64,000 bases of DNA from a bacterium. Its GTDB lineage: Bacteria; Joyebacterota; Joyebacteria; Joyebacterales; Joyebacteraceae. Location: the NCBI GenBank assembly GCA_025774935.1, contig JALGZK010000014.1:16184-80183 (forward strand), written 5' to 3'. Both the position numbers and the translations under genes were made by a program. Positions 1 through 64,000 of the stretch are shown one piece after another (position 1 is the first letter of the stretch; each line of letters begins with the position of its first letter). The notes below the pieces were generated by a model. That model did not search any database. It was not told where the DNA came from and was given only the letters and a program-made list of their open reading frames with translations.

Positions 1-1550
1 GCGTGCCTGCGGTCGTCCTCGAGGAGGATCGCGTCCGACACGAGCCCGGAGCCGTCGTCCTTGCCGTCACCGTTCCCGCCGTCCTTCGCGCCGTCCTCCG
101 CGCCGCCGGCCTCGAGTTCGAGCGGCTGGTCCGTCTCGCGGAAGACGCCCTCGGGGAGCGCGTCCTCCGGCACTTCGCGTCCGAAGAGCACGTTCTCCCC
201 GATCGACTTCGAGAAGAGGACGGCCTCCTGCGGCACGTACCCGATCTGGGTCCGGAATGAGTCCCAGTCCCAATCGGAGAGCGGCCGCCCGTTGACGAGC
301 ACGCGCCCCTCGGTCGGGTTCAGGATGCCCGCGATGTGCTTGAGGACAGTCGACTTCCCGCTCGCGACGGGACCGACGACCGCGACCCTGTGTCCCGCCG
401 GGATCCGGAACGCGACGTCCTCGAGGTTCTTCCTCGACCCGTCGTAGCTGAACGTCACGCCCTCGAACGCGATCTCCTCGATCCCGTCGAGACGGCCGCC
501 GCTGGGCTTCGCTTCGCGGATCGGGAACTCGCGGATCTGATCGATCCGGTCGATCGAGACGAACGCCTGCTGTCCGGTCATGAACAGGAACGGCACGTCC
601 ATCATCGGGTGCGTGAGCATGTCGAGGTAGACGTAGAACGCGAAGAGCGTGCCGATGGTGAGCTCGCCCTGGATGACGAGGTAGCCTCCGTACGCGATCA
701 CGATCATCTGGCCGAGCCTGCTCGCGAACGTGTCGAGCGACCACATGATCATCTGGAGTTTGAGGAGCCCGAGCAGCACGGCGACGCGGTCCTTGAGGAT
801 CCCCGCGAGCGTCCGCGACTGGGCGTCCTCCGCTCGGAACGCCTTCACGATCCGGATCCCGGTGAACGCCGACTCGAGCAGGTTGTTCGTCTTCGAGACG
901 GCCTTCTGCGACTCCTCCATGTAGTAGCGCATCCGGTGGCGGAGGCTGTAGAAGACCCACATCATGATCGGGAGCGGAATGACCGAGAGCGCCGTGAGCT
1001 TCGGGCTCATCACGATCATCGCCACCAGACAGAACACCAGCTTCGAGCTCGACTCGACCGCCCGGAAGATGCCGGAGCACGCGAACCACGCGACCTTCGG
1101 CCACTCCCCGACGTCGTCGGTGAGCCTCGTCACGACGTCGCCCGTCCGGAACGTGTTGTTGAAGTGGTAGTCCTTCTCCATGAGCCGGCCGAAGACGTCG
1201 TCCCGGATGTCGCGCTCGAGCTTCGCGTTCACGAGCGCGCGCGTCGCGGGGTAGAGCCGGGCGACGAAGTGGCCCACGAGGATCGCCGACAGGATCAGCA
1301 TGACGTTCCGGATGTCCGCGGATCCCTCCGCCGACTCGAGGATGCCGGTCACGCGGTCGATGACCCACCTGAAGACGAGCGGGTAGGCTACCGCGACCGC
1401 CGTCGAGACGAGCGTGAACGCGGCAAGGAAGACGAGCAGGTACTTGTGGGGGCTCCAGTAGCGCCAGATCCACGAGACGTGCTCGCGGAAGCTGAGCTTC
1501 GGCGCTTCGGGAGTCTGCTCGCGCTTCTCTTTCGTCTTCTCCGTACTCAT
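1..1550 (-). CDS. ABC exporter half-transporter, permease plus ATPase (3' end cut by window)
   Basis: Type I ABC exporter half: a transmembrane domain of six predicted helices (about residues 30-320) followed by a nucleotide-binding domain. The Walker A is GPVASGKST and the Q-loop region reads IGYVPQEAVLFSKS. The ATG at 1550 begins MSTEKTKEK. The reading frame stays open to position 1, so the ABC signature, Walker B and H-loop lie outside the window. It starts 42 bp after the stop of a second ABC half-transporter, so the two probably form a heterodimeric exporter (BmrCD/LmrCD type). After the ENVLFG segment there is an acidic, Gly/Asp/Lys-rich low-complexity stretch (about positions 30-120) before the frame resumes with VSDAILLEDD; family members normally go straight into a helix here. 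The substrate cannot be told from sequence. Confidence 0.88.
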   Translation of the reverse strand, partial: MSTEKTKEKREQTPEAPKLSFREHVSWIWRYWSPHKYLLVFLAAFTLVSTAVAVAYPLVFRWVIDRVTGILESAEGSADIRNVMLILSAILVGHFVARLYPATRALVNAKLERDIRDDVFGRLMEKDYHFNNTFRTGDVVTRLTDDVGEWPKVAWFACSGIFRAVESSSKLVFCLVAMIVMSPKLTALSVIPLPIMMWVFYSLRHRMRYYMEESQKAVSKTNNLLESAFTGIRIVKAFRAEDAQSRTLAGILKDRVAVLLGLLKLQMIMWSLDTFASRLGQMIVIAYGGYLVIQGELTIGTLFAFYVYLDMLTHPMMDVPFLFMTGQQAFVSIDRIDQIREFPIREAKPSGGRLDGIEEIAFEGVTFSYDGSRKNLEDVAFRIPAGHRVAVVGPVASGKSTVLKHIAGILNPTEGRVLVNGRPLSDWDWDSFRTQIGYVPQEAVLFSKSIGENVLFGREVPEDALPEGVFRETDQPLELEAGGAEDGAKDGGNGDGKDDGSGLVSDAILLEDDRRH

Positions 1551-1592
1551 GATCCCGTGCCCGTTCGTTCCGTGCCTGCTCGATCGCCCGGC

Positions 1593-3395
1593 CTACTCGA
1601 TCGCCTGCTGTGCGAACTGGAGGTCGAAGAGGTCCCTGTAGATGCCGCCCTTGTGGTAGAGCTCCTCGTGCGGTCCCTCCTCGACGAGCTGTCCCTCGTG
1701 GAGGACGAGGATCCGGTCGACCTTCGTGATCGTCGCGAGTCGGTGCGCGACGATGAGCGAGGTCCTCCCCTCCATCAGGTGGTCGAGCGAGTCCTGGAGC
1801 CTCTGCTCCGTGACCGGGTCGACCGAAGAGGTCGCCTCGTCGAGGACGAGAATGTCCGGGTCGTCGACGATCGCCCTCGCGAAACACAACAGCTGCCGCT
1901 CGCCCATCGAGAGGTTCGTCCCTCCCTCGGTGAGCTCGGTGTCGTAGCCGTCCGGCAGTCGCCTGACCATCCCCTCGGCCTGCACCACGCCGAGCGCGCG
2001 GTCCATCGCCTCCGCCGGGATGTTCTCCCGGAGCACCTTCAGGTTGTCCTGGAGCGTCCCCGGGAAAAGGTGGATGTCCTGCAGGACCAGTCCGATCTTC
2101 TTCCGCCACTCGCGCTGGCGGTAGCTCAGGATGTCGACGCCGTCGAGCGTGACCCTCCCGTCGGTCGGGTGGTAGTACCGGAGGAGGAGGTTCGTGACGG
2201 TCGTCTTCCCTCCGCCCGAGAGCCCGACGAGCGCCACCTTCTCGCCCCGAGACACGCGGAAGCTCACGCCGTTGAGCGCGCGCACGCCTCCTTCGTATTC
2301 GAAGATCACGTCCTCGAACGCGATCTCCTTCCAGTCGGAAGGGACCGCGGGGAGCGCGTCCGGCATGTCGGGCGTCGCCGACTCTGTGTCCAGGACCGCG
2401 AAGACGCGGTCGGCGGACGCGAACGCCTGCTGGATGAAGTCGAGCTGCTCCGAGAACATCACGAGCGGCCAGAAGAGGCGGCGCGTGTACTCGATGAAGA
2501 GAACGAGCGTCCCGACCGTCATCGCGATGCCGAAGACGTGCCGCGCCCCGAGCCAGATGATGAGCATGACCGCCGCGATCTCCGCCGAGGAGAACGCTCC
2601 CCAGAACGCGTACTCGCGGAAGTAGACCCCGATCTCCTTCCGGTACTTGTCGCGGTTGAGACGCGCCAGGTCCATCTGCGCCTTCTCGGTGTACCCGAAG
2701 ATCTGGAGGATCGGGATGCCGGTGACGTACTCCGCGAGGAACGCGGACACCCTCGCGTAGAGCCTCCGGACGACGCGGAACGCGCGCCGGATGTACCGGA
2801 GGAAGAAGTACGTGCCGACCACGATCGGGGTCATGAGGAGCAGGATCGAGAGCGTGACCCTCGCGTCCGCGAACATCATGACCGCGAACGTCCCTCCCAG
2901 GAGCACCGCGTTCCTGAGGAGCGCGAGCGCCACGTCGGAGAACAGAAGCCTCAGTCGCTCGATGTCGCTCTCGACGCGAGCCATGAGGCGTCCCGGCGGG
3001 TTCTTGTCGAAGTACGCGAGCGATAGGTTCATGAGGTGCGCGAACGCCTGCTCGCGGAGCTCCGTGATGATGGTGAGTCCGATCCTCGCGACGATGATGA
3101 CCTGCGCGTACGCGGCAGCCATGCCTATGGCGTAGAGGCCGGCGTACGCGAGCCCGCGGAGGAGCACGCCGCGCTGGTTGCTCCCGGGGATATCCACGTC
3201 GAGGACGTGCCTGATGATGAGCGGCCCGCCGAGCTCGGCGGCGACGGCCACGAGCATCAGTACCGACGCCCCGATGAGCGTCCGCTTGTGTGGCCGGAAG
3301 AGCGGGAGGATCCGCGTGAGCATCTGCCTCAGGGGCAGATGCCGCACCTGTTCCTCGTCGTCTTCCAGAAGATCGTCGTCGTCCATCCACCACAT
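1593..3395 (-). CDS. ABC exporter half-transporter, permease plus ATPase
   Basis: Full-length type I ABC exporter half of about 600 residues. The N-terminus is very acidic (MWWMDDDDLLEDDEE), then come six membrane helices (about 35-320) and a nucleotide-binding domain with Walker A GLSGGGKTT, signature LSMGERQ, Walker B ILVLDEATS and the switch His in IVAHRLAT. All catalytic residues, including the Walker B Glu, are present. I chose the ATG at 3395; an in-frame GTG at 3437 would add 14 Arg/Pro-rich residues that do not look like protein. It lies 49 bp downstream of the small membrane protein and 42 bp upstream of the partner half-transporter, so all four genes down from 4484 may be one operon. 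Probably exports a lipid, peptide or drug-like molecule; substrate unknown. Confidence 0.9.
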   Translation of the reverse strand: MWWMDDDDLLEDDEEQVRHLPLRQMLTRILPLFRPHKRTLIGASVLMLVAVAAELGGPLIIRHVLDVDIPGSNQRGVLLRGLAYAGLYAIGMAAAYAQVIIVARIGLTIITELREQAFAHLMNLSLAYFDKNPPGRLMARVESDIERLRLLFSDVALALLRNAVLLGGTFAVMMFADARVTLSILLLMTPIVVGTYFFLRYIRRAFRVVRRLYARVSAFLAEYVTGIPILQIFGYTEKAQMDLARLNRDKYRKEIGVYFREYAFWGAFSSAEIAAVMLIIWLGARHVFGIAMTVGTLVLFIEYTRRLFWPLVMFSEQLDFIQQAFASADRVFAVLDTESATPDMPDALPAVPSDWKEIAFEDVIFEYEGGVRALNGVSFRVSRGEKVALVGLSGGGKTTVTNLLLRYYHPTDGRVTLDGVDILSYRQREWRKKIGLVLQDIHLFPGTLQDNLKVLRENIPAEAMDRALGVVQAEGMVRRLPDGYDTELTEGGTNLSMGERQLLCFARAIVDDPDILVLDEATSSVDPVTEQRLQDSLDHLMEGRTSLIVAHRLATITKVDRILVLHEGQLVEEGPHEELYHKGGIYRDLFDLQFAQQAIE

Positions 3396-3444
3396 GGTTC
3401 GTCTGCGTCCTTCCGAGTGCGGCCCGCGCGGCCGCACGAACTCG

Positions 3445-3819
3445 CTACCAGCACGTCGACCTCAGGAGCAGCTTGAGGCCCAGCGCGAAGAGAAGCGAGT
3501 ATGTCACGTTGACCATCGTCCCGGCCAGGAAGTAGAGCGAGTTCTTCTTCATGTCCTCACCTCTGACGATCGCCTTGCCGGCGAAGAGCACGGACAGAGC
3601 CGTGTAGGCCCCGACCATCACGAAGAGCACGATCAGGATGTTCTCGCACTTCCCGACGACCACCCCCGTGTCCCGCACCCCACGGTCCAGGTCCTCTCCC
3701 ACGTCCTTGTGCGCGATTCCGCGGAGCACTCCGCGGACGACGAAGCCGCTCGTCAGAACGAGAGCGGCACAGCCTCCAGCCATGAGTCCGAGTCCGACCC
3801 AGCTCCCCCAGCTCGTCAT
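3445..3819 (-). CDS. small membrane protein downstream of SatD-like gene
   Basis: 124-residue protein with three or four hydrophobic segments (about residues 5-28, 60-82 and 96-117) and the charged loop HKDVGEDLDRGVRD. No family recognised. Its ATG overlaps the TGA of the SatD-like gene by 4 bp (ATGA), which implies translational coupling and a shared role. In many bacteria SatD-type genes sit next to a membrane protein, usually of the DUF3307 type; this one is shorter and I cannot assign it to that family by eye. Confidence 0.75.
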   Translation of the reverse strand: MTSWGSWVGLGLMAGGCAALVLTSGFVVRGVLRGIAHKDVGEDLDRGVRDTGVVVGKCENILIVLFVMVGAYTALSVLFAGKAIVRGEDMKKNSLYFLAGTMVNVTYSLLFALGLKLLLRSTCW

Positions 3820-4484
3820 CTCTCGTCCTCCCGCTCCGCGAGGCGTCGTGCGTACTCCTCGAACTGCCTCGGGAGGTCCTGTTCGATTCGCTCCGTCTGT
3901 TTGTACCAGGACCTCCTGAGGACACTCGACACCGCCTGTTGCGTGACACCGAGTTCCCTGGCCGCCTCGGCCTGTCCCCCGGTCCGCTCGTAGACCCCGA
4001 TCACCTCGTTCTGTCGCTCCGACCGAACGTCCCGCACGATCGCGAGGAGGTTCACCTCGGCTTCGATGGCCGCGTCCAGCACGGAGTCACCCGCACGAAG
4101 CCGGAGCGCCAACTTCCGCCGCTTCAGATCGCCCATCGCTGCCGCAGCCGCGTGGAACGCCTGCCCGTCCATCAGTGCCACGTCCCCGCTGTCCAGCCCG
4201 ACGTCCACCTCGCCCCTCACCAGCACGAACCTCATTACCTCCGGCGCGATCGCCTCCAGCAGCGTCCTCATGATGTCGTACGCGCTGGCGATCGACAGCA
4301 GAACCGCTCCGATCTCGTCGACGCCCTTCAGCACCGTACACGCCGCCGCCAGCTCCCGTTCGTGGTCCCTGTTGACTGCCTCACACGCATCCGTCAGCCT
4401 GGCTCTGAACGCCTCCCGGTCACGGATTCCCCTGGAGTCACGAACGTCCCCGATGAGCACGTACCGTTCTCGCGCCATGACCAT
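3816..4484 (-). CDS. SatD-family protein with C-terminal helix-turn-helix
   Basis: 222 residues. The N-terminus (YVLIGDVRDSRGIRDRE) matches the hallmark of SatD-family proteins, first named in the Streptococcus mutans acid-tolerance sat operon; their biochemical function is poorly known. The C-terminal part contains a helix-turn-helix-like segment (GGQAEAARELGVTQQAVS, about residues 168-187), suggesting DNA binding. Either the ATG at 4484 or the one two codons later could be the start. Its stop overlaps the start of the small membrane protein. A good promoter lies about 55 bp upstream. Probably the regulator or sensor of the ABC exporter genes that follow; that link is inferred from gene order only. 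Confidence 0.78.
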   Translation of the reverse strand: MVMARERYVLIGDVRDSRGIRDREAFRARLTDACEAVNRDHERELAAACTVLKGVDEIGAVLLSIASAYDIMRTLLEAIAPEVMRFVLVRGEVDVGLDSGDVALMDGQAFHAAAAAMGDLKRRKLALRLRAGDSVLDAAIEAEVNLLAIVRDVRSERQNEVIGVYERTGGQAEAARELGVTQQAVSSVLRRSWYKQTERIEQDLPRQFEEYARRLAEREDER

Positions 4485-4538
4485 TACCCCGCTTTCGACA
4501 CAACACCTCGCATTGCATCTGAGAATCCAACACGGACC

Positions 4539-4567
4539 ATTGTGTCTGGGGGCAGTGCATTTGTCAA
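4539..4567 (-). promoter_or_regulatory. sigma70-type promoter for the SatD operon
   Basis: On the minus strand a perfect -35 TTGACA (4567-4562) is followed after 17 bp by CACAAT (4544-4539). It lies in the intergenic region upstream of the SatD-like start at 4484. The surrounding 4560-4620 is AT-rich against a very GC-rich background, as expected for a promoter. Confidence 0.55.
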
Positions 4568-4641
4568 GCCTAAAAACAACTGCAGTCCTTAAATCGACTG
4601 ATACAACTTGATATATTGTTTTGAGGCCCCAGGTAGAGAGA

Positions 4642-4668
4642 AGGCCCCCGCGGTGCCCGCGGGGGCCT
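4642..4668 (-). terminator. intrinsic terminator hairpin after the M50-enolase gene
   Basis: Perfect 12-bp inverted repeat AGGCCCCCGCGG / CCGCGGGGGCCT with a 3-nt loop, 28 bp beyond the stop at 4696. On the minus strand it is followed by the pyrimidine-rich TCTCTCTACC rather than a clean T-run. Confidence 0.6.
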
Positions 4669-4695
4669 CACGCAGTACCGGTGGCTCCTGTCTCT

Positions 4696-7383
4696 CTATG
4701 TCTCGTAGACGGGGAGCACTCGTCTCAGCTCTTCGTACACGGTCCCGCCTCCATCGATGGTGCCCTTGGCTGCCTGCTGGAACTCCGCCAGGAGCTCGTC
4801 GAAGTCCATCGCCTTCACGCTCTCGACGTCCCGGCCATCGCGCCCCTTGGACACCACGAACCCCGCCATGGTTTCACCAGCCATCTCACGGATGAGCTGC
4901 CAGAGCTCCTTCCCCTCCCGCGCGGCGATCGCCCGTCCGAGCGCGAGCGACAGCGAGAGGATGGCGTTCATGCCAAGGTTTCCCTTCCGCTGCATGGCTG
5001 CGATGATCTCGTCCTTCGACGCCCCGTTCGAGAGCCGCCCCGCCTGCTTCGCGGCCTCGACCTCGAGGCCGAGGAGCTTCCGATCGACGTCGAGCAGGCT
5101 CCCTAGCTCCGAGAGGCGGCGGCCGGTGAACGCTCCCGCTAGCACCGTCTCGATATGGTCGACGGCGTCCATGCAGCCCTTGCCACCGTAGCGGCAGGTC
5201 TTGCCCCAGAGGCCTTCGAGCTCCGCGTCGCCCTTCGCGCGGATGGCCGAGGTCTCGAGTCCCTTCTTGAACCGGAACGTCCCGTCCCCAGCGTCGTCGA
5301 AGAGGTCTGCGTGCCTGCCCGTGACCTCGCCGGGCCGTACGATGCTGTCGACGTAGTGAATCGCCTCGTCGAGTCCGGCGGACGTCCCGAGCGGGGTCGA
5401 GCCCTTGAACCGGATCGTCCCCGTCTTCCCGAGGAAGAGCGTCGCGGCCGCCGACGGGATCCCGGCGTTCGTCGCCTCCTCGGTACCGGAGACGCCCTCG
5501 ATCGCGAGCATCCTCAGAAGAAGGCTCGTGATGTCGATGTCCGCGGCGCCCGGAGCGAGCGAACAGTCGCCGCCTCCCGTGAGCGCGGCGACGAGGTCCT
5601 TCAGGCCGCGTTCGATCTCCGGCCGCTCCTCCGGCGTCGTCTCGCGCCCCCGCGCCTCCGCGAGCGCCAGGATCTCCATCACGCGCCCGTACTTCTGGAG
5701 TCGCTCGGTGTTCGCGCCCCCGCCCGCCTTGATCCCTAGCGTGTTCATCGCCGTCGAGATCTCGGCCTCGAACGGGTCGTTCGGCGACTTCGACCGGTGC
5801 GATACCACGAGCTCCGCGCCGTACGCGAGCGACGTCAGCATCGCGAGGATCGTCTCGGACAGCGTGCCGATCTGGTTCGCCTTGATGAGGGTCGCGTTGA
5901 TCTCGCCGTTCCTGGCCGTCTCCTCGATGGTCGAGTCCTTCGTCGTGACGAGGTCGTCCCCGATGACGAAGATGCGGTCGCCGAGCTCCTTCATGATGAG
6001 CTTCCAGCCCTCGTGGTCGATCTCGCCGAACCCGTCCTCGACCGATAGGATCGGAACGCCGTCCTCCATCGCGCCCCGGTAGAGCTCGAGGATCTCGTCG
6101 CGGCTCATGTCGACCTTCGTCTTGTCGCGCCAGAAGCGGTACATCCCGACCGAGTCCTTCTGGCCCATCTCGTCTCGGTAGGCGTTCTCGAGTTCCGACG
6201 CGGCGGGGTCGAGCGCGATCGCGACGTCGACTCCCGGCACGAGCTCCGAGTCGAGGATGGTCTGCTTCATCAGGCGCCACATCCGCTGCTCGGGCACGCG
6301 GTCGCCGGGCTCCTTGTCGATGTACGGAGCGAGTCCGCCCTCGAGCCCGACGCCCATGACCTTCGCGCCCGGCGCCGACTCGAGGATCTCCTTCAGGCGC
6401 GACTGGAGCCTCACGGTCATCTCCTGCGCTTCCTCGTACGACTCCGCGGAGAGCGGGATGAACATCGACTCCTGCATGCTGATGTTGCTCTCGGGGTACT
6501 CCTTCTCGGTGTGGCGGCCGCCCATCGCGCAGTTCCGGAACTGCCACGGCGCCTTCACCTTCGTCCCGTCCGGGAGCGCGACCTCCTGGATCCTCGTCGT
6601 CAGCATCTTCTCTTTCACGGCGCCCACCTGCGCGAGCCAGCTCTCAGCGGCGATCGCCTCGGCCGCGGCCTCGGCCTTCTCGCGCGCGATACGCTCGCGC
6701 CTCCGGAACTCCGCGAGCTTGCCGCGGTCCGCGAGGAGCCGGTCGAGGAGCCCGACGAGCCCGGGCGCGAGGAAGAGCCGGCCGACATAGGTGATCCCCT
6801 CGGCGCGCGTCGCGAGCCCCGCCGCGATGCAAACGATCCCGATCGGGAGACAGACCCACGCGAGCCGCTGGCTCCACACCGGGCCTGCCGCGGCGACCGC
6901 GAGGTTGTACGGGGCGTCGGGAGCGTAGTTCCCTTCGTCCTTCTTGACGCCCGGGAACCCGCCCCACGGGATCGTGAAGAACGCGACAACGTAGTGACCG
7001 AAGCGCTGCCCGAAGCCGCCCGCCGCGAGGGTGTCGAACCTCTCCTGCGAGTCGCGGTTGAGCGCCGCGAGCCTGCCGGCCGTGACGTAGTGCCCGAGCT
7101 CGTGCACCGCAATCGCGACGTGCCACGAGAGGTAGACGATGACCGCGCTGATCACGGTCTCCATTGAGAGGAACATGAATCGGAGCGTGCCGAGCTTCCC
7201 CTCGACCGTCTCCGGGAGGTTCAGGACCGACGAGATGAACGCGGCGTGGAACGAGACGAGCTTGTGGTTCGCGATGACCCAGCCTCGCTCGAGCATGGCG
7301 GACGCGGCGCCGCCCGTGAACCTCGAGGCGCCCCCGGCCAGGCGGCGCAGTCTCCCAGCTGTTCCCCTCACGTCGAATTTCAT
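4696..7383 (-). CDS. M50-type membrane metalloprotease fused to a circularly permuted enolase
   Basis: One uninterrupted 895-residue frame. Residues about 50-225 form a membrane region with the zinc-protease motif HELGH (94-98) and a downstream N-x6-GP segment (160-168), as in site-2-protease-like M50 enzymes; a candidate third ligand Asp lies in GLLDRLLADRG (211-221). A charged helix (225-250) leads to an enolase catalytic barrel (about 260-585). Enolase residues seen there: His291, Glu305, Glu348 in LEGG, Asp392, Glu449, Asp476 in GDD, Lys501, His529-Arg530-Ser531 and Lys552. The enolase N-terminal domain follows instead of preceding (about 620-835), with the loop Ser as Ser668 in LGTSAG and the helix LGMNAILSLSLALGRA (803-818). 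The order is therefore M50, enolase C-domain, enolase N-domain. The ATG at 7383 has a strong AGGGGGAG site; a GTG at 7413 is in frame but lacks one. Enolase activity at the membrane is inferred. Confidence 0.85.
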   Translation of the reverse strand: MKFDVRGTAGRLRRLAGGASRFTGGAASAMLERGWVIANHKLVSFHAAFISSVLNLPETVEGKLGTLRFMFLSMETVISAVIVYLSWHVAIAVHELGHYVTAGRLAALNRDSQERFDTLAAGGFGQRFGHYVVAFFTIPWGGFPGVKKDEGNYAPDAPYNLAVAAAGPVWSQRLAWVCLPIGIVCIAAGLATRAEGITYVGRLFLAPGLVGLLDRLLADRGKLAEFRRRERIAREKAEAAAEAIAAESWLAQVGAVKEKMLTTRIQEVALPDGTKVKAPWQFRNCAMGGRHTEKEYPESNISMQESMFIPLSAESYEEAQEMTVRLQSRLKEILESAPGAKVMGVGLEGGLAPYIDKEPGDRVPEQRMWRLMKQTILDSELVPGVDVAIALDPAASELENAYRDEMGQKDSVGMYRFWRDKTKVDMSRDEILELYRGAMEDGVPILSVEDGFGEIDHEGWKLIMKELGDRIFVIGDDLVTTKDSTIEETARNGEINATLIKANQIGTLSETILAMLTSLAYGAELVVSHRSKSPNDPFEAEISTAMNTLGIKAGGGANTERLQKYGRVMEILALAEARGRETTPEERPEIERGLKDLVAALTGGGDCSLAPGAADIDITSLLLRMLAIEGVSGTEEATNAGIPSAAATLFLGKTGTIRFKGSTPLGTSAGLDEAIHYVDSIVRPGEVTGRHADLFDDAGDGTFRFKKGLETSAIRAKGDAELEGLWGKTCRYGGKGCMDAVDHIETVLAGAFTGRRLSELGSLLDVDRKLLGLEVEAAKQAGRLSNGASKDEIIAAMQRKGNLGMNAILSLSLALGRAIAAREGKELWQLIREMAGETMAGFVVSKGRDGRDVESVKAMDFDELLAEFQQAAKGTIDGGGTVYEELRRVLPVYET

Positions 7384-7676
7384 CCGAATCTCCCCCTCGT
7401 GTCCGACGGGCACGCGTGACGTTACTCCGTATGCGCGGTGTACGGCAGATGGGCAGTGTACCCGATTTGGGACGCGGGGCTCAAGGGGTTCCGCAAGAGG
7501 TTCCGCGCTGTGACGGGCGGGGGCGTTCGGGCCGCCCCGAGGCGCGGGAGCCTCGTGGCGTACCCGTACGAAGAGGCCCGGCGGCCACGCGGACGCCCCC
7601 TCAGACTCCCGGGGACGGCCTCGTGACCGCCGGGTCGATGGATTTTCGACAGGTGCCTGTCGTCAGGCGGCCGGGC

Positions 7677-8456
7677 TCAGCTCCCCAGCCGGATGATGTT
7701 GCCGTGCGAGCTCCTGCTCACGTCGAGCTCCGGGTCCCCCCTATAGCGGAGGTCGCCCACGCTCGAGAGAGAGGCGTCGAGATGCTCGGTGACCCAGACA
7801 GCGGCGTCGCCCGCGCTCGAGACGCTGACGTCGGCTCGGATGGCCTTCAGGTCCCGCCCGTCGAAGTCACCCGCGCTCGAAACGGCGACATCGAGCACCG
7901 CGACCTCGCCGCCGTTGACGGAGAGGTCCCCCGCGCTCGTGACGTGGGCGTGGAAGAAGTCGCCGTGGAACGCTTCGATCGTGATGTCGCCCGCGCTCGT
8001 CGCGGTCGCCTCGAAGCTGTCCCTGCGGATCTCGGGCACCATGATGTCGCCCGCGCTCGTGGCAGTGACCTTCTCGAGGTCGCGCACTGTCAGGTAGTAG
8101 CGGATCGGCTTGGTGTTCTTAAGGTTGTGCACACCCTTCTTCGTGCCGATGGTGAGCTTGCTGCCGCTCTGCTTGACGGTGATGTACTGGAGCAGGTTGT
8201 CCTCTGCCTCGATCTTGAGGCCTTCGTCGTCGCCGAACTCGATGAAGAGGTCGCCCTGGTTCGTGACGGCGACGGCCGTGACGCCGCTCACGTCGTGCTC
8301 GACCGAGTCGAGCGTGCCTGAGCCCTTGATGCCCGCGTGGTCGTGGTCGTGACCGTGACATCCGCACCTGCAGCCGGTGGCTATCATCGCGCAGACCACC
8401 AGAACTACGACCAGCACGACGCGCGCCGGCTTCCCCCACAGCACTCCAACGCTCAT
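7677..8456 (-). CDS. GIN-domain (DUF2807-like) lipoprotein
   Basis: 259 residues. A signal peptide ends in the lipobox-like IATGC (Cys about 28), so it is probably a lipoprotein. It is followed by a Cys/His cluster (CRCGCHGHDHDH) that could bind metal or simply be a spacer. The rest is repetitive: [TS]SAGD recurs about every 20 residues from about residue 133 onward (TSAGDIM, TSAGDIT, TSAGDLS, SSAGDFD, SSAGDAA, then SSVGD and SSHGN), the pattern of the right-handed beta-helix GIN domain (DUF2807). GIN proteins are common in Bacteroidota-like cell envelopes but lack an agreed function. It starts 3 bp after the octaheme cytochrome gene with a good GGAGGAG site, so it is the last gene of that operon. 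Confidence 0.82.
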   Translation of the reverse strand: MSVGVLWGKPARVVLVVVLVVCAMIATGCRCGCHGHDHDHAGIKGSGTLDSVEHDVSGVTAVAVTNQGDLFIEFGDDEGLKIEAEDNLLQYITVKQSGSKLTIGTKKGVHNLKNTKPIRYYLTVRDLEKVTATSAGDIMVPEIRRDSFEATATSAGDITIEAFHGDFFHAHVTSAGDLSVNGGEVAVLDVAVSSAGDFDGRDLKAIRADVSVSSAGDAAVWVTEHLDASLSSVGDLRYRGDPELDVSRSSHGNIIRLGS

Positions 8457-8459
8457 CTC

Positions 8460-10130
8460 CTACTCCTCCGGTTCGTAGCTCCAGCCCCCCGCGCTTGGCA
8501 GCTCGAGCCCGGCCCCGTACTCGGCCGCGGCCTTACCGTCCGCCGCCTTGCCCTCCATGTGCACATGGAAGAGCTCGGGCAGCGGAAAGACGTTCCCGTT
8601 CTCCACTTCCCTGTTCTCGTAGAGCTCCTCGTAGAGCGCCCATTGGTCGTCCGACACGAGCCCTGCCTGGTGGGCCGCCTGCACGTTGGCATACGCGGCC
8701 TCCCAATAGGCTATGACCCCCTCAGGGCCTCCTCGGTTACTCAGAATCTTCGTCGTCCAGTCGTCGCCCAGCCTGTAGGCGATCACGTCGATCCCCCAGA
8801 CGGAACCGGGGACGTCGTAGTACGGATAGAGCCAGAACTTGTCGGGGTCGTCCGATGCCATCCACGCCTCTGCCTCGGGGAGCCCGTGCTCGGCTCCGTA
8901 CCGGATGATCTCGACGAGGGCCTTCTGGAGGTCCCAGATCCCGTGCCACTGCGTGTAGTCTGCGCCCATCATGAGCGCGCCGTGGCGGAAGCGCCTGCCC
9001 TCGTGGTGCCAGATGTGGTAGCTCAGCTCCTCGGGGACCTCGTCGTAGCCGGCGACCCCGAACGGTGCGAGACCCTCGAACCCCGGCGTCACGATGATCC
9101 CCGCGTCGTTCATCGCGTCGAGCCACCGCCTCCCCTCGCGGTAGATCTCGTTGTACTGGAGCGCCGCCAGGTCCCCCTCCAGGAAGTACCGGTCGACGAA
9201 CGGCCGGGCGTGGCACTGGAGACACGTTGAGACCATGTCCTCGCGCTTCTCCTGCCAGGAGAGGCCGCCGCCCCAGGCCTCGGTCGTCCGGATCGTCCAC
9301 GGCGACTGCGTCTCCCAGGCCGTCCGCGCCCCCACGTCGTGCGTCGACGGCAGGTCGACCGTCGCGTCCATGTGGCACGTCGTGCAGGTCGGCCCGTCGA
9401 GGGGCGGGGGCTCTCCCCACTCCGCGTCGTAGTCGAGGTTGTCCCAGTTCCGCGAGCGGCTCATGAAGACGTTCCCGTGCTTCGACTCCTCCCATATCTC
9501 GATGTGCGGGTGGTCGGGACCGAGGTGGCACTCCCCGCACGTGTACGGGTTCCGCGCGACGGCGACGTCGGAGGAATGAACCGGGTGGCACGCACCGCAC
9601 TCACCGACGCTCTGGTCGGGCCACATGTGGCCGATGTCGTGGCACTCCTGGCAGCCGTGCTTCGTCGCGATCGTGGGCTCGAAGACGTTCCTGTCGAACG
9701 ACGCGGCGAAGAAGATCATCGAGAGCGCGGAGTGCTTGCTCCTGCTGAACTCCTCGTACTCCCTCTCGTGGCAGGCCGCGCAGTCGCCGGCAGTGGGCTG
9801 CCGCGCTACAGATGAGCGGTAGTGCGACATGTGGTCCCACTCCCCTTCCTCGGCGGAGTGGCAGCCCATGCAGTCGACGCCCGTGGCGGCGTGCTCCGAG
9901 CGCGCCCACGCCTCGACGAGCTTGGGCGTCAAGGCGCGGTGGCAATCGACGCACGTCGACGAGCCGTCACCGACGACCGCTCCCTCGAGAAGCGCGTCGA
10001 GCCTCGCGTCGAACGTCTCCGCGAGGGCGTCCGAGCCGCCGGTCCCCCACGCTCCCGCAGGGCCGAGCGAACCCAGGACCAGAACGACGAGCGCAAGTCC
10101 CACTGCCGTCAGTGCGTGCACTGCGCGCAT
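8460..10130 (-). CDS. octaheme c-type cytochrome, hydroxylamine oxidoreductase (HAO) family
   Basis: 556 residues with an N-terminal signal peptide (about 1-27) and exactly eight CXXCH haem sites beginning at residues about 60, 87, 117, 160, 178, 198, 249 and 303. The arrangement, with all haems in the first 60% and a long helical C-terminus, fits the octaheme HAO family, as does the conserved-looking ADYTQWHGIWDLQ. Family members either oxidise hydroxylamine or hydrazine or run in reverse as nitrite/hydroxylamine reductases; which applies depends on a crosslinking Tyr and on redox partners that I cannot settle by eye. Exported to the periplasm. The ATG at 10130 has a near-perfect AGGAGGAGGTAA site that overlaps the end of the upstream phosphatase gene, so translation is coupled. 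No quinol-oxidising partner cytochrome is visible nearby. Confidence 0.88.
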   Translation of the reverse strand: MRAVHALTAVGLALVVLVLGSLGPAGAWGTGGSDALAETFDARLDALLEGAVVGDGSSTCVDCHRALTPKLVEAWARSEHAATGVDCMGCHSAEEGEWDHMSHYRSSVARQPTAGDCAACHEREYEEFSRSKHSALSMIFFAASFDRNVFEPTIATKHGCQECHDIGHMWPDQSVGECGACHPVHSSDVAVARNPYTCGECHLGPDHPHIEIWEESKHGNVFMSRSRNWDNLDYDAEWGEPPPLDGPTCTTCHMDATVDLPSTHDVGARTAWETQSPWTIRTTEAWGGGLSWQEKREDMVSTCLQCHARPFVDRYFLEGDLAALQYNEIYREGRRWLDAMNDAGIIVTPGFEGLAPFGVAGYDEVPEELSYHIWHHEGRRFRHGALMMGADYTQWHGIWDLQKALVEIIRYGAEHGLPEAEAWMASDDPDKFWLYPYYDVPGSVWGIDVIAYRLGDDWTTKILSNRGGPEGVIAYWEAAYANVQAAHQAGLVSDDQWALYEELYENREVENGNVFPLPELFHVHMEGKAADGKAAAEYGAGLELPSAGGWSYEPEE

Positions 10131-10133
10131 GCG

Positions 10134-11108
10134 TTACCTCCTCCTGATCGCCATGATCGTCAGATCGTCGGTCCTCGGCCTGCCCGAGAGGAAGCCCTCG
10201 AGATCGGTCAGGCACTCCGAGACAAGCTCATCCGGAGGGAGCGAGCTGTGCGTCTTCAGAAGCTCGGCCACCCTCGCCGTTCCGTATTCCTCCCCCGAGG
10301 CGTTCTCCGCCTCGGAGAGACCGTCTGTGTAGAGGAACATCGTGTCCCCGGGCTCCAGTGCGAACTCGCTCGTCGAGAAACGGGCGTCGCGCGCGAAGCC
10401 GAGCGGCAGCCCCGTCGACTCGACAGGCTCGACGCCGCCGCCCCGCGCGACCAGCGCGGGAAGGTGCCCGGCGCTGCAGACGTGGACCTCCCCTCCCGGT
10501 ACTGCCATCCCGCAGACGAGCGTGGCGAAGTGCGTCGGGAGAGTGCTCTCGCAGAACATGCGGCCCGCGCGCTCCATGACGTCCACGAGAGGCCGGTCCT
10601 GTGACAGGAGCGCGTGGAACGTCGCGTGGAGATGCGCCATCAGCATCGAAGCCGCGACGCCCTTCCCGCTCACGTCGCCGATGATGAAGTAGAGGTCGGG
10701 CCCCACGGTCAGGAGGTCGCAGTAGTCCCCGCTCACCGGACCCAGCCCCTCGTAGTGATAGACTGCCTCCCAGTCTCCAGTCACGAGGGAACGCTCCGGC
10801 AGGAGGCCCGCCTGGATCTGCGCGGCGAGTTCGAGGTCGCCCTCGAGCACTCGCTGTTCGGCCGGGGTCATGTGGGAGAGGCAGATTCGTGCGAGAGGAT
10901 CCGCCATGAGGCGCTCCGGTTCGATCGGTTCATCGCACATCTCGCAGATCCCGTACGTACCCGCGTCCATCCGCGCGAGCGCCGCGTCCACCTCCTCGAG
11001 AAGCCGCGCCACCTCGCCGTCGCCCGGCGAAGCACCGAGTGCGTCGCCGAGGAGAGAGCGCCGACTCTCGAGCTCGGCCCGGATCGGGCTGCCTGCGTTG
11101 TCAGCCAT
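10134..11108 (-). CDS. SpoIIE-type PP2C phosphatase with N-terminal DksA/TraR-like zinc finger
   Basis: 324 residues from the ATG at 11108, which has an AGGAGGGA site; longer GTG-initiated versions are Arg-rich and unlikely. Residues about 1-95 resemble the DksA/TraR family: a coiled-coil-like helix and a finger CEMC-x17-CLSH in which the last Cys is replaced by His. Residues about 110-324 are a SpoIIE/RsbU-type PP2C phosphatase: LAAQIQAGLLP, the metal Asp residues in SGDYCDL and GDVSGKG, and YTDGLSEAEN and TDDLTIMAI near the end. Such phosphatases usually act in partner-switching control of sigma factors or secretion. It lies 3 bp upstream of the octaheme cytochrome, so it may regulate, or be co-expressed with, that respiratory gene. 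No anti-sigma kinase is seen in the operon. Confidence 0.85.
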   Translation of the reverse strand: MADNAGSPIRAELESRRSLLGDALGASPGDGEVARLLEEVDAALARMDAGTYGICEMCDEPIEPERLMADPLARICLSHMTPAEQRVLEGDLELAAQIQAGLLPERSLVTGDWEAVYHYEGLGPVSGDYCDLLTVGPDLYFIIGDVSGKGVAASMLMAHLHATFHALLSQDRPLVDVMERAGRMFCESTLPTHFATLVCGMAVPGGEVHVCSAGHLPALVARGGGVEPVESTGLPLGFARDARFSTSEFALEPGDTMFLYTDGLSEAENASGEEYGTARVAELLKTHSSLPPDELVSECLTDLEGFLSGRPRTDDLTIMAIRRR

Positions 11109-11175
11109 CTCCACGTCCCTCCTGCTCGTCGGAAACGGTCGGCTCGTTCCGCGACGCCTGCGCTTCCCGCCGACC

Positions 11176-11745
11176 TCAGTAGACCCAGGGGATGAGCCGC
11201 TTCGTGGTCCCGCGGTACTCCGCGTACTCCTCGCCGAACGCCTCCTCGAGCGCCTGCTCCTCCACACGGATCCGGTACAGGACGGCCAGCGTCACCGGCA
11301 CGAGGACGACGACGAGACTCAGCCAGCTCACGTACGAAAGCCCCAGCCCCGTGAACGCGAGGAGGAGCCCCACATACGACGGGTGCCGCACCCACCGATA
11401 GAGTCCCGTCCGGACGAGCCTGTGTTCCTGGTGGATCGCGACGTCGCCCGTGAAGAACTTCCCCAGTTTGAGGATCGCGTGCCAACGGATCGCGAGACCC
11501 GCCAGAAGAAGCACGAGCGCGATGACCAGGAGCGCCTGACCGCTCACGCCGATCGGAGCCACCCGCGCGATCCCGAACACCAGGCCGGCGGGCACGCATA
11601 CGCCGATCGTGATCCAGAGGACTCTCAGCGAGGCGCGGTCCCGAACCTCAGCGCCGCTCCGGCTCGCCCTCTTGACCCTTCCGAGCACGATCTCGGAGAC
11701 GGCCCACGCGACGATCACGACCTGGAGAATCCTGAGAAGCACCAA
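11176..11745 (-). CDS. isoprenylcysteine carboxyl methyltransferase (ICMT)-like membrane protein
   Basis: 189 residues with about five hydrophobic helices. The C-terminal half has the ICMT/phospholipid methyltransferase pattern: VRTGLYRWVRHPSYVG (about 111-126), then a membrane hairpin and EEQALEEAFGEEYAEYR (about 162-178). Bacterial members are annotated as methyltransferases from this motif, but substrates are generally unknown. The start is a TTG (11745) or the adjacent GTG. It sits 27 bp after the S41 protease gene and 67 bp before the phosphatase, inside the five-gene operon. Confidence 0.8.
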   Translation of the reverse strand: MVLLRILQVVIVAWAVSEIVLGRVKRASRSGAEVRDRASLRVLWITIGVCVPAGLVFGIARVAPIGVSGQALLVIALVLLLAGLAIRWHAILKLGKFFTGDVAIHQEHRLVRTGLYRWVRHPSYVGLLLAFTGLGLSYVSWLSLVVVLVPVTLAVLYRIRVEEQALEEAFGEEYAEYRGTTKRLIPWVY

Positions 11746-11772
11746 CGCTACCCTCGCACTTCGAGCCGGCGG

Positions 11773-13224
11773 CTACTCGGCCGCCCTCGCGATCTCCTCG
11801 TCGATGCGCCCGAGGAGGCTCGACGCCCAGCCGTTCCGCGGGTCGAGTTCGAGACAGCGCTCCAGGTTCGCCACGGCGCGCTCACGGTCGCCCCTCCGGA
11901 CGTGGACCTCGGCCAGACTGTGGTAGACGTTGGCGGACTCCGGGTGCATGTCGGCGTTGAACGCGTGAACGGCGAGCGCCATCTCGACCATGCCTCTGTC
12001 GAGGTAGTGATAGCCGATGTCGTCGATTGACCCCTCGTTCAGGATGCCGGCCGCGAGCCCCCGTTCCAGGACGTCGCGCGAGACTGAGGTCGCCGCCTGC
12101 GCGTCGCCCTGCTCGAAGAGCGACTCAGCCCGCACGCCTTCCTCGAGGAGTTCCTCCATCGCGGCAACGTCCCGGGCCTCCCTGGCCGTCCGACGCTCTT
12201 CGGCAGCCTCGCGGGCCAGTTCGAGGGCGACGTCGAGCGCTTCGTCCGCGTCCGCCGGGACGTCGGGCACGACACCGACCCCCTCCCAGTTCGTACCCGT
12301 CGTCGGGTTGATCGAACGACCCCAGGGAATCTTCGCCTCGAAGCGGCCGCCGATCCGGAACGGCCGCGTGACGTGTGCTCCGCCCATCGTCGTCTCGCCC
12401 ACGACAGTCGCGCGCCCGAGAGCCTGGAGAGCGTATGAGAACCCCTCGCCTGCCGAGAACACGTCGTCGTCGGTCAGGATGTAGAGCGGTACGTCGGCCA
12501 TCCGGGTCCCCGGCACGCTGTCCAGGGTCCACACTTCCTCCGTCACGTCGTCCGCCCGGAAGTACGCTGAGCCGATGAGGGTGGGCTCGTCGAAGAAGTA
12601 ACTCGCGAGGAACTGCACGGTCTCCGGCGGGCCTCCCATGACCTCGTCTCTGAGATCGAAGATGATCGCGTCCATGTTCGACAGGAACTCCATGACGGCG
12701 ACCAACTTGTCGCGCGCAACGTAGAGCGAGCTGAAGGCCCTGAGATCCACGTACCCGACGTTGCCTCTCAGCCACTCGACGCGCATGACTCCGTAGTTGC
12801 CTCTCTGCAGGAAGTGCTGGTGGTCCAGCTCGTCGAGCGCGACGGAGAGGTCGTCGCCCTCTGTGACCCCGAACAGAGCGACCACCTTGAGGTGCCGGTC
12901 GCCGCTCACGCCCTGGAGATCCTCGTTGAGCGCGCTCGCGAACAGGTTCGGTCGGGTGATGTCGTCGTAGGCACCCTCCCGGAGTTCGGCGTTGATCCGC
13001 TCGACGCACTCCTCCGCGACGTCGACGAAGACGTAGTACTCGCTGAGGAGCTCGCTCACTCGCTCCACGACCATCTCGCGCTCCTCGGCGGTCACCGGCT
13101 CCATCTCCGGCTCCGGTCCCCCGCCGCTTTCGTTCCCGCACGACGGGAGCGCGGCAAGTGCAGCGGCAATCCACGCGCTCGTGAGGACGCGGCAGACCGT
13201 CCTGACCGTCCTGTGACCGTCCAT
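11773..13224 (-). CDS. S41-family serine protease-like lipoprotein with C-terminal TPR repeats
   Basis: 483 residues. The signal peptide ends in ALPSC (Cys29), a lipobox-like site followed by a Gly/Pro/Glu linker. Residues about 45-345 resemble the tail-specific/IRBP-type S41 peptidase fold: GNVGYVDLRAF, IIFDLRD, then DDDVFSAGEGF with the probable catalytic Ser257, and the usual late GVGVVPDVP. There is no PDZ domain, as in IRBP-like members. Residues about 380-480 form TPR-like helical repeats (HPESANVYHSLAEVHVRRGD, then AVANLERCLELDPRNGW). The ATG at 13224 has an AAGGAG site. Likely the first gene of the operon ending with the octaheme cytochrome; the substrate is unknown. Confidence 0.83.
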   Translation of the reverse strand: MDGHRTVRTVCRVLTSAWIAAALAALPSCGNESGGGPEPEMEPVTAEEREMVVERVSELLSEYYVFVDVAEECVERINAELREGAYDDITRPNLFASALNEDLQGVSGDRHLKVVALFGVTEGDDLSVALDELDHQHFLQRGNYGVMRVEWLRGNVGYVDLRAFSSLYVARDKLVAVMEFLSNMDAIIFDLRDEVMGGPPETVQFLASYFFDEPTLIGSAYFRADDVTEEVWTLDSVPGTRMADVPLYILTDDDVFSAGEGFSYALQALGRATVVGETTMGGAHVTRPFRIGGRFEAKIPWGRSINPTTGTNWEGVGVVPDVPADADEALDVALELAREAAEERRTAREARDVAAMEELLEEGVRAESLFEQGDAQAATSVSRDVLERGLAAGILNEGSIDDIGYHYLDRGMVEMALAVHAFNADMHPESANVYHSLAEVHVRRGDRERAVANLERCLELDPRNGWASSLLGRIDEEIARAAE

Positions 13225-13263
13225 GGGACACTCCTTGGGTCGCGACGCGGCACATCGTTCGGG

Positions 13264-14169
13264 CTAACCCGACATCTCTTCCCACAGCCCCGCGAGCTCC
13301 TCCGGGCCGAGGTCCATCCCCTTCTCGGCGAACTCGTTGAGCCACCCCACGTCGAGGCGGACGGGTCCACACTCTACCAGGAACTCGGGGAACGTCCAAC
13401 GCCGGCCACCGCCGCGGCCTCCCGGCACGTCCGACTGCGAGAGCGCGAACGTCTCGTAGCCCGCCGCCACTTCTTCCCGGCTCGCGGTCGGCGGGAGGTA
13501 CGTGACGAGCGAGCTCACGAACGATCGCCAGACCTCGGGTTCACGGAAGCTCATCTGGATGAACAGCCACCGGAACTGCTCGCTCGCCCACTCCGTGAGA
13601 CGCGTGATCGGCCAGAGCGTCGCCCAGCCCCAGTCGATCATGCGCACCTCGATGTCGTTCCCGCTGCCGAGAATGAACAGGTGGTCGGCGCGTTCGTCGC
13701 GGTGGACGAGAAGCTGCTGCCTGTCTGCGATGACGAACCTGCCCATGAGGACGGCGAGCTCCCGGCCGTAGCGGGTGAGCTCTTCGAGCGTCGGGCGGCG
13801 CTCGCGGATGTTCGCCCCCGGCGGGAAGAACTCCTCGAGGATGATCCCGTCGTCGGAGACGTCCAGGACGAACGGCCCAACCGACCGCTGGGAGGCGAGC
13901 TCGGCGGTCTCGGGCTCCGAGCCGTGCGGCCGCTTCATGCCGTACATGCAGAAGGGCGGGTCGGTCGAGGCCTTCCTGACCGTGACCACCTCCACCTTGC
14001 GGCGCCCGCCCGCGATCGTGGCGAAGTCGAGCGCGAGCCTGCCCACCACGGGATCGTTCGGGTCGATCCTCAGGCAGCGGCAGACGTGTGCCTCGATGAG
14101 CTCGGCTCTGGTCTCGTTCGCGAGGACGAGGCGCTTGGATCCGGCGATCCGGTCGGCGAGGCTGGACAC
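13264..14169 (-). CDS. protein-kinase/APH-fold-like protein of unknown function
   Basis: 301 residues from the GTG at 14169; upstream in-frame starts lie ahead of the predicted transcription start. The best clue is LLVHRDERADHLFI followed by EVRMIDWGWA (about residues 150-180), which resembles the catalytic loop HxD and the DFG/DxD element of kinase-fold enzymes (APH, RIO or LPS-kinase types). Upstream KVEVVTVRKA could hold the ATP-binding Lys. The usual Asn of the catalytic loop is not obvious, so it could be a divergent or inactive kinase. It ends 39 bp upstream of the S41 protease gene and could belong to that operon. Confidence 0.62.
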   Translation of the reverse strand: MSSLADRIAGSKRLVLANETRAELIEAHVCRCLRIDPNDPVVGRLALDFATIAGGRRKVEVVTVRKASTDPPFCMYGMKRPHGSEPETAELASQRSVGPFVLDVSDDGIILEEFFPPGANIRERRPTLEELTRYGRELAVLMGRFVIADRQQLLVHRDERADHLFILGSGNDIEVRMIDWGWATLWPITRLTEWASEQFRWLFIQMSFREPEVWRSFVSSLVTYLPPTASREEVAAGYETFALSQSDVPGGRGGGRRWTFPEFLVECGPVRLDVGWLNEFAEKGMDLGPEELAGLWEEMSG

Positions 14170-14219
14170 GGGGCGGTCCCCTTCGGAGGGAGTATCGGTA
14201 AGTGTTTGCTGACAGGACG

Positions 14220-14248
14220 ATTGTAGCACCGCTCGCGGTGCCTGCCAA
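14220..14248 (-). promoter_or_regulatory. sigma70-type promoter for the kinase-like gene and perhaps the operon behind it
   Basis: On the minus strand TTGGCA (14248-14243), a 17-bp spacer and TACAAT (14225-14220). It lies directly after the hairpin at 14254-14278. The implied transcription start near 14212 decides the GTG at 14169 as the start codon of the kinase-like gene, with AAGGGG about 8 nt ahead of it. Confidence 0.6.
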
Positions 14249-14253
14249 GAAGT

Positions 14254-14278
14254 GAGCCGCCGGAGGAACCGGCGGCTC
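14254..14278 (-). terminator. hairpin terminator after the permease-M1 peptidase gene
   Basis: Perfect 10-bp inverted repeat GAGCCGCCGG / CCGGCGGCTC with a 5-nt loop, about 90 bp beyond the stop at 14367. On the minus strand it is followed by ACTTCTTGG, only weakly T-rich. It separates the ABC/M1 unit from the promoter at 14220-14248. Confidence 0.55.
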
Positions 14279-14366
14279 GTTCGGGGTACAACCCGGGTCG
14301 GGCGGGCATGTACGGAGGAGGCGGGGCGAGTCGAGCGGCGACCCGCCCCGGAAAGGGCCCCTCCGT

Positions 14367-17300
14367 CTAACCCGTCACTCGTTTCACGTTGTCGTCCGGC
14401 ACGCGGTCGACGAGGAGGTGGCGCGGGTCGATCCCGGCGCGCGAGGGCTCCTCGTCCACCACGATCTCGATCTCGTTCGTCCCGCTCTCGAGGCGGTGCT
14501 TCTCGAGGTAGAGGAGCGGTTCCTCACCGTCCCCGTCCTCACGGCCGTAGACTCCCACCTCGATCCAGTCCTCGTGCGGGATCTCGGTCTCGACACCGCG
14601 TCCGTCGGCGCGCATCTTCCGCGACTGGAGTTCAAGCGTGACCGTGTACGTCCCGTCGCCGTTCTCCTCGAGCGTCGCCGCCTCGGCGCGGTTGTCGTAG
14701 AGCGTGATCGTCTCGAACATGTCCTCGATCAGATACTCGTACTCGGGCGGTGTCGCCGCGCGGAGCGCCGCGACGAGATCGGTCGAGAGCGGGTACGGCG
14801 GGCCAACGAACCGGTGCTCCTCGACGTACTGCCGGAGCGCCGCGTTCATGGCCTCCTCCCCGATGTAGTCCCTGAGCGCGTAGGTCGCGAGGCTGCCCTT
14901 CCGGTAGTGCGTGTACCCGGTGTTCTCAACGAGCACGAGCGGAAGCTCTTCCTTGCGCTCCCGCCCCCTCCCCTGGAGGTAGCGGTCGAGCTCGTACGAG
15001 AGGAACTTCTCCATCGCCTCCCCGCCCTGGTCCTTCTCCATCACCATGAGCGCGGAGTACTGCGCGAAGCTCTCGTCGATGAACGTCCCGCCCCGCGCGA
15101 ACGCCCCGGCGACCTGGTGCCCCCACCACTGGTGCGCCACCTCGTGCGCCGTGACGTAGTAGACCATGTCGATCACGCCCTCTCGTCGGAGGTCCTCCAC
15201 GAAGTGGATCGACTCCGAGTACGGGATGGTCGTCGCGAACGACTGCGCGAAGGTCTGGTACCGCGGGAACTCGACAATCCTGAGCTGCCGATGCTGGTAC
15301 GGCCCAAACTCCGCGCTCATGTACTCGAGCGTGTGCTGGATCGACTCGATCATGCGGTCGACGTTCATGTCGTGCTTCGGATGGTGATAGACCGCGATCT
15401 CGACGTCGTTCCAGCTCCCCGTTGCGACTTCGTATCGCCCCGAGATGAACGGGTAGAAGTGGAGGATCGGCACGTCCATCGTGTAGTGGAAGTACCGCCG
15501 GCCGCCCTCCTCCCACTCGTTCTCGAGATACCCCGCCGTGATCGCGACCTGGTCCGGGCTCGTCGAGAGCGTCGCCTCGTAGTTCACCCAGTCGGCGTCG
15601 TGGATGAAGATGCGGTCGCCAGCTCCCGGCTCGTCCGGGGCCGGCATCGACTCGTCCTTGGGAGGAAGATCGTGCTTCTTCCGCTCGTGGGCGTTCGCGA
15701 GCTCCTGCTCGGACCAATAGCCGAACGAAGGAACGATGTGCGTGTTGTCGAGGAAGGTCCCGTTCTCGACCACCCTCACGTTCGACCGGGAGTTCACGAA
15801 CCCCGGGTTCGTGATCCTGGCTGTGTAGTGGAGGTCGAACTCCTCTCCGGGGCCGAGGGGTTCGTCGAGCTCGTAGATCCGGTACCCGATCTCCCGGTCG
15901 TCGAGCGTGATCGCCTCGTCCGGCAGACTCAGGCTCGTGAGCTCGAGCATGCGGGCGTTCGCGACGTGGAGCTCTCCAATCGGCCCGTCGGTCTTGTTCC
16001 TGAGGACGAGATCGCCCTCGATCTCCACGCGCCGCTCCTCGGGGAAGATGTCGACCGCGAGCCTGACGTCGGTCACGCGCGGCTGCGGGACCTCCTCATA
16101 CTGCTTGTACCGCTGTTCATACAGCGCCGAGAGTTCGCTCGAGCGTTTGGCGTCGACGAACTCGTTCAGCACGTTCGTGTTGTAGAAGATCCACCCTCCG
16201 ACCACGACGAACGCCGCCAGCGACACTGCGAGCGCCGCGACCCGTGGGCGGGTCAGCCGACGCCGCGCTTCCTTCCACCGGAAGCGTCCCCGGACGTCGG
16301 TCCCGCGCACCCAGAAGAGCACGCTCAGGTAGAGGAGGACGGCCGACGCGAGCCCCCAGTAGAGGAGGAACCACGACACGGGTTTCGCGTAGTGACCGAG
16401 TCCGTTCATGTCGGAGTACCGGTAGGATGGCGTCTCCCCGAAGAGGTAGAGGTTGTGCTCGATCGACATCGAGGCCACGACCTCGAGGAGGATGAAGTAG
16501 ACGATCATGACCGAGAACCCGGCCACCTTGTTGTTCGTGAACACCTGGCAAGCGATCGCGAGCGCGGCGACGGCGAACCACCCCGGGAGCTGAATGAGGA
16601 AGAGCCCGCGTATGTAGATGCCGAGCTCGAAGTCGAAGTAGCCCTTCGACATCTGGAAGATGATCGTCACCACCATCGCGAGGACGAGCGCGAGGAAGTT
16701 CACGAGGAGAAGCGCCGAGAGCTTCGACGCCAGCGGCAACCAGTCCGGCACCGGCAGCGCCGACTGAATCTCGTGCTGGCCCGCCCCCCTCTCCCGCCAG
16801 ACGAGCACGCCCGCGTAGACCAGCATGAAGATGAAGAGGAAGATCGAGAAGGTCCCCTCTATCGTGTCGACCATGATGCGCGTCAGGGGGTAGCTCTCGA
16901 GCTGGTCGAAGTCCGCGAAGAGCCCCCCGACCAGGTTGAAGACCCCGAAGACGAGGATCACGAGGAAGGGCACGCTCCGAACGAGCCCGAGCGACTCGGT
17001 GCGCGTCTGGTGCCAGAGCTGAATGAGCCGCGAGCGCGGAGTGAACGAGAGGGTCGGCGAGACGACCATCCCGGCCGGAAACGCGGGCGCCGCCCGTGCG
17101 GGCGTCATCTCCTCCGCGGACGCCTCAGCGACCGCGGCGCCCGCCCGACCCTTCTTCTCCGCCACTGAGAGCCTGAAGCGCCATATCGCGAACCCGAGCA
17201 CCGCCGCTCCGACGCCGACCCAGATCAGACGGTTCAGGAGCATCGGGCCCATGATCGGCGGCAGCATTGTGTTCCGTTCGACCACCGTCCAGTAGCGCGT

Positions 17301-17957
17301 GGCGGCGTTGAAGGCCTCCACACCAAACGGATCGAAGAGCGAGGCGGCGAAGACGCTCTCGAGGTCGCGCGTGAGGGTCCTCGAGATCGCCCAGAACGTC
17401 AGGAACCCGATCATCGACACGTACGTGTAGAGGACCTTCCTCGTGAGCGCGGCGAAGGCGAAGAGGATCGCTCCCGCCAGGAAGAGGTTCGGGAGGACGA
17501 ACACCCCAAGCGAGTAGGCGTACGGCACGAAGTTGAACGCCTGGATGCGTTCGGGGTCCTGCCACGGCATCACGCTCGCCAGCACGATCCCGAGCGCGGC
17601 CACGGAGACCGCCGCCATCGCCGTCAGCAGGGACCCCGTGAACCTCCCTAGGAGGTACGCGGGCTTCCGGACTGGCGTTGCGAAGAAAAACTCGCTCGTC
17701 CGGTACTCGTAGTCGCGGTTCACCGCGGTCGCCACGAAGCCCGTGAGCGCGAGGAGCCCCATCACACTCATCATCCCGAGGAGACGGACGATCTCGAACG
17801 GAGAGTTCCGCGCGGCGTTCCCGATGGCGCCGCCCATCTGGACGGTGTCGGTCGCGATCGCGGAGAAGGTCATCGTGAAGAAGAGCGCGGCGAAGATGTA
17901 GACGGCCGGCTTCCGGAAACGGTAGAGGACCTCGAACTTGATGATGTCTGCGAACAT
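14367..17957 (-). CDS. ABC-2 type permease fused to M1-family aminopeptidase domain
   Basis: 1196 residues. The first half (about 1-590) is an ABC-2 type permease with roughly twelve hydrophobic helices in two sets, e.g. AVYIFAALFFTMTF near the start. The second half (about 640-1180) is an M1 gluzincin peptidase: HEVAHQWWGH (about 935) with the third-ligand Glu in FIDESFAQYS. This permease-M1 architecture is known from many Bacteroidota and Gemmatimonadota genomes; its transported substrate is not established. The ATPase partner is encoded 4 bp upstream, so the two are co-translated. The peptidase would face the periplasm if the usual topology holds. No sign of truncation. Confidence 0.9.
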   Translation of the reverse strand: MFADIIKFEVLYRFRKPAVYIFAALFFTMTFSAIATDTVQMGGAIGNAARNSPFEIVRLLGMMSVMGLLALTGFVATAVNRDYEYRTSEFFFATPVRKPAYLLGRFTGSLLTAMAAVSVAALGIVLASVMPWQDPERIQAFNFVPYAYSLGVFVLPNLFLAGAILFAFAALTRKVLYTYVSMIGFLTFWAISRTLTRDLESVFAASLFDPFGVEAFNAATRYWTVVERNTMLPPIMGPMLLNRLIWVGVGAAVLGFAIWRFRLSVAEKKGRAGAAVAEASAEEMTPARAAPAFPAGMVVSPTLSFTPRSRLIQLWHQTRTESLGLVRSVPFLVILVFGVFNLVGGLFADFDQLESYPLTRIMVDTIEGTFSIFLFIFMLVYAGVLVWRERGAGQHEIQSALPVPDWLPLASKLSALLLVNFLALVLAMVVTIIFQMSKGYFDFELGIYIRGLFLIQLPGWFAVAALAIACQVFTNNKVAGFSVMIVYFILLEVVASMSIEHNLYLFGETPSYRYSDMNGLGHYAKPVSWFLLYWGLASAVLLYLSVLFWVRGTDVRGRFRWKEARRRLTRPRVAALAVSLAAFVVVGGWIFYNTNVLNEFVDAKRSSELSALYEQRYKQYEEVPQPRVTDVRLAVDIFPEERRVEIEGDLVLRNKTDGPIGELHVANARMLELTSLSLPDEAITLDDREIGYRIYELDEPLGPGEEFDLHYTARITNPGFVNSRSNVRVVENGTFLDNTHIVPSFGYWSEQELANAHERKKHDLPPKDESMPAPDEPGAGDRIFIHDADWVNYEATLSTSPDQVAITAGYLENEWEEGGRRYFHYTMDVPILHFYPFISGRYEVATGSWNDVEIAVYHHPKHDMNVDRMIESIQHTLEYMSAEFGPYQHRQLRIVEFPRYQTFAQSFATTIPYSESIHFVEDLRREGVIDMVYYVTAHEVAHQWWGHQVAGAFARGGTFIDESFAQYSALMVMEKDQGGEAMEKFLSYELDRYLQGRGRERKEELPLVLVENTGYTHYRKGSLATYALRDYIGEEAMNAALRQYVEEHRFVGPPYPLSTDLVAALRAATPPEYEYLIEDMFETITLYDNRAEAATLEENGDGTYTVTLELQSRKMRADGRGVETEIPHEDWIEVGVYGREDGDGEEPLLYLEKHRLESGTNEIEIVVDEEPSRAGIDPRHLLVDRVPDDNVKRVTG

Positions 17958-17961
17958 CGTC

Positions 17962-18939
17962 CTACCTCCCCTTCCCGGAGTCGACCGCGGTCACGTGGCC
18001 GTCCCGCTCGAGGATCGACTGGTCCTTCCCGTTCCCTCCCTCGCGCCCGCCGCCGCCGTTCCCGTCCCCGTTCACCCTCCAGAGCTTCATGAAGTAGAAG
18101 TCCTGAAGATCGGGGTCGGCGCCGTCGAACCCCTCTCCGGGCCGCTCGTCCGCGAGCACGTGGGCGATCGTCTTCCCGGCGCGAAGCCTCGTCGTGAGCA
18201 CCTTGTGCTTCTCGAAGAACTCGTCGAGCTCCGGCTTCGCGACCGTCTTCCGCCACGTCCTCCCGCGGATCTCGTCGAGCGCCGCCTGGGGCTCGCCCTT
18301 GTGAAGCACGAAGCCCTCCCGGATGATCGCCATGTCGCTGCAGACCTGCGCGACGTCGTCGACGATGTGGGTCGAGAGGATGACGATCACGCTCTCGCCG
18401 ATCTCGGAGAGGTGGTTCAGGAACTTGTTCCGCTCCTCCGGGTCGAGTCCCGCGGTCGGCTCGTCGACGATGATGAGCTCCGGGTTCCCGAGGAGCGCCT
18501 GCGCGATCCCGAACCGCTGCTTCATCCCGCCCGAGAACGTGCCGAGCTTCTTCTTCCTGTCGTCCCAGAGGCCCACGCGCCTGAGGAGACCCTCGACGAC
18601 GTGCTCCCGCTCCGTTCCGTTGGTGATCCCCTTGAGCGTCGCGAGGTGCGAGAGGAGTGTGACCGCGTTGATGTTCGGGTAGACCCCGAACTCCTGCGGG
18701 AGGTAGCCGAGCACGCGCCGCACCGCCTCCTTGTCCTTCAGCACGTCGGTCGACCCGAGCCGGATCGAACCCGTGTCGGGCTCCTGGAGAGTCGCGATCG
18801 TGCGCATGAGGGTCGTCTTCCCCGAACCGTTCGGCCCGACCAGGCCGAACATCCCCGTTCCGATCGTGAGCGAGACGCCGTCCAGGGCCCGGACGCCGTT
18901 CGCATAGGTCTTCGAGACGTTCTCGATGACGAGTTCCAT
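17962..18939 (-). CDS. ABC transporter ATP-binding protein, partner of the permease-M1 fusion
   Basis: Single ATPase domain with Walker A GPNGSGKTT, Q-loop YLPQEFG, signature FSGGMKQR, Walker B LIIVDEPTAGLD and switch His in ILSTHIVDD. A C-terminal extension (about 215-325) carries a Gly/Asn-rich linker. I chose the ATG at 18939 because the codons of the upstream ATG (18951) themselves form its GGAGGA ribosome site. It ends 4 bp before the permease-M1 gene, which is clearly its partner. Confidence 0.9.
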   Translation of the reverse strand: MELVIENVSKTYANGVRALDGVSLTIGTGMFGLVGPNGSGKTTLMRTIATLQEPDTGSIRLGSTDVLKDKEAVRRVLGYLPQEFGVYPNINAVTLLSHLATLKGITNGTEREHVVEGLLRRVGLWDDRKKKLGTFSGGMKQRFGIAQALLGNPELIIVDEPTAGLDPEERNKFLNHLSEIGESVIVILSTHIVDDVAQVCSDMAIIREGFVLHKGEPQAALDEIRGRTWRKTVAKPELDEFFEKHKVLTTRLRAGKTIAHVLADERPGEGFDGADPDLQDFYFMKLWRVNGDGNGGGGREGGNGKDQSILERDGHVTAVDSGKGR

Positions 18940-19098
18940 GGGTTCCTCCATATGGCGGTGGTGCTCCTTCGTCGCGCGGCGCTCCGGTCAGGCGACCGGG
19001 CGCTTGTGCCACGCAACAGGTAGGACTCCGGTGGGAGGGGACGGGTTTGCGGAAAGGCGCTTGGTCGGGTGAGAGCCTGGCAGACGACTGAGGGCGTT

Positions 19099-19118
19099 CA
19101 GTATTCTGAACAGTATTC
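19099..19118 (+). repeat. direct repeat CAGTATTC x2, candidate activator site
   Basis: CAGTATTC occurs at 19099-19106 and again at 19111-19118, a 12-bp period, ending 2 bp before the -35 box at 19121. The first copy also sits in the palindrome TTCAG-TATT-CTGAA (19097-19110). The position is that of a class II activator site. Confidence 0.45.
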
Positions 19119-19120
19119 GG

Positions 19121-19150
19121 TTGACCCAGGGGTCTATAGTGGTGTAGTAT
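19121..19150 (+). promoter_or_regulatory. sigma70-type promoter for the BACON-repeat protein
   Basis: TTGACC (19121-19126), an 18-bp spacer and TAGTAT (19145-19150), leaving a leader of about 180 nt before the ATG at 19340. Confidence 0.5.
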
Positions 19151-19261
19151 GGCGCATCGCAGCCGGGGAAGTCATGCTCCCCCACCACGTGTGCGCCGCT
19201 CCCGCGGCGCGGGAGTGGCACGCTGGGAGCTCATGACGAGTCAAGACGGATGACGTTCTGA

Positions 19262-19308
19262 ACTGGGGCCCCGCCGCGAGGTGGAGGGCCCCTTTCTCGT
19301 GCCCCAGT
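19262..19308 (+). promoter_or_regulatory. leader with two mutually exclusive hairpins, possible attenuator
   Basis: GGGGCCC (19265-19271) can pair with GGGCCCC (19286-19292), followed at once by TTTCTCG, a terminator-like arrangement. Alternatively ACTGGGGC (19262-19269) pairs perfectly with GCCCCAGT (19301-19308). The two share bases, so only one can form. The regulatory role is inference. Confidence 0.35.
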
Positions 19309-19339
19309 ACGGCACGAACCTGAAAGGAGCAGTCGAACC

Positions 19340-22300
19340 ATGAGACGCAGCATCATTGTGGTTCTCGCCATCGTGACCGCGCTTTGCGCCGTCGCGCTTA
19401 CGGGATGTGAGCCGGCCCACGCCCAGGACGGGCGCCCGATCCCGGACCCGTCCATGTCGTGGTGTGAGTGGTCGGGTCTCGTCGCGGGCACCCGCGTCCT
19501 CATCTGCCCGGGTGGCGACGGACCGTCCTTGATCGATGTTACGGTCCTGGACTCGTTCGGACTGCCCGTTGTCGGCGAGACCGTCTACTTCGACTTCGAC
19601 CCCGCCTGTGACGCGTGCTTCTGCCCCCCGCTCTCACTCACGACTGACGCAAGCGGAATGGTCCAGCTCACTCCGTCGGGCGGGCTGGCGACTGTCGTGG
19701 CTCCGGAGTGCTGTGACGTGGTCACGACCGTCACCTGCCTCGGGGTGACGATCCCGTGGGCCGGTGGAGGCGGCACCGACGACAGACCCTGGTTCTCGTT
19801 CGATTACGAGGCCGACTGCCTGGTCGGGCCGTCCGATCTCGTCATCCTGCAGGCCGATTTCATGGGGCCGTTCGCGTGCAGATCGGACTTCGACGGGAAC
19901 GGGATGGTCAGCGCCGTAGACCTGTCGATGTTCATGGTGCACGTCGGGCACCTGTGCGAGCCCGGCCAGGAGGAGCCCGACATCGTGGTCTTCCCTCCCT
20001 CCATGGAGTTCGAGGTCTACGAGGGCGGGACGGACTGCCAGACGCTCGCGATCGACAACGTGGGCGACGCGACCCTCGAGTGGTCGCTCGGGGAGCTGTG
20101 CGATTGGCTCACGGAGAGCCCGGTGAGCGGGAGCATCCCGGCGGGCGACGGCCAGGCGGTCGACGTCTGCGTCGACGCGACCTCCCTCCCACCGGGAACG
20201 TACTACTGCGACATCATCATCGAGAGCAACGACCCCGACACGCCGTTCCTCACGGTGCCGGTCACGCTCGAGGTGCTGCCTCTCCCCGACATCACGGTCA
20301 GCTCGACCTACTTCTACTTCGAGCTCTACCAGGACGACCAGGAGTGCCAGGTCCTGACCATCGGGAACGTCGGCTCGGGCACCCTCACGTACACTCTCGC
20401 CGAGGCCTGCCCGTGGCTCTCGCACGACCCGACGGGGGGCAGCGTGCCTCCGGCTGGCTCGGACGACGTAGACATCTGCGTCGACTCCACAGGGCTCCCG
20501 CCGGGGAACCACACCTGCGCCATCACCCTCACGAGCAACGACCCGGACGAGTCGCCGATCACGATCGACGTCGAGATGGACGTCCTCCCGACGCCGCGCA
20601 TCGACGTCCATCCGTTGACGCTCGAGTTCGAGCTCTACCCGGGCCAGCAGGACAGCTCGGAGTTCTTCGTCGACAACGTCGGAACGGCTGAGCTTCTGTG
20701 GGACATCGTCGAGGCGTGTGAGTGGCTCTGGACGAACCCCACGTCGGGCTCGACGGGTGTCGGCGGGTCCGTCCCGGTCAACGTCCACGTCGACGCGACG
20801 GGACTCGCTCCGCTCGAGTACGGCTGCGACATCATCGTCGAGAGCAACGACCCGTACGAGGACGGGGACAGAGCGCCGACGGTCCAGGTCACGCTCACGG
20901 TCCTCCCGGCCCCGGACATCGAGGTCACCCCGCCGGCCCTCTCGTTCACCGTCCTGTGGTCCGACTTGGACTGCGCGTCGCCTGTGATCGACAACGTCGG
21001 TACGCTGCCCCTCAACTGGGGGGCGTCCGACGCGTGCGAGTGGCTGGGCATGACCCCGGACGCGGGAACGGTTCCCGCCGGCGGCTTCCAGGAGACCGAG
21101 GTCTGCGTCACTGCCACGGACCCGCCTGGGTACTACACGTGCGACATCGAGATCGCGTCGAACGACCCGATCGATCCCCTGGTCATCGTCCCCGTCGAGA
21201 TGACGATCCTCCCCGCTCCCGGGATCGGCGTCGACCCGGACACCCTCTGGATCGAGGTGACCGAGGGCTCGATCGAGTGCGACTCGCTCGTCGTTACGAA
21301 CACCGGCTACGCGGACCTCATCGGTGACGCCGCGTCGAGCTGCGGGTTCATGAGCGTCGTTCCACCGAGCTTCATCTCGCCGCAGGGCGACAGCCAGACA
21401 CTGAGCGTGTGCATCGACGCACAGACCCTCACCCCGGGCAGCTACTACTGCGAGGTACTGATCACGAGCAACGCCGCGACCGACCCGGACGTGACGGTGC
21501 CCGTCTACGTGACGGTCATCCCACTCGCGCCTGACATCGAGGTCACGCCGACGTCGCTCTCGTTCCACATCGTCGGGACCGAGACGAAGCAGGCCGAGCT
21601 CGAGATCGCGAACGTTGGTGCGCTGGGGCTGAACTGGGAGCTCACCGAGGCGTGCACCTGGCTCACGGCGGGACCGGACAGCGGCGGGGTCTACCCGGGC
21701 GGCAGCCAGACGATCAACGTCACGGCCCACGCCCCGACGCTCGGGACCGGCGTGTACCTCTGCGACATCGACATCGCGTCCGACGATCCCGACGAGCCGC
21801 TCGTGACGGTGCCGGTCACGCTCACCGTCCAGCGTCCGCACCAGCTCTACTCGTCGATCGTGTGGCACGACCTGGGGTGCATGGACAAGGCGTTCGTGTG
21901 CCCCGCCGGCGACGGGAGCTGGTTCTCGGCGAGCATCCGCGACGATACTAACGGCCCCATTCCGGGCGCCCAGGTCACGGTGAGCTTCTACGGCTGCTTG
22001 CTGTGCCTCTGCGAGCCGATCTCCGGAATCACAGACGCCGCCGGGATCGTCGACTTCCCGCTCCAGGCCGGCATCGACGCAACGGCCATGACCAACTGCT
22101 GCACGATGACGATGACCGTCACCTGCGGCGAGATGGATCTCACGGACGTCCGGCAGTGGATCTCTCCCGACCTGAACGGGGACTGCTCCACGGACGAGGA
22201 CGACGAGCCGATCTTCTCCTCCGACTTCGCGACCGATGCGTGCCGGAGCGATTTCGACTGTAACGGCATCGTCGACATCGTGGACTTCGCGATCTTCGTC

Positions 22301-22636
22301 GAGCACCAGGGCCACGCGTGCGAGCCGGTGAGCGGCGTCGATGAGCCCGAGCTGGCGGACATGTCCATGCTCGAGCAGAACGTCCCGAACCCGTTCAACC
22401 CGACCACGCGGATCGCGTTCACGGTCGCGGAACCGGGACAGGTCGTGCTCGCGGTCTACGACGCGAGCGGCCGTCCCGTCCGGAAGCTCGTCGACGCACT
22501 GATGGCGCCGCAGCGCCATGAGGTCACCTGGGACGGGAAGGACGAGCGCGGCGTCGACGTCGGTTCCGGAGTCTACTTCTACAGGCTCTCTGTCAATGGC
22601 AAGCTCGAGACGAAGAAGATGGTGCTCTTGAAGTAG
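19340..22636 (+). CDS. secreted BACON-repeat protein with dockerin-like segments and FlgD-type C-terminus
   Basis: 1098 residues, ATG preceded by AAAGGAG. The signal sequence contains both a lipobox-like LTGC and an AxA site (AHAQ). Order: an Ig-like domain (about 30-145) with a Cys-rich CDACFCPP, a dockerin-like calcium motif (DFDGNGMVSAVDLSMFM), six BACON-like repeats of about 90-105 residues (roughly 210-835; each begins like PDIEVTPxxLxF and contains a WL...SG core), then a second Ig-like domain (CLLCLCEP) with a second dockerin-like motif (DFDCNGIVDIVDFAIFV). It ends in a FlgD/type-9-like domain (NVPNPFNPTTRI ... GVYFYRLS). The Ig plus dockerin-like module is thus duplicated on both sides of the repeats. 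BACON domains often bind glycans or mucin, so a surface adhesin role is plausible but unproven. Confidence 0.85.
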   Translation: MRRSIIVVLAIVTALCAVALTGCEPAHAQDGRPIPDPSMSWCEWSGLVAGTRVLICPGGDGPSLIDVTVLDSFGLPVVGETVYFDFDPACDACFCPPLSLTTDASGMVQLTPSGGLATVVAPECCDVVTTVTCLGVTIPWAGGGGTDDRPWFSFDYEADCLVGPSDLVILQADFMGPFACRSDFDGNGMVSAVDLSMFMVHVGHLCEPGQEEPDIVVFPPSMEFEVYEGGTDCQTLAIDNVGDATLEWSLGELCDWLTESPVSGSIPAGDGQAVDVCVDATSLPPGTYYCDIIIESNDPDTPFLTVPVTLEVLPLPDITVSSTYFYFELYQDDQECQVLTIGNVGSGTLTYTLAEACPWLSHDPTGGSVPPAGSDDVDICVDSTGLPPGNHTCAITLTSNDPDESPITIDVEMDVLPTPRIDVHPLTLEFELYPGQQDSSEFFVDNVGTAELLWDIVEACEWLWTNPTSGSTGVGGSVPVNVHVDATGLAPLEYGCDIIVESNDPYEDGDRAPTVQVTLTVLPAPDIEVTPPALSFTVLWSDLDCASPVIDNVGTLPLNWGASDACEWLGMTPDAGTVPAGGFQETEVCVTATDPPGYYTCDIEIASNDPIDPLVIVPVEMTILPAPGIGVDPDTLWIEVTEGSIECDSLVVTNTGYADLIGDAASSCGFMSVVPPSFISPQGDSQTLSVCIDAQTLTPGSYYCEVLITSNAATDPDVTVPVYVTVIPLAPDIEVTPTSLSFHIVGTETKQAELEIANVGALGLNWELTEACTWLTAGPDSGGVYPGGSQTINVTAHAPTLGTGVYLCDIDIASDDPDEPLVTVPVTLTVQRPHQLYSSIVWHDLGCMDKAFVCPAGDGSWFSASIRDDTNGPIPGAQVTVSFYGCLLCLCEPISGITDAAGIVDFPLQAGIDATAMTNCCTMTMTVTCGEMDLTDVRQWISPDLNGDCSTDEDDEPIFSSDFATDACRSDFDCNGIVDIVDFAIFVEHQGHACEPVSGVDEPELADMSMLEQNVPNPFNPTTRIAFTVAEPGQVVLAVYDASGRPVRKLVDALMAPQRHEVTWDGKDERGVDVGSGVYFYRLSVNGKLETKKMVLLK

Positions 22637-22710
22637 AGTCCCAATCACGGGAAGCCCGAGTCGGGGAACCAACGCAGGATCACGACCAGTTCGTTCCACC
22701 GACTGCGAAA

Positions 22711-22732
22711 GCCCGGGGCGTGTGCCCCGGGC
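22711..22732 (+). terminator. terminator after the BACON-repeat protein
   Basis: GCCCGGGGC-GTGT-GCCCCGGGC, a perfect 9-bp stem with a 4-nt loop, followed by CTTCGTCG. It lies 75 bp beyond the stop and also in the convergent gap with the next minus gene. Confidence 0.6.
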
Positions 22733-22772
22733 CTTCGTCGTCGGACGGGTACTCATCCAGCAGGTCCGCGCG

Positions 22773-23378
22773 CTACTGCACCAGCACGACCTTCCTCGAG
22801 TCCGCGAGCCCCGCGGCCTCGATCCGGCAGAAGTAGACGCCGTGGGCGCAGGGGTTCCCGAGGCCGTCCGTGCCGTCCCAGACGACGTGGCCGGATGCCC
22901 CGGCCCTGAGCGTGGCGTCGAGGAGCGTCCGGACGAGCCTGCCCGTGATGGAGTAGACGCGGATCCTGACGCTGCCGGTCTCCCCCACCGAGTACCGGAC
23001 GGCGGTCTCGAGCCGCATCGGGTTCGGGGCGGCGGGGGCCAAGCCCGTGCAGCCGGGCGACTCGCTGCCGCGGGTCCCGGGGAACCCGGAGCCCGGACCC
23101 GTGCTCTCGTGCCACGAGCCGCCGCGCGTGAGACGGCTTCCGCCGTCGTCCGCGAGCCAAGCCGACCCGCCGCCGCAGACGCGGTGGGCCCTTCCGTCTG
23201 AAATCCACTCCGGGAACGGGATCGTGTCGGCGAGCGCTCCGACGGGGAATCCGTCCGGCAGATCGGGAATGAGGGGGAGCGAGACGTTGGTCGACACGGC
23301 GCCGCAGCCGGCCGCGAGGACGGCCACGCCCTCAAGAAGGACGCCGGCGCCGAGCGCGGTGAGGGGCGTCGGTCTCAT
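22773..23378 (-). CDS. short secreted protein with FlgD/type-9-like C-terminal domain
   Basis: 201 residues from the ATG at 23378 with a GAGGAGG site; the longer in-frame ORF to 23528 has no ribosome site. Signal-like N-terminus with AAGCG (possible lipobox). About 80 residues of unrecognised, Gly/Ser-rich sequence precede a FlgD-type domain (AAPNPMRLETAVRYSV ... GVYFCRIEAAG). The usual PNPFNP is changed to PNPMRL. Being so short before the sorting domain, it may be a small surface-displayed protein or a remnant of a longer one. Confidence 0.7.
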   Translation of the reverse strand: MRPTPLTALGAGVLLEGVAVLAAGCGAVSTNVSLPLIPDLPDGFPVGALADTIPFPEWISDGRAHRVCGGGSAWLADDGGSRLTRGGSWHESTGPGSGFPGTRGSESPGCTGLAPAAPNPMRLETAVRYSVGETGSVRIRVYSITGRLVRTLLDATLRAGASGHVVWDGTDGLGNPCAHGVYFCRIEAAGLADSRKVVLVQ

Positions 23379-23721
23379 GGGACACCTCCTCGGCGACTCG
23401 CCGGGAATGCGTGATCCTGCCACGGGGGACGAGTCCGCGCGCGTTAGGGAGGCGTGTCCGTCTGAGAGGCAGCCTGTGCTGTGCGGGTGAGTTCGCTCGG
23501 TGGGGCGGGAGCGCTCGCTCCCTGGCACGTTCTACTTCTCAAGCTAGCGCTCAGGTGGGCGCGTGTCCAGGGGAATCGCGCGGAGGAGGGCGCCAGCCCG
23601 GCGAGCGCAGGGTGAACGGGCGGAGCCCGCCCCGAACCCGCTCTGGACTCCGTTTCGCCGCGGTGGCATACTGTCGCCGGAGGCTCGCAGACAAACCCCA
23701 TTGGAGCAAAGGAGGCCGACC
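23379..23721. other. 343-bp divergent intergenic region
   Basis: Lies between the FlgD-domain protein (minus) and the outer-membrane barrel gene (plus). Apart from the weak plus-strand promoter listed at 23644-23672 I see nothing clear in it; the ORFs that cross it are Arg/Pro-rich and look like shadows. Confidence 0.5.
23644..23672 (+). promoter_or_regulatory. candidate promoter for the outer-membrane barrel gene
   Basis: TGGACT (23644-23649), a 17-bp spacer and CATACT (23667-23672); each box matches the consensus at four of six positions. Transcription would start about 45 nt before the GTG at 23722. Confidence 0.4.
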
Positions 23722-24459
23722 GTGCTGAGAGCCGCTGCGATCGCCGCCATCCTCCTCGCCCTCTCTCCTACGGGCTCTGCCGCGCAGTGGCGCCTCGACC
23801 TCGAGGGTGGCGCCGTCTGGTCGATCTCGAACGACGTCCGTATCCCGGGCGACTCGGGGACGGAGTTCTCGCTCACCGGTGACCTCTCGACCGACGCCTC
23901 CGCCTATTGGCGCGCGCGTGTCGAGTACGTGCTCGGGGAGCGCCACGTGTTCTCGGTCCTCTACGCTCCGCTCACGCTCGAGTCGACCGGGTCGCTCGAC
24001 AAGGACCTCGACTTCGTTGACGAGACGTTCTCCGCAGGGACCGACCTCACGGCGGAATACATGTTCAACTCGTACCGGTTCACCTACCGCTACGAGTTCA
24101 GGCCAGGCGAGCAGTTCCAGTTCGGGCTGGGACTCACGGGGAAGGTGAGGGACGCGAAGATCAGCGTGGCCGGCGGCGGTCTCTACTCGGAGTCGACGAA
24201 CGTCGGGTTCGTGCCGCTCCTGAACTTCCGGCTCTCCTGGGCGTTCTCGGACGCGCTGGCGGTGCTCTTCGAGGGCGACGCGGCGGCGGCGTCACAGGGC
24301 CGTGCAGAGGACGTCATCCTCGCGCTCGTCTGGCGGGCGAACGACCGGTGGGCCGTGAGGGGAGGCTACCGCGTGCTCGAGGGCGGGGCCGACAACGACG
24401 AGGTCTACAACTTCGCGTTCCTGAGCTACGCTGCGCTCGGCGTGACCTACACGTTCTGA
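23722..24459 (+). CDS. outer-membrane beta-barrel protein
   Basis: 245 residues. I chose the GTG at 23722, preceded by AAAGGAGG; the upstream in-frame ATG adds Arg-rich sequence that does not look like protein. Signal peptide about 1-22 (ILLALSPTGSAAQ). The rest alternates polar and hydrophobic residues in short strands (AYWRARVEYVL, FTYRYEFRPGEQFQFGLGL, WAVRGGYRVL) and ends in an aromatic strand GVTYTF with C-terminal Phe, the hallmark of barrels recognised by the BAM machinery. Probably an 8- to 12-strand barrel; function unknown. Confidence 0.78.
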   Translation: MLRAAAIAAILLALSPTGSAAQWRLDLEGGAVWSISNDVRIPGDSGTEFSLTGDLSTDASAYWRARVEYVLGERHVFSVLYAPLTLESTGSLDKDLDFVDETFSAGTDLTAEYMFNSYRFTYRYEFRPGEQFQFGLGLTGKVRDAKISVAGGGLYSESTNVGFVPLLNFRLSWAFSDALAVLFEGDAAAASQGRAEDVILALVWRANDRWAVRGGYRVLEGGADNDEVYNFAFLSYAALGVTYTF

Positions 24460-24490
24460 CTCCCCGGAGGGCCTGCTTCCGCCGGGGAGT
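24459..24490. terminator. hairpin between convergent genes
   Basis: ACTCCCCGG (24459-24467) and CCGGGGAGT (24482-24490), a 9-bp stem with a 14-nt loop, in the 78-bp gap between the barrel gene and the serine hydrolase gene. May stop transcription from both sides. Confidence 0.45.
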
Positions 24491-24537
24491 CCGTCCATCG
24501 CGCCGTCGTGCGTCGCTCCGGCGCGTGAGTTCGCTTC

Positions 24538-25611
24538 CTACTCTGTGGTGTCCGTCTCCACCCGCGCGTCCATGATCATCCTGAGGAGCACGATTCCCTT
24601 CTCGTCCGGCACGCCGGCCGGGTCCGCATCCGTGTCCACGCGGAAGACGAGAACGAACTCGAGGTCCGGGAAGACCGCGAGGAAGTGGCCGCCCGAGCCC
24701 GCGTGTCCGTACCAGCGCGGCCCGAGCGCGCCCGCGGCGGGGCTTCCCTCGGGGATGATCGCCCACATGTAGCCGTACCCGTAGAGCGGGTCTTCCCCGA
24801 ACTCCGCAGGGATGCTCGTGCTCTCCATGACCCACTCCCGCGGGACGACCTCACGACCTTCCCAGATGCCCTCGTTGAGATAGAGGACGCCGAACCGCGC
24901 GAGGTCGCGCGCGGTCATGCGGAAGTGGTACGCGGGGTGCAAGGAGATATCCTCCTGGTGCCAGTAGAAGCACTCCTCGGGCCGGAAGTCCTCCATCCCG
25001 ATGGGTCCCGCGACCTCCTCGGCGAACGCCTCGAAGATGTCCTTCCCGGTCTCTTCCCGGAAGATGGTCCCCGCGACGTTGAACCCCCAGTTGTTGTAGT
25101 AGAAGTGCTCGCCGGGAGCGTGGCTCCCCCGCTCGGGCCGCGAGTCCTTCATCGACTGGCTCTCCGCGGCGGCCTCGATGTAGACCCCGGAACGCGCCTG
25201 GAGGAGCGTGCGCACGGTCGCCCGGAGCTCCTCCTCCGTTGGCGCGATCGGGCTGTCCGTGACGCCGAGCTCGGCGAGGGTCGCGTCGAGGTCGATCTCC
25301 CCGCTCGTGACGTGGATGCCGTAGAGCGCGCTCATCATGGGTTTTCTGACGGAGTGGAGCTTGTAGCGCCCGTTGACGTCCCCCCACTCGTAGAAGACGT
25401 CGCCGGCGTGCGCGAGGACGACCGCGGCGTAGCCCGCGCTGTCCGCGTACGCGCCCGCCGCGTCGAGGGCCTCGGCGGACCAGCCCGCCTCATCCGGAGT
25501 CACCCGGCCGAACTCGCCCTCGAGAGAGAACGCCGCGGTGCCCGGGCAGGCGATCAGAAGGACGACGACCAGGAACAGCGCGGACCTGAGCGGGGGGCTC
25601 ATGCGGATCAT
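24538..25611 (-). CDS. secreted class C beta-lactamase-like serine hydrolase
   Basis: 357 residues, ATG at 25611 with an AGGAG site 8 nt upstream. Signal peptide about 1-27 (VVVLLIACPGTAAF). Class C/penicillin-binding-like fold: SxxK motif Ser87-Val-Arg-Lys90, the YxN motif within FYYNNWGFN (about 172-174), and a GHAGSGGHF segment in place of the usual KTG/HxG. Family members include esterases, DD-peptidases and beta-lactamases; the HAG variant favours an esterase or peptidase. Acts outside the cytoplasm. Single-gene unit. Confidence 0.85.
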   Translation of the reverse strand: MIRMSPPLRSALFLVVVLLIACPGTAAFSLEGEFGRVTPDEAGWSAEALDAAGAYADSAGYAAVVLAHAGDVFYEWGDVNGRYKLHSVRKPMMSALYGIHVTSGEIDLDATLAELGVTDSPIAPTEEELRATVRTLLQARSGVYIEAAAESQSMKDSRPERGSHAPGEHFYYNNWGFNVAGTIFREETGKDIFEAFAEEVAGPIGMEDFRPEECFYWHQEDISLHPAYHFRMTARDLARFGVLYLNEGIWEGREVVPREWVMESTSIPAEFGEDPLYGYGYMWAIIPEGSPAAGALGPRWYGHAGSGGHFLAVFPDLEFVLVFRVDTDADPAGVPDEKGIVLLRMIMDARVETDTTE

Positions 25612-25704
25612 CGGAAACGCTCCTCTTCGCAGGTTCCCGAAGGCATCCTGTTTCACCTCGCCACGTTCGACCAGCCCAGCAGAGGGTTGGACACCACGAA
25701 GCGA

Positions 25705-25732
25705 GAGGCCGCTGCATCGAGGCAGCGGCCTC
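25705..25732 (-). terminator. terminator after propeller paralogue 1
   Basis: Perfect 11-bp stem GAGGCCGCTGC / GCAGCGGCCTC with a 6-nt loop, 28 bp after the stop at 25761. The same stem reappears after the upstream paralogue (26869-26897). Confidence 0.6.
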
Positions 25733-25760
25733 CCGTGTGAATCCCCTCGCACCGCTCGGC

Positions 25761-26552
25761 CTAGCGGTACAGGTTCTTGATGTGGCCCCACGTCGCGTGT
25801 TCGACGGGCGTCATCTCCGTGAACCCGGAGATCTCGTAGACGTAGTCGCTGTCGCTGTCCGCGAGGAACACGTTCAGGGTGTTGGCGTCGAACGCGAGAC
25901 CCTCGACGCCGGTGATCCCGAGGAGCGCCGACATGTCGAACGCCTCGAGCATGACACCGGCGGTGTTGAACTTGTAGACCATCCCCGCGTTGTCGTCGCC
26001 GATGAGGAGGTTCCCCTCGTTCGACAGGAAGCACGCCGAGTCGCTGTCGACGCACGGCAGGGTGGACCAGCGTGCTACCTCCGCCCCCGCCTGAGTCCAC
26101 TCGACGCACTCGCTCGAGTTGTCGTCGGTGACGTAGAGGTTGCCGGTGTTCGTGTTGATCGCGAGGGCCGAGGCGTCGTCCATGGCGGCGTCGACGGAGA
26201 ACTCGCTCACCAGCACCCCGGCGCGCGTGACCTCGGCGACCTTCTCGGGGTTGTACTCGTCGCAGATCCACAGGTTCATCGTGCCGGCGTGGAAGTCCAT
26301 TCCGATCGGCCAGGTGAGCCCCACCTGAGCGGCGGGGAACATGCTCACGAACCCGCCGATGCGGGTGTACTCCCTGACCTCGCCTGTGCTGTTGTTCACG
26401 ACCCAGATGTTGTCCCGGTCGGAGTCATACGCGACTCCGCCGGGGAAGGTATCGATCGGCCAGGACTGGACGATCGACAGGTCGGCGAGCGCTGGCACCG
26501 TCCACACGGTGACCAGTACGACCACCACAGCCAGCATGAGCAGTCGCGCCAT
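25761..26552 (-). CDS. secreted NHL/beta-propeller protein with C-terminal TWGxIKxLYR tag (paralogue 1)
   Basis: 263 residues, ATG at 26552 with a GAGGAGG site. Signal peptide about 1-24 (LVTVWTVPALAD). The body is an NHL- or SMP-30-like propeller: blades contain IWVVNNSTGEVREY, LWICDEYNPEKVAEV, LYVTDDNSSECVEW, LLIGDDNAGMVYKF and VFLADSDSDYVYEI. It ends exactly in TWGHIKNLYR with no membrane helix after it. That tail is shared with three otherwise different secreted proteins in this window. The gene has its own promoter and terminator and is a tandem duplicate of the next upstream gene, leader included. Ligand unknown. Confidence 0.82.
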   Translation of the reverse strand: MARLLMLAVVVVLVTVWTVPALADLSIVQSWPIDTFPGGVAYDSDRDNIWVVNNSTGEVREYTRIGGFVSMFPAAQVGLTWPIGMDFHAGTMNLWICDEYNPEKVAEVTRAGVLVSEFSVDAAMDDASALAINTNTGNLYVTDDNSSECVEWTQAGAEVARWSTLPCVDSDSACFLSNEGNLLIGDDNAGMVYKFNTAGVMLEAFDMSALLGITGVEGLAFDANTLNVFLADSDSDYVYEISGFTEMTPVEHATWGHIKNLYR

Positions 26553-26690
26553 GAGGCTGCACCTCCTCTCCCGGGAGCGTTCCGACAACGCTTCCGACAG
26601 CGTCCGAGCGGGGCGCGGGGGCTCCTCCCCGCAGTGCCGGGCCGCCGTCCCTCATGCCCCCGTGCGGCACAGAACAGCAACGCGGGGGCA

Positions 26691-26719
26691 ATGGTACGTT
26701 GTTCTTGACGAGCATTCAA
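26691..26719 (-). promoter_or_regulatory. promoter of propeller paralogue 1
   Basis: Minus strand: TTGAAT (26719-26714), a 17-bp spacer and TACCAT (26696-26691). The same -35 box, the following GCTC and the same spacing recur upstream of paralogue 2. The leader to the ATG is about 138 nt. Confidence 0.55.
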
Positions 26720-26868
26720 GGGATGTTTGGAGGGGTACCGGGATACCGGGGGAGCGTCCAGAAACCAGCGGGGAACGGCCTATCGAGCCCGAGAGCCTAC
26801 TGAGTGGCGTCTGCGAGGGCCTCCAGCTCCGTGTCTCGCCCTCCCCGGGCGGCGAGCTGTATATGGAC

Positions 26869-26897
26869 AGAGGCCGCTGCGAACGGCAGCGGCCTCT
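26869..26897 (-). terminator. terminator after propeller paralogue 2
   Basis: Perfect 12-bp stem AGAGGCCGCTGC / GCAGCGGCCTCT with a 5-nt loop, 27 bp after the stop at 26924. Same stem as the terminator of paralogue 1 with a different loop. Confidence 0.65.
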
Positions 26898-26923
26898 CAA
26901 GAAACCAGTCTCCACGAATCGGC

Positions 26924-27721
26924 CTACCGACACATGGCCTTGATGGCGCTCCATGTGGTCGGGGCCTCCGAGATGGACGTCTCCGACGTGAACCCGGAGA
27001 CCTCGACGATCGTGTTGCAGTCGCTGCATGCGAAGAACACCGTCAGGGCATCCGGGTCGAACGTGAGCGCCTCGACACTTGTGAAGCCGAGCGATGCCGG
27101 GATGTCGACCACCTCATCGAAGCCGCCATCCGACCGGAACTTGTAGACCAGCCCGGCGTCGTCGTCGCCAACGAGGAGCCTGTCCTCTGTCGGCAGGTAG
27201 CAGATCGAGTCGATGTCGATGGCCGGCAGCGATGACCAGCGTCCGACCTCGACGCCGCCGAGGGTGAACGTGACAACCTCGCTCGCGCTGTCGTCGGCGG
27301 CGTAGAGGAGGCCGGCGGCCGAGTTGACGGCCAGCCCCGCGATATTGTCCATGGCGAGGTCAACGGAGAACCAGCTCACGACGACGCCATCTGTCGAGCA
27401 CTCGACGATCTTCTCCGGGTCGGACGAGTCAGCGATCCACAGGTTCCCGGTGCCCTCGTGGAAGCACAACCCGCAGGGCTCCGTGAGGTCCCACACCTCG
27501 CCGCTGTACCAGTCCACGTGGTAGCCGGAGCGGTCATACTCCCTAACCTCGTTGCCGGCACCGTTCACGAGCCAGATATGGTCGCGGTCGGAATCGTAGC
27601 AGATACCCTCTGGGACGGTGTCGACCGTCCAGGTCTGGACGATGGTCAGTTGCGCGAGTGCGGGCACCGTCCAGACGGCCCCCGCCACGATCAGCAGGGT
27701 CAACAAGAGCGGTCTCGCCAT
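26924..27721 (-). CDS. secreted NHL/beta-propeller protein with TWSAIKAMCR tag (paralogue 2)
   Basis: 265 residues, ATG at 27721 with a GGGGAGG site. Signal peptide about 1-23 (VAGAVWTVPALAQ). Propeller blades align with those of paralogue 1: IWLVNGAGNEVREY, LWIADSSDPEKIVEC, LYAADDSASEVVTF, LLVGDDDAGLVYKF. The C-terminus TTWSAIKAMCR is a variant of the TWGxIKxLYR tag in which the Tyr is Cys. Gene, promoter, leader and terminator are all duplicated with respect to paralogue 1, at a spacing of 1169 bp between start codons. Confidence 0.82.
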   Translation of the reverse strand: MARPLLLTLLIVAGAVWTVPALAQLTIVQTWTVDTVPEGICYDSDRDHIWLVNGAGNEVREYDRSGYHVDWYSGEVWDLTEPCGLCFHEGTGNLWIADSSDPEKIVECSTDGVVVSWFSVDLAMDNIAGLAVNSAAGLLYAADDSASEVVTFTLGGVEVGRWSSLPAIDIDSICYLPTEDRLLVGDDDAGLVYKFRSDGGFDEVVDIPASLGFTSVEALTFDPDALTVFFACSDCNTIVEVSGFTSETSISEAPTTWSAIKAMCR

Positions 27722-27857
27722 GAGACGCACCTCCCCCCGGGAGCGAGCCGGCCGCGCTTCCGATAGTGTCCGAGCGGGTGTTGGGGGCGTCCCCCCGCCG
27801 AAGCCGGACCACTGTCCTGCATGCCCCCGAGCGGCACTCATCAGCTGAGTGTCGCCA

Positions 27858-27886
27858 ATGATATGCGATTCATGATGAGCATTCAA
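27858..27886 (-). promoter_or_regulatory. promoter of propeller paralogue 2
   Basis: Minus strand: TTGAAT (27886-27881), a 17-bp spacer and TATCAT (27863-27858), closely matching the promoter of paralogue 1 in sequence and in distance to the start codon (about 137 nt). Confidence 0.55.
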
Positions 27887-27918
27887 GGGGGGATTACGGG
27901 CGCGCGGGCGTCCAACGC

Positions 27919-29220
27919 TCAGAGGGCCGCCTTCTCGATGATCCCAGCGAGCTGCGTGATGTCGAGATCGTTCGGCGCCTTCTCCTTCGACCAGAAGAAC
28001 GCGTCGTCCCAGGTGTGCATGCCGGTGAGATCCGTGCGGGCGAAGAGCTCGCGCTCCTTCACGGTGCCCTTCAAGTCGAACCCGTGGTGCCCGACGGGAA
28101 GGAGGTCTGGCCCCTTCCGCGCCTCCGGCCCCGAGTAGACCTCGTCCCGCTCGAAGACGCGCTCGATGACCGGGTGCCCTTCGTGCGTCAGCTCCGCGAG
28201 CCCGGCCTTGATCTCGTTCATGATCGGGCGGGCGTCCGAGTCCGCGACGCTCCCCTTCGGAAACCGCCCCCGGCGGTTCAGGTAGATCCGCCCGGGGTCG
28301 TACGCGAACGCCCGCGAGCCCTCCGCGATCTCCTCGAGCGACGTAGGATCGTCGGTCTCGAACGAGAGGAACCCGTTTTCGACGAGCCAGCGGTTGATGC
28401 GGACCTCTGCCGTGATCCCGCAGAACCCGTGATCGGAGAGGAGGAAGAGCCCCTCCCCTTCGTCCTTGCGGCCGGAGACCTTCCCGAACCGCTCGACGAG
28501 CCCGCCCACGAACAGATCCACCTTCCGGTAGTAGTCGAGGAACGCGCCGTGATAGGCGTGCGACGGGTCCTCGACCGCCTCCCAGAGATAGTGCTGGAGC
28601 CGGTCGGTCCCGGTGACGACGATCTGGAAGTAGTCCCAGTCCTCGTTCCAGAAGAGGTCGACCGCGCGGCGCCTGCCCTCGAGGGTCTCGTCGAGCTCGC
28701 GGATCAGGTAGTCGTGGTCGGCTCTCGCCTGCGCCGTGTCGATGTCGATCCGGTAGTCGATGCCCTCGAGGTCCGAGACGTACCGCATGGGCGCAACCGC
28801 CTTCTTGAGCGAGATTGCAACGAACCCGGAGACGAGGATGCCAGGGATCTCCCGCGCGGGGTAGGTCGAGGGCTGGTTCACCACGATCGAGCGCTTCCTC
28901 TTGCGGCCGAGCCGGTCCCAGAGCGTCGGCGCCTTCAAGTCCCGGAAGTTCGGGAACCGGTAGTCGTAGGAGTCCGGCTTGGGGTCGACGAATCCGAAGA
29001 TGCCGTGCGTGCCCGGGTTCGTGCCGGTCATGAAGGAGGGCCAGCTCACGGCGGAGATCTCGGGCAGGGTCACGTTCATCTCCGAGAGGTGCCCGGCCGA
29101 GACGAGTCGCCCGATGTTGGGCGTCGTGCCGTCTGACGCGAACCGCGAGAGGAGCGAGTGTGGCACGCCGTCCAGGCCGATGACGAGCGTGCGTTTCTTC
29201 CTGCGTGTGAAGAGACCCAA
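27919..29220 (-). CDS. AlkP-superfamily phosphodiesterase/nucleotide pyrophosphatase-like protein
   Basis: 433 residues. Alkaline phosphatase superfamily with metal-site motifs GLDGVPHSLL (N-terminus), ISAVSWPSFMTG (nucleophile region), GTDRLQHYLW, LLSDHGF and GMHTWDDAFF. Resembles the predicted phosphohydrolase group (COG3379) whose substrates are mostly unknown. The start is a TTG at 29220 with GGAGGG a few bases upstream; a nearby ATG is out of frame. No signal peptide, so probably cytoplasmic. A second member of the same family is at the right end of the window next to APS kinase. Confidence 0.85.
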   Translation of the reverse strand: MGLFTRRKKRTLVIGLDGVPHSLLSRFASDGTTPNIGRLVSAGHLSEMNVTLPEISAVSWPSFMTGTNPGTHGIFGFVDPKPDSYDYRFPNFRDLKAPTLWDRLGRKRKRSIVVNQPSTYPAREIPGILVSGFVAISLKKAVAPMRYVSDLEGIDYRIDIDTAQARADHDYLIRELDETLEGRRRAVDLFWNEDWDYFQIVVTGTDRLQHYLWEAVEDPSHAYHGAFLDYYRKVDLFVGGLVERFGKVSGRKDEGEGLFLLSDHGFCGITAEVRINRWLVENGFLSFETDDPTSLEEIAEGSRAFAYDPGRIYLNRRGRFPKGSVADSDARPIMNEIKAGLAELTHEGHPVIERVFERDEVYSGPEARKGPDLLPVGHHGFDLKGTVKERELFARTDLTGMHTWDDAFFWSKEKAPNDLDITQLAGIIEKAAL

Positions 29221-29244
29221 GCATCCCTCCGTGCTCCAAGTGAA

Positions 29245-29274
29245 CGGCGCCCCTGCCCGGCGGCAGGGGCGCCG
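29245..29274. terminator. strong hairpin after the RRM gene
   Basis: Perfect 13-bp stem CGGCGCCCCTGCC / GGCAGGGGCGCCG with a 4-nt loop, 33 bp beyond the RRM gene stop and just upstream of the phosphodiesterase start. No T-run on the minus strand. Confidence 0.5.
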
Positions 29275-29306
29275 CGTGTGTCTTGTGCGACTATGGCGGG
29301 TCGGCG

Positions 29307-29759
29307 TCAGGACTCGTCATCGTCCCCCTCGCTGAGCCAGGACCGATGGCCGTGCCATCCGGTGTCCTCCTCGTCGCCCCACCAGCCGTCATCTTCCAGT
29401 TCCGTCTCCTCTTCCTGTTCCTCGGCGAACTCCCACTCCTCGATCTTCCGCGGCCTCCCCTCGCGACGTCCCTTCGGTGCGTCGCGGTCGTGCCGGCGGT
29501 CCCTCTTGGAGCGCCGCCTGTTCTTCTCCAGGTTCACCACGAGCGTCTGGCCCCTGAACTCCAGGCCGTTCAGCATCCTCGTCGCTTCCCTGGCCTCACG
29601 CTCCTCCATCTCGACGAACGCGTAACACTGACCATTGCTGCTGGTGTGGTCGATCACGTACCTGACCGACTGCACCTCGCCGAACGGCGCGAACAGGGCC
29701 TCGATGTCGACCTCGCTCGACTCGAACGGCAGGTTGCCTACGTAGATTGTCGTGGCCAT
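29307..29759 (-). CDS. RNA-binding protein, single RRM domain with acidic tail
   Basis: 150 residues. An RRM occupies about 1-80: RNP2 IYVGNL near the N-terminus and RNP1-like GQCYAFVEM in the middle. This is the form found in small bacterial RRM (Rbp) proteins. It is followed by a basic stretch (KNRRRSKRDRRHDR) and then an acidic, Trp-containing tail (FAEEQEEETELEDDGWW) that is longer than in typical bacterial Rbp proteins. I chose the ATG at 29759; longer starts are Arg-rich and not homologous. Probably a cytoplasmic RNA chaperone or post-transcriptional regulator. Confidence 0.85.
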   Translation of the reverse strand: MATTIYVGNLPFESSEVDIEALFAPFGEVQSVRYVIDHTSSNGQCYAFVEMEEREAREATRMLNGLEFRGQTLVVNLEKNRRRSKRDRRHDRDAPKGRREGRPRKIEEWEFAEEQEEETELEDDGWWGDEEDTGWHGHRSWLSEGDDDES

Positions 29760-30351
29760 TGCGTCAGTGCCCCGCCAGGAGCGGAGCTTCGCACCGCTCC
29801 CCTGCCCGACGGGAGGATGGGCCGCCGACGTCCCTGCCGCCCACACGTCGCGCCACCTCCGCGCCAGGACGGACAACCCGATACCAACACAACGCATCTG
29901 TCAAAGAACCACCCGGTCCCGGCTTCGGTCCACACGGGCCGAGAACAGCCGGGCGCTCGTTCGCCCTCCTCTTCCACCACGAGGTGATACTGCTCGACCC
30001 GCGGCAGGGTGTGTCATCCGGGAAGGGAGAGGTTCCGGGGACCCTCTCCCGTGCCTCACCCGTATGCAAGCATTCGGGAGCTGGGGGATGGTGTCAAGTG
30101 CAATCCCGGGGAGGCAGGCAGGGCGCGAGGGTTCGGGGCCGGGGCCGGCGCGGGCCCCGGGGATCCTCAGGCCCGGAGACCCTGGACGGACAGCGCCCGG
30201 CGCGGTGTCGGCTGACCCCGCCAGTCTGCGGTCCTCGCCGTGAACCGTTGATCTTGCGCCCTCCCTTCGACGGCATCATCCCCCCCGGGCAGCTCCACCG
30301 GCGCGCTGCGCGCGGGCCCGGCGCACGGCGCCCGCCGGAACGGCAGCCTCC
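29760..30351. other. 592-bp intergenic region without a convincing gene
   Basis: Between the divergent RRM and GH16-type genes. All ORFs here are short, Arg/Pro/Gly-rich and mutually overlapping. Present are a hairpin GGGAGAGG / CCTCTCCC (30025-30050) and very GC-rich runs around 30110-30170 and 30290-30340. A small RNA cannot be excluded but nothing supports one. Confidence 0.5.
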
Positions 30352-30397
30352 TTGACATTCGAGTGGATGCGTGGCATACTATGTTCGATAACCGAAC
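30352..30397 (+). promoter_or_regulatory. promoter plus GTTCGATAACCGAAC operator (site 1)
   Basis: TTGACA (30352-30357), 17-bp spacer, CATACT (30375-30380), then the palindrome GTTCGATAACCGAAC (30383-30397) covering the expected transcription start. Same operator as at 37359 and 52183, here with one arm mismatch. A repressor bound there would block initiation of the GH16-type gene at 30451. Confidence 0.7.
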
Positions 30398-30450
30398 GAA
30401 GTCGTGTGAACCCTTGTTGCCTCGCAAGTTCTTGTCAGGAGGAAGACTCT

Positions 30451-32061
30451 GTGGCACGCCGGACGCGGTTCTGGACGATCCCCCTCCTCGCGGTTCTGGC
30501 AGCGATGCACGCGGCTGAGGCACCCGCCCAGTGCATCCTGGCAAACCCGAGCTTCGAGATCGGAGCCTCGGGGAGCAACGTCTTCGGCGGTTGGGGGCAG
30601 TTCGGCGACGTGGGCTCGGTGAGCTTCGCCACGCACGGCTCCGCCGCGGCGCGGGTGTCGGGTCCGGACTGGGGCGGATGGGACGTCTCCGCCTTCTGGC
30701 AGCAGCAGGACAGCTACCAGGGCGAGCAGTGGGAGGTGACCGGCAAGGTGGCGCATTCGTCCGCCAATCCGCTGACCGGCGACTGCAGGGCCATCGTGAA
30801 CATCGAGTGGTGGGACGCAGGCGGCATGATGAGCTACGAGTCCCACGACGTGGCTCTCCCCTCCACCCCCACGGACGAGTACCAGAGCTTCTCCGTCCTG
30901 AGCGATCCTGCGCCATCCGGAACCGTGGCGATGCGCGCCCTCTTCGCTGTTCTCCAGAGCCCCTCCGACCCGCCTCCGGACGTCTACTACGACCAGACGA
31001 CGGTCCTGAGTCAGAGCTACCCGACCATCGAGGACATGCAGTGGAACGACTTCCCCGGCGGCAGGGCGCTCTCGTTCTCGGGACGGACGTGGCGCGTCAA
31101 GGGGCCCGGGTACTACGGGCCCGGACCGAACCTCTTCTCCGACTCGGAGTCGAGCGTCTGGGTGGACGGCGACGACCGGCTGCACCTGACCATCCGGAAC
31201 GTCGGCGGCTCCTGGTACAGCACCGAGGTGGCGCTCACTGAGACGCTGGGCTACGGGGACTACATCTTCACGACCGTGGGCCGCGTCGACGACATCGATC
31301 CGGCCGCCGTGTTCGGCCTCTTCCTCTGGCAGTACGGACCCTGCTGGGACGAGTCGTATCTCTGGTGGAACCCGTACAACGAGTTCGACATCGAGTTCAG
31401 CCGGTGGGGCAACCCCGCGAGCAGCAACAACGCGCAGTTCGTCGCCCAGCCCTGGGACTGGTACGGGAACGTCAGCCGCTTCGACGTGTCCTTCGGCGCC
31501 GAGGAACTCTCCAGCCACGCGCTCCGCTGGCTCCCCGACCGGGTCGTGTGCAGAAGCTGGCGCGGCGGGCCACAGGACGAGTCCCCCGGCAACATGATCC
31601 ACACCTGGACCTACACGGGTCCCCACATCCCGAGGCCCGAGATACCGCGCGTGCACGTGAACCTCTGGCGGTGCTGCGATCAACCGTCGTCGAACCTGGA
31701 GGTCGTGCTCGACGCCTTCACGTTCTTCCCGGCGGACCCGACCGGCGTGAGCGACGCGCCGGAAGGGGACGACTCGTCCGCACGGCCCGCCCGGCTCCTC
31801 GCCGCGAGACCCAACCCGTTCAATCCCGTCACGACCATCGGCTACTCGCTCAGGAACGAAGGTCCGACCGAGATGGCGGTCTTCAACGTGGCGGGTCGCA
31901 GGGTCCGCACCCTAGTGGACGGCTTCGTTCCGGCGGGCGATCACGAGGTCACGTGGGACGGACGCGACGACCGCGGCGCCCGCGTGCCGTCGGGCGTCTA
32001 CTTCTACCGGCTCCGAGCCGGAGACGCGGTCGAGACCCGACGGATGGTTCTGGTGAAATAG
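30451..32061 (+). CDS. secreted GH16-like protein with CBM-like N-domain and FlgD-type C-terminus
   Basis: 536 residues from the GTG at 30451 with AGGAGGAAG upstream. Signal peptide about 1-27 (MHAAEAPAQC). Residues about 29-185 resemble a CBM4/9-type jelly-roll (ILANPSFEIG ... VYYDQTTVL). Residues about 195-430 look like a GH16-family lamin-like domain with the catalytic signature Glu311-Phe-Asp313-Ile-Glu315 (NEFDIEFSRWG). It ends in a FlgD/type-9-like domain (ARPNPFNPVTTIGYSL ... GVYFYRLRAG). Likely a secreted or surface beta-glucanase or glucan-binding protein. The family hydrolyses beta-1,3/1,4-glucans and related polymers; substrate inferred from context. Controlled by promoter/operator site 1 and followed by a clear terminator. 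Confidence 0.78.
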   Translation: MARRTRFWTIPLLAVLAAMHAAEAPAQCILANPSFEIGASGSNVFGGWGQFGDVGSVSFATHGSAAARVSGPDWGGWDVSAFWQQQDSYQGEQWEVTGKVAHSSANPLTGDCRAIVNIEWWDAGGMMSYESHDVALPSTPTDEYQSFSVLSDPAPSGTVAMRALFAVLQSPSDPPPDVYYDQTTVLSQSYPTIEDMQWNDFPGGRALSFSGRTWRVKGPGYYGPGPNLFSDSESSVWVDGDDRLHLTIRNVGGSWYSTEVALTETLGYGDYIFTTVGRVDDIDPAAVFGLFLWQYGPCWDESYLWWNPYNEFDIEFSRWGNPASSNNAQFVAQPWDWYGNVSRFDVSFGAEELSSHALRWLPDRVVCRSWRGGPQDESPGNMIHTWTYTGPHIPRPEIPRVHVNLWRCCDQPSSNLEVVLDAFTFFPADPTGVSDAPEGDDSSARPARLLAARPNPFNPVTTIGYSLRNEGPTEMAVFNVAGRRVRTLVDGFVPAGDHEVTWDGRDDRGARVPSGVYFYRLRAGDAVETRRMVLVK

Positions 32062-32119
32062 ACTCCGACGGGACCGACGCCGTGCCCCGGATCCCCTGTC
32101 AGAGAGAGATGATGTGACA

Positions 32120-32144
32120 ACGCCGTCGCGCGATGCGACGGCGT
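32120..32144 (+). terminator. intrinsic terminator after the GH16-like gene
   Basis: Perfect 10-bp stem ACGCCGTCGC / GCGACGGCGT with a 5-nt loop followed by CTTTTCGTCTT, 59 bp beyond the stop. Also lies between convergent units. Confidence 0.75.
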
Positions 32145-32186
32145 CTTTTCGTCTTAGTGCCAGGCTGGGAGCGAACGGGGACGACG

Positions 32187-35100
32187 TCAGGAGCCGCGCA
32201 GGCACTCCCCCGGTATGCCGACGTGGATCCTCGAGATCCGGCCAGAGCGTCCGAAGAGCTCACGGCTCAGCTCACGGTCCAGGCGATCGCCTTCGATGAC
32301 GCGTTCCGAGCCGTCATCGAGCGTGACACGAATCCCCCCCCTGCCTTCCGCGCGCTCGTAGACGACCGGCACCTGGCAGAACGTGAAAGCGATGGTGCCG
32401 GCATCGAGCTCGATCGAGGCGGGCGTCCCTCTGACCTCGTAGTAGCGGAAGACCGCGGGTTCCCGGAGGAACTCCTCGGACTCCAGGAGCACCGGCCGGA
32501 AACTGACGACGCCGTCCTCCACGCGAACGCCCAGCTCGCCGAACCGCGTGAGGATCTCCTCCTTGACCTGCCCGGTCATCCCGGGCTGCTTCGCGCCCCC
32601 GTGCGGCGGGGTGTGGGAGTACGGGTCGGTAGGGAACGCGCCGTACTCGCCCGGGGTCTTCTCGAACCCGAGTCCCGATCGGACACGGCGGTACAGCCTC
32701 ACGAGTTCATCCTTCGGCGCCTCCGACTCCCCGTCCCTGCCGGTCGTGAGCGCGATCTCCTGTGCGGCCACCAGGAGCTTGGCCACCATGTGCCAGTAGA
32801 TGCAGCCCAGACCCTCGTACGAGTACATCGCGCCCGAGCGGCCGGTGTACTCCCTGTGGTTGAAGACGTCCTCGAACAGATCCGCCACGGCATCGCGGTC
32901 GCGCGCCACGCGGTCTGTCCACTCCGCGCGCTCCCCGAGCCGGTCGAGCGCCGCCGCGAGGTCGTCCCTGTTCCTGAAGTTGGGGTGGAACCTGACGGTG
33001 CCCGAAACGTCCCTCGCGAGGATCGAGCCCTCGCCCTCCTCGAGGAGGTCCCGAAGAAGCGGCACGGCCGAGACACGCTCCGGCTGCACGACGTTCTTCT
33101 CCAGGAACGAGGGGAGCTCCCTCTCGGGATAGAGAAGGAAGCTCTTCTGGTCTTCCCGGTACAGGGAGGACTCGAAGAGACGGTCCAGCATCTCGGCTGC
33201 CTCGGCGGGCTCTACGAGACCCGAACTCAATGCGGCCACCTGCCCTTCGAGCATCAAGGGCAGTGGACGGAGCGCGGCCTCTGTCCTGCCGTCGCTGAGT
33301 TCGAGAAGCACGTACGCGTTGTAGAGCCAGTCGTCCCTCCGGTTCGCCCTGATGCCGTAGTCGATGACGGCCAGGGCGGTCCTGCAGAGGCCGATTGCCT
33401 CACTGACCTCGAGCACGGTCCTGCCCGAGAACCCGCGCGCGTAGACTTCCCTCCTGTAGCTCGAGAACGCGTTGCCCAGCTCGTCCATTGCGCGCTTGCG
33501 GTCGCGGTCGCTGAGCGGCCCCATCTCCACAACACCTTCCACCCACACAAGCGACGACAGGACGCGGCGCGACCACGCGGCGACCTCGGTCGACACCGCG
33601 AGATCCTCGCCGGCCGCGCTCGAGAGCAGGTCCTCCAGGAACGCGACGTAGCGCCTGAGGTAGCAGAGTGTCACGACCGAGACGCCGTTTCCCACGAGGG
33701 CGTTGTTGGCGTCGTTCCACTCCGGCCGCTGCGTGTTGAGCCAGATACCTCCACCGGGAACCAGGTTCGAGAGTTTCGAGAGAAGCGGAACCAGGAGCTT
33801 CTCGAAGAGGTTGACGTGGTGGACCGCTCCGTCCGGTCCGAGCACCAGCCGCCCGTCCGTCCCCATGTCCGACACACGCGCACTGATCTCGGCATCGAGA
33901 GCGGCATCGAAATCGATGGTGCGGGTCGGGTCCTTGAGGATCTCCCCGTAGGGCCTCAGGCGGTAGGGCACGTCGGCGTAGCTGAAGATCTCGCGGCGCA
34001 GCAGGTCCTCGACCTCGCCGGGCAGGTAGCGGGTCGTCCACTCGAGGAGCTTCAGGAGATAGACGATCTGGTGATCTCCCCAGTAGCCAATGTGGCTCCA
34101 GGGGTCGTGGGGGTCCGGCGTCTCCCAGTCGACACCGTCACGCGTGATCCTGTAGGGGTTGAACCCGTCGACCGTCGAGGCGTTCACGAACCGGGCGACG
34201 ACGTTGGGAAGGAACGCTGGGAACGAGAGGCACAGCGCCTCCCAGTTCTGGAAGATGTCCCGCCAGTTCCCTTCGTGGTGGAGCGCGCGGCTGCCGTCAG
34301 CGTTCCGCACGTGAATCGAGAACCGGTTCCACGGGCGGCTGGGGTCGCCGTGTCGCCTTCCGAAGTAGAGCGGCAGGTACTCGCGGCACAGCCGCTCGAG
34401 ATCGGCATCCCCGGTCTCGCGCGCGGCAGAGAGGAGCGCGCGGACGCCGATCGCCTCGGGGAGTGACTCGAGGAATGCCTTCTGTCGCTCGGCGGTCGCA
34501 CGGTTTCGGACCTCGATGAACTCGACGAGGTCCGCCGTCGGCACTTCGTAGTTGTCGGCGAAGACGCCCCCACGCATGCTGTTGAAGAGGACGTTGGCGA
34601 AGTGGTGCACCGCGGTCTCGGCGCGCCCCGCTGCCTGCATGCCGTCGGCGCTGCCGACGATGCGCTCAAGGCTCTCCCCCGCGCGCTCGAGGCTCCTCTC
34701 GATGTCCCGCGGGAGGTCCCCGCCGTCGGCAAGACGCTTCCGGAGCTCTGCGACCTGCCCGTGACTGCGACCGGCATCGGCCGCCGTGTGCCACCGGGCG
34801 TACTCGTCGGGACCGAGCCTGACCGCCGCGGTCACGAGGTAGTTGCCCCTGCGCCCGGAGAGAACCGTCTCGGGCGGTGGTCGATCTCCCGACCTGAAGG
34901 CGTCGATCGCCTCGGCGGAGAGGTGGACGCTCGCGCCCCCGAGTCCCACGGTCCAGACGGTGTTGGCCCGGAGGACCTCCACCGCCTCCGGACGGTCACT
35001 GATGCCGGCGGTCAACGAGAAGATCCCGAGCCCAGTCGCGTCGTCCACCTCCGACCTCTTGTAGGCATCGGAGAGGTTGCTCGCGCACTGCGACAGGGAC

Positions 35101-35735
35101 AGGGGAATGCCGTGCGGGAGGACGTTGCGGAGACCGTCGAGAACCTCCACCTCGACCGGCGACGTTCCGCGGTTCTCGAGCGAGGCCGTCCTCACCCATC
35201 CGAACTCGTCGCTCCCGGCCCAGCGGTACCGGAACACGAGACCGAGATCGTGGTCGATCTCCTCGAAGATGAGGACGTTCCCCGTCGTGCTCTTGTACAG
35301 GCTGCGGGCGATCGCTCCCTCTCGAGCCTGCCGGTCGGAGAACGGCTCCCACGCCGTCGGGGCTCCGTCCCCCCGACGCGCGCGGAGGAGCGTGATCGGG
35401 CCCGTGTGGTGATGGGCGTCGCGCAGCCTGTCGACCGTCTCGTAGGGGAAGATGCTCCCGTCGGCGTCCACCCTCCCTGCCGTCAGGCCCCCTCCGGACG
35501 TCACGAACATCCAGAGGTCGGTCGGTGTCGCCAGGGTCATGAGGAAGAGAGGCATCCGGTCGTACGACGAGATGCGGTAGTAGTCCCGGCCCTCGAACCG
35601 GACCAGCTCACCGACGGGCTCCCGCGTGCGGGGAGTCTCGTCCTCCGCGCTCGGCCTCGCGTCCTCGCGGACGAGCCCGGCGCTGCCCGCTCGCGGGTGA
35701 AGGTGGATGATGTCCCGAAGGCGGTCGAACGCCAT
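32187..35735 (-). CDS. giant cytosolic glycoside phosphorylase-like protein (GH94/GH149/GH161-like)
   Basis: 1182 residues, no signal peptide, ATG at 35735 with AGAGGGAG upstream. I see a beta-rich N-terminal part (about 50-330) and a long helical part with the conserved-looking segments HHEGNWRDIFQNWEAL, GYWGDHQIVYLLKLLEW and QRPEWNDANNALVG (about 669-682), the last resembling the catalytic-Asp region of (alpha/alpha)6-barrel phosphorylases. Size and architecture fit the beta-1,3-oligoglucan phosphorylase families GH149/GH161 better than ordinary GH94 cellobiose phosphorylases. The assignment is by resemblance and context; a hydrolase or an uncharacterised relative remains possible. It is downstream of a secreted CBM protein and, through it, of operator site 2. 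It would split imported oligosaccharides with phosphate. Confidence 0.6.
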   Translation of the reverse strand: MAFDRLRDIIHLHPRAGSAGLVREDARPSAEDETPRTREPVGELVRFEGRDYYRISSYDRMPLFLMTLATPTDLWMFVTSGGGLTAGRVDADGSIFPYETVDRLRDAHHHTGPITLLRARRGDGAPTAWEPFSDRQAREGAIARSLYKSTTGNVLIFEEIDHDLGLVFRYRWAGSDEFGWVRTASLENRGTSPVEVEVLDGLRNVLPHGIPLSLSQCASNLSDAYKRSEVDDATGLGIFSLTAGISDRPEAVEVLRANTVWTVGLGGASVHLSAEAIDAFRSGDRPPPETVLSGRRGNYLVTAAVRLGPDEYARWHTAADAGRSHGQVAELRKRLADGGDLPRDIERSLERAGESLERIVGSADGMQAAGRAETAVHHFANVLFNSMRGGVFADNYEVPTADLVEFIEVRNRATAERQKAFLESLPEAIGVRALLSAARETGDADLERLCREYLPLYFGRRHGDPSRPWNRFSIHVRNADGSRALHHEGNWRDIFQNWEALCLSFPAFLPNVVARFVNASTVDGFNPYRITRDGVDWETPDPHDPWSHIGYWGDHQIVYLLKLLEWTTRYLPGEVEDLLRREIFSYADVPYRLRPYGEILKDPTRTIDFDAALDAEISARVSDMGTDGRLVLGPDGAVHHVNLFEKLLVPLLSKLSNLVPGGGIWLNTQRPEWNDANNALVGNGVSVVTLCYLRRYVAFLEDLLSSAAGEDLAVSTEVAAWSRRVLSSLVWVEGVVEMGPLSDRDRKRAMDELGNAFSSYRREVYARGFSGRTVLEVSEAIGLCRTALAVIDYGIRANRRDDWLYNAYVLLELSDGRTEAALRPLPLMLEGQVAALSSGLVEPAEAAEMLDRLFESSLYREDQKSFLLYPERELPSFLEKNVVQPERVSAVPLLRDLLEEGEGSILARDVSGTVRFHPNFRNRDDLAAALDRLGERAEWTDRVARDRDAVADLFEDVFNHREYTGRSGAMYSYEGLGCIYWHMVAKLLVAAQEIALTTGRDGESEAPKDELVRLYRRVRSGLGFEKTPGEYGAFPTDPYSHTPPHGGAKQPGMTGQVKEEILTRFGELGVRVEDGVVSFRPVLLESEEFLREPAVFRYYEVRGTPASIELDAGTIAFTFCQVPVVYERAEGRGGIRVTLDDGSERVIEGDRLDRELSRELFGRSGRISRIHVGIPGECLRGS

Positions 35736-35753
35736 CTCAGACTCCCTCTACGG

Positions 35754-35785
35754 GCGCTGCGCCCAGCCTCACCCGGGCGCAGCGC
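35754..35785 (-). repeat. intercistronic inverted repeat
   Basis: GCGCTGCGCCC (35754-35764) and GGGCGCAGCGC (35775-35785), a perfect 11-bp stem with a 10-nt loop, between the CBM protein gene and the phosphorylase-like gene. No T-run follows. It could tune the ratio of the highly expressed secreted protein to the enzyme by partial termination or RNA protection. Confidence 0.4.
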
Positions 35786-35860
35786 ACGATCCGTTGCTCT
35801 CTCCCGCGCGTCGCCGTCCCGCCCCTGGTCCTGCGGGAATTCGCGGCCAGGGACGCGCGG

Positions 35861-37261
35861 CTACTTCAGGAGGACCATGCTCCTCGAGCTCTGTCCGTCC
35901 GGCGTGCTGACGAGGTACCAGTAGGTGCCGGAGGCGGCCATGCTGCCGTCCGCGGTTCTCCCGTCCCACGTGACCGCGTGCGGTCCGGCCGGGAGAACGC
36001 CGTCATGGAGCGTCACCACCCGTCGACCGGCGACGTTGTAGACGAAGATCTCGACCTCCTGCGTCCGCGGGAGCTCGAAGGCGATCCTGGTCGTCGGGTT
36101 GAACGGGTTCGGCACGTTCTGGTGAAGTGTGAGTCCTCCGACCTCACCCTCATCGATGCCCACCGTCGAGATGTCGTAGAGCAGGACGTCGTCGATGAAC
36201 GCCGCCCCCTGCTCTTCCGGGAACGACTGGACGAAGAGGATGTAGGCGGCCACCGAGTCCGTGCCCGCAGGAGCCGTTCCGTACAGGCTGTGACGCGTCC
36301 ACTTGCCGAGCGGAGATGTCTGGTCGACGATTACGGCTTCGGATGCGCCCGTCCCGTTCCCGGCCGCGTCCTTGAACAGGAGCTTCGCGAGGAGGATGCA
36401 GCCGTTCCCCGGCTGGATGGGGCTCTCGCGACAGGTCGTCAGAGTGTACGCGTCGAACTTCCAGATGCTCCCGGGGTCCGCCGGGAACTGCTGGAACATG
36501 CCGGAGTCGTTGCCCTCGACGAACGTCCCGTAGAGCTTGGCGGCGCCCGTGGTCGTCCGGAGCGCCCAGTCGCGGCCGTCGTAGTAGGCGTTCCCGAACG
36601 CGTTCCATCCGGAGAGGTCGAAGTCGAAGCTCGGGTTCGCGAGCACGTTCGGCTCCGTGGTCGGAGTAACCTCGACGAACTCCGTGTCGTCCACGAAGAC
36701 CGCCCCCTCGTTGCACTCCCACTGCAGGAAGAGGATCATCGCCTGGACGGAGACCGCCGTCTCGGGCACGGGCGCGGTGACCGTGAACGGGACCCACTCG
36801 TTACGGGGCGTGCTCCAGTCGCCGATGATCACCTCGTTCGCCGACACCTCGAACCCGAAGGAGTTGAAGAAGACGACCTTCGCGATGCAGCGGTTGCCGA
36901 AGCACGTGTCGGACCCGGGGATCGTGTCCGCCTCCGAGACGAACGAGTAGCCGCTCATCTTGTACTCCATGCCCGGCGTCGGCGTGAACTCCTGGAAGAA
37001 CCCGCTCCCGACGTGATACCCCGAGCAGTTCGTGAACTCGCCGTAGATCTTGGCCGACGCCTCGCCCGTCCGGTAGATGTCGTCGTTCGCAGGCGTCGAG
37101 ATCGTCGGGGCTTCGCCGAACACCTCCCAGCCGCCGAACGAGCCGCCGCCCGCCTCGAACCCCGGGTTGACGAGCAGGTTCTGCCCGTACGCCTGCGCCG
37201 AGAAAGCGATCGTGGCCACGACCATGAGACCCAGCCACGCTGCCCTCTGTCCTCGCTTCAT
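35861..37261 (-). CDS. secreted protein with two CBM-like domains and FlgD-type C-terminus
   Basis: 466 residues, ATG at 37261 with GGAGG upstream. Signal peptide about 1-27 (IAFSAQAYGQN). Two related jelly-roll domains: about 28-195 (NLLVNPGFEAGGGSFGGWE ... AVFVDDTEFVEV) and about 205-370 (NVLANPSFDFDLSGWNAFG ... AAFIDDVLLYDI), of CBM4/9 type. The last 90 residues are a FlgD/type-9-like domain (NVPNPFNPTTRIAFEL ... GTYWYLVSTP). No catalytic motif, so probably a surface glycan-binding protein. Expressed from the minus-strand promoter of the divergent operator module at 37329-37376. Confidence 0.83.
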   Translation of the reverse strand: MKRGQRAAWLGLMVVATIAFSAQAYGQNLLVNPGFEAGGGSFGGWEVFGEAPTISTPANDDIYRTGEASAKIYGEFTNCSGYHVGSGFFQEFTPTPGMEYKMSGYSFVSEADTIPGSDTCFGNRCIAKVVFFNSFGFEVSANEVIIGDWSTPRNEWVPFTVTAPVPETAVSVQAMILFLQWECNEGAVFVDDTEFVEVTPTTEPNVLANPSFDFDLSGWNAFGNAYYDGRDWALRTTTGAAKLYGTFVEGNDSGMFQQFPADPGSIWKFDAYTLTTCRESPIQPGNGCILLAKLLFKDAAGNGTGASEAVIVDQTSPLGKWTRHSLYGTAPAGTDSVAAYILFVQSFPEEQGAAFIDDVLLYDISTVGIDEGEVGGLTLHQNVPNPFNPTTRIAFELPRTQEVEIFVYNVAGRRVVTLHDGVLPAGPHAVTWDGRTADGSMAASGTYWYLVSTPDGQSSRSMVLLK

Positions 37262-37328
37262 GCCCCCCCTCCTTCGTTCGTGACCTCAGCGGCCCACTCG
37301 GCTAGAATGGGCGCTCCTGCGTTAGCGC

Positions 37329-37376
37329 TTGACATCACAGTAGGTTATTATACACTATGTTCGGGAACCGAACAAA
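37329..37376. promoter_or_regulatory. divergent promoters sharing GTTCGGGAACCGAAC operator (site 2)
   Basis: Plus strand: TTGACA (37329-37334), 16-bp spacer, TACACT (37351-37356), then the operator GTTCGGGAACCGAAC (37359-37373) over the start site. Minus strand: TTTGTT (37376-37371), 18-bp spacer, perfect TATAAT (37352-37347), with the same operator between its boxes. One bound repressor would silence both the DppF-GH1-barrel operon and the CBM-phosphorylase operon. Confidence 0.75.
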
Positions 37377-37403
37377 GCCTTTTTTGCTCTGCCCGGAGGG
37401 AAT

Positions 37404-38426
37404 GTGCCCAGCGAGCCTGGGGCCCGAAATACGGCTCTCCTCGAGGTAGCCGGCCTCTCGAAGACATTCGTCTCCGGGGGGCTCTTCGGCACCTCGCGGC
37501 CCGTCGTGGCCGTCGAGGACGTCTCGTTCGCGGTCGACTGCGGCGAGGCCGTGGCGCTCGTGGGCGAGTCCGGGAGCGGCAAGAGCACCATCGCCCGCAT
37601 CCTCCTGAGGCTCGAGCGCCCGGATGCCGGACGCATCGTCCTGGACGGGGACGACGTCCTCGACCGTGAGCCGCGGCACGCCTCCCTCTCCTACCGTCGC
37701 AGGGTGCAGATGGTCTTCCAGGACCCGTTCGGTTCTCTGAACCGCACACACGACGTCGCGCACCATCTGGCCCGGCCGCTCCTCCGCCACAAGCGCGCGA
37801 CCCAGAAGGACGTTCGTGAGAAGACGATCGTCCTCCTCCACGCGGTCGGCCTTGAGCCGCCCGAGGAGTTCATCTCGCGCCGTCCCTACGAGCTCTCCGG
37901 AGGTCAGCGCCAGCGCGTCGCGATCGCCCGGGCTCTCGCGGTCGACCCCGACATCCTGATCGCGGACGAACCGACGTCGATGCTCGACGTGTCGATCCGC
38001 ATGGACATCCTGACGCTCCTCACCGACCTCAAGAACGAGCGCGGCCTGGCGATGCTCCTCATCACGCACGACCTGGCCTCCGCGCGCTACCTGGCGGACC
38101 GGATCCTCGTGCTCTTCCGCGGGAGGATCGTCGAGGGAGGCCCGGCCGACGAGATCGTCGTGTCGCCCGCACATCCTTACACCCGCGCGCTCCTCGCCTC
38201 CATCGCGGACGTCGGCAGGCTGGGCCCCGAGCCAGCGGAAGCGAAGGTGGACCGAATCGACCGCGCGGACACCGCTGACTCCTCGGACACCGGCTGCCCG
38301 TTCGCGCCCCGTTGCCCCGAGGCGATGGACGTCTGCCGGAAGACCGATCCGTCGTATCGGACCGTGGGTTCGCGGCGGGTGAGGTGCCACCTCTACCCCG
38401 AGAACGCCGGGCGTTCGGAGGAGTGA
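37404..38426 (+). CDS. Opp/Dpp-type ABC transporter ATP-binding protein (DppF-like)
   Basis: 340 residues, GTG at 37404 with GGAGGG just upstream. ATPase with Walker A GESGSGKST, Q-loop region MVFQDPFGSLN, signature LSGGQRQR, Walker B ILIADEPTS and switch His in LLITHDLAS. The C-terminal oligopeptide-transporter extension carries the Cys pattern CPFAPRCPEAMDVC. Opp/Dpp-family transporters in several anaerobes import beta-gluco-oligosaccharides rather than peptides. Its partner ATPase, permeases and binding protein are in the minus operon ending at 42922, so the transporter genes are split between two units that meet tail to tail. Confidence 0.9.
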   Translation: MPSEPGARNTALLEVAGLSKTFVSGGLFGTSRPVVAVEDVSFAVDCGEAVALVGESGSGKSTIARILLRLERPDAGRIVLDGDDVLDREPRHASLSYRRRVQMVFQDPFGSLNRTHDVAHHLARPLLRHKRATQKDVREKTIVLLHAVGLEPPEEFISRRPYELSGGQRQRVAIARALAVDPDILIADEPTSMLDVSIRMDILTLLTDLKNERGLAMLLITHDLASARYLADRILVLFRGRIVEGGPADEIVVSPAHPYTRALLASIADVGRLGPEPAEAKVDRIDRADTADSSDTGCPFAPRCPEAMDVCRKTDPSYRTVGSRRVRCHLYPENAGRSEE

Positions 38427-38431
38427 GCGAC

Positions 38432-39760
38432 GTGGCGACACACCGCTTTCCCGAGGGGTTCGTCTGGGGCGTCGCGACGTCGGCCCAGCAGATCGAGGGC
38501 AGCCGGAACGCAGACGGTCGAGGGGACTCCGTCTGGGACTCCTACGCGCTCGAGGGACGCATCGAGGACGGGTCGAACCCGTTCAGGGCGTGCGACCACT
38601 ACAACCGCTGGCAGGACGACGTCGAGCTCATGTCGTGGCTCGGCGTCGGCGCCTACCGGTTCTCCACGTCATGGTCGAGGATCATGCCCGGAGGAACCGG
38701 TCCCCCGAACGCCGCCGGGCTCGACTTCTACGACGCCCTCGTCGACGGCCTCCTGGCGGCGGGAATCGAACCCTACATCACGCTGAACCACTGGGACATG
38801 CCGGCCGAGCTCCTGGAGCCTGGCGGCTGGGCCTCGCGCGAGACGGTCGGTGCGTTTGTCGAGTACGCCCGTGCGGTGAGCGAGCGGCTCGGCGACCGCG
38901 TGCGTCACTGGGCCACGCACAACGAGCCCTGGTGCGTGGCGACCCTCGGGTACGAGGAGGGGTGCCACGCTCCGGGACACACGGACCCCGCGGCCGCCTT
39001 GAGGGCCGCCCACCACCTGCTCCTCTCCCACGGGCTCTCGGTGGACGCCATCAGGGGAAACGCGAGGGACGCGAAATGCGCCGACGAGGACAGGGAGGCC
39101 GCGCGGCGCTTCGACGGGTTCTTCAACCGCTGGTACTTAGACCCAGTCTTCCGCGGCGAGTACCCGTTCGACGCGCTCGAGGACCGCGCGAGGAGAGGCC
39201 ACCTCGAGAACGGCCGGATGCCGTTCGTCGAGGACGGAGACATGGCGGCGATCGGGGTCCCCATCGACTTCCTGGGGGTGAACTACTACAGCCGCACGGC
39301 CGTGAAGGCGGGACCGGACGGCGACCCGGTCGGGGCCCCGCTCGTCCCGAAGGAAGAGCTCACCGAGATGGGCTGGGAGATCTACCCCGAAGGCCTCACG
39401 GACATCCTGGTCCGGGTCACTGCGGACTACGGGCCGGAGGCGATCTTCGTCACCGAGAACGGGATCGCGCTGCCGGAGGAGTCCGACGAGGAGGGTCTCG
39501 CTGACCCGCGGCGCGTGTCGTTCCTGCGCGACCACCTCATCGCGGCGCACCGCGCCCTCGAGGCGGACGTGCCGCTCAAGGGCTACTTCCACTGGTCCCT
39601 CATGGACAACTTCGAGTGGGGACACGGATACACGAAGCGGTTCGGCCTCGTCAGGGTCGACTTCGGGACGTGCGAGCGCAGGCCGAAGGAGAGCGCCCGC
39701 TGGTACCGCGAGGCGATCGCGGCGAACGCCGTCGACGACGCGAGCGGTGACGCGAGGTAG
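38432..39760 (+). CDS. GH1 beta-glucosidase
   Basis: 442 residues, GTG at 38432 with GGAGGAG 8 nt upstream; the N-terminus FPEGFVWGVATSAQQIEG is diagnostic of GH1. Acid/base Glu in THNEPW and nucleophile Glu in VTENGIAL, plus the C-terminal substrate-binding WSLMDNFEWGHGYTKRFGL. No signal peptide, hence cytosolic. It hydrolyses beta-linked gluco-oligosaccharides (laminaribiose or cellobiose type) to glucose. It starts 5 bp after the transporter ATPase gene and 25 bp before the glycosidase-barrel fusion, in the operon controlled by operator site 2. Confidence 0.93.
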   Translation: MATHRFPEGFVWGVATSAQQIEGSRNADGRGDSVWDSYALEGRIEDGSNPFRACDHYNRWQDDVELMSWLGVGAYRFSTSWSRIMPGGTGPPNAAGLDFYDALVDGLLAAGIEPYITLNHWDMPAELLEPGGWASRETVGAFVEYARAVSERLGDRVRHWATHNEPWCVATLGYEEGCHAPGHTDPAAALRAAHHLLLSHGLSVDAIRGNARDAKCADEDREAARRFDGFFNRWYLDPVFRGEYPFDALEDRARRGHLENGRMPFVEDGDMAAIGVPIDFLGVNYYSRTAVKAGPDGDPVGAPLVPKEELTEMGWEIYPEGLTDILVRVTADYGPEAIFVTENGIALPEESDEEGLADPRRVSFLRDHLIAAHRALEADVPLKGYFHWSLMDNFEWGHGYTKRFGLVRVDFGTCERRPKESARWYREAIAANAVDDASGDAR

Positions 39761-39785
39761 AAGAGAAAACCGGGAGATGACAGCG

Positions 39786-42700
39786 ATGCCCAGAAGAGAG
39801 AGCCAGCGCCGGACGGCCGTGTGCATGATCGTCCTGGCGGCCGCGACGCTCCTGGCCGTGGCCTCCACGACGGTGGCGGCCGAACCGGACGTGCGCGTCG
39901 TCGCCGACCAGAGCGGCCAGAAGCTCCAGGTCGACGGCGAGGACTACCTGGTCTTCGGCATGAACTGGGGCTACATGCCGATCGGTGAGAACTACCTGTA
40001 CGACCTGTGGAGCCAGCCGGAAGATGTCATCCTGACGGCCCTCTCCCGCGAGATGCCGCTCCTTCAGGACATGGGCGTCAACTCGATCAGGCAGTACGTG
40101 GGCATCCCTCCCCGATGGGTGCAGCACATCTACGAGGAGTACGGCATCACGACGATGCTGAACCACACGGTCGGGCGCTACGGCTACACGATCGACGGCG
40201 CCTGGGTCCCCTCGGTCGACTACTCGGATCCCCAGTTCCGCGAGCTCGTGACGGAGGAGATCGTCGACTGGGTCGAGCAGTACCGCGACACGCCGGGCGT
40301 CCTCCTCTGGCTCCTCGGCAACGAGAACAACTACGGGCTCCACTGGAGCTCGTTCGAGATCGAGGCCCTGCCCGAGGGTGAGCGCGACGAGGCGCGCGCC
40401 CGCTACCTCTACACGCTCTACTCGGACATCACCGACGAGATCAAGCGCGTCGATCCGGAGAAGCTCGTCGCCATCGCGAACGGCGACATCCAGTACATCG
40501 ATCTCATCGCCGAGGAGTGCGGCAACCTCGACATCCTGGGCACCAACGTCTACCGCGGCATCTCGGTTCGCGACCTCTACCAGGAGGTGAGCGACAAGCT
40601 CGGACTGCCGGTCGTCTTCACCGAGTTCGGCGCCGACGCGTACAACGCCAGGGAGATGCGCGAGGACCAGCTGATGCAGGCGAAGTATCACATCGGCCAG
40701 TGGCAGGAGATCTACGAGCAGTCCTACGGCAAGGGACGCGTGGGGAACGCCATCGGCGGCTACATCTTCCAGTGGAGCGACGGGTGGTGGAAGTTCGGGC
40801 AGGAGAGCCGGCTCGACATCCACGACACCAACGCCTCGTGGCCCAACGGCGGCTACATCGAGGACTACGTCGAGGGCGAGAACAACATGAACGAGGAGTG
40901 GTGGGGCATCACGGCGAAGGGGCCGCCCGACCACAGGAGCCTCTACGAGGTCTACCCGAGGGCGGCCTACTATGCCCTCAGGCGCGCGTTCAAGCTCGAC
41001 CCCTACGCGCCCACGACCGACCTCGAGACCATCCGGGAGCACTTCGGGGGGATCCAACCGGCCGCAGCAGAACTCGAAGCCCGCGCAGACAGGGCGGCGC
41101 TCGGAGGAGGATCGACCGAACGCGTGCGTGTCTCGGGACTGAGACTCGAGTTCGAGACGTACAGCACTGGCGGCTCGAACATCACGACCCCGACGGCCAG
41201 GGACGCGTACGAGCAGGGGGACGTCGACAGCTATCCCGCTTACCTCGGCTTCGATCACCAGGAGTCGTTCTTCGTCGACTTCGAGGTGAAGCCCGTGGAG
41301 AGTCTGACGGCAGGGCTCTCGGTCAACATCCTCGGGAACGTCGCGGTGAACCCGATCGACGAGATCTTCTACGAGAACCGCGGGCGCCCGCAGACCTACC
41401 TCGACGAGGACGAGAACGAGGTCCTCGTGGAGGACGCGGAGCGCGTCGCCGTCTATCAGGCCGCGGTCTCCTGGGACGACAAGTGGTTCCTGATGGACGG
41501 CTTCTACCGCACCGGCCACCTGCACTGGATGTACGAGGGGGACTTCTTCGGGCTCTACCAGGACGCCTATTACGGCGAGAACATCGACATCTACAACGGC
41601 AAGGCGCCAGCGGGATTCGAGGTCGCGATGAAGCGGCAGCTCGACGGCCTCAAGGTCGCGTTCGGTCCGCAGCTCTGGTGGGGAGCCAACCCTGCGGTGT
41701 TCCTGAAGTACCAGCGGAGCTTCGAGGGAGTCGGCGCCACCGTCGTCTACCACGAGGACGTCGGCCAGCAGACCTCCGCCAACACGTCGATCGCGGTCCC
41801 GATACCCGAGAACCGGCGGCTCTCGCTGCAGTTCGAGACGCAGCGCGGGCCCTGGGGGGTCGAGGTCGGCGGCCTCTGGGCGGGAAGCCAGAGGGTCGGC
41901 GACGAGTTCCAGGTGGCCGTCGAGACCTCGGACGGGTACGACATCTTCGAGGACGAGATCATCGACGGGGACTGCTTCGGCGTGAAGGGGAAGGTCACCT
42001 ACGAGAAGGGACGGTGGCACTGGTACGCGCAGGCAGCGAGGATGGGGCTCGTCGCCGACGCGGGGCCGACGCCGACGATCACCTATACGGGCTGGAGCCT
42101 CAAGGACTCGGGCTCCGGGAACCAGACGAACTTCCTGACCGGCGTCGCGATCAACGTGGGGAACTTCCAGATCAGCCCGAACTTCCTCTGGCAGGAGCCG
42201 ATCATCGGCCCGATTCCGTACGGCGTACCGCCGCCCGGAAGACCGCGTAACGTGAGCACCCGCGGCGACCCGTTCGCGGTGCGCTCGAACCGGGAGACCA
42301 TCGGCGGCGAGATCATGATCACCTACGACCCCGCGCCGGCGACCTGGCTCTGGCAGTGGGACAACGACGTGCGGGAGAACGCGCCGCTGGCGGCGAGCCT
42401 GGGGTTCGTGTTCCGGCACATGCCCACGACGCAGGACGTCGCCAACTACATCGAGGGGGACGGCAGCACGGTCGGGACGTTCGCCGCGGCTCCCCCGCCC
42501 TCGGACCTCTGGGAGGTCAACGCGCGTCTGGTGTCAAGGCTCGGACCCGACAGCAGACTGGTCTCGCGGTGCTACTTCGGGAGGTTTCAGCCCAGCGGAT
42601 GGGATCCCGAGGGCGAGAACACCACCCTCAACAGGACGATCGAGCGGTTCGGCCTCGACGCCCGCCTGACGCAGGGCCGCGTCGCGCTCGAGGGCTTCGC

Positions 42701-42950
42701 CAAGTTCAACGACTGGGGCCCGTACGACTACCACCGCGATTTCAACCTGACCTTCCCGGTCCAGCTCATGGGCGACCTCTCCTACTCGCTCGGCTCGCCG
42801 CGCTGGTTCGGCTTCGCCCAGACGCGCGTCGGAGTGCGCTACACGTGGCGTTCGCTCGACGACAACTCGAACCGCTACGACGCGGAGAACGCCGACGGGC
42901 GGGCGGGCTCGGAGTGGGAGCTCAGGACGTACGTGCACGTGGCGCTCTAG
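39786..42950 (+). CDS. glycoside hydrolase (GH2-like TIM barrel) fused to outer-membrane beta-barrel
   Basis: 1054 residues from the ATG at 39786 (GGGAG 9 nt upstream; another ATG at 39777 is possible). Signal peptide about 1-32 (AVASTTVAAEP). Residues about 40-400 are a TIM-barrel glycosidase resembling the GH2/GH5 clan: acid/base Glu180 in LLGNENNYG and nucleophile Glu280 in VVFTEFGADAYN. From about 430 to the end the protein is aromatic and beta-strand rich (RLEFETYSTGGSN, VGVRYTWRSLDD) and finishes with LRTYVHVAL, the pattern of an outer-membrane barrel. So the enzyme seems built onto its own barrel anchor. The last 29 bp overlap the end of the convergent transporter gene. Third gene of the site 2 operon. 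Exact family and substrate are inferred from context. Confidence 0.75.
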   Translation: MPRRESQRRTAVCMIVLAAATLLAVASTTVAAEPDVRVVADQSGQKLQVDGEDYLVFGMNWGYMPIGENYLYDLWSQPEDVILTALSREMPLLQDMGVNSIRQYVGIPPRWVQHIYEEYGITTMLNHTVGRYGYTIDGAWVPSVDYSDPQFRELVTEEIVDWVEQYRDTPGVLLWLLGNENNYGLHWSSFEIEALPEGERDEARARYLYTLYSDITDEIKRVDPEKLVAIANGDIQYIDLIAEECGNLDILGTNVYRGISVRDLYQEVSDKLGLPVVFTEFGADAYNAREMREDQLMQAKYHIGQWQEIYEQSYGKGRVGNAIGGYIFQWSDGWWKFGQESRLDIHDTNASWPNGGYIEDYVEGENNMNEEWWGITAKGPPDHRSLYEVYPRAAYYALRRAFKLDPYAPTTDLETIREHFGGIQPAAAELEARADRAALGGGSTERVRVSGLRLEFETYSTGGSNITTPTARDAYEQGDVDSYPAYLGFDHQESFFVDFEVKPVESLTAGLSVNILGNVAVNPIDEIFYENRGRPQTYLDEDENEVLVEDAERVAVYQAAVSWDDKWFLMDGFYRTGHLHWMYEGDFFGLYQDAYYGENIDIYNGKAPAGFEVAMKRQLDGLKVAFGPQLWWGANPAVFLKYQRSFEGVGATVVYHEDVGQQTSANTSIAVPIPENRRLSLQFETQRGPWGVEVGGLWAGSQRVGDEFQVAVETSDGYDIFEDEIIDGDCFGVKGKVTYEKGRWHWYAQAARMGLVADAGPTPTITYTGWSLKDSGSGNQTNFLTGVAINVGNFQISPNFLWQEPIIGPIPYGVPPPGRPRNVSTRGDPFAVRSNRETIGGEIMITYDPAPATWLWQWDNDVRENAPLAASLGFVFRHMPTTQDVANYIEGDGSTVGTFAAAPPPSDLWEVNARLVSRLGPDSRLVSRCYFGRFQPSGWDPEGENTTLNRTIERFGLDARLTQGRVALEGFAKFNDWGPYDYHRDFNLTFPVQLMGDLSYSLGSPRWFGFAQTRVGVRYTWRSLDDNSNRYDAENADGRAGSEWELRTYVHVAL

Positions 42951-44028
42951 TACCGTCCGCGGGATGAGGCGGCGCGCCGGAGGGCGGCGCAGCTGATTCG
43001 CCGGCGGGTGCCTCGCCAGCAGCTACTTCGTCAGCAGCTAAGCCCGAGGGCGGGGACCTGAGGCTCGCGGGCTGGCCCGCGATGCTCACGGGCTCGGGCC
43101 CGCCCGGCTTCACGGACGGGAACGCGCGCAGGAGCCCCTGCGTGTAGGGATGGCGCGGAGCCTGCCGGAGTTCCTGTGCGGGCGCGACCTCGGCCAGCCT
43201 GGCCGCGTAGAAGACTGCGACGCGGTCGGAGATCTGGAGCATGCGCGCGAGGTCGTGGGTGATGAAGATGACGGCGAACCCGAGCGCCGCCTGAAGCTCG
43301 CGGATGCGCTCGAGGATCACCGTCTCCACGATGACATCGAGGGCCGTCGTCGGCTCGTCGAGAATGACGATGGACGGCCGCATCGCGAGCGCGAGCGCGA
43401 TGCCGACGCGCTGCCGCATCCCTCCCGAGAGCTGGTGGGCGAACGAGTCGAGCCGGTCCCTCGGGATCCCCACGAGATCCAGGAGCTTCCGTGCCCGCCC
43501 ACGCGCCCACTCGGCCGAGGCGGCGTCGTGCGCGAGCAGGGTGTCCACGATCTGCTCCCCCACAGGGAGCGTCGGGCTCTCGGCAGGGCCCGCCCCGTGC
43601 GTCATGAGCGCCCCGGCGATCTGTTCCCCGCCTGGAGCGACGTGGCTCTCCATCGGTCCGCTGCCGTGCGCCAGCAGCGTGTCGACGATCTGCTCGCCGA
43701 CCGAGATCACGGGGTTCAGGGCGTCCATCGCGCTCTGGAAGACCATCGAGATCTCCCGCCAGCGCATCTTCCTGAGCTCCTCGTCGTCCATCGCGAGGAT
43801 GTCGCGCCCCTTGAAAAGGATCTCCCCGCCGGTGATGACCGCCGGCGGAGGGAGGATCCGCATGATCGCCTTCGCGAGCGTCGTCTTGCCGCTCCCCGAC
43901 TCGCCGGCCACGCCGAGGATCTCGCCGGGCGCGACCGTGAGGTCGAGGTGGTCGATGGCGCGCACCGGCCCCTCGTCGGTCACGTAGTCGACGCACAGGT
44001 CGCGTATGTCGAGAAGGAGATCAGGCAT
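42922..44028 (-). CDS. Opp/Dpp-type ABC transporter ATP-binding protein (DppD-like) with triplicated helix segment
   Basis: 368 residues. Walker A GESGSGKTT, Q-loop MVFQSAMDALNP, signature LSGGMRQR, Walker B IVILDEPTTALD, switch His in FITHDLARM. The short segment that normally follows the Q-loop once (GEQIVDTLLAH) appears three times with an exact 23-residue period: starting at residues 111, 134 and 157. This adds about 46 residues to the helical domain. The C-terminal tail is Ala/Pro/Gly-rich and lacks the Cys motif of its partner ATPase. The start overlaps the permease stop by 8 bp; the end overlaps the convergent barrel gene by 29 bp. Last gene of the transporter operon. Confidence 0.88.
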   Translation of the reverse strand: MPDLLLDIRDLCVDYVTDEGPVRAIDHLDLTVAPGEILGVAGESGSGKTTLAKAIMRILPPPAVITGGEILFKGRDILAMDDEELRKMRWREISMVFQSAMDALNPVISVGEQIVDTLLAHGSGPMESHVAPGGEQIAGALMTHGAGPAESPTLPVGEQIVDTLLAHDAASAEWARGRARKLLDLVGIPRDRLDSFAHQLSGGMRQRVGIALALAMRPSIVILDEPTTALDVIVETVILERIRELQAALGFAVIFITHDLARMLQISDRVAVFYAARLAEVAPAQELRQAPRHPYTQGLLRAFPSVKPGGPEPVSIAGQPASLRSPPSGLAADEVAAGEAPAGESAAPPSGAPPHPADGTRAPRARTS

Positions 44029-44962
44029 TCTCTCTCACCACCGGAGTGGAGCGCCCGGGCGTGTGGCCGCGCCTCACGAGGAAGCTCCGCCACGCGCGCT
44101 CGAGCCTCAGGCGCGGGTTGGTGATCTCGTCGAACCCGGAGTTCAGCATCGTGAGGCCGAACCCGACCAGGGCAACGGCGATGCCGGTCGGCGCGAACGT
44201 CCACCACGCGCCCGTCAGGAGGGCCGAGTCGTTCTGCGCCCAGTAGAGGTTCGTTCCCCACGTGACGGCCGACACGTCGCCCAACCCCAGGAACTCGAGC
44301 CCGACCTGCGCGCCGATCGCGTAGACAGTCCCGCCGATCACCTGGGAGACGAGGAGGGACGTCATGTTGGGCAGTATCTCGCTCGTGATGATCCGCCAGT
44401 TCGACTCGCCGGCCACGACGGCCGCGGCGACGAAGTCGCGGTTCCGGTGCGCGAGGGTCTGGGCCCTGAGGACCCGGGCGTTCCACGCCCACCCCGCAAT
44501 CACGAGCACGAACGCGAGCGTCAGGGGACCCGACGGAAGGTAGGCAGCGATGACGATGGCGAGCGGCAACCCCGGGATGACGAGAAAGACGTTGAAGAGG
44601 AGCGAGAGGAACGCGTCAACGCGGCCGCCGAAGTAGCCCGCGGTGACGCCGATGAGTGCCCCCACGAACACGACGGTCAGGCCGACGCTCACGCCGATCA
44701 GGAGTGACGTTCTCGTGCCGACGACCAGCTGGGCGAGGACGTCCTGGCCCTGCCCCGTCGTGCCGAGCCAGTGCTCGGCGGAGGGCGGCTGCATCGGGAT
44801 GCCGACGAGCTCGGTCGGGTCCCCGACGAGGAGCGGTCCGAACACAGCCAGGAGCACGAAGAACGCGATCACGCCGGCGCCGAACGCGGCGCGCTTGTCG
44901 TGCCTGACGGCGTCGACCCACGCCGCGAGTCCCGTTCCTGCTGCCGCTCTCTTCCGGCTCAC
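44021..44962 (-). CDS. Opp/Dpp-type ABC transporter permease (DppC-like)
   Basis: 313 residues, GTG start. N-terminal cytoplasmic tail, then six membrane helices with the conserved WLGTTGQGQDVLAQLVVGTR of DppC/OppC proteins and the EAA-type loop within VVAGESNWRIITSEILPN. Inner-membrane channel subunit. Starts 13 bp after the DppB-like gene; its stop overlaps the DppD-like start. Import of beta-gluco-oligosaccharides is inferred from the surrounding hydrolases. Confidence 0.9.
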   Translation of the reverse strand: MSRKRAAAGTGLAAWVDAVRHDKRAAFGAGVIAFFVLLAVFGPLLVGDPTELVGIPMQPPSAEHWLGTTGQGQDVLAQLVVGTRTSLLIGVSVGLTVVFVGALIGVTAGYFGGRVDAFLSLLFNVFLVIPGLPLAIVIAAYLPSGPLTLAFVLVIAGWAWNARVLRAQTLAHRNRDFVAAAVVAGESNWRIITSEILPNMTSLLVSQVIGGTVYAIGAQVGLEFLGLGDVSAVTWGTNLYWAQNDSALLTGAWWTFAPTGIAVALVGFGLTMLNSGFDEITNPRLRLERAWRSFLVRRGHTPGRSTPVVRENA

Positions 44963-44975
44963 CGTCCATCCCCCC

Positions 44976-45959
44976 TCACGACACCGAGTCCCTGATGCGC
45001 GGGTCGAGCCACATCGACAGGATGTCGACGATGAAGTTCGCCCCCAGGACCGCCAGCGTGATCACCAGGAAGATGCCCTGCATGAGCGGGTAGTCCTGGC
45101 TTCTCACCGCCTGGACGAGGATGTAGCCCTGGCCTGGATAGGAGAACACGATCTCCGTGAGGAGCGACCCGCCCAGCACGAACCCGAGCGCCATGCCGAA
45201 ACCGGTCACGCTAGGGAGAAGGGCGTTCCTCGCGGCGTACCTCATGGCGACCTTCCGCGGGGAGAGCCCCTTGGCCCGGGCGAGGTTCACGTAGTCCCTC
45301 CCGAGCACCGACACCATCGTGTTCCGCATGGTCAGGAGCCAGCCCCCGAGGGTGGCGATCACGACGGTCCCGACCGGGAGCACGGCGTGCCTCGCCACGT
45401 CGGCTATGAAGGCCACGTTGAATCCCGGCGTCACGTAGTCGCTGTACGCGTGGCCGAGCGGGAACCAGCCCAGCCTGAACCCGAAGACGTAGAGCGCGAC
45501 CATCGCGAGCCAGAAGTACGGGAACGACCCGATGAGCGCCGCCGCCGGAGGCACGAAGGTGTCGACGCGGCCGAACCGCCACCACGCCGCGGCGACACCG
45601 AGGAGCGTGCCGATGGTGAAGCTCACGATGAGCGACGTCCCCGCGAGGAAGATGGTCCACACGAGCCCCTGCCCGATCACCTCGAGCACGGGCGCCGGGA
45701 AGTACGCGACCGAGATCCCGAGGTCGCCCTTGAGCACGTGTCCCAGGTATGTCCCGTACTGCACGATGAGCGGCGCGTCGGTCAGGCCGAACGTCTCCCG
45801 GAGCGCGTCCAGCGCCTCCGGCCCGAGCATGCCCCGGAACCTGGCGAAGAGCGCCGTCGCCGGGTCGCCCGGCATCAGGCGCGGGAGAAAGAAGTTCAAC
45901 GTGACCGCGACCCACGCCGCGAGCAGGTAGAACCCCAGTCTCTTGAGGAGGTATCGCAC
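44976..45959 (-). CDS. Opp/Dpp-type ABC transporter permease (DppB-like)
   Basis: 327 residues, GTG start with GGAGAGG upstream. Typical DppB/OppB features: N-terminal RYLLKRLGFYLLAAWVAV, LPRLMPGDPA, six membrane helices, EAA-type loop YVNLARAKGLSPRKV, and the end YPLMQGIFLVITLAVLGANF. Pairs with the DppC-like permease 13 bp downstream. Confidence 0.92.
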   Translation of the reverse strand: MRYLLKRLGFYLLAAWVAVTLNFFLPRLMPGDPATALFARFRGMLGPEALDALRETFGLTDAPLIVQYGTYLGHVLKGDLGISVAYFPAPVLEVIGQGLVWTIFLAGTSLIVSFTIGTLLGVAAAWWRFGRVDTFVPPAAALIGSFPYFWLAMVALYVFGFRLGWFPLGHAYSDYVTPGFNVAFIADVARHAVLPVGTVVIATLGGWLLTMRNTMVSVLGRDYVNLARAKGLSPRKVAMRYAARNALLPSVTGFGMALGFVLGGSLLTEIVFSYPGQGYILVQAVRSQDYPLMQGIFLVITLAVLGANFIVDILSMWLDPRIRDSVS

Positions 45960-45971
45960 GGTCCTCTCCTG

Positions 45972-46685
45972 CTACTCAGACCACTCGTACTCCTGCGCGA
46001 AGAACCGCTTCCCGTTCGGCCCGAAGTCCGGGAGGAGCGCCGGGACGAGCGCGCCCGGGACCACCGTCGTGACGTCGTGGTCGGCGTTCGGGCCGCCCAT
46101 GTCGGTCCTGAGCCACCCCGGATCGAGCGTGCTCACGAGGACGTTCGTTCCGCTGAGCCCGGCCGCGAGGTCCTGCGTGTACTTGTCGACGGCGGCCTTG
46201 CTGACGCTGTACGGCGCGAGGCTCGGCAGGTCCCTGATGCCGGAGCTCACGTTGATGATGCGCCCGTAGCCCTTGCTCAGCATCCCCGGCGCGAACGCGT
46301 TCGTGAGCGCGACGAGCGCGTGGACGTTCACGTCGAACGCCTCCTGCCACGTCCTCCGTTCGATCTCCCAGACGGACTGCCACGTGTTCTGCACGGCCGC
46401 GTTGTTATAGAGGATGTCGACGTGGCCGGGGTGTCTCGTCACGCCCTCGACGACCGCGCGCACGCCCGCCGCCGTGCCGAGGTCGCCCGCCACGACCGTG
46501 GTCTCGACGTCATACTCCGAGAGGAGCTCGAGCGTTCGCCTCGCGTTCTCGCGCTTCCTCGCGTGGAGCACCACGTTGCAGTCGAACTCAGCGAGGCCTT
46601 GGGCGATCTCTCGACCGATGCCGCGGCTCGAGCCCGTCACCAGCGCCCATCTGCCCGCGAGCGACGTCGCGCTCTTCCTGCCCAT
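45972..46685 (-). CDS. short-chain dehydrogenase/reductase (SDR)
   Basis: 237 residues from the ATG at 46685, which has GGAGG 7 nt upstream; an ATG two codons earlier abuts that site. Classical SDR: TGSSRGIG nucleotide-binding loop, NNAA, catalytic Ser in INVSSGI and the YSVSK Tyr/Lys pair. Oxidises or reduces a hydroxyl/keto group with NAD(P). It sits between the binding protein and the permeases of a sugar-type transporter operon, so the substrate may be a sugar or a modified glucan unit, but the sequence does not show this. Confidence 0.9.
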   Translation of the reverse strand: MGRKSATSLAGRWALVTGSSRGIGREIAQGLAEFDCNVVLHARKRENARRTLELLSEYDVETTVVAGDLGTAAGVRAVVEGVTRHPGHVDILYNNAAVQNTWQSVWEIERRTWQEAFDVNVHALVALTNAFAPGMLSKGYGRIINVSSGIRDLPSLAPYSVSKAAVDKYTQDLAAGLSGTNVLVSTLDPGWLRTDMGGPNADHDVTTVVPGALVPALLPDFGPNGKRFFAQEYEWSE

Positions 46686-46748
46686 CCACATCCTCCGTGC
46701 GTCCCACCCGTCCGCGGCGCCACGTGCGCGGCGCCCCGTCCGCCCCGG

Positions 46749-48434
46749 CTACCGCGCCTCGGTCACGCCCCGGGGTCTGAGCGTCGTGAGCACGAGCAGG
46801 ACCTCTCCCCGATCGAACTTGTTCGGCGAGGGATCCGCGTACGGGTTCTCGGCCGTCGGGAACCCCTCGAACCGTCCCGTGTTGAACTCGGCCCACGAGG
46901 GGTTCGGATAGAGCGGGATCGCCGGGGCCTCCGCCACGAAGATCCGCTGGAGCCGGGCGGCGAGCCACCGCTGTGCCTCCGGATCCGGCTCGCCCTCGAA
47001 AGCCGTGAGGACGCTGTCGGCCGCGGCGCTCCCGAAGCGGTGCCAGTTCCCCGGCGCGATCTCGCCTACGGGCTCGACCGTCTCCGAGGCCATGAGCCAC
47101 CGGTAGAACGTGTAAGGCGTCGGTCCCTCGTAGGACCAGCCGAGACTCAGATCGAAGTCGCCCTCCTGGACGCGCTGGAACCACGCCCCGAAGTCGTAGG
47201 TGCGTACGGACGCCCTCACGCCTATGTCTGCGAACCCGCGCGAGATGACCTGCGCGGCCCTCACCCAGTCGGACCATCCGGAGACCGTCAGGATCTCGAA
47301 CGTCAGCGGTTCGCCATTCGCGTCGACGCGGAACCCCTCGTCGCCCCAGTCGTAGCCCGCCTCGTCGAGAAGCGCGTTCGCCCGCTGGACATCATAGCCC
47401 ACCCAGTCCCCCGCGGCGAGGGCCTCCGGGTCCTTCCACGACAGGAACGCGTCGGAGAGCGCGGTCGCGTCGGCCGGTCGGGAGTACCGGTAGAGAGCGA
47501 CGTCGATCAGAAGCTCGCGGTCGACCGCGAGGCTGAACGCCTTCCGGGCCCTCACGTCATCGAACGGCGCGCGTGTCGTGTTGGCGTACAGGAAGATGGT
47601 GCTGCCCGTCAGCGGAAACCAGTACTCGTGCGTCTCGGGCGAGCGCGCGACGAAGACACGGTCGATCGCGGGCACGAAGTTCCCGGCCCAGTCCACCTCA
47701 TCGAACACGAGCGCCAGGTTCGCGCGGTCGTTCGACGGGAGCGCCGGGAAGCGGAGCGCCTCGACAGCAGGTCTCCCCTCCTGCCAGTAGTGGGGGTTCC
47801 GGCCGAGCTCGTACACCTGGTTCCGGAAGACGCGCACCTCCGTGAACGGCCCAGTCGCGACCGGGTCCTCGTTCGGGAACGCGACCGGGTCCTCGATGTC
47901 CTTCCAGACGTGCTCCGGCACGATCAGCTGCGCGACGATCTCCCCGAACCCGGGCACGTAGAGCCGCTGGAACCGAAAGTCGACGGTGGAATCGTTCACG
48001 AGCGTCACGTCGTCGAGGAAGTTCCACGCGCCGCGACGGTCGAGCGCCGCGTGCTCGCGCATGAGCTCGAACGTGAAGTAGACGTCCCTCGCGGAGAACG
48101 GCTCACCGTCGGACCACCTGACGCCCTCGCGCGTCGTGAGCCGGAGCACGCGGTTGTCCTCGCGCCACTCGTACCCGACGGCGAGCCACGGCACGAACTC
48201 CGACTTCACGCTGTTGAACACGTAGAGGGGCTCGTAGACCCCGGCGAGGGTGGGCCACCTGACGGCGGAGGCCGTCGTGAGTGGATTGAAGTTCCTGATC
48301 CAGGAGGAGTGCTGTTCCTGCGAGACGACGAGGACGCCCTCGGGGGCCTTCGCCCGTTCGCCCGTGCATCCCCACAGAAGGAGAACCGCCGCCAGGGCGA
48401 CCAGGGCTGCCATCCCGAAGCGGCGAGAGATCAT
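46749..48434 (-). CDS. Opp/Dpp-type solute-binding lipoprotein (SBP family 5)
   Basis: 561 residues, ATG at 48434 overlapping the GH16 stop by 4 bp. Signal peptide with lipobox LLLWGC (Cys about 23). Family 5 solute-binding protein: GVYEPLYVFNSVKSEF, the EGVRWSDGEPFSARDVYFTFE block (split here by a few residues), and the C-terminal IPLYPNPSWAEFN. Captures the solute for the DppBC permease. In this context probably a beta-gluco-oligosaccharide receptor, as known for related proteins in Thermotoga. Confidence 0.9.
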   Translation of the reverse strand: MISRRFGMAALVALAAVLLLWGCTGERAKAPEGVLVVSQEQHSSWIRNFNPLTTASAVRWPTLAGVYEPLYVFNSVKSEFVPWLAVGYEWREDNRVLRLTTREGVRWSDGEPFSARDVYFTFELMREHAALDRRGAWNFLDDVTLVNDSTVDFRFQRLYVPGFGEIVAQLIVPEHVWKDIEDPVAFPNEDPVATGPFTEVRVFRNQVYELGRNPHYWQEGRPAVEALRFPALPSNDRANLALVFDEVDWAGNFVPAIDRVFVARSPETHEYWFPLTGSTIFLYANTTRAPFDDVRARKAFSLAVDRELLIDVALYRYSRPADATALSDAFLSWKDPEALAAGDWVGYDVQRANALLDEAGYDWGDEGFRVDANGEPLTFEILTVSGWSDWVRAAQVISRGFADIGVRASVRTYDFGAWFQRVQEGDFDLSLGWSYEGPTPYTFYRWLMASETVEPVGEIAPGNWHRFGSAAADSVLTAFEGEPDPEAQRWLAARLQRIFVAEAPAIPLYPNPSWAEFNTGRFEGFPTAENPYADPSPNKFDRGEVLLVLTTLRPRGVTEAR

Positions 48435-49258
48435 GGAAGCGTCCCGTAGACCCGCACGTAGTCGACGAGCATCGTCTGGGGGAACGTCGTGGTCTCGTCC
48501 GGCGAGCCGACGTAGTACCCGCCCACGGCCACGTTCAGGATGACGAAGAAGTCGTGGTCGAAGACCCACGACGTGCCCTGCGGGAGGTCGGAGGGCTCGA
48601 TCGTCATGTACTCGTGGCCGTCCACCGACCAGGTGATCGAGTCCGAGTCCCAGTCGACCGCGAACACGTGGAAGTCGTCGTTGAACGCCGCGCCCTCGAG
48701 GGTGTACTGGCCGCCGATCGAGTTGCCGCCCGAGTAGCCCGGCCCGTGGAGCGCGCCGGTCACGATGCTGGGGAGCTGGCCCCGGTACTCCATGATGTCG
48801 ATCTCGCCGCAGTCGGGCCAGCCCACCGGATCGATGTCCGCGCCCAGGAGCCAGAACGCCGGCCAGATGCCCTGTCCCACCGGGAGCTTGATGCGCGCCT
48901 CGAACCTGCCGCGCGTCCGCTCGAAGCGCCCCCTCGTGTTGATGCGGCCGGAGGTGTACGCGTTCCCGAGGTACTCCTCCTCGCGCGCGGTGATCGCGAG
49001 ATGCCCAGCACCATCGAGCGAGACGTTCTCGGACCGGTCCGTGTTGTGCTCGAGCTGGGCGTTGCCCCAGCCGTGGCCGCCGATGTCGAACGTCCAGCGC
49101 GTGGAGTCGGGAGACTCGCCGGCCTCACCCTCGAACTCGTCGGACCAGACGAGCCCGAGCTCCTCCGCGCCGGTCAGCGTGGAGCAGCTGGATCCCGCGA
49201 TGCCGATGATAACCGCCGCGGCGCCGAGCGCCGCGGCGGAGGAGAGCGCTCTCGTCAC
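48431..49258 (-). CDS. GH16 endo-beta-1,3-glucanase (laminarinase-type) lipoprotein
   Basis: 275 residues, GTG at 49258 overlapping the ROK gene stop (GTGA). Signal peptide and lipobox IAGSSC (Cys25). Single GH16 domain with the bacterial laminarinase signature Glu152-Ile-Asp154-Ile-Met-Glu157, the beta-bulge EIDIME form typical of 1,3-beta-glucanases, and the conserved GIWPAFWLLG before it and FHVFAVDWDSDSITWSVDG after it. Likely anchored in the outer or inner membrane facing the periplasm. Translationally coupled on both sides, between the ROK repressor and the binding protein. Confidence 0.92.
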   Translation of the reverse strand: MTRALSSAAALGAAAVIIGIAGSSCSTLTGAEELGLVWSDEFEGEAGESPDSTRWTFDIGGHGWGNAQLEHNTDRSENVSLDGAGHLAITAREEEYLGNAYTSGRINTRGRFERTRGRFEARIKLPVGQGIWPAFWLLGADIDPVGWPDCGEIDIMEYRGQLPSIVTGALHGPGYSGGNSIGGQYTLEGAAFNDDFHVFAVDWDSDSITWSVDGHEYMTIEPSDLPQGTSWVFDHDFFVILNVAVGGYYVGSPDETTTFPQTMLVDYVRVYGTLP

Positions 49259-50517
49259 TTCTCTCTCCTCCCGACCGACCCGGTCGCGTTCGTCTCCGCC
49301 GCCCGGAAGAGACGGGAGTCGTTGAGCGCGGCCTTGAGCACGAGCGTCGCCGCGCCGATCGCCACCGACTTGGGCCCGAGCTCGCTGGCCCGGATCTCGG
49401 CCGCCCTGACCGAGCTCACGAGCGTGCGGCTCCTGGCCGTCTCGCGGAGCGGAACGAGCAGGAGCTCGCCCAGACCCGCGAGGTCTCCTCCGACCACGAC
49501 CATCGAGGGGTTCATGAGGTTCAGGAGGCCGGCGACGACGATGCCGAGGTGACCCGCCGCCTCCTCCGCGACCTCGACCGCGACCGCGTCGCCTGCGAGC
49601 GCGGCCTCCTCGAGCTCGGCGATGCCGAACCCGCGCCCCGCGAGGACGCTGTCGGGGTGCTCGCTCAGAAGCTCCCCCGCACGCTCGAGGAGCGCCGGCG
49701 TGCCGATCAGTGTCACGAGGCACCCCTTGAGCCCGCAGATGCAGGGCTTCCCCTGGGGGTCGATGGCCGTGTGGCCGACCTCGCCCGCCACGCCGGTGGC
49801 GCCACGGTAGATCTCACCGTCGATGATGTGGCCGGAGCCGATACCGGTCGCGAGCTTGATGTACGCCAGGTCGTCCGCGCCCCTGCCGGCCCCCCACCAG
49901 TGCTCGGCGAGCGCGCCCAGGTTGGCGTCGTTGTCCGCCATGAGGGGCACGCCGTAGCGGTCGCCCACGCCCTCGAGGCCGAGATGCCCTTCCCAGGCGG
50001 GCAGGACGATGGTCGAGAGCTCGTCGGGTAGTGCCGGGTCGAAAGGACACGGGAGCGCGACACCGATCCCGAGAAGCGGACGCCCCTCCTGAACGCCGTT
50101 CTCGAGACACGCGTCGGCAAGCTCGGCGATCAACGCCCGGGTGCCTTCGGGGTCCGTACGGACCGGGTGCTCGCGCGTCTCCCACGCGAGGACGCCTCCA
50201 CGCAGGTCGGTCAGGGCCACCGCCACGTGGGCCGCGCCCATCTCGACGCCGAGAATGACGCACGCGTCGTCCTGGAACTCGAGGAGAACGGGACGGCGCC
50301 CCCCGCGGGACTCCCCGAGACCGACCTCGTTGACGAGGCCCGTGGGCAGGATCTCGTTCACGACCTCGGAGACCGTCGAGCGCGAGAGCCCCCCGCTCTC
50401 AGCGATGGACGCGCGAGAGATGCGCCGCTCTCGCCAGATGAGCCTCAAGACGGCGTCCGCCAGCGGTCTCGGACCGTCAGGGTCGCTCCGTCTCTCGCCC
50501 TTTCTCACGCGCTCCAT
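49255..50517 (-). CDS. ROK-family transcriptional repressor
   Basis: 420 residues. An N-terminal winged HTH (about 25-75: ISRASIAESGGLSRSTVSEV) is followed by a ROK sugar-kinase-like domain with LGVEMGAAHVAVALTD, the DNDAN motif (MADNDANLGALAE) and the zinc motif CICGLKGCL (about 257-265). The usual Glu after GCL is replaced by Val, so kinase activity is unlikely and a sensor role probable. Such regulators (Mlc, NagC, XylR and Thermotoga beta-glucan regulators) bind palindromic operators and release them on binding a sugar. It is the most likely ligand of the three GTTCGG-TAA-CCGAAC sites, one of which lies upstream of its own operon. Confidence 0.9.
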   Translation of the reverse strand: MERVRKGERRSDPDGPRPLADAVLRLIWRERRISRASIAESGGLSRSTVSEVVNEILPTGLVNEVGLGESRGGRRPVLLEFQDDACVILGVEMGAAHVAVALTDLRGGVLAWETREHPVRTDPEGTRALIAELADACLENGVQEGRPLLGIGVALPCPFDPALPDELSTIVLPAWEGHLGLEGVGDRYGVPLMADNDANLGALAEHWWGAGRGADDLAYIKLATGIGSGHIIDGEIYRGATGVAGEVGHTAIDPQGKPCICGLKGCLVTLIGTPALLERAGELLSEHPDSVLAGRGFGIAELEEAALAGDAVAVEVAEEAAGHLGIVVAGLLNLMNPSMVVVGGDLAGLGELLLVPLRETARSRTLVSSVRAAEIRASELGPKSVAIGAATLVLKAALNDSRLFRAAETNATGSVGRREK

Positions 50518-50563
50518 GCAAGACTCTCCCGTCCCTGCCTCAAGAAGTCGTCGGCGGAACAGT

Positions 50564-51943
50564 CTACCTGTGGAAGTACACGTTGTCCACGATGACCGTG
50601 TGGACGTCGCTCGAGGAGATGACCATCTGCGCCAGGTGGTTCATGAACAGGAGATCGAAGTCCGAGAGCGGTATCTCGAGCTGGGACCACTGCCCGGAGA
50701 AGAACGGCGGCACGGTGCCACCGTTGAACAGGAGCTCGTCCTCGCTGTCGTCCCCGCCACCCCACGCTCCGTTCGGCCCGAAGTCCACCAGCTTCACCTT
50801 GAAGAGGCCGCCGCTCGGGGCCCACACGTCCAGGTGGAGGTGCGTCATGCCCGCGCCGGCCGCGTCGATCATGTTCTCCTCGAGGAACTCGATGCCCGCG
50901 AAGTTGAGATCGGTGTAGACCTTCGTGTTGTCGCCGTAGAGCACGAAGTCCGACACCGTACCCGTCGAGCCCGTCCACGGCGCGTGCCACGTGTCGACCG
51001 GCACGTCGTCGTAGACGTCGCTGAAGAGCGAGATCACGTCGGCCGCGGGTACCGTCGGCGATGGTGCCGGCCCCTCGGGTTCGCCCAGCACGTTGACCGT
51101 CACCGCGCCCTCGGCGCTGACCGTGTCCAGCCTCGCCGTGACGGTCGCGTTGCCGGTGCCGACCGCCTGAATCGTCCCGTCGATCACCGTCGCGACCAGC
51201 GAGTCCGAGGAGACGTAGTCGAAACACGCCGGGAGGTGGTTCACGACCACGTCCTCTCTGCCGACGTCGAACGTGGTGAACGTCCCGCTGACCTCGACCG
51301 AGCCGCCCACGAACGTCGTCTGCGTCTCCGTGTCTATCACGGGGCGCGGGTTCGTGATGCCCTCGACGTACTCGAACTTGATCTCGTCCATCCAGAAGTC
51401 GAACCCCTGGTCGTTCTCGTGCCCCTCCGCGAAGAAGAAGAGCCCGCCCTCGAACGTGAGCCGCGAGGGGTTGGGGATCGGGACGATGACACGCACCCAC
51501 TCATTCGTGAGCGGGATAGCGCTGCGGCTCGCCTCGTAGAGGGACGTCCCAGTGTTGTCATTGCTGTGCCCCGCGACGTCCAGCGTCGAGTTGATGCTCG
51601 ACTTCGCGTAGAAGGTCACCGCGTTATACGAAGTGAGATCACGCAGGTTGAAGGTCGTGAAGGCTCCCCCGGCGAACCAGCCCTCCTGTGAGCCCGGACC
51701 CGGCACCGTCACCCGAAGGGACGCCGGCCCGCTGAAGGCCACGGCGTAGTCCGTCTGGACGGCGTCCACCTTCGAGTTCTCGAACGCCTGGTAGTCGACG
51801 GCGTCCCCGAACTCGTCGTCGAAGACGATGGGGTCAGTCGTAGCCTCGGCCGGGTTCGTGAAGTAGTCCCGCCCGCACCCGCCCGCCGCCAGCACCATCA
51901 CGAGGGCCAAGAATCCAAGCCCAACCCTCTTCCCTGCCTCCAC
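50564..51943 (-). CDS. surface lipoprotein with two CBM-like domains flanking a bacterial Ig-like domain
   Basis: 459 residues from the GTG at 51943 (AGGGAGG upstream). Lipobox LAAGGC (Cys about 19). Domain order: a jelly-roll carbohydrate-binding-like domain (about 30-190, ending FDFWMDEIKFEYVEG), a BIG2-type Ig-like domain (about 200-285: TQTTFVGGSVEVSGTF ... VTVNVLGEP), and a second jelly-roll (about 295-455, ending DVHTVIVDNVYFHR). Similar glucan-binding lipoproteins occur in laminarin loci of Bacteroidota. First gene of the minus operon: the ROK gene follows after 46 bp with no terminator. Preceded by a leader of about 250 nt from operator site 3. Confidence 0.78.
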   Translation of the reverse strand: MEAGKRVGLGFLALVMVLAAGGCGRDYFTNPAEATTDPIVFDDEFGDAVDYQAFENSKVDAVQTDYAVAFSGPASLRVTVPGPGSQEGWFAGGAFTTFNLRDLTSYNAVTFYAKSSINSTLDVAGHSNDNTGTSLYEASRSAIPLTNEWVRVIVPIPNPSRLTFEGGLFFFAEGHENDQGFDFWMDEIKFEYVEGITNPRPVIDTETQTTFVGGSVEVSGTFTTFDVGREDVVVNHLPACFDYVSSDSLVATVIDGTIQAVGTGNATVTARLDTVSAEGAVTVNVLGEPEGPAPSPTVPAADVISLFSDVYDDVPVDTWHAPWTGSTGTVSDFVLYGDNTKVYTDLNFAGIEFLEENMIDAAGAGMTHLHLDVWAPSGGLFKVKLVDFGPNGAWGGGDDSEDELLFNGGTVPPFFSGQWSQLEIPLSDFDLLFMNHLAQMVISSSDVHTVIVDNVYFHR

Positions 51944-52179
51944 AGCCAGCCTCCCTGCTTGCCCCCTGCCCTGGGGCAGTTGCCCGCTCGTTTCTCTCCC
52001 TCTGAGACGTCCGCCCCCCGCGCTCCCTTCACTTTGTGCGGGCTCCTTACAAAGAATGGACCATGAGCGCTCCACTGTCAAGGGCCTTGTCCCCGCTCCC
52101 GCCCCGGATCGGCCCCGGCACCACCCAAAGCCGCCAGAAGCCACTCATGACAGAGAGTAAAAGAAACGCAAAAAAGTAC

Positions 52180-52209
52180 TTGATTCGGTTACCGAACATA
52201 GTCTATAAT
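52180..52209. promoter_or_regulatory. divergent promoters sharing the third operator (site 3)
   Basis: Plus strand: TTGATT (52180-52185), 18-bp spacer, TATAAT (52204-52209), with the operator ATTCGGTTACCGAAC (52183-52197) inside. Reading on the minus strand the operator is GTTCGGTAACCGAAT, preceded by a -10-like TAGACT (52205-52200) with a poor -35. The geometry is the same as at site 2. Serves the secreted protein at 52327 and probably the minus operon beginning at 51943. Confidence 0.72.
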
Positions 52210-52326
52210 ACCCATATGCTGACACTCCCCCGACGGCCGCCCGCGCGGCGCGGCCTCTGGGCGGGGTGGAGTGAGGAAGCTAGCTCAGGGAGTGCGGTGC
52301 GTCAACCAAGGCAAGGAGGTCTTTAA

Positions 52327-53034
52327 ATGAAGAGGAGTGCTTGTGCTCTCTTGACCGCGGCCCTGCTCGTTGCGACGGTTCCGCTCGTCGCTCTGGCCCA
52401 GGTGCCGTACAGCCAGGACTTCGAGGCGCTGGCCCCGATGAACGGCTCGCTTGCCGCCGACGGCTGGCTGAACTTCGGGAACGTCTTTGATCCGGGCGGC
52501 GGCTACCTGTACGGGTACGGCCCGTTCCCCGCCGTCAACAACATCGGCAACTGGCAGGACATCGTCGGCGGCGAGGGCGGACCCCCGCAGGGCCTCCAGC
52601 AGCTGGTGGTCTACAGCGACTACGCGAACGGCGACCACGGCAACGGCAACCTGATCGAGAGCAACGTGTTCCAGGAGTGGCCGATCGCTGCCGGCGCCAT
52701 GGGTGTCTGGACCTTCACGTTCGACGCCAAGCTCGGCAATATCGGTGGCGCTTCCACCGCGTTGGCGTTCATCAAGACCCTCGACCCCAACGCCGGCTGG
52801 GCCACGACGAACTTCATCACGCAGGACACGACGACCACCCCCGTGACTTGGACGGGGTACGCGTTGAACATCGACGTCACGGGCCTCGACGGCCAGATCC
52901 TGCAGATCGGGTTCTCGACCACGGCCACGAACTACGAGCCCTGCGGCGTCTTCTACGACAACGTGAACTTCTTCGAGGCCTCCACGCCCGTCGCGGAGAC
53001 CACGTGGGGTGCTGTGAAGGCGCTGTATCGGTAG
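52327..53034 (+). CDS. secreted glucan-locus protein with C-terminal TWGAVKALYR tag
   Basis: 235 residues, ATG with AAGGAGG upstream. Signal peptide about 1-24 (TVPLVALAQ). The body looks like one jelly-roll domain (YSQDFEALAPMNGSLAADGW ... CGVFYDNVNFFEAS), of the kind seen in carbohydrate-binding or PEP-CTERM-like secreted proteins. It ends in AETTWGAVKALYR, the same tag type as the two propeller proteins and the protein at 60641. Under the strongest of the operator-controlled promoters (site 3), so its product may be abundant when glucan is present. Confidence 0.82.
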   Translation: MKRSACALLTAALLVATVPLVALAQVPYSQDFEALAPMNGSLAADGWLNFGNVFDPGGGYLYGYGPFPAVNNIGNWQDIVGGEGGPPQGLQQLVVYSDYANGDHGNGNLIESNVFQEWPIAAGAMGVWTFTFDAKLGNIGGASTALAFIKTLDPNAGWATTNFITQDTTTTPVTWTGYALNIDVTGLDGQILQIGFSTTATNYEPCGVFYDNVNFFEASTPVAETTWGAVKALYR

Positions 53035-53067
53035 TCGACCTCGAGGTAAGCTCTGCATCATAGAAGA

Positions 53068-53091
53068 GGGGCCCGGTATCGACCGGGCCCC
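53068..53091. terminator. bidirectional terminator
   Basis: Perfect 10-bp stem GGGGCCCGGT / ACCGGGCCCC with an ATCG loop, flanked by GAAGA on the left and TTCTCTC on the right. Lies 33 bp after the secreted protein and 79 bp after the end of the large minus-strand gene. Confidence 0.7.
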
Positions 53092-53170
53092 TTCTCTCAT
53101 GCTGCCTAGTGTGACCGCCCGGTGCAGGCTGCAGTGCCCGCTCAGGTCCCTAAACGCCCGAGCGCGAGTC

Positions 53171-56100
53171 CTACCTCAGGACAACGACCTTCTGCTGCAG
53201 CCGCTGCTCTCCCGCCCTGAGCCTCACGAAGTACACACCGCTGGCCACGATGTCACCTCGCGCGTTCGCGCCGTTCCAGAGGATCGGCCAGCGCCCCGGC
53301 TCGCGACGGCCGTCGTCCAGGGTCACTACCAGCCGTCCGGTGACGTCGAACACCTGGAGGCGGACATGCGCCGGCGCGGCGAGCGTGTAGATGATCTCGG
53401 TACGCTCACCGAACGGGTTCGGGGTAATCGGGAGCAGCGCCGTGGAGTATGTGACGGGCTGGTCCGGGATCGAGACCGCATCGTTGAGCGCCCTCCCCGC
53501 CAGGTTGTTCTCCTCATCCAGCTCCTCGATCATCTCTTCTCGGTCGACCCACACGTACATCGAGTGTTCGGTCCCGTCATCCGGCACGCCCTCGTACTCG
53601 ATCTCCGCCACGCCGAACGTGTCGCTCCGCACGCTCGCGACGATCGCGCCGCCGATGTACACGCCGGCGGAATCCGGGTGCCCATCGTAGAAGTAGACGC
53701 GGGGTGCAGCGGCGTCGGCGGGGCCGATGTTGTGGACGTGCGCCACGATGGAGAACGGGATCTCCGGGCCCTGGTACCCGTGGACCGCGATGTCAGTGGG
53801 TGTGATCGCAAGGTCGGATAGGAGCGTGAACACGAAGCTCGCGTGCGACCTGTTGTTGTTCTCATCGCGTTCATCGACGGTCTCTTCCTCGTCGACAACG
53901 GCGTGGAGCCGCACGATGCCCTTGCGATAGCCGGTCTCCAGATACACCGTGGCCGTGTCGAACGTCGCCATGGACACGAGCGTCGTGTCCGCTATGACGC
54001 TGCCCCCACCGAGCGGATCACCGTCGTAGAAGCGCACGAGCACCGAATCGGCCGCGACGCCGCCGGCGTTCACCACGGAGGCCGAGATCGCCAGCGTCGA
54101 GTCGGGAGTGACGGTCATCGCGAGGAACTCGACGGGAACGAGGAGATCCGGCAGGACCCTGAACGGCCGCTCGAGCACGTTGTCCGCCTCGTCCCACTCG
54201 ACGATCAGACTGTCGGGGTCCACGACGAGCGCGAAGGTGCTGGTCCCCGCAGGAGCGGTCCAGGGTCCGGAGACGAGCGTCGAGTCCCCCGGCGCCAGCG
54301 GCGCGATCACCGGCACGGCGAGCGTGTCGGCGATGCTGTCCGCCGTCGCGATGAGCCGGACCAGGGCGGGGTCGGAGTCCGCGCCGCCTTCGTTCCTGAC
54401 GACGCCGAACACGGTGAGCGAGTCGCCGGGCACGGGGTTTCCGCTTACGGCGTAGATGTCGTGAGCCGTGAGATCAGGGTAGATCCCGGCCGGCACGAAC
54501 GAGCGGTTGTTCGACTCGGTCTGTTCCTCGACCAGCCCGTCCGGGTCGACCCAGGCCCAGATCCTGTGAAGGCCGGGAGCGGCGGTCCACGTCGCCTGGA
54601 CGGTGTCCCTCTCGCCCGGATAGAGCGCGTCGACCGTCACCGGCCCTCCGATGGCGACGCCGGAGGAGTCCGGATGCCCGTCCGTGAAGAGGACCGTCGT
54701 GGCCGGTGAGACCACCTCCCCGATGTTCTCGACCACGGCCGTCACAGGCAGCGCGCCGCCCTGGACCGGCAACGAGTCGGGTCGAGTCACCTCGCCGAAC
54801 CTGAGGTCGGCGGAGATCGGGTGGAACCCGTAGTTCAGCTCGTCCCCCACCCCGAGATCCGCTCCGATCCCCTTGGATGAGAGCGACAGCCCGTCGAAGA
54901 AGCCCCCCCTGTTGGGGCTTCCCGTCGTGTCGGCGAGGTCGGTCTTGAGGTTCACGAAGTGCAGGTTGTTCTGCCGGTCGATGTCGACCGCCAGCATCCA
55001 GTCCGTCAGATCGTCGTCGGTGATCTGCCGCGGGCTGGTCCAGCTGCTCGCGGGATCGTCCATGTCCTTGAGCGACACGAAGAGGTCCCCGTCGTAGCCG
55101 TCGTGTCCCCTCCACGTCACGCACGCGTTGTTGCGGAGGTCCGATCGCACGATCGTCGACTCGACGATGAGGGTATCGCTGTAGACCTCCTCAGGGACGT
55201 CCCACATCCCCGTCGCGAGATCCCAGCGCGAGACACTGACCTCATAGTGGAAGACACTGTCGGCCCCGACGATCTCGCGGCTCACCCACGCCGCCAGGCC
55301 ATCCCCGTTCGGGAGCCGGGCCACGGAGGGATCGCTCACGGTCCGCCCCGGCGTGCTCACCGTGGTGTGCGGCGACCACGCCGCGCCGTCCCAGACCGAC
55401 GACACGATCTCGCCGTCGACGCCGGGTCCGGTGCGTTTCACCCAGGCGGCGAGCGCGCTCCCGTCCGTGCCGTAGTCGACCGCGGGCGAAGTGTCGTCCA
55501 CAACGTCCGAGGTCAGCGGGACGGCAGCCCCCCATCCTCTGCGCTTCGCGCCCTGATAGACGGAGTAGTAGATCTCCGCGGAGCCCACCTGGAGCGCGGA
55601 GTCCCCGACGGAGTGGGTCCAGAGCGCGAGGCCCTCGTCCGCCGACGGCGAGAGCGCCACGGACGGTTGTCCGTCCGCCTTCCTCGCTCCCGCCGGATCG
55701 GCATGGAGCGGCGCGGGCTCCGTCCAGGTCACGCCGTCCCAGCTGGCCCACCAGATGTCCTGCTGGTCGAGGCCCTCCGAGAACGTGGGCTGCCTCTCGA
55801 GGACGGGCGGTTCCTCATCCGGGCACTGCACCCACACGGCGATGACGTCGCCCTCCTGCCCGAAGGCCAGCGCCGGTTCCGTCTGCAGGAGACCGTCCGA
55901 GCCGCCCCCTCCCGTGACGGGCATGGCCGGGGACCAGTTCCCGGCGGAGTCAGCGAAGGCGAAGAACACCTCCGGATCGACGCTTTCCGGGTTCGGATCG
56001 AGGTCACGGATCCACGCAAGCCCAAGCTCGTTCGAGGGTCCGGAGTCGAGCGCGGGATAGACGAGGTGGTCGGGCATGCTGACCGCGAACTCGAAGGCCG

Positions 56101-57115
56101 CGCCTGAGAAGTAGGCCTCGTCGCCGATGATCTGCCACGGTCCGATCGTCCCGGAGGCCAGATTCGCGCACCCGAACAGCCAGATGCAGCCCCTCAGGCT
56201 CCATCCGACCTGGAAGTAGCCCACGAGGCCGGCGTCGAGTTCGGGAGGCGGGTACGTGAACCCGAGATTCACACCGAGGGTGAGGCGAGGCGAGATGACG
56301 ACCGCGATGCTGATGAACTTGAGGTCGATCCCCACCGTTGCGTTGATCTGGGTCGCAATGGTCGGCTCGAAGGTGACGTAGTAAGTGGAGAGGTTGTCGT
56401 ACGCTCCGAGCTCGATCAGGTAGCCGATGAAGAAGTCCGCCCCGATCCCGAGCATCAGAGGGATCCCCCCGACGACGATCGTCCGCTTGCACTCGAAGGA
56501 CGCGAGCGTGATCTCGTCCGAGTACCAGAGGCTCACGCTGTCGAGCTCCCAGGCGGGGGTCAGGGCGGCCGCGGCCCCGAGCTGGATCTCGCTCACCTGG
56601 TGGCCGAGGAGGGTCTCGATGATGCGGTACATCACCTCCGCCTTCGGACCGAAGGCGTCGCTCAGGGGGATCGCCACATCCAGATCGAACCTGTGCTCGA
56701 TGGAGGTCTCCTTCCCCCCGATGAGAGGCATGTCCGGGGAGAGGGTGTGCGAGAAGTTGAAGAGCCCGGTGCTGTCGGCCGGGGGCGAGTTCGGGTCGGT
56801 GCCCGGGACGTAGGTGAACGTCACGTGGAAGTAGCCTTCCTCGACCCCGAAGCCGACGGGGAAGTCCCCCCCACCGGCCACCATCAGAATGAGCTCCATC
56901 CACTCGGGAATCGCCATCATGTCGATGGTCATGTAGATGGTCTCAGAGGAGAGCCCCGCCGCGTCGAACGCGGTCACGGCCAGCGTGGCCCCCTCGGGCG
57001 GGAGTTCGCCCATGTCGAACTCGGCGCTCCACCCGTCCATGGAGTCGTAGTCGACGATCGTCTGGTCGCCGAGCACGAACTCGACGGACGTCTCGTCGAC
57101 ATCGGGGTCGAACAC
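53171..57115 (-). CDS. 3' part of a frameshifted giant surface protein (CARDB-like repeats, FlgD-type C-terminus)
   Basis: 1314 codons in this frame, but the true N-terminus lies in the next ORF. Contents: a porin- or membrane-like segment (about 50-330, FNFSHTLSPDMPLIGG ... FQVGWSLRGC), a long beta-propeller-like region that reads like a record of per-item statements (ALAFGQEGDVIAVWVQCP, LPNGDGLAAWVSREI), then four or five CARDB-type Ig domains (e.g. LPVTAVVENIGEVV, LTVFGVVRNEGGADSD, LAISASVVNAGGVAAD, FSIVAHVHNIGPADAA), and a FlgD/type-9-like end (ITPNPFGERTEIIYTL ... GVYFVRLRAG). The GTG start at 57115 has no function if the 22-bp duplication upstream is an error or recent mutation; removing one copy joins it in frame to the 5' part. 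Confidence 0.72.
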   Translation of the reverse strand: MFDPDVDETSVEFVLGDQTIVDYDSMDGWSAEFDMGELPPEGATLAVTAFDAAGLSSETIYMTIDMMAIPEWMELILMVAGGGDFPVGFGVEEGYFHVTFTYVPGTDPNSPPADSTGLFNFSHTLSPDMPLIGGKETSIEHRFDLDVAIPLSDAFGPKAEVMYRIIETLLGHQVSEIQLGAAAALTPAWELDSVSLWYSDEITLASFECKRTIVVGGIPLMLGIGADFFIGYLIELGAYDNLSTYYVTFEPTIATQINATVGIDLKFISIAVVISPRLTLGVNLGFTYPPPELDAGLVGYFQVGWSLRGCIWLFGCANLASGTIGPWQIIGDEAYFSGAAFEFAVSMPDHLVYPALDSGPSNELGLAWIRDLDPNPESVDPEVFFAFADSAGNWSPAMPVTGGGGSDGLLQTEPALAFGQEGDVIAVWVQCPDEEPPVLERQPTFSEGLDQQDIWWASWDGVTWTEPAPLHADPAGARKADGQPSVALSPSADEGLALWTHSVGDSALQVGSAEIYYSVYQGAKRRGWGAAVPLTSDVVDDTSPAVDYGTDGSALAAWVKRTGPGVDGEIVSSVWDGAAWSPHTTVSTPGRTVSDPSVARLPNGDGLAAWVSREIVGADSVFHYEVSVSRWDLATGMWDVPEEVYSDTLIVESTIVRSDLRNNACVTWRGHDGYDGDLFVSLKDMDDPASSWTSPRQITDDDLTDWMLAVDIDRQNNLHFVNLKTDLADTTGSPNRGGFFDGLSLSSKGIGADLGVGDELNYGFHPISADLRFGEVTRPDSLPVQGGALPVTAVVENIGEVVSPATTVLFTDGHPDSSGVAIGGPVTVDALYPGERDTVQATWTAAPGLHRIWAWVDPDGLVEEQTESNNRSFVPAGIYPDLTAHDIYAVSGNPVPGDSLTVFGVVRNEGGADSDPALVRLIATADSIADTLAVPVIAPLAPGDSTLVSGPWTAPAGTSTFALVVDPDSLIVEWDEADNVLERPFRVLPDLLVPVEFLAMTVTPDSTLAISASVVNAGGVAADSVLVRFYDGDPLGGGSVIADTTLVSMATFDTATVYLETGYRKGIVRLHAVVDEEETVDERDENNNRSHASFVFTLLSDLAITPTDIAVHGYQGPEIPFSIVAHVHNIGPADAAAPRVYFYDGHPDSAGVYIGGAIVASVRSDTFGVAEIEYEGVPDDGTEHSMYVWVDREEMIEELDEENNLAGRALNDAVSIPDQPVTYSTALLPITPNPFGERTEIIYTLAAPAHVRLQVFDVTGRLVVTLDDGRREPGRWPILWNGANARGDIVASGVYFVRLRAGEQRLQQKVVVLR

Positions 57116-59729
57116 GATCGCCGTGAACCTGTAACACGATCGCCGTGAACCTGTTCCACTGCCCGGGCACGCCGGACATGTAGCGACCGGCCACGACCTC
57201 GCGGTCGTCCGCGTCCCACCTGGCCTCCACCGACACGAGCGTCGGAGGCTCGCGACCCGCCTCGCCGAGGTTGCGGTAGGCGGCGTTGTCGAGCTCGTCG
57301 TCCTCGTCGATCTCGTTCTCCGGATCCACGATCACGTGGTACCGGTCCAGACCCGAGAACGGAGTCCACGGGACCGTCGCGGGCTCGATGGCACCGTACG
57401 GGAGCTCGGGGATGAGCTGGTCGGATATGTCGAAGAGCTCGCTCTCGCCGCCGGCGATGTCCTCGGCGATGAACCGCACTCGGACGTTCTCGGCGAACGC
57501 GCCCTTGTTGTGCACCATCGCCGTCAGAGCGATCGAGCCGCGCCCGGCGTAGGTGTAGGTGATGTCCTGGGGGGCGACCCAGAGTCCGGGCCGGTCCGGT
57601 TCTCCCTCGAGGGGAGGCATGCTGAAGTCGACGTGGATCGTGAACCCCTCCGCGTGGAGGAGGTCGGTGCTCTGGTCGAAGTAGCCGCCCTTGCGGGCCC
57701 TGAGCACGCAGTCGACGCGGCGCTCCGGGAGGTCGTCCGCCTCGATCTGATAGAAGCCGTTCGAGGTCGACGTCGTGCTGGCGACGATCTCACCCGCACG
57801 GAAGACGTCGATGACGGTCCCTCCCAGCCGGTCGTCCGTGTCCCGGTCCGTCACCACGCCACGGAAGGCGACCTCCTGAACGGTGCACTCGCGCAAGGCG
57901 ATCAGGAGCCCGCCCGTGCGGTCGCCCAGGAGGACCATCTCGTCCGTCGCCTCCACACCGAGCGCCGACCCCGGCGTGTCGATGCCGCCGGCGATCGCGG
58001 GGGACACGGGGGTCGAGACGTCGAGGACGGTGAGACCGTAGTCACCGTGCGCCACGTAGGCGTGGTTCCCGGACACGGCGACGTCGAACGCTCCCCCGGG
58101 GGTCTCCGCCCTCCCCACGATGACCGCGGCCTCCGGAACCGAGACGTCCACGACCGTGACCCCGGAGTAGCGGTTGGCGAGGTAGACGTAGTCTCCGGAG
58201 AGGGTGATGCCGCGGGCCCCGTCGGATCTCCACGCGGGCCCGATGACGACCGGCGACTCCGGAGAAGAGATGTCGACGATGGTCAGACCGTAGCCGTAAT
58301 CGGCGACGTAGGCGTAGTCACCCGAGACCGCGACGTCGTAGGCAGCCCCCGGCGTGTCCACCGACCCAACGATCTCCGGTGACTCAGGAGATGAGACGTC
58401 GGCCACCTGGAGTCCGCCATGGTAGGCCGCAATGTAGGCATAGCTGCCGGAGAGCTCGATCGAGCGTGCCCAGCCCGGCGTGCTTGCCGAGGCCACGACC
58501 AGAGGATTGTCGGGAGACGAGAGATCGACGACCTGAAGCCCCGCGCCGTAGTCGGCAACGTACGCGTAGTCCCCTGAGACGGCAACGTCGTAGGCGTTCC
58601 CGGGCGTGTCCGCTGTCCCCACGATCCCGGGCGAGTCGTCCCCGAACGGGTCGATCACCTGGAGACCCATGTCGAAGTCCGCGACGCAGACCAGGGTGTC
58701 CCACAAGGCCACTCCGCGCGCCCGTCCGGGTGTATCGACCGCTTCCACAAACGCAGCGGACTCCGGGACGATCGCAGAGATGGAATGGAGGGCACCCTCG
58801 CCATCCGCAACGTAGACGGCGCTGCCGGAGACCGCGAGGTCGAGGGCGTCCCCGGGTGTGTCCACCGATCCGACGACAACCAGCGTGTCGGGACTGGCGG
58901 TGCTGGCGACCAGGAGACCGGACCCACGATCTGCCACATAGGCGCGGCCCTCCCGCACGACCACGGAGTAGGCCTCTCCTGGTGTGTCCAAAGAATCCAC
59001 CATCACCGGCGAGTCCGGGCTCGTGATGTCCAGCACCAGAAGCCCGGAGGGGCCATCCGCCACGAACGCGAGGGAACCGCGGAGTCCGACGTCGTAGGCG
59101 AACCCGGGCGTATCGTAGGAGCCGATGACGGCGGGGGACTCGGGAGTCGAGACATCGACGACCAGGACCCCGGCCGCGCCCGTTGCGACGAAGGCGAGCG
59201 TTCCGGCCGCCGCAACGCCGTAGGCGTCATCGGACGTCTCGACCGAGCCGACGACGGCGGGCGGTCCGGGACCGACCACGTCGATCACCTGAAGGCCGCC
59301 GCTCTCGTCCGCCACGTACAGGTACGAGCCCGAGATCACGACGCGGCGGGCCCTGCCCGGTGTGTCGACCGTGTAGAGAACGTCAGGGAACTCGGGTGAG
59401 GAGACGTCCACGATCTGGAGACCGGACGCGCCGTCGGCCACGAACGCGTAGGACGCCGAGACCACGACGTCGAGAGCGTCTCCGTCCGTGCTTGTGCTCC
59501 CGATGATCTCGAGGTCGCTCCCCGGGGACACGTCCACGATCTGGAGGCCGCCGTCGCCGTCGGCCACGTAGGCGAGGCCGCCCGCGACCACGAGGCCGTG
59601 GGCCGCGTCTGGCGTGTCGACCGAGTCGGTCCAGTGAAGGTAGTCCTCGTAGTACCGGCAGCCCTGTCCTGGACAGACCGTCGCCGGGAGCACGCACGAC
59701 ACCAGAATCACTGCTAGCAGTTGCTTCAC
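56943..59729 (-). CDS. 5' part of the same giant surface protein (LVIVD repeats), frameshifted at 57111-57154
   Basis: GTG at 59729 with GGAGG 8 nt upstream; signal peptide about 1-22 (AVILVSCVLPATVCPGQ). About 14 LVIVD-type repeats of some 43 residues (each roughly VDTPGxAYDVAVSG, AYVADYGxGLxVVD, SSPxxPxVVGS), enough for two seven-bladed propellers, then a carboxypeptidase-regulatory-like domain (EVAFRGVVTDRDTDDRLGG) and the start of CARDB-type Ig repeats (GSIALTAMVHNKGAFAENV). The frame is sound up to GQWNRFTAIV, after which the second copy of a 22-bp duplication throws it into an Arg-rich out-of-frame tail. With one copy removed, 59729-53171 is a single 2178-residue protein. Confidence 0.75.
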   Translation of the reverse strand: MKQLLAVILVSCVLPATVCPGQGCRYYEDYLHWTDSVDTPDAAHGLVVAGGLAYVADGDGGLQIVDVSPGSDLEIIGSTSTDGDALDVVVSASYAFVADGASGLQIVDVSSPEFPDVLYTVDTPGRARRVVISGSYLYVADESGGLQVIDVVGPGPPAVVGSVETSDDAYGVAAAGTLAFVATGAAGVLVVDVSTPESPAVIGSYDTPGFAYDVGLRGSLAFVADGPSGLLVLDITSPDSPVMVDSLDTPGEAYSVVVREGRAYVADRGSGLLVASTASPDTLVVVGSVDTPGDALDLAVSGSAVYVADGEGALHSISAIVPESAAFVEAVDTPGRARGVALWDTLVCVADFDMGLQVIDPFGDDSPGIVGTADTPGNAYDVAVSGDYAYVADYGAGLQVVDLSSPDNPLVVASASTPGWARSIELSGSYAYIAAYHGGLQVADVSSPESPEIVGSVDTPGAAYDVAVSGDYAYVADYGYGLTIVDISSPESPVVIGPAWRSDGARGITLSGDYVYLANRYSGVTVVDVSVPEAAVIVGRAETPGGAFDVAVSGNHAYVAHGDYGLTVLDVSTPVSPAIAGGIDTPGSALGVEATDEMVLLGDRTGGLLIALRECTVQEVAFRGVVTDRDTDDRLGGTVIDVFRAGEIVASTTSTSNGFYQIEADDLPERRVDCVLRARKGGYFDQSTDLLHAEGFTIHVDFSMPPLEGEPDRPGLWVAPQDITYTYAGRGSIALTAMVHNKGAFAENVRVRFIAEDIAGGESELFDISDQLIPELPYGAIEPATVPWTPFSGLDRYHVIVDPENEIDEDDELDNAAYRNLGEAGREPPTLVSVEARWDADDREVVAGRYMSGVPGQWNRFTAIVLQVHGDRVRPRCRRDVRRVRARRPDDRRLRLHGRVERRVRHGRTPARGGHAGRDRVRRGGALL
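57111..57154. repeat. perfect 22-bp tandem duplication causing a frameshift
   Basis: The 22 bases at 57111-57132 (beginning AACACGATCGCC, ending AACCTGT) are repeated exactly at 57133-57154. 22 is not a multiple of 3. Deleting one copy restores GQWNRFTAIV-FDPDVDETS across the junction and makes the total ORF length divisible by three. Confidence 0.95.
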
Positions 59730-60640
59730 GACCACCACCTCCGTTCCGGGCACGCGACCTCAGGCGAGGGCGGCGACGCACACGCGAGTTCCGGGCCGTC
59801 ATCGGCGACCGCCTCGCGATCTCACGAGACTTGCGCGTGCCGCGAGGCACCTACTGTGCAAGGTGAATGCGGGCCAGTATACCACTCTCATGGAGCGGCC
59901 GCAACCGGAAGATCTCCATTTGGAAGGCGGTCGGTCAGGAATTTCCTAAACGAGGTAAGCCATGGAGCACGACCGTGGCGGACGGCCGCGGCTGAAGGCG
60001 AGGCGGGGCAGTGTCCGTCCTGCGTGTCGGAACGCGATGCGGCGTGTGTCGCTCCGGAGGGCAGCCCTCGCCTGGCAACGTCTATGCTCCCGACCTCCAG
60101 AGTACCCGAGGTCTGCGAGCCTGTCTCCTTGATCCTCTCCGCATCGTCGCTGCTCTCCGGCCACGCCACTCGCGGGGACCGAGCGGACGCGCGTGTCGGC
60201 GTGGATACCATGACGCAGAGCAATCCGGTAAAGAGTGATTGACGCACAGCTGCCTATGTGTTACCGTTGTGACCGAAGCTTGTACGCCGACCGGATGCAC
60301 CCTGTCTCCTCGCTTCGTCCCGACGTTCAGTACCCTCCGAAGCGCCCGACCTCTTCCTTCCCCGATCGGCTCGACAACATAGCAGGATCGACGACACGGA
60401 CGATCGCAGTCGTACGGCGCGGAGATACCCCGCGCACGACGGCTCGTTCGGGCACATCCCTCAGCGTGTGCGAGGGAGTGTCGACCGGAACTGCAGGGGT
60501 GCGCTGCGCGTTCTGCGCTGCATGCTGCAGTTCCACTCACGGCACCAGGAGCGGCGGGCCACCGGACGGCGCTGGGTGGGCTTTGGCCCGCGCCTCCTCT
60601 GACCGTGCCGCTCTGGGGCCGAGCACAAGGAGGTGTAGCA
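59730..60640. other. 911-bp divergent intergenic region without a convincing gene
   Basis: Lies between the giant surface protein (minus) and the secreted protein at 60641. The ORFs that cross it are low-complexity and Arg/Ser/Pro-rich on both strands. The only signal I see is a weak plus-strand promoter: TTGACG (60239-60244), 17 bp, TACCGT (60262-60267), far from the start at 60641. It may hold an undetected small RNA or a decayed gene. Confidence 0.5.
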
Positions 60641-61873
60641 ATGAGAAAGCTCATCGCTTCTCTCGTGCTGCTCGTCCTCCTTGCGGTGCTCGTGTCGGTG
60701 ACGACGGGCGAAGGACCCGCGGAACCGATGCGCGGCCGCAGCTCCTTCGCGGTCTTTCGCGAGGATTGGGAGGGCGGGGGCTGGCCGGGCTGGACCCACA
60801 CGGACAGGTCCGGCGGCCCGTCGGAGTTCCACGTGTCGACCTACTACGCGTACGACGACGGCACCCCTCCGAACTACTCGTACTGGTGCGGCACGTTCGA
60901 CTACGACGCCGACGGCGGCTACGGCGACGGCTGGCTCGAGTACCTCGAAGTGCCGCCCATCGACCTGTCTGGCGTCACCAACCCGAGACTCAGGTTCCGC
61001 TATCGGCAGGACATCAGGGAGCATGCGCAGGATTTCGACGCGACGGTGGTCGAGGTGAAGCACCTCGGCGAGTACCGGGAGCTCATCACCTATACGGGCA
61101 ATAGCGGCGGCTGGCAGCTGCAGCCGCCCCTGAACCCGGAGCCGTTCGACAATCTCCTCGAGATCCGGTTCCGGTTCCTGTCCGACATGCCGGGCTCTGA
61201 CGAGTCGGGCTACGACTCGGTCGCGGGGGCGTTCCATGTGGACGAGATCAGGGTCTGGCAGTTCGCGGGACCGGAGTACTTCTTTGACGACGTGGAAGAC
61301 GGAGTCGGTCTCTGCACGCCGATCGACGTCGTCCCGACCGGCGTCACGCTCCAGACGGTGGAGACTGTCTGTCGTGCGAATAGCGATCCCACCACCACGA
61401 GCTGGTGCGCGGCGGGGGACACGAGCTGCATTCCCCCGTACGTGTTCGCCTCATCGGTGACGCCTCCCATCCATGTGGAGGAGGCTACGCAGTGCACGGT
61501 CTTCGCGAAGATCAACCTCTGCATGCCCGCGGACGCCGGCCCCGGAGACAAGTTCGGGTTCGAGGTCAGCACAGACGGCGGGATGACGTGGCACTATGTC
61601 CGGGGGCTTCTCAGCTGGGGGGCTGCTACGCCCGGGGAGTGTGACGACTTCTGGGACACCCTCGAAGAGGGTGAGAACCTCAGCGGCCATCTGCCCGCGA
61701 CCAGCCTGCTGCTCAGATGGACCATGTTCACCGACGACGACGGTTGCGGTCCGGACGCGAGCGGCGCGGGCGGCATGTTCATCGACGACATCGAGGTCCG
61801 CGTCGACACCCTGGTCACCTCGATCGAGGAAGGGGCGTCCTGGGGACGCATCAAGTCGATGTACAGAGACTAG
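60641..61873 (+). CDS. secreted protein with two jelly-roll-like domains and SWGRIKSMYRD tag
   Basis: 410 residues, ATG at 60641 with AAGGAGG upstream. Signal peptide about 1-22 (LLVLLAVLVSVTTGEG). Two similar domains: about 35-215 (FREDWEGGGWPGW ... AGAFHVDEIRVW) and about 222-395 (FFDDVEDGVGLC ... GGMFIDDIEVRV), of the extracellular jelly-roll or MAM type, the second with several Cys. It ends in ASWGRIKSMYRD, a one-residue-extended form of the tag seen in three other secreted proteins here. No enzymatic motif seen. Confidence 0.8.
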   Translation: MRKLIASLVLLVLLAVLVSVTTGEGPAEPMRGRSSFAVFREDWEGGGWPGWTHTDRSGGPSEFHVSTYYAYDDGTPPNYSYWCGTFDYDADGGYGDGWLEYLEVPPIDLSGVTNPRLRFRYRQDIREHAQDFDATVVEVKHLGEYRELITYTGNSGGWQLQPPLNPEPFDNLLEIRFRFLSDMPGSDESGYDSVAGAFHVDEIRVWQFAGPEYFFDDVEDGVGLCTPIDVVPTGVTLQTVETVCRANSDPTTTSWCAAGDTSCIPPYVFASSVTPPIHVEEATQCTVFAKINLCMPADAGPGDKFGFEVSTDGGMTWHYVRGLLSWGAATPGECDDFWDTLEEGENLSGHLPATSLLLRWTMFTDDDGCGPDASGAGGMFIDDIEVRVDTLVTSIEEGASWGRIKSMYRD

Positions 61874-62081
61874 CGGGCGTCCCGCCGGCCCTGTCTCGCT
61901 CCGGCGGTGACCTGTCGGGGCGGGGCCGGTGGAGTGCCCGGCGGACCAGTTTGTGCGTGAATGGAAGGCGCCCGACGGGGTGCTGTCCGGCCTGCGAGTT
62001 GAGCCGCGAGGGCGACGTATGTCCCCCCACGCAGGCGGGCGGCCCTCGTCGGGCGCTGTTGGTCTGGAACTCTCTTGTTCG

Positions 62082-62687
62082 CTAGATGTACCCGAGGTCC
62101 GCGAGCCTCTTCTTGATCTCTTCCTCTTCTTCCTCGGAGTACTCAAGCTCGGTCTCGCTCGCGGGGACGTGCCCCATGAGCTCGAGCGTGTGGATGATCT
62201 TGTTCACGCTCTCCTCGATCGTCTCCTCGGCGGTGTTCACGACGATCTCGGCCTTCTCGGGCTCCTCGTACGGGTCGTCGATACCGGTGAACCCCTTGAT
62301 CTCCCCCGCCAGGGCCTTCTTGTAGAGCCCCTTGGGATCGCGCTCGACCAGCTTCTCGATCGGGGTCTTGCAGTAGACCTCGACGAACCGCCCGATCATC
62401 TCGCGGTTCTCGCGGCGAATCGCGGCGTACGGCGAGATGCACGCGGCGATCGCGGCCACGCCGTTCCGCGTCAGGAGGTTACAGACGAACCCCACCCGTC
62501 GGATGTTGATGTCCCGGTCCTCCTGCGAGAACCCGAGCCCCTTCGACAGGTTCGTCCGGATGACGTCGCCGTCCAGGATCTCGACGTTCATCCCGCGCTC
62601 GAGCAGGATGCCCTGGACCGCCTCCGCGAGCGTGCTCTTCCCCGAACCCGACATGCCTGTGAACCAGAGCGTGAACCCCTTCTTCAT
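62082..62687 (-). CDS. cysC: adenylylsulfate (APS) kinase
   Basis: 201 residues. P-loop FTGMSGSGKSTLAEAV, then LDGDVIRTNLSKGLGFSQEDRD and the lid FVEVYCKTPIEKLVERDPKGLY with GFTGIDDPYEEPEKAEI, all diagnostic of APS kinase. It makes PAPS from APS and ATP in the cytoplasm, for sulfation or sulfate assimilation. An acidic C-terminal tail (SEEEEEEIKKRLADLGYI) extends beyond the minimal enzyme. The ATG overlaps the stop of the upstream phosphodiesterase by 4 bp. No ATP sulfurylase is in view. Confidence 0.93.
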   Translation of the reverse strand: MKKGFTLWFTGMSGSGKSTLAEAVQGILLERGMNVEILDGDVIRTNLSKGLGFSQEDRDINIRRVGFVCNLLTRNGVAAIAACISPYAAIRRENREMIGRFVEVYCKTPIEKLVERDPKGLYKKALAGEIKGFTGIDDPYEEPEKAEIVVNTAEETIEESVNKIIHTLELMGHVPASETELEYSEEEEEEIKKRLADLGYI

Positions 62688-64000
62688 TCGACCCTCCTCG
62701 CAAGATCAAGATCGTGCTCGTATGCCCTCTTCCCTCTCTCGACCGTTATCTCCCGGAGGCCCTCCGCGAGCTCGCGCGGCTGCCTGAGGAGCCACTGCCC
62801 GTCCGTGAGAAGCGACTCCCCGATCATGTCGCGCGGGACGTCGATCCCGAAGTAGTCGAGGACCGTGGGGGCGATGTCGAAGATCGAGTACGGCGACTTG
62901 TGCGCCACGGGCTCCCGGAGCTCCATCGACATGATGAAGATCCCCTCGAGCGCGTGGTTCGCGTCGTCCGGCCCCGTGTCGTTCTCGAACATGTGGATCG
63001 TCCCGGTCCCTACCGAGCCTGCCGACCGCCAGTCGAGCGAGCCCAGGTGCACGATGAGATCGGGCGGAATGTTCACGATCTCCTCGTAGACGAACTCGGG
63101 GTGGTAGACGACCGTCCCGATCTCCTTCCCCTTCTCGTCCACGATGTGGCGGAGCTTCTCGGCGAGCTCCTCGCGCACCACGCGGTACTGGTCTTGAGGA
63201 ACGATGCCGTCCGGCTCCCGCCCCTGGACGTTCATGAAGATGCGGGAGTAGTAGCCGCCCTCCCCCCACGCCTTCGTCTTCGACCAGTCGATCATGTCCG
63301 ACGTGAGCTTCGTGGGCTCGGAGGGCTGCTCCTTGAGCGTGAGGTAGCCTTCCTTCTGCAGCCACTCGTTGATGCAGATCGCGCCCACCATCGTCTTCGC
63401 TCCGTGGTCGCTGACGATCATGACCTCGGTGTCGTCGTCGATGAGCTCGAGCGTCTTCGCGATCTCGCCGTCGAGGTACACGTAGTAGTCGTGGATCGCG
63501 TGCTCGTACTTGTGGCCGGGCTCGTAGAGGCGGTGCGCCTTATCCATGTACCGCCAGAACCCGTGGTGGATCCTGTCGATCCCCATCTCGACGAGCATCG
63601 CGAAGTCGTAGTCGTCCTTCTTATAGAAGTGACGGAACGCCTTCCACCGCCGCTCGGTCATCGTGTAGATCTGGCTCAGGAGCCAGTCCTTGTCGTCGGT
63701 CCGGAAGTTCTTGACGTCGATGATGTAGTCGCCGTCTGCGACGGAATCGAGCTCGGCCTTGACCTCGTCGGGGAACGTGAACTGCGCGCTCTTGTCTGGG
63801 GTCAGGAACGAGCAGACCATCATCCCGTTCAGGGGCTTCGGCGGATACGTCAGCGGAATCCCGAACACGAGCGACGACTTCCGCGCCCGTGAGAGGTGGT
63901 TCCAGAGCGTCTTGTGGGCCACGTTGTTCGCGTTCACCGTGTAGAGCGCGTCGTAGCTGTAGTCCTTCCGGTTCCTGAACCCGTACATGCCGAGCTGGCC
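62684..64000 (-). CDS. AlkP-superfamily phosphodiesterase (5' end outside window)
   Basis: The frame is open to the window end and reads GQLG-MYGFRNRKDYSYD across the first internal Met, so the true start lies beyond 64000. Alkaline-phosphatase-superfamily motifs: MGIDRIHHGFW, IVSDHGAKTMVGAICINEWL and the late metal-site DANHALEGIFIM. Same predicted phosphohydrolase group as the gene at 27919. Translationally coupled to APS kinase, so a role with nucleotide sulfates (for example hydrolysis of PAP, PAPS or APS) or with sulfated metabolites is a reasonable inference, not shown by sequence. Confidence 0.88.
   Translation of the reverse strand, partial: GQLGMYGFRNRKDYSYDALYTVNANNVAHKTLWNHLSRARKSSLVFGIPLTYPPKPLNGMMVCSFLTPDKSAQFTFPDEVKAELDSVADGDYIIDVKNFRTDDKDWLLSQIYTMTERRWKAFRHFYKKDDYDFAMLVEMGIDRIHHGFWRYMDKAHRLYEPGHKYEHAIHDYYVYLDGEIAKTLELIDDDTEVMIVSDHGAKTMVGAICINEWLQKEGYLTLKEQPSEPTKLTSDMIDWSKTKAWGEGGYYSRIFMNVQGREPDGIVPQDQYRVVREELAEKLRHIVDEKGKEIGTVVYHPEFVYEEIVNIPPDLIVHLGSLDWRSAGSVGTGTIHMFENDTGPDDANHALEGIFIMSMELREPVAHKSPYSIFDIAPTVLDYFGIDVPRDMIGESLLTDGQWLLRQPRELAEGLREITVERGKRAYEHDLDLARRVE

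Follow-up and report, generated by a model that had tools for sequence, protein, structure and literature searches.

A circularly permuted enolase fused to an M50-like membrane domain, likely able to replace the canonical enzyme in some bacteria

The window analysed here, the whole stretch of 64,000 nucleotides taken from contig JALGZK010000014.1 of a bacterium of the Joyebacteraceae, carries on its minus strand (7383..4696) one continuous ORF of 895 amino acids, with an ATG at 7383 and a stop codon that ends at 4696; an alternative GTG start upstream, at 7413, would add 10 amino acids. The first-pass annotation had named no strand; a plus-strand reading of 4696-7383 was rejected, as stops break the frame. 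Close upstream lies the gene of a multihaem cytochrome c protein with CxxCH repeats (8460-10130, minus strand), separated from the ORF by a head-GIN (DUF2807) gene. A SatD-family gene (3816-4484, minus strand) lies downstream, and one also adjoins the ORF homologue in genome G008, from another genus of the same family. The features of the ORF are as follows.

4696-7383, minus strand: whole ORF, M50-like domain, enolase barrel and enolase N-domain, 895 aa (Pfam and single-ORF homologues)
6664-7293, minus strand: M50-like membrane region, residues 31-240 (sub-threshold Pfam M50 match, M50 matches of homologues, AlphaFold2 helices)
7090-7104, minus strand: HELGH metal-site motif, residues 94-98, with H94, E95 and H98 invariant (alignment)
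6904-6906, minus strand: N160 in NLAVAAAGP, invariant (alignment)
6742-6744, minus strand: D214, candidate third metal ligand, Asp in 44 of 45 (alignment)
6598-6720, minus strand: positively charged helical linker, residues 222-262 (sequence, AlphaFold2 helices)
5659-6558, minus strand: enolase C-terminal TIM barrel, residues 276-575, with all catalytic residues present (Pfam, alignment, structure)
5506-5658, minus strand: linker from the ancestral C-terminus to the ancestral N-terminus, residues 576-626 (alignment, AlphaFold2 model)
4876-5505, minus strand: relocated enolase N-terminal domain, residues 627-836, with an insertion of about 35 aa (Pfam, alignment, fold)
5380-5382, minus strand: loop Ser S668 in GTSAG, the equivalent of yeast S39 in GAST, invariant (alignment)
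4699-4875, minus strand: family-specific helical tail, residues 837-895 (AlphaFold2 model; poorly conserved in the alignment)

Nearly all organisms have an enolase and, to our knowledge, it has always been seen so far as an N-domain followed by the barrel, in a soluble protein. In the window protein this order is reversed, with the barrel before the N-domain: Pfam places Enolase_C at residues 281-571 (E 1.4e-46; 159.6 bits against a cut-off of 21.5) and Enolase_N at residues 798-831 (E 3.1e-7; 31.1 bits, just under the cut-off of 35), and the Enolase_N profile matches 31 of 31 members of the permuted family at E<=0.01. AlphaFold2, run on 31 window and locus sequences, gave a model of the window protein with pLDDT 84.8 and pTM 0.82, the barrel of which aligned with solved enolases (VIA Z of about 26 over about 268 residues); a Foldseek search was also run, and enolases filled its list. 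When residues 606-845 were modelled alone (pLDDT 87.9), only enolases were found among the 50 PDB matches listed, the best of them at E 3.6e-7. Thus the order of M50-like region, barrel and N-domain on a single ORF, and the enolase N-domain fold of residues 620-835, both of which the first-pass annotation had put forward from the letters alone, are supported by Pfam placement, homologues and structure prediction.

More than 40 genomes were found to encode this order, at 46-81% identity; they come from about nine phyla or candidate phyla, with Planctomycetota in the majority. Nearly all of the complete homologues are single ORFs. When 84,980 named genomes were scanned, relatives turned up at 42 loci; these belong mostly to Planctomycetota (Phycisphaerae, Sedimentisphaerales), and further to WOR-1/Margulisbacteria/Saganbacteria, Verrucomicrobiota, Fermentibacteria, Dehalococcoidia, Cloacimonadota, Spirochaetes and WOR-3. 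That the ORF is an assembly chimera, or a frameshift joining three genes, has nothing in its favour beyond the odd architecture, and we consider it refuted, since dozens of assemblies (some 40 genomes other than that of the window) independently contain the gene at full length; the first-pass annotation had named a chimera as a danger to its reading, and it is these copies that dispose of it. No viral contig encodes a relative, so that a viral origin was rejected, and plasmid records gave canonical-type barrel matches only, none covering 80% of the query.

In a tree of the enolase parts all permuted proteins form one clade (100/100), which a very long stem joins to the canonical enolases. The position of the window protein in that tree, among planctomycete sequences, makes lateral transfer likely. 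Within the window's family, the genome from another genus mentioned above (G008) encodes the entire protein as one ORF (81% identity), and a genome of the window's own genus (G002) encodes its first 450 residues before the contig breaks off (89% identity). A sister species in that genus (G001) keeps only a remnant (L027:11975-12193) that encodes residues 823-895, the last 73 codons, directly after the same head-GIN gene. This is a partial deletion in a genome that has kept its canonical enolase, and it shows the gene to be dispensable where the canonical enzyme is present. Beyond these four genomes the permuted protein was not found in the rest of the family. Five WOR-1/Saganbacteria members (L055, L056, L058, L060, L066) share a C-terminal extension of about 210 residues after the N-domain, for which, in L055, NCBIfam gave no convincing match.

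The distribution of the permuted protein is complementary to that of canonical enolase. The window genome (G000, 40 contigs) does have a canonical enolase as well, encoded separately on contig C25 (432 bits), a point that the first-pass annotation had left to be checked. Canonical enolase is nevertheless absent from 8 of 17 genomes that carry the permuted protein, two of which are Phycisphaerales genomes in the form of single-contig chromosomes of 5.84 and 6.20 Mb (CP070678 and CP070675); these two have adjacent canonical GAPDH and PGK genes, plus iPGM, and an independent Enolase_N search found no canonical N-domain in either. Among 148 Phycisphaerae-class genomes, six are without canonical enolase, and five of the six carry the permuted protein (G102, G152, G158, G231, G235), all five with canonical PGK; the sixth, G188, has neither enolase, and one further genome, G099, has both. 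Fisher's exact test of the permuted protein against canonical-enolase absence gives p about 6e-8 (1.3e-6 without the seed genome G102), with the caveats that the genomes are not phylogenetically independent, that G099 was known beforehand to carry a homologue and that G150, with three matches, is not fully resolved. Overall the permuted protein is the sole enolase found in about a dozen genomes, and several lineages hold both enzymes. These counts come from genome searches, most of the host genomes are MAGs, and enolase genes can be missing for other reasons too, as shown by G188 and by a genome of the window's family (G003, recorded as 100% complete), in which PGK and GAPDH are present and no Enolase_C match of any kind was found. 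As the permuted protein is the only enolase left in several bacteria, it probably does the job of enolase, from the membrane.

The residues of the enolase part agree with such a role. In a 46-row alignment H291, Q304, E305, E348, D392, E449, D476, K501, H529, R530, S531, K552 and S668 are invariant wherever they are covered, so that the catalytic residues of the barrel and the loop Ser of the relocated domain, which the first-pass annotation had listed as kept, hold in all homologues covering them. By alignment, their equivalents in yeast numbering are H159, Q167, E168, E211, D246 and E295 for the first six, and D320, K345, H373-R374-S375, K396 and S39 for the others. Ka/Ks of the window gene against two relatives is 0.22 and 0.24. 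The coexistence of a canonical enolase in the window genome might be taken to mean that the permuted protein is a dead enolase, kept as a structural scaffold without catalysis; this we regard as very improbable, because none of the homologues examined shows decay of a catalytic residue and the protein serves about a dozen genomes as their only enolase.

Gene neighbourhoods offer some further, lineage-limited, support for an enolase role. At the window and at most planctomycete loci the neighbours are unrelated to glycolysis, and no operon or partner gene is shared across the planctomycete loci, whose neighbours are each specific to a lineage (RNase III, STAS, small membrane proteins). At six WOR-1/Margulisbacteria/Saganbacteria/spirochaete loci the gene adjoins divergent PPDK-like genes, with further neighbours that vary by genome: PGM-, PGK-, GAPDH- and TIM-like, class I aldolase-, FBPase- and PFK-like. 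In L058/L122 a same-strand run of PPDK-like, PGM-like and permuted enolase genes brings together the enzymes that flank the enolase step. This glycolytic set is not general: G103 and G109 alone have a PGK-like relative, and G109 alone has a clear divergent GAPDH.

Divergent paralogues of central-carbon enzymes are clustered at L118/L119 (G103 C21:82000-121999), L120, L121, L122, L124 and L125, in WOR-1/Saganbacteria and a spirochaete. They include PPDK-like genes without a detected C-terminal domain, TIM-, PGK- and class I FBA-like genes, class III FBPase-, PFK- and GAPDH-like genes and one for a POR-like protein; some of the genomes also hold canonical copies. These clusters are possibly a second glycolysis/gluconeogenesis set.

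Activity and substrate of the permuted protein are inferred, and its loops leave room for doubt. Most permuted members have a 5-residue insertion (GGRHTEKEYPESN) in loop 2, the HRSGET of canonical loop 3 reads HRSKSP in the permuted family, and the N-domain carries family-specific insertions of about 35 and about 20 residues; the barrel of the window protein is 36% identical to that of its own genome's canonical enolase. Because of the loop 2 insertion and HRSKSP the substrate could differ from that of canonical enolase. The protein might then be an enolase-superfamily enzyme for some other phosphorylated 2-hydroxy acid, its pocket widened or changed by the altered loops 2 and 3, with PEP being made otherwise where canonical enolase is lacking. 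The conservation of these family-specific changes, the long stem branch and the retention of both enolases in several lineages would fit this. However, of the enolase residues that contact 2-PG only one is changed, the Ala of the GAS loop, which is Thr here; the distribution is complementary to that of canonical enolase and the PGM-like and PPDK-like neighbours would supply and use exactly 2-PG and PEP; a different substrate thus seems to us quite unlikely, and an enolase acting on 2-PG remains the reading that we prefer.

The membrane part of the protein is less securely placed. The Pfam Peptidase_M50 profile matches residues 89-270 with 21.7 bits for the full protein and 22.9 for the fragment, below the cut-off of 27.2, and 17 of 23 homologues match it at E<=1. 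H94, E95, H98 and N160 are invariant in the 46-row alignment and D214 is Asp in 44 of 45; helices are predicted by AlphaFold2 at residues 74-104, 161-192 and 195-218 of this part, so that both an HExxH in a predicted membrane helix and an Asp ligand in a later helix are present. A profile search of PDB sequences gave no solved M50 structure for this part, and whole-model structure searches had their match lists filled by enolases. Membership of M50 therefore rests, at the level of sequence, on a sub-threshold profile match and on motif conservation, and the first-pass description of an M50-type intramembrane protease stands as far as the metal-site residues go but does not reach the family's score. 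The conserved site suggests a second activity of the protein, as yet unproven, with no substrate or cleavage data, and any role of the site is inferred. The side of the membrane is inferred likewise: positive charge after the last membrane helix, together with the substrate of enolase, would put the enolase part on the cytosolic side.

This conserved site also admits a membrane regulator, in which an active M50 intramembrane protease, upon binding of PEP or 2-PG by the enolase part, either sets that part free or cleaves a substrate. A pure anchor would not need H94, E95, H98 and N160 to be invariant, and D214 nearly so, in distant members. We nevertheless think such a regulator unlikely: no substrate, no partner gene common to the lineages and no cleavage data are at hand, and complete catalytic conservation, together with service as the sole enolase, points to selection for catalysis, although regulation would not exclude enolase activity. 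The first-pass annotation had offered both an enolase at the membrane and an enolase-fold regulator cleaved by its own protease; the former is favoured by homologues, conservation, structure prediction and the loss of canonical enolase, and for the latter no supporting evidence was found.

We therefore propose, with good though not complete confidence, that the window ORF encodes a membrane-anchored, naturally circularly permuted and catalytically competent enolase, able to replace the canonical one, its activity and substrate being inferred. It would interconvert 2-phosphoglycerate and phosphoenolpyruvate by the usual enolase chemistry, with Mg2+ bound by the loop Ser and by the barrel's three acidic residues, and with Lys as the base and Glu as the acid. 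The permutation would have put the barrel first and the N-domain second, with a linker of about 50 residues bridging the ancestral termini, such that the N-domain may cap the barrel from its new C-terminal position, while the M50-like multi-helix domain would anchor the enolase to the inner membrane on its cytosolic side. In some hosts the protein would be the sole enolase of the cell, and in the window genome a second one beside the canonical enzyme. A fuller picture, in which the sole permuted membrane enolase of several lineages is coupled to an active M50 intramembrane protease, with the flux of glycolysis or gluconeogenesis both organised and regulated at the membrane and with further divergent glycolytic partners in WOR-1/Saganbacteria, is one that we entertain only tentatively; it could hold, and on balance we doubt it.

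If our proposal is true, a natural permutation, held by a single ancient clade that spans many phyla and capable of standing in for the canonical gene, is a new solution for a core enzyme, and places a glycolytic step at the membrane beside a conserved metalloprotease-like site. It is also an annotation trap: genomes with the permuted protein are scored as lacking enolase. The first-pass annotation knew of no membrane-tethered, permuted enolase joined to a site-2-like protease, and no description of a permuted or M50-fused enolase was found in the literature searched; a paper on Margulisbacteria/Saganbacteria treats ordinary glycolysis only (PMC6349859).

Compared with known systems, the membrane part resembles peptidase family M50 (site-2 protease type, PF02163) in the HExxH of a predicted membrane helix, the NLAVAAAGP-like second helix and the Asp of the third, and differs from it in its profile score below the Pfam cut-off, in the absence of an LDG/DG motif and in being fused to an enolase. 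The WOR-1/Saganbacteria and spirochaete genes, lying among PPDK-, PGM-, PGK- and GAPDH-like genes, recall clusters of PPDK with lower glycolysis, but there the neighbours are divergent paralogues, and the window and planctomycete loci are without such context. With canonical enolase (phosphopyruvate hydratase, TIGR01060; Enolase_N PF03952 plus Enolase_C PF00113) the window protein shares both folds and all catalytic residues; it differs in the reversed domains, the N-domain and loop 2 insertions, HRSKSP, the membrane domain in front and a TIGR01060 score of 195.8 bits, below the equivalog cut-off of 300. Since it meets the catalytic and fold criteria, and fails those of canonical order and equivalog score, we file it as a new permuted enolase variant and not as a canonical equivalog.
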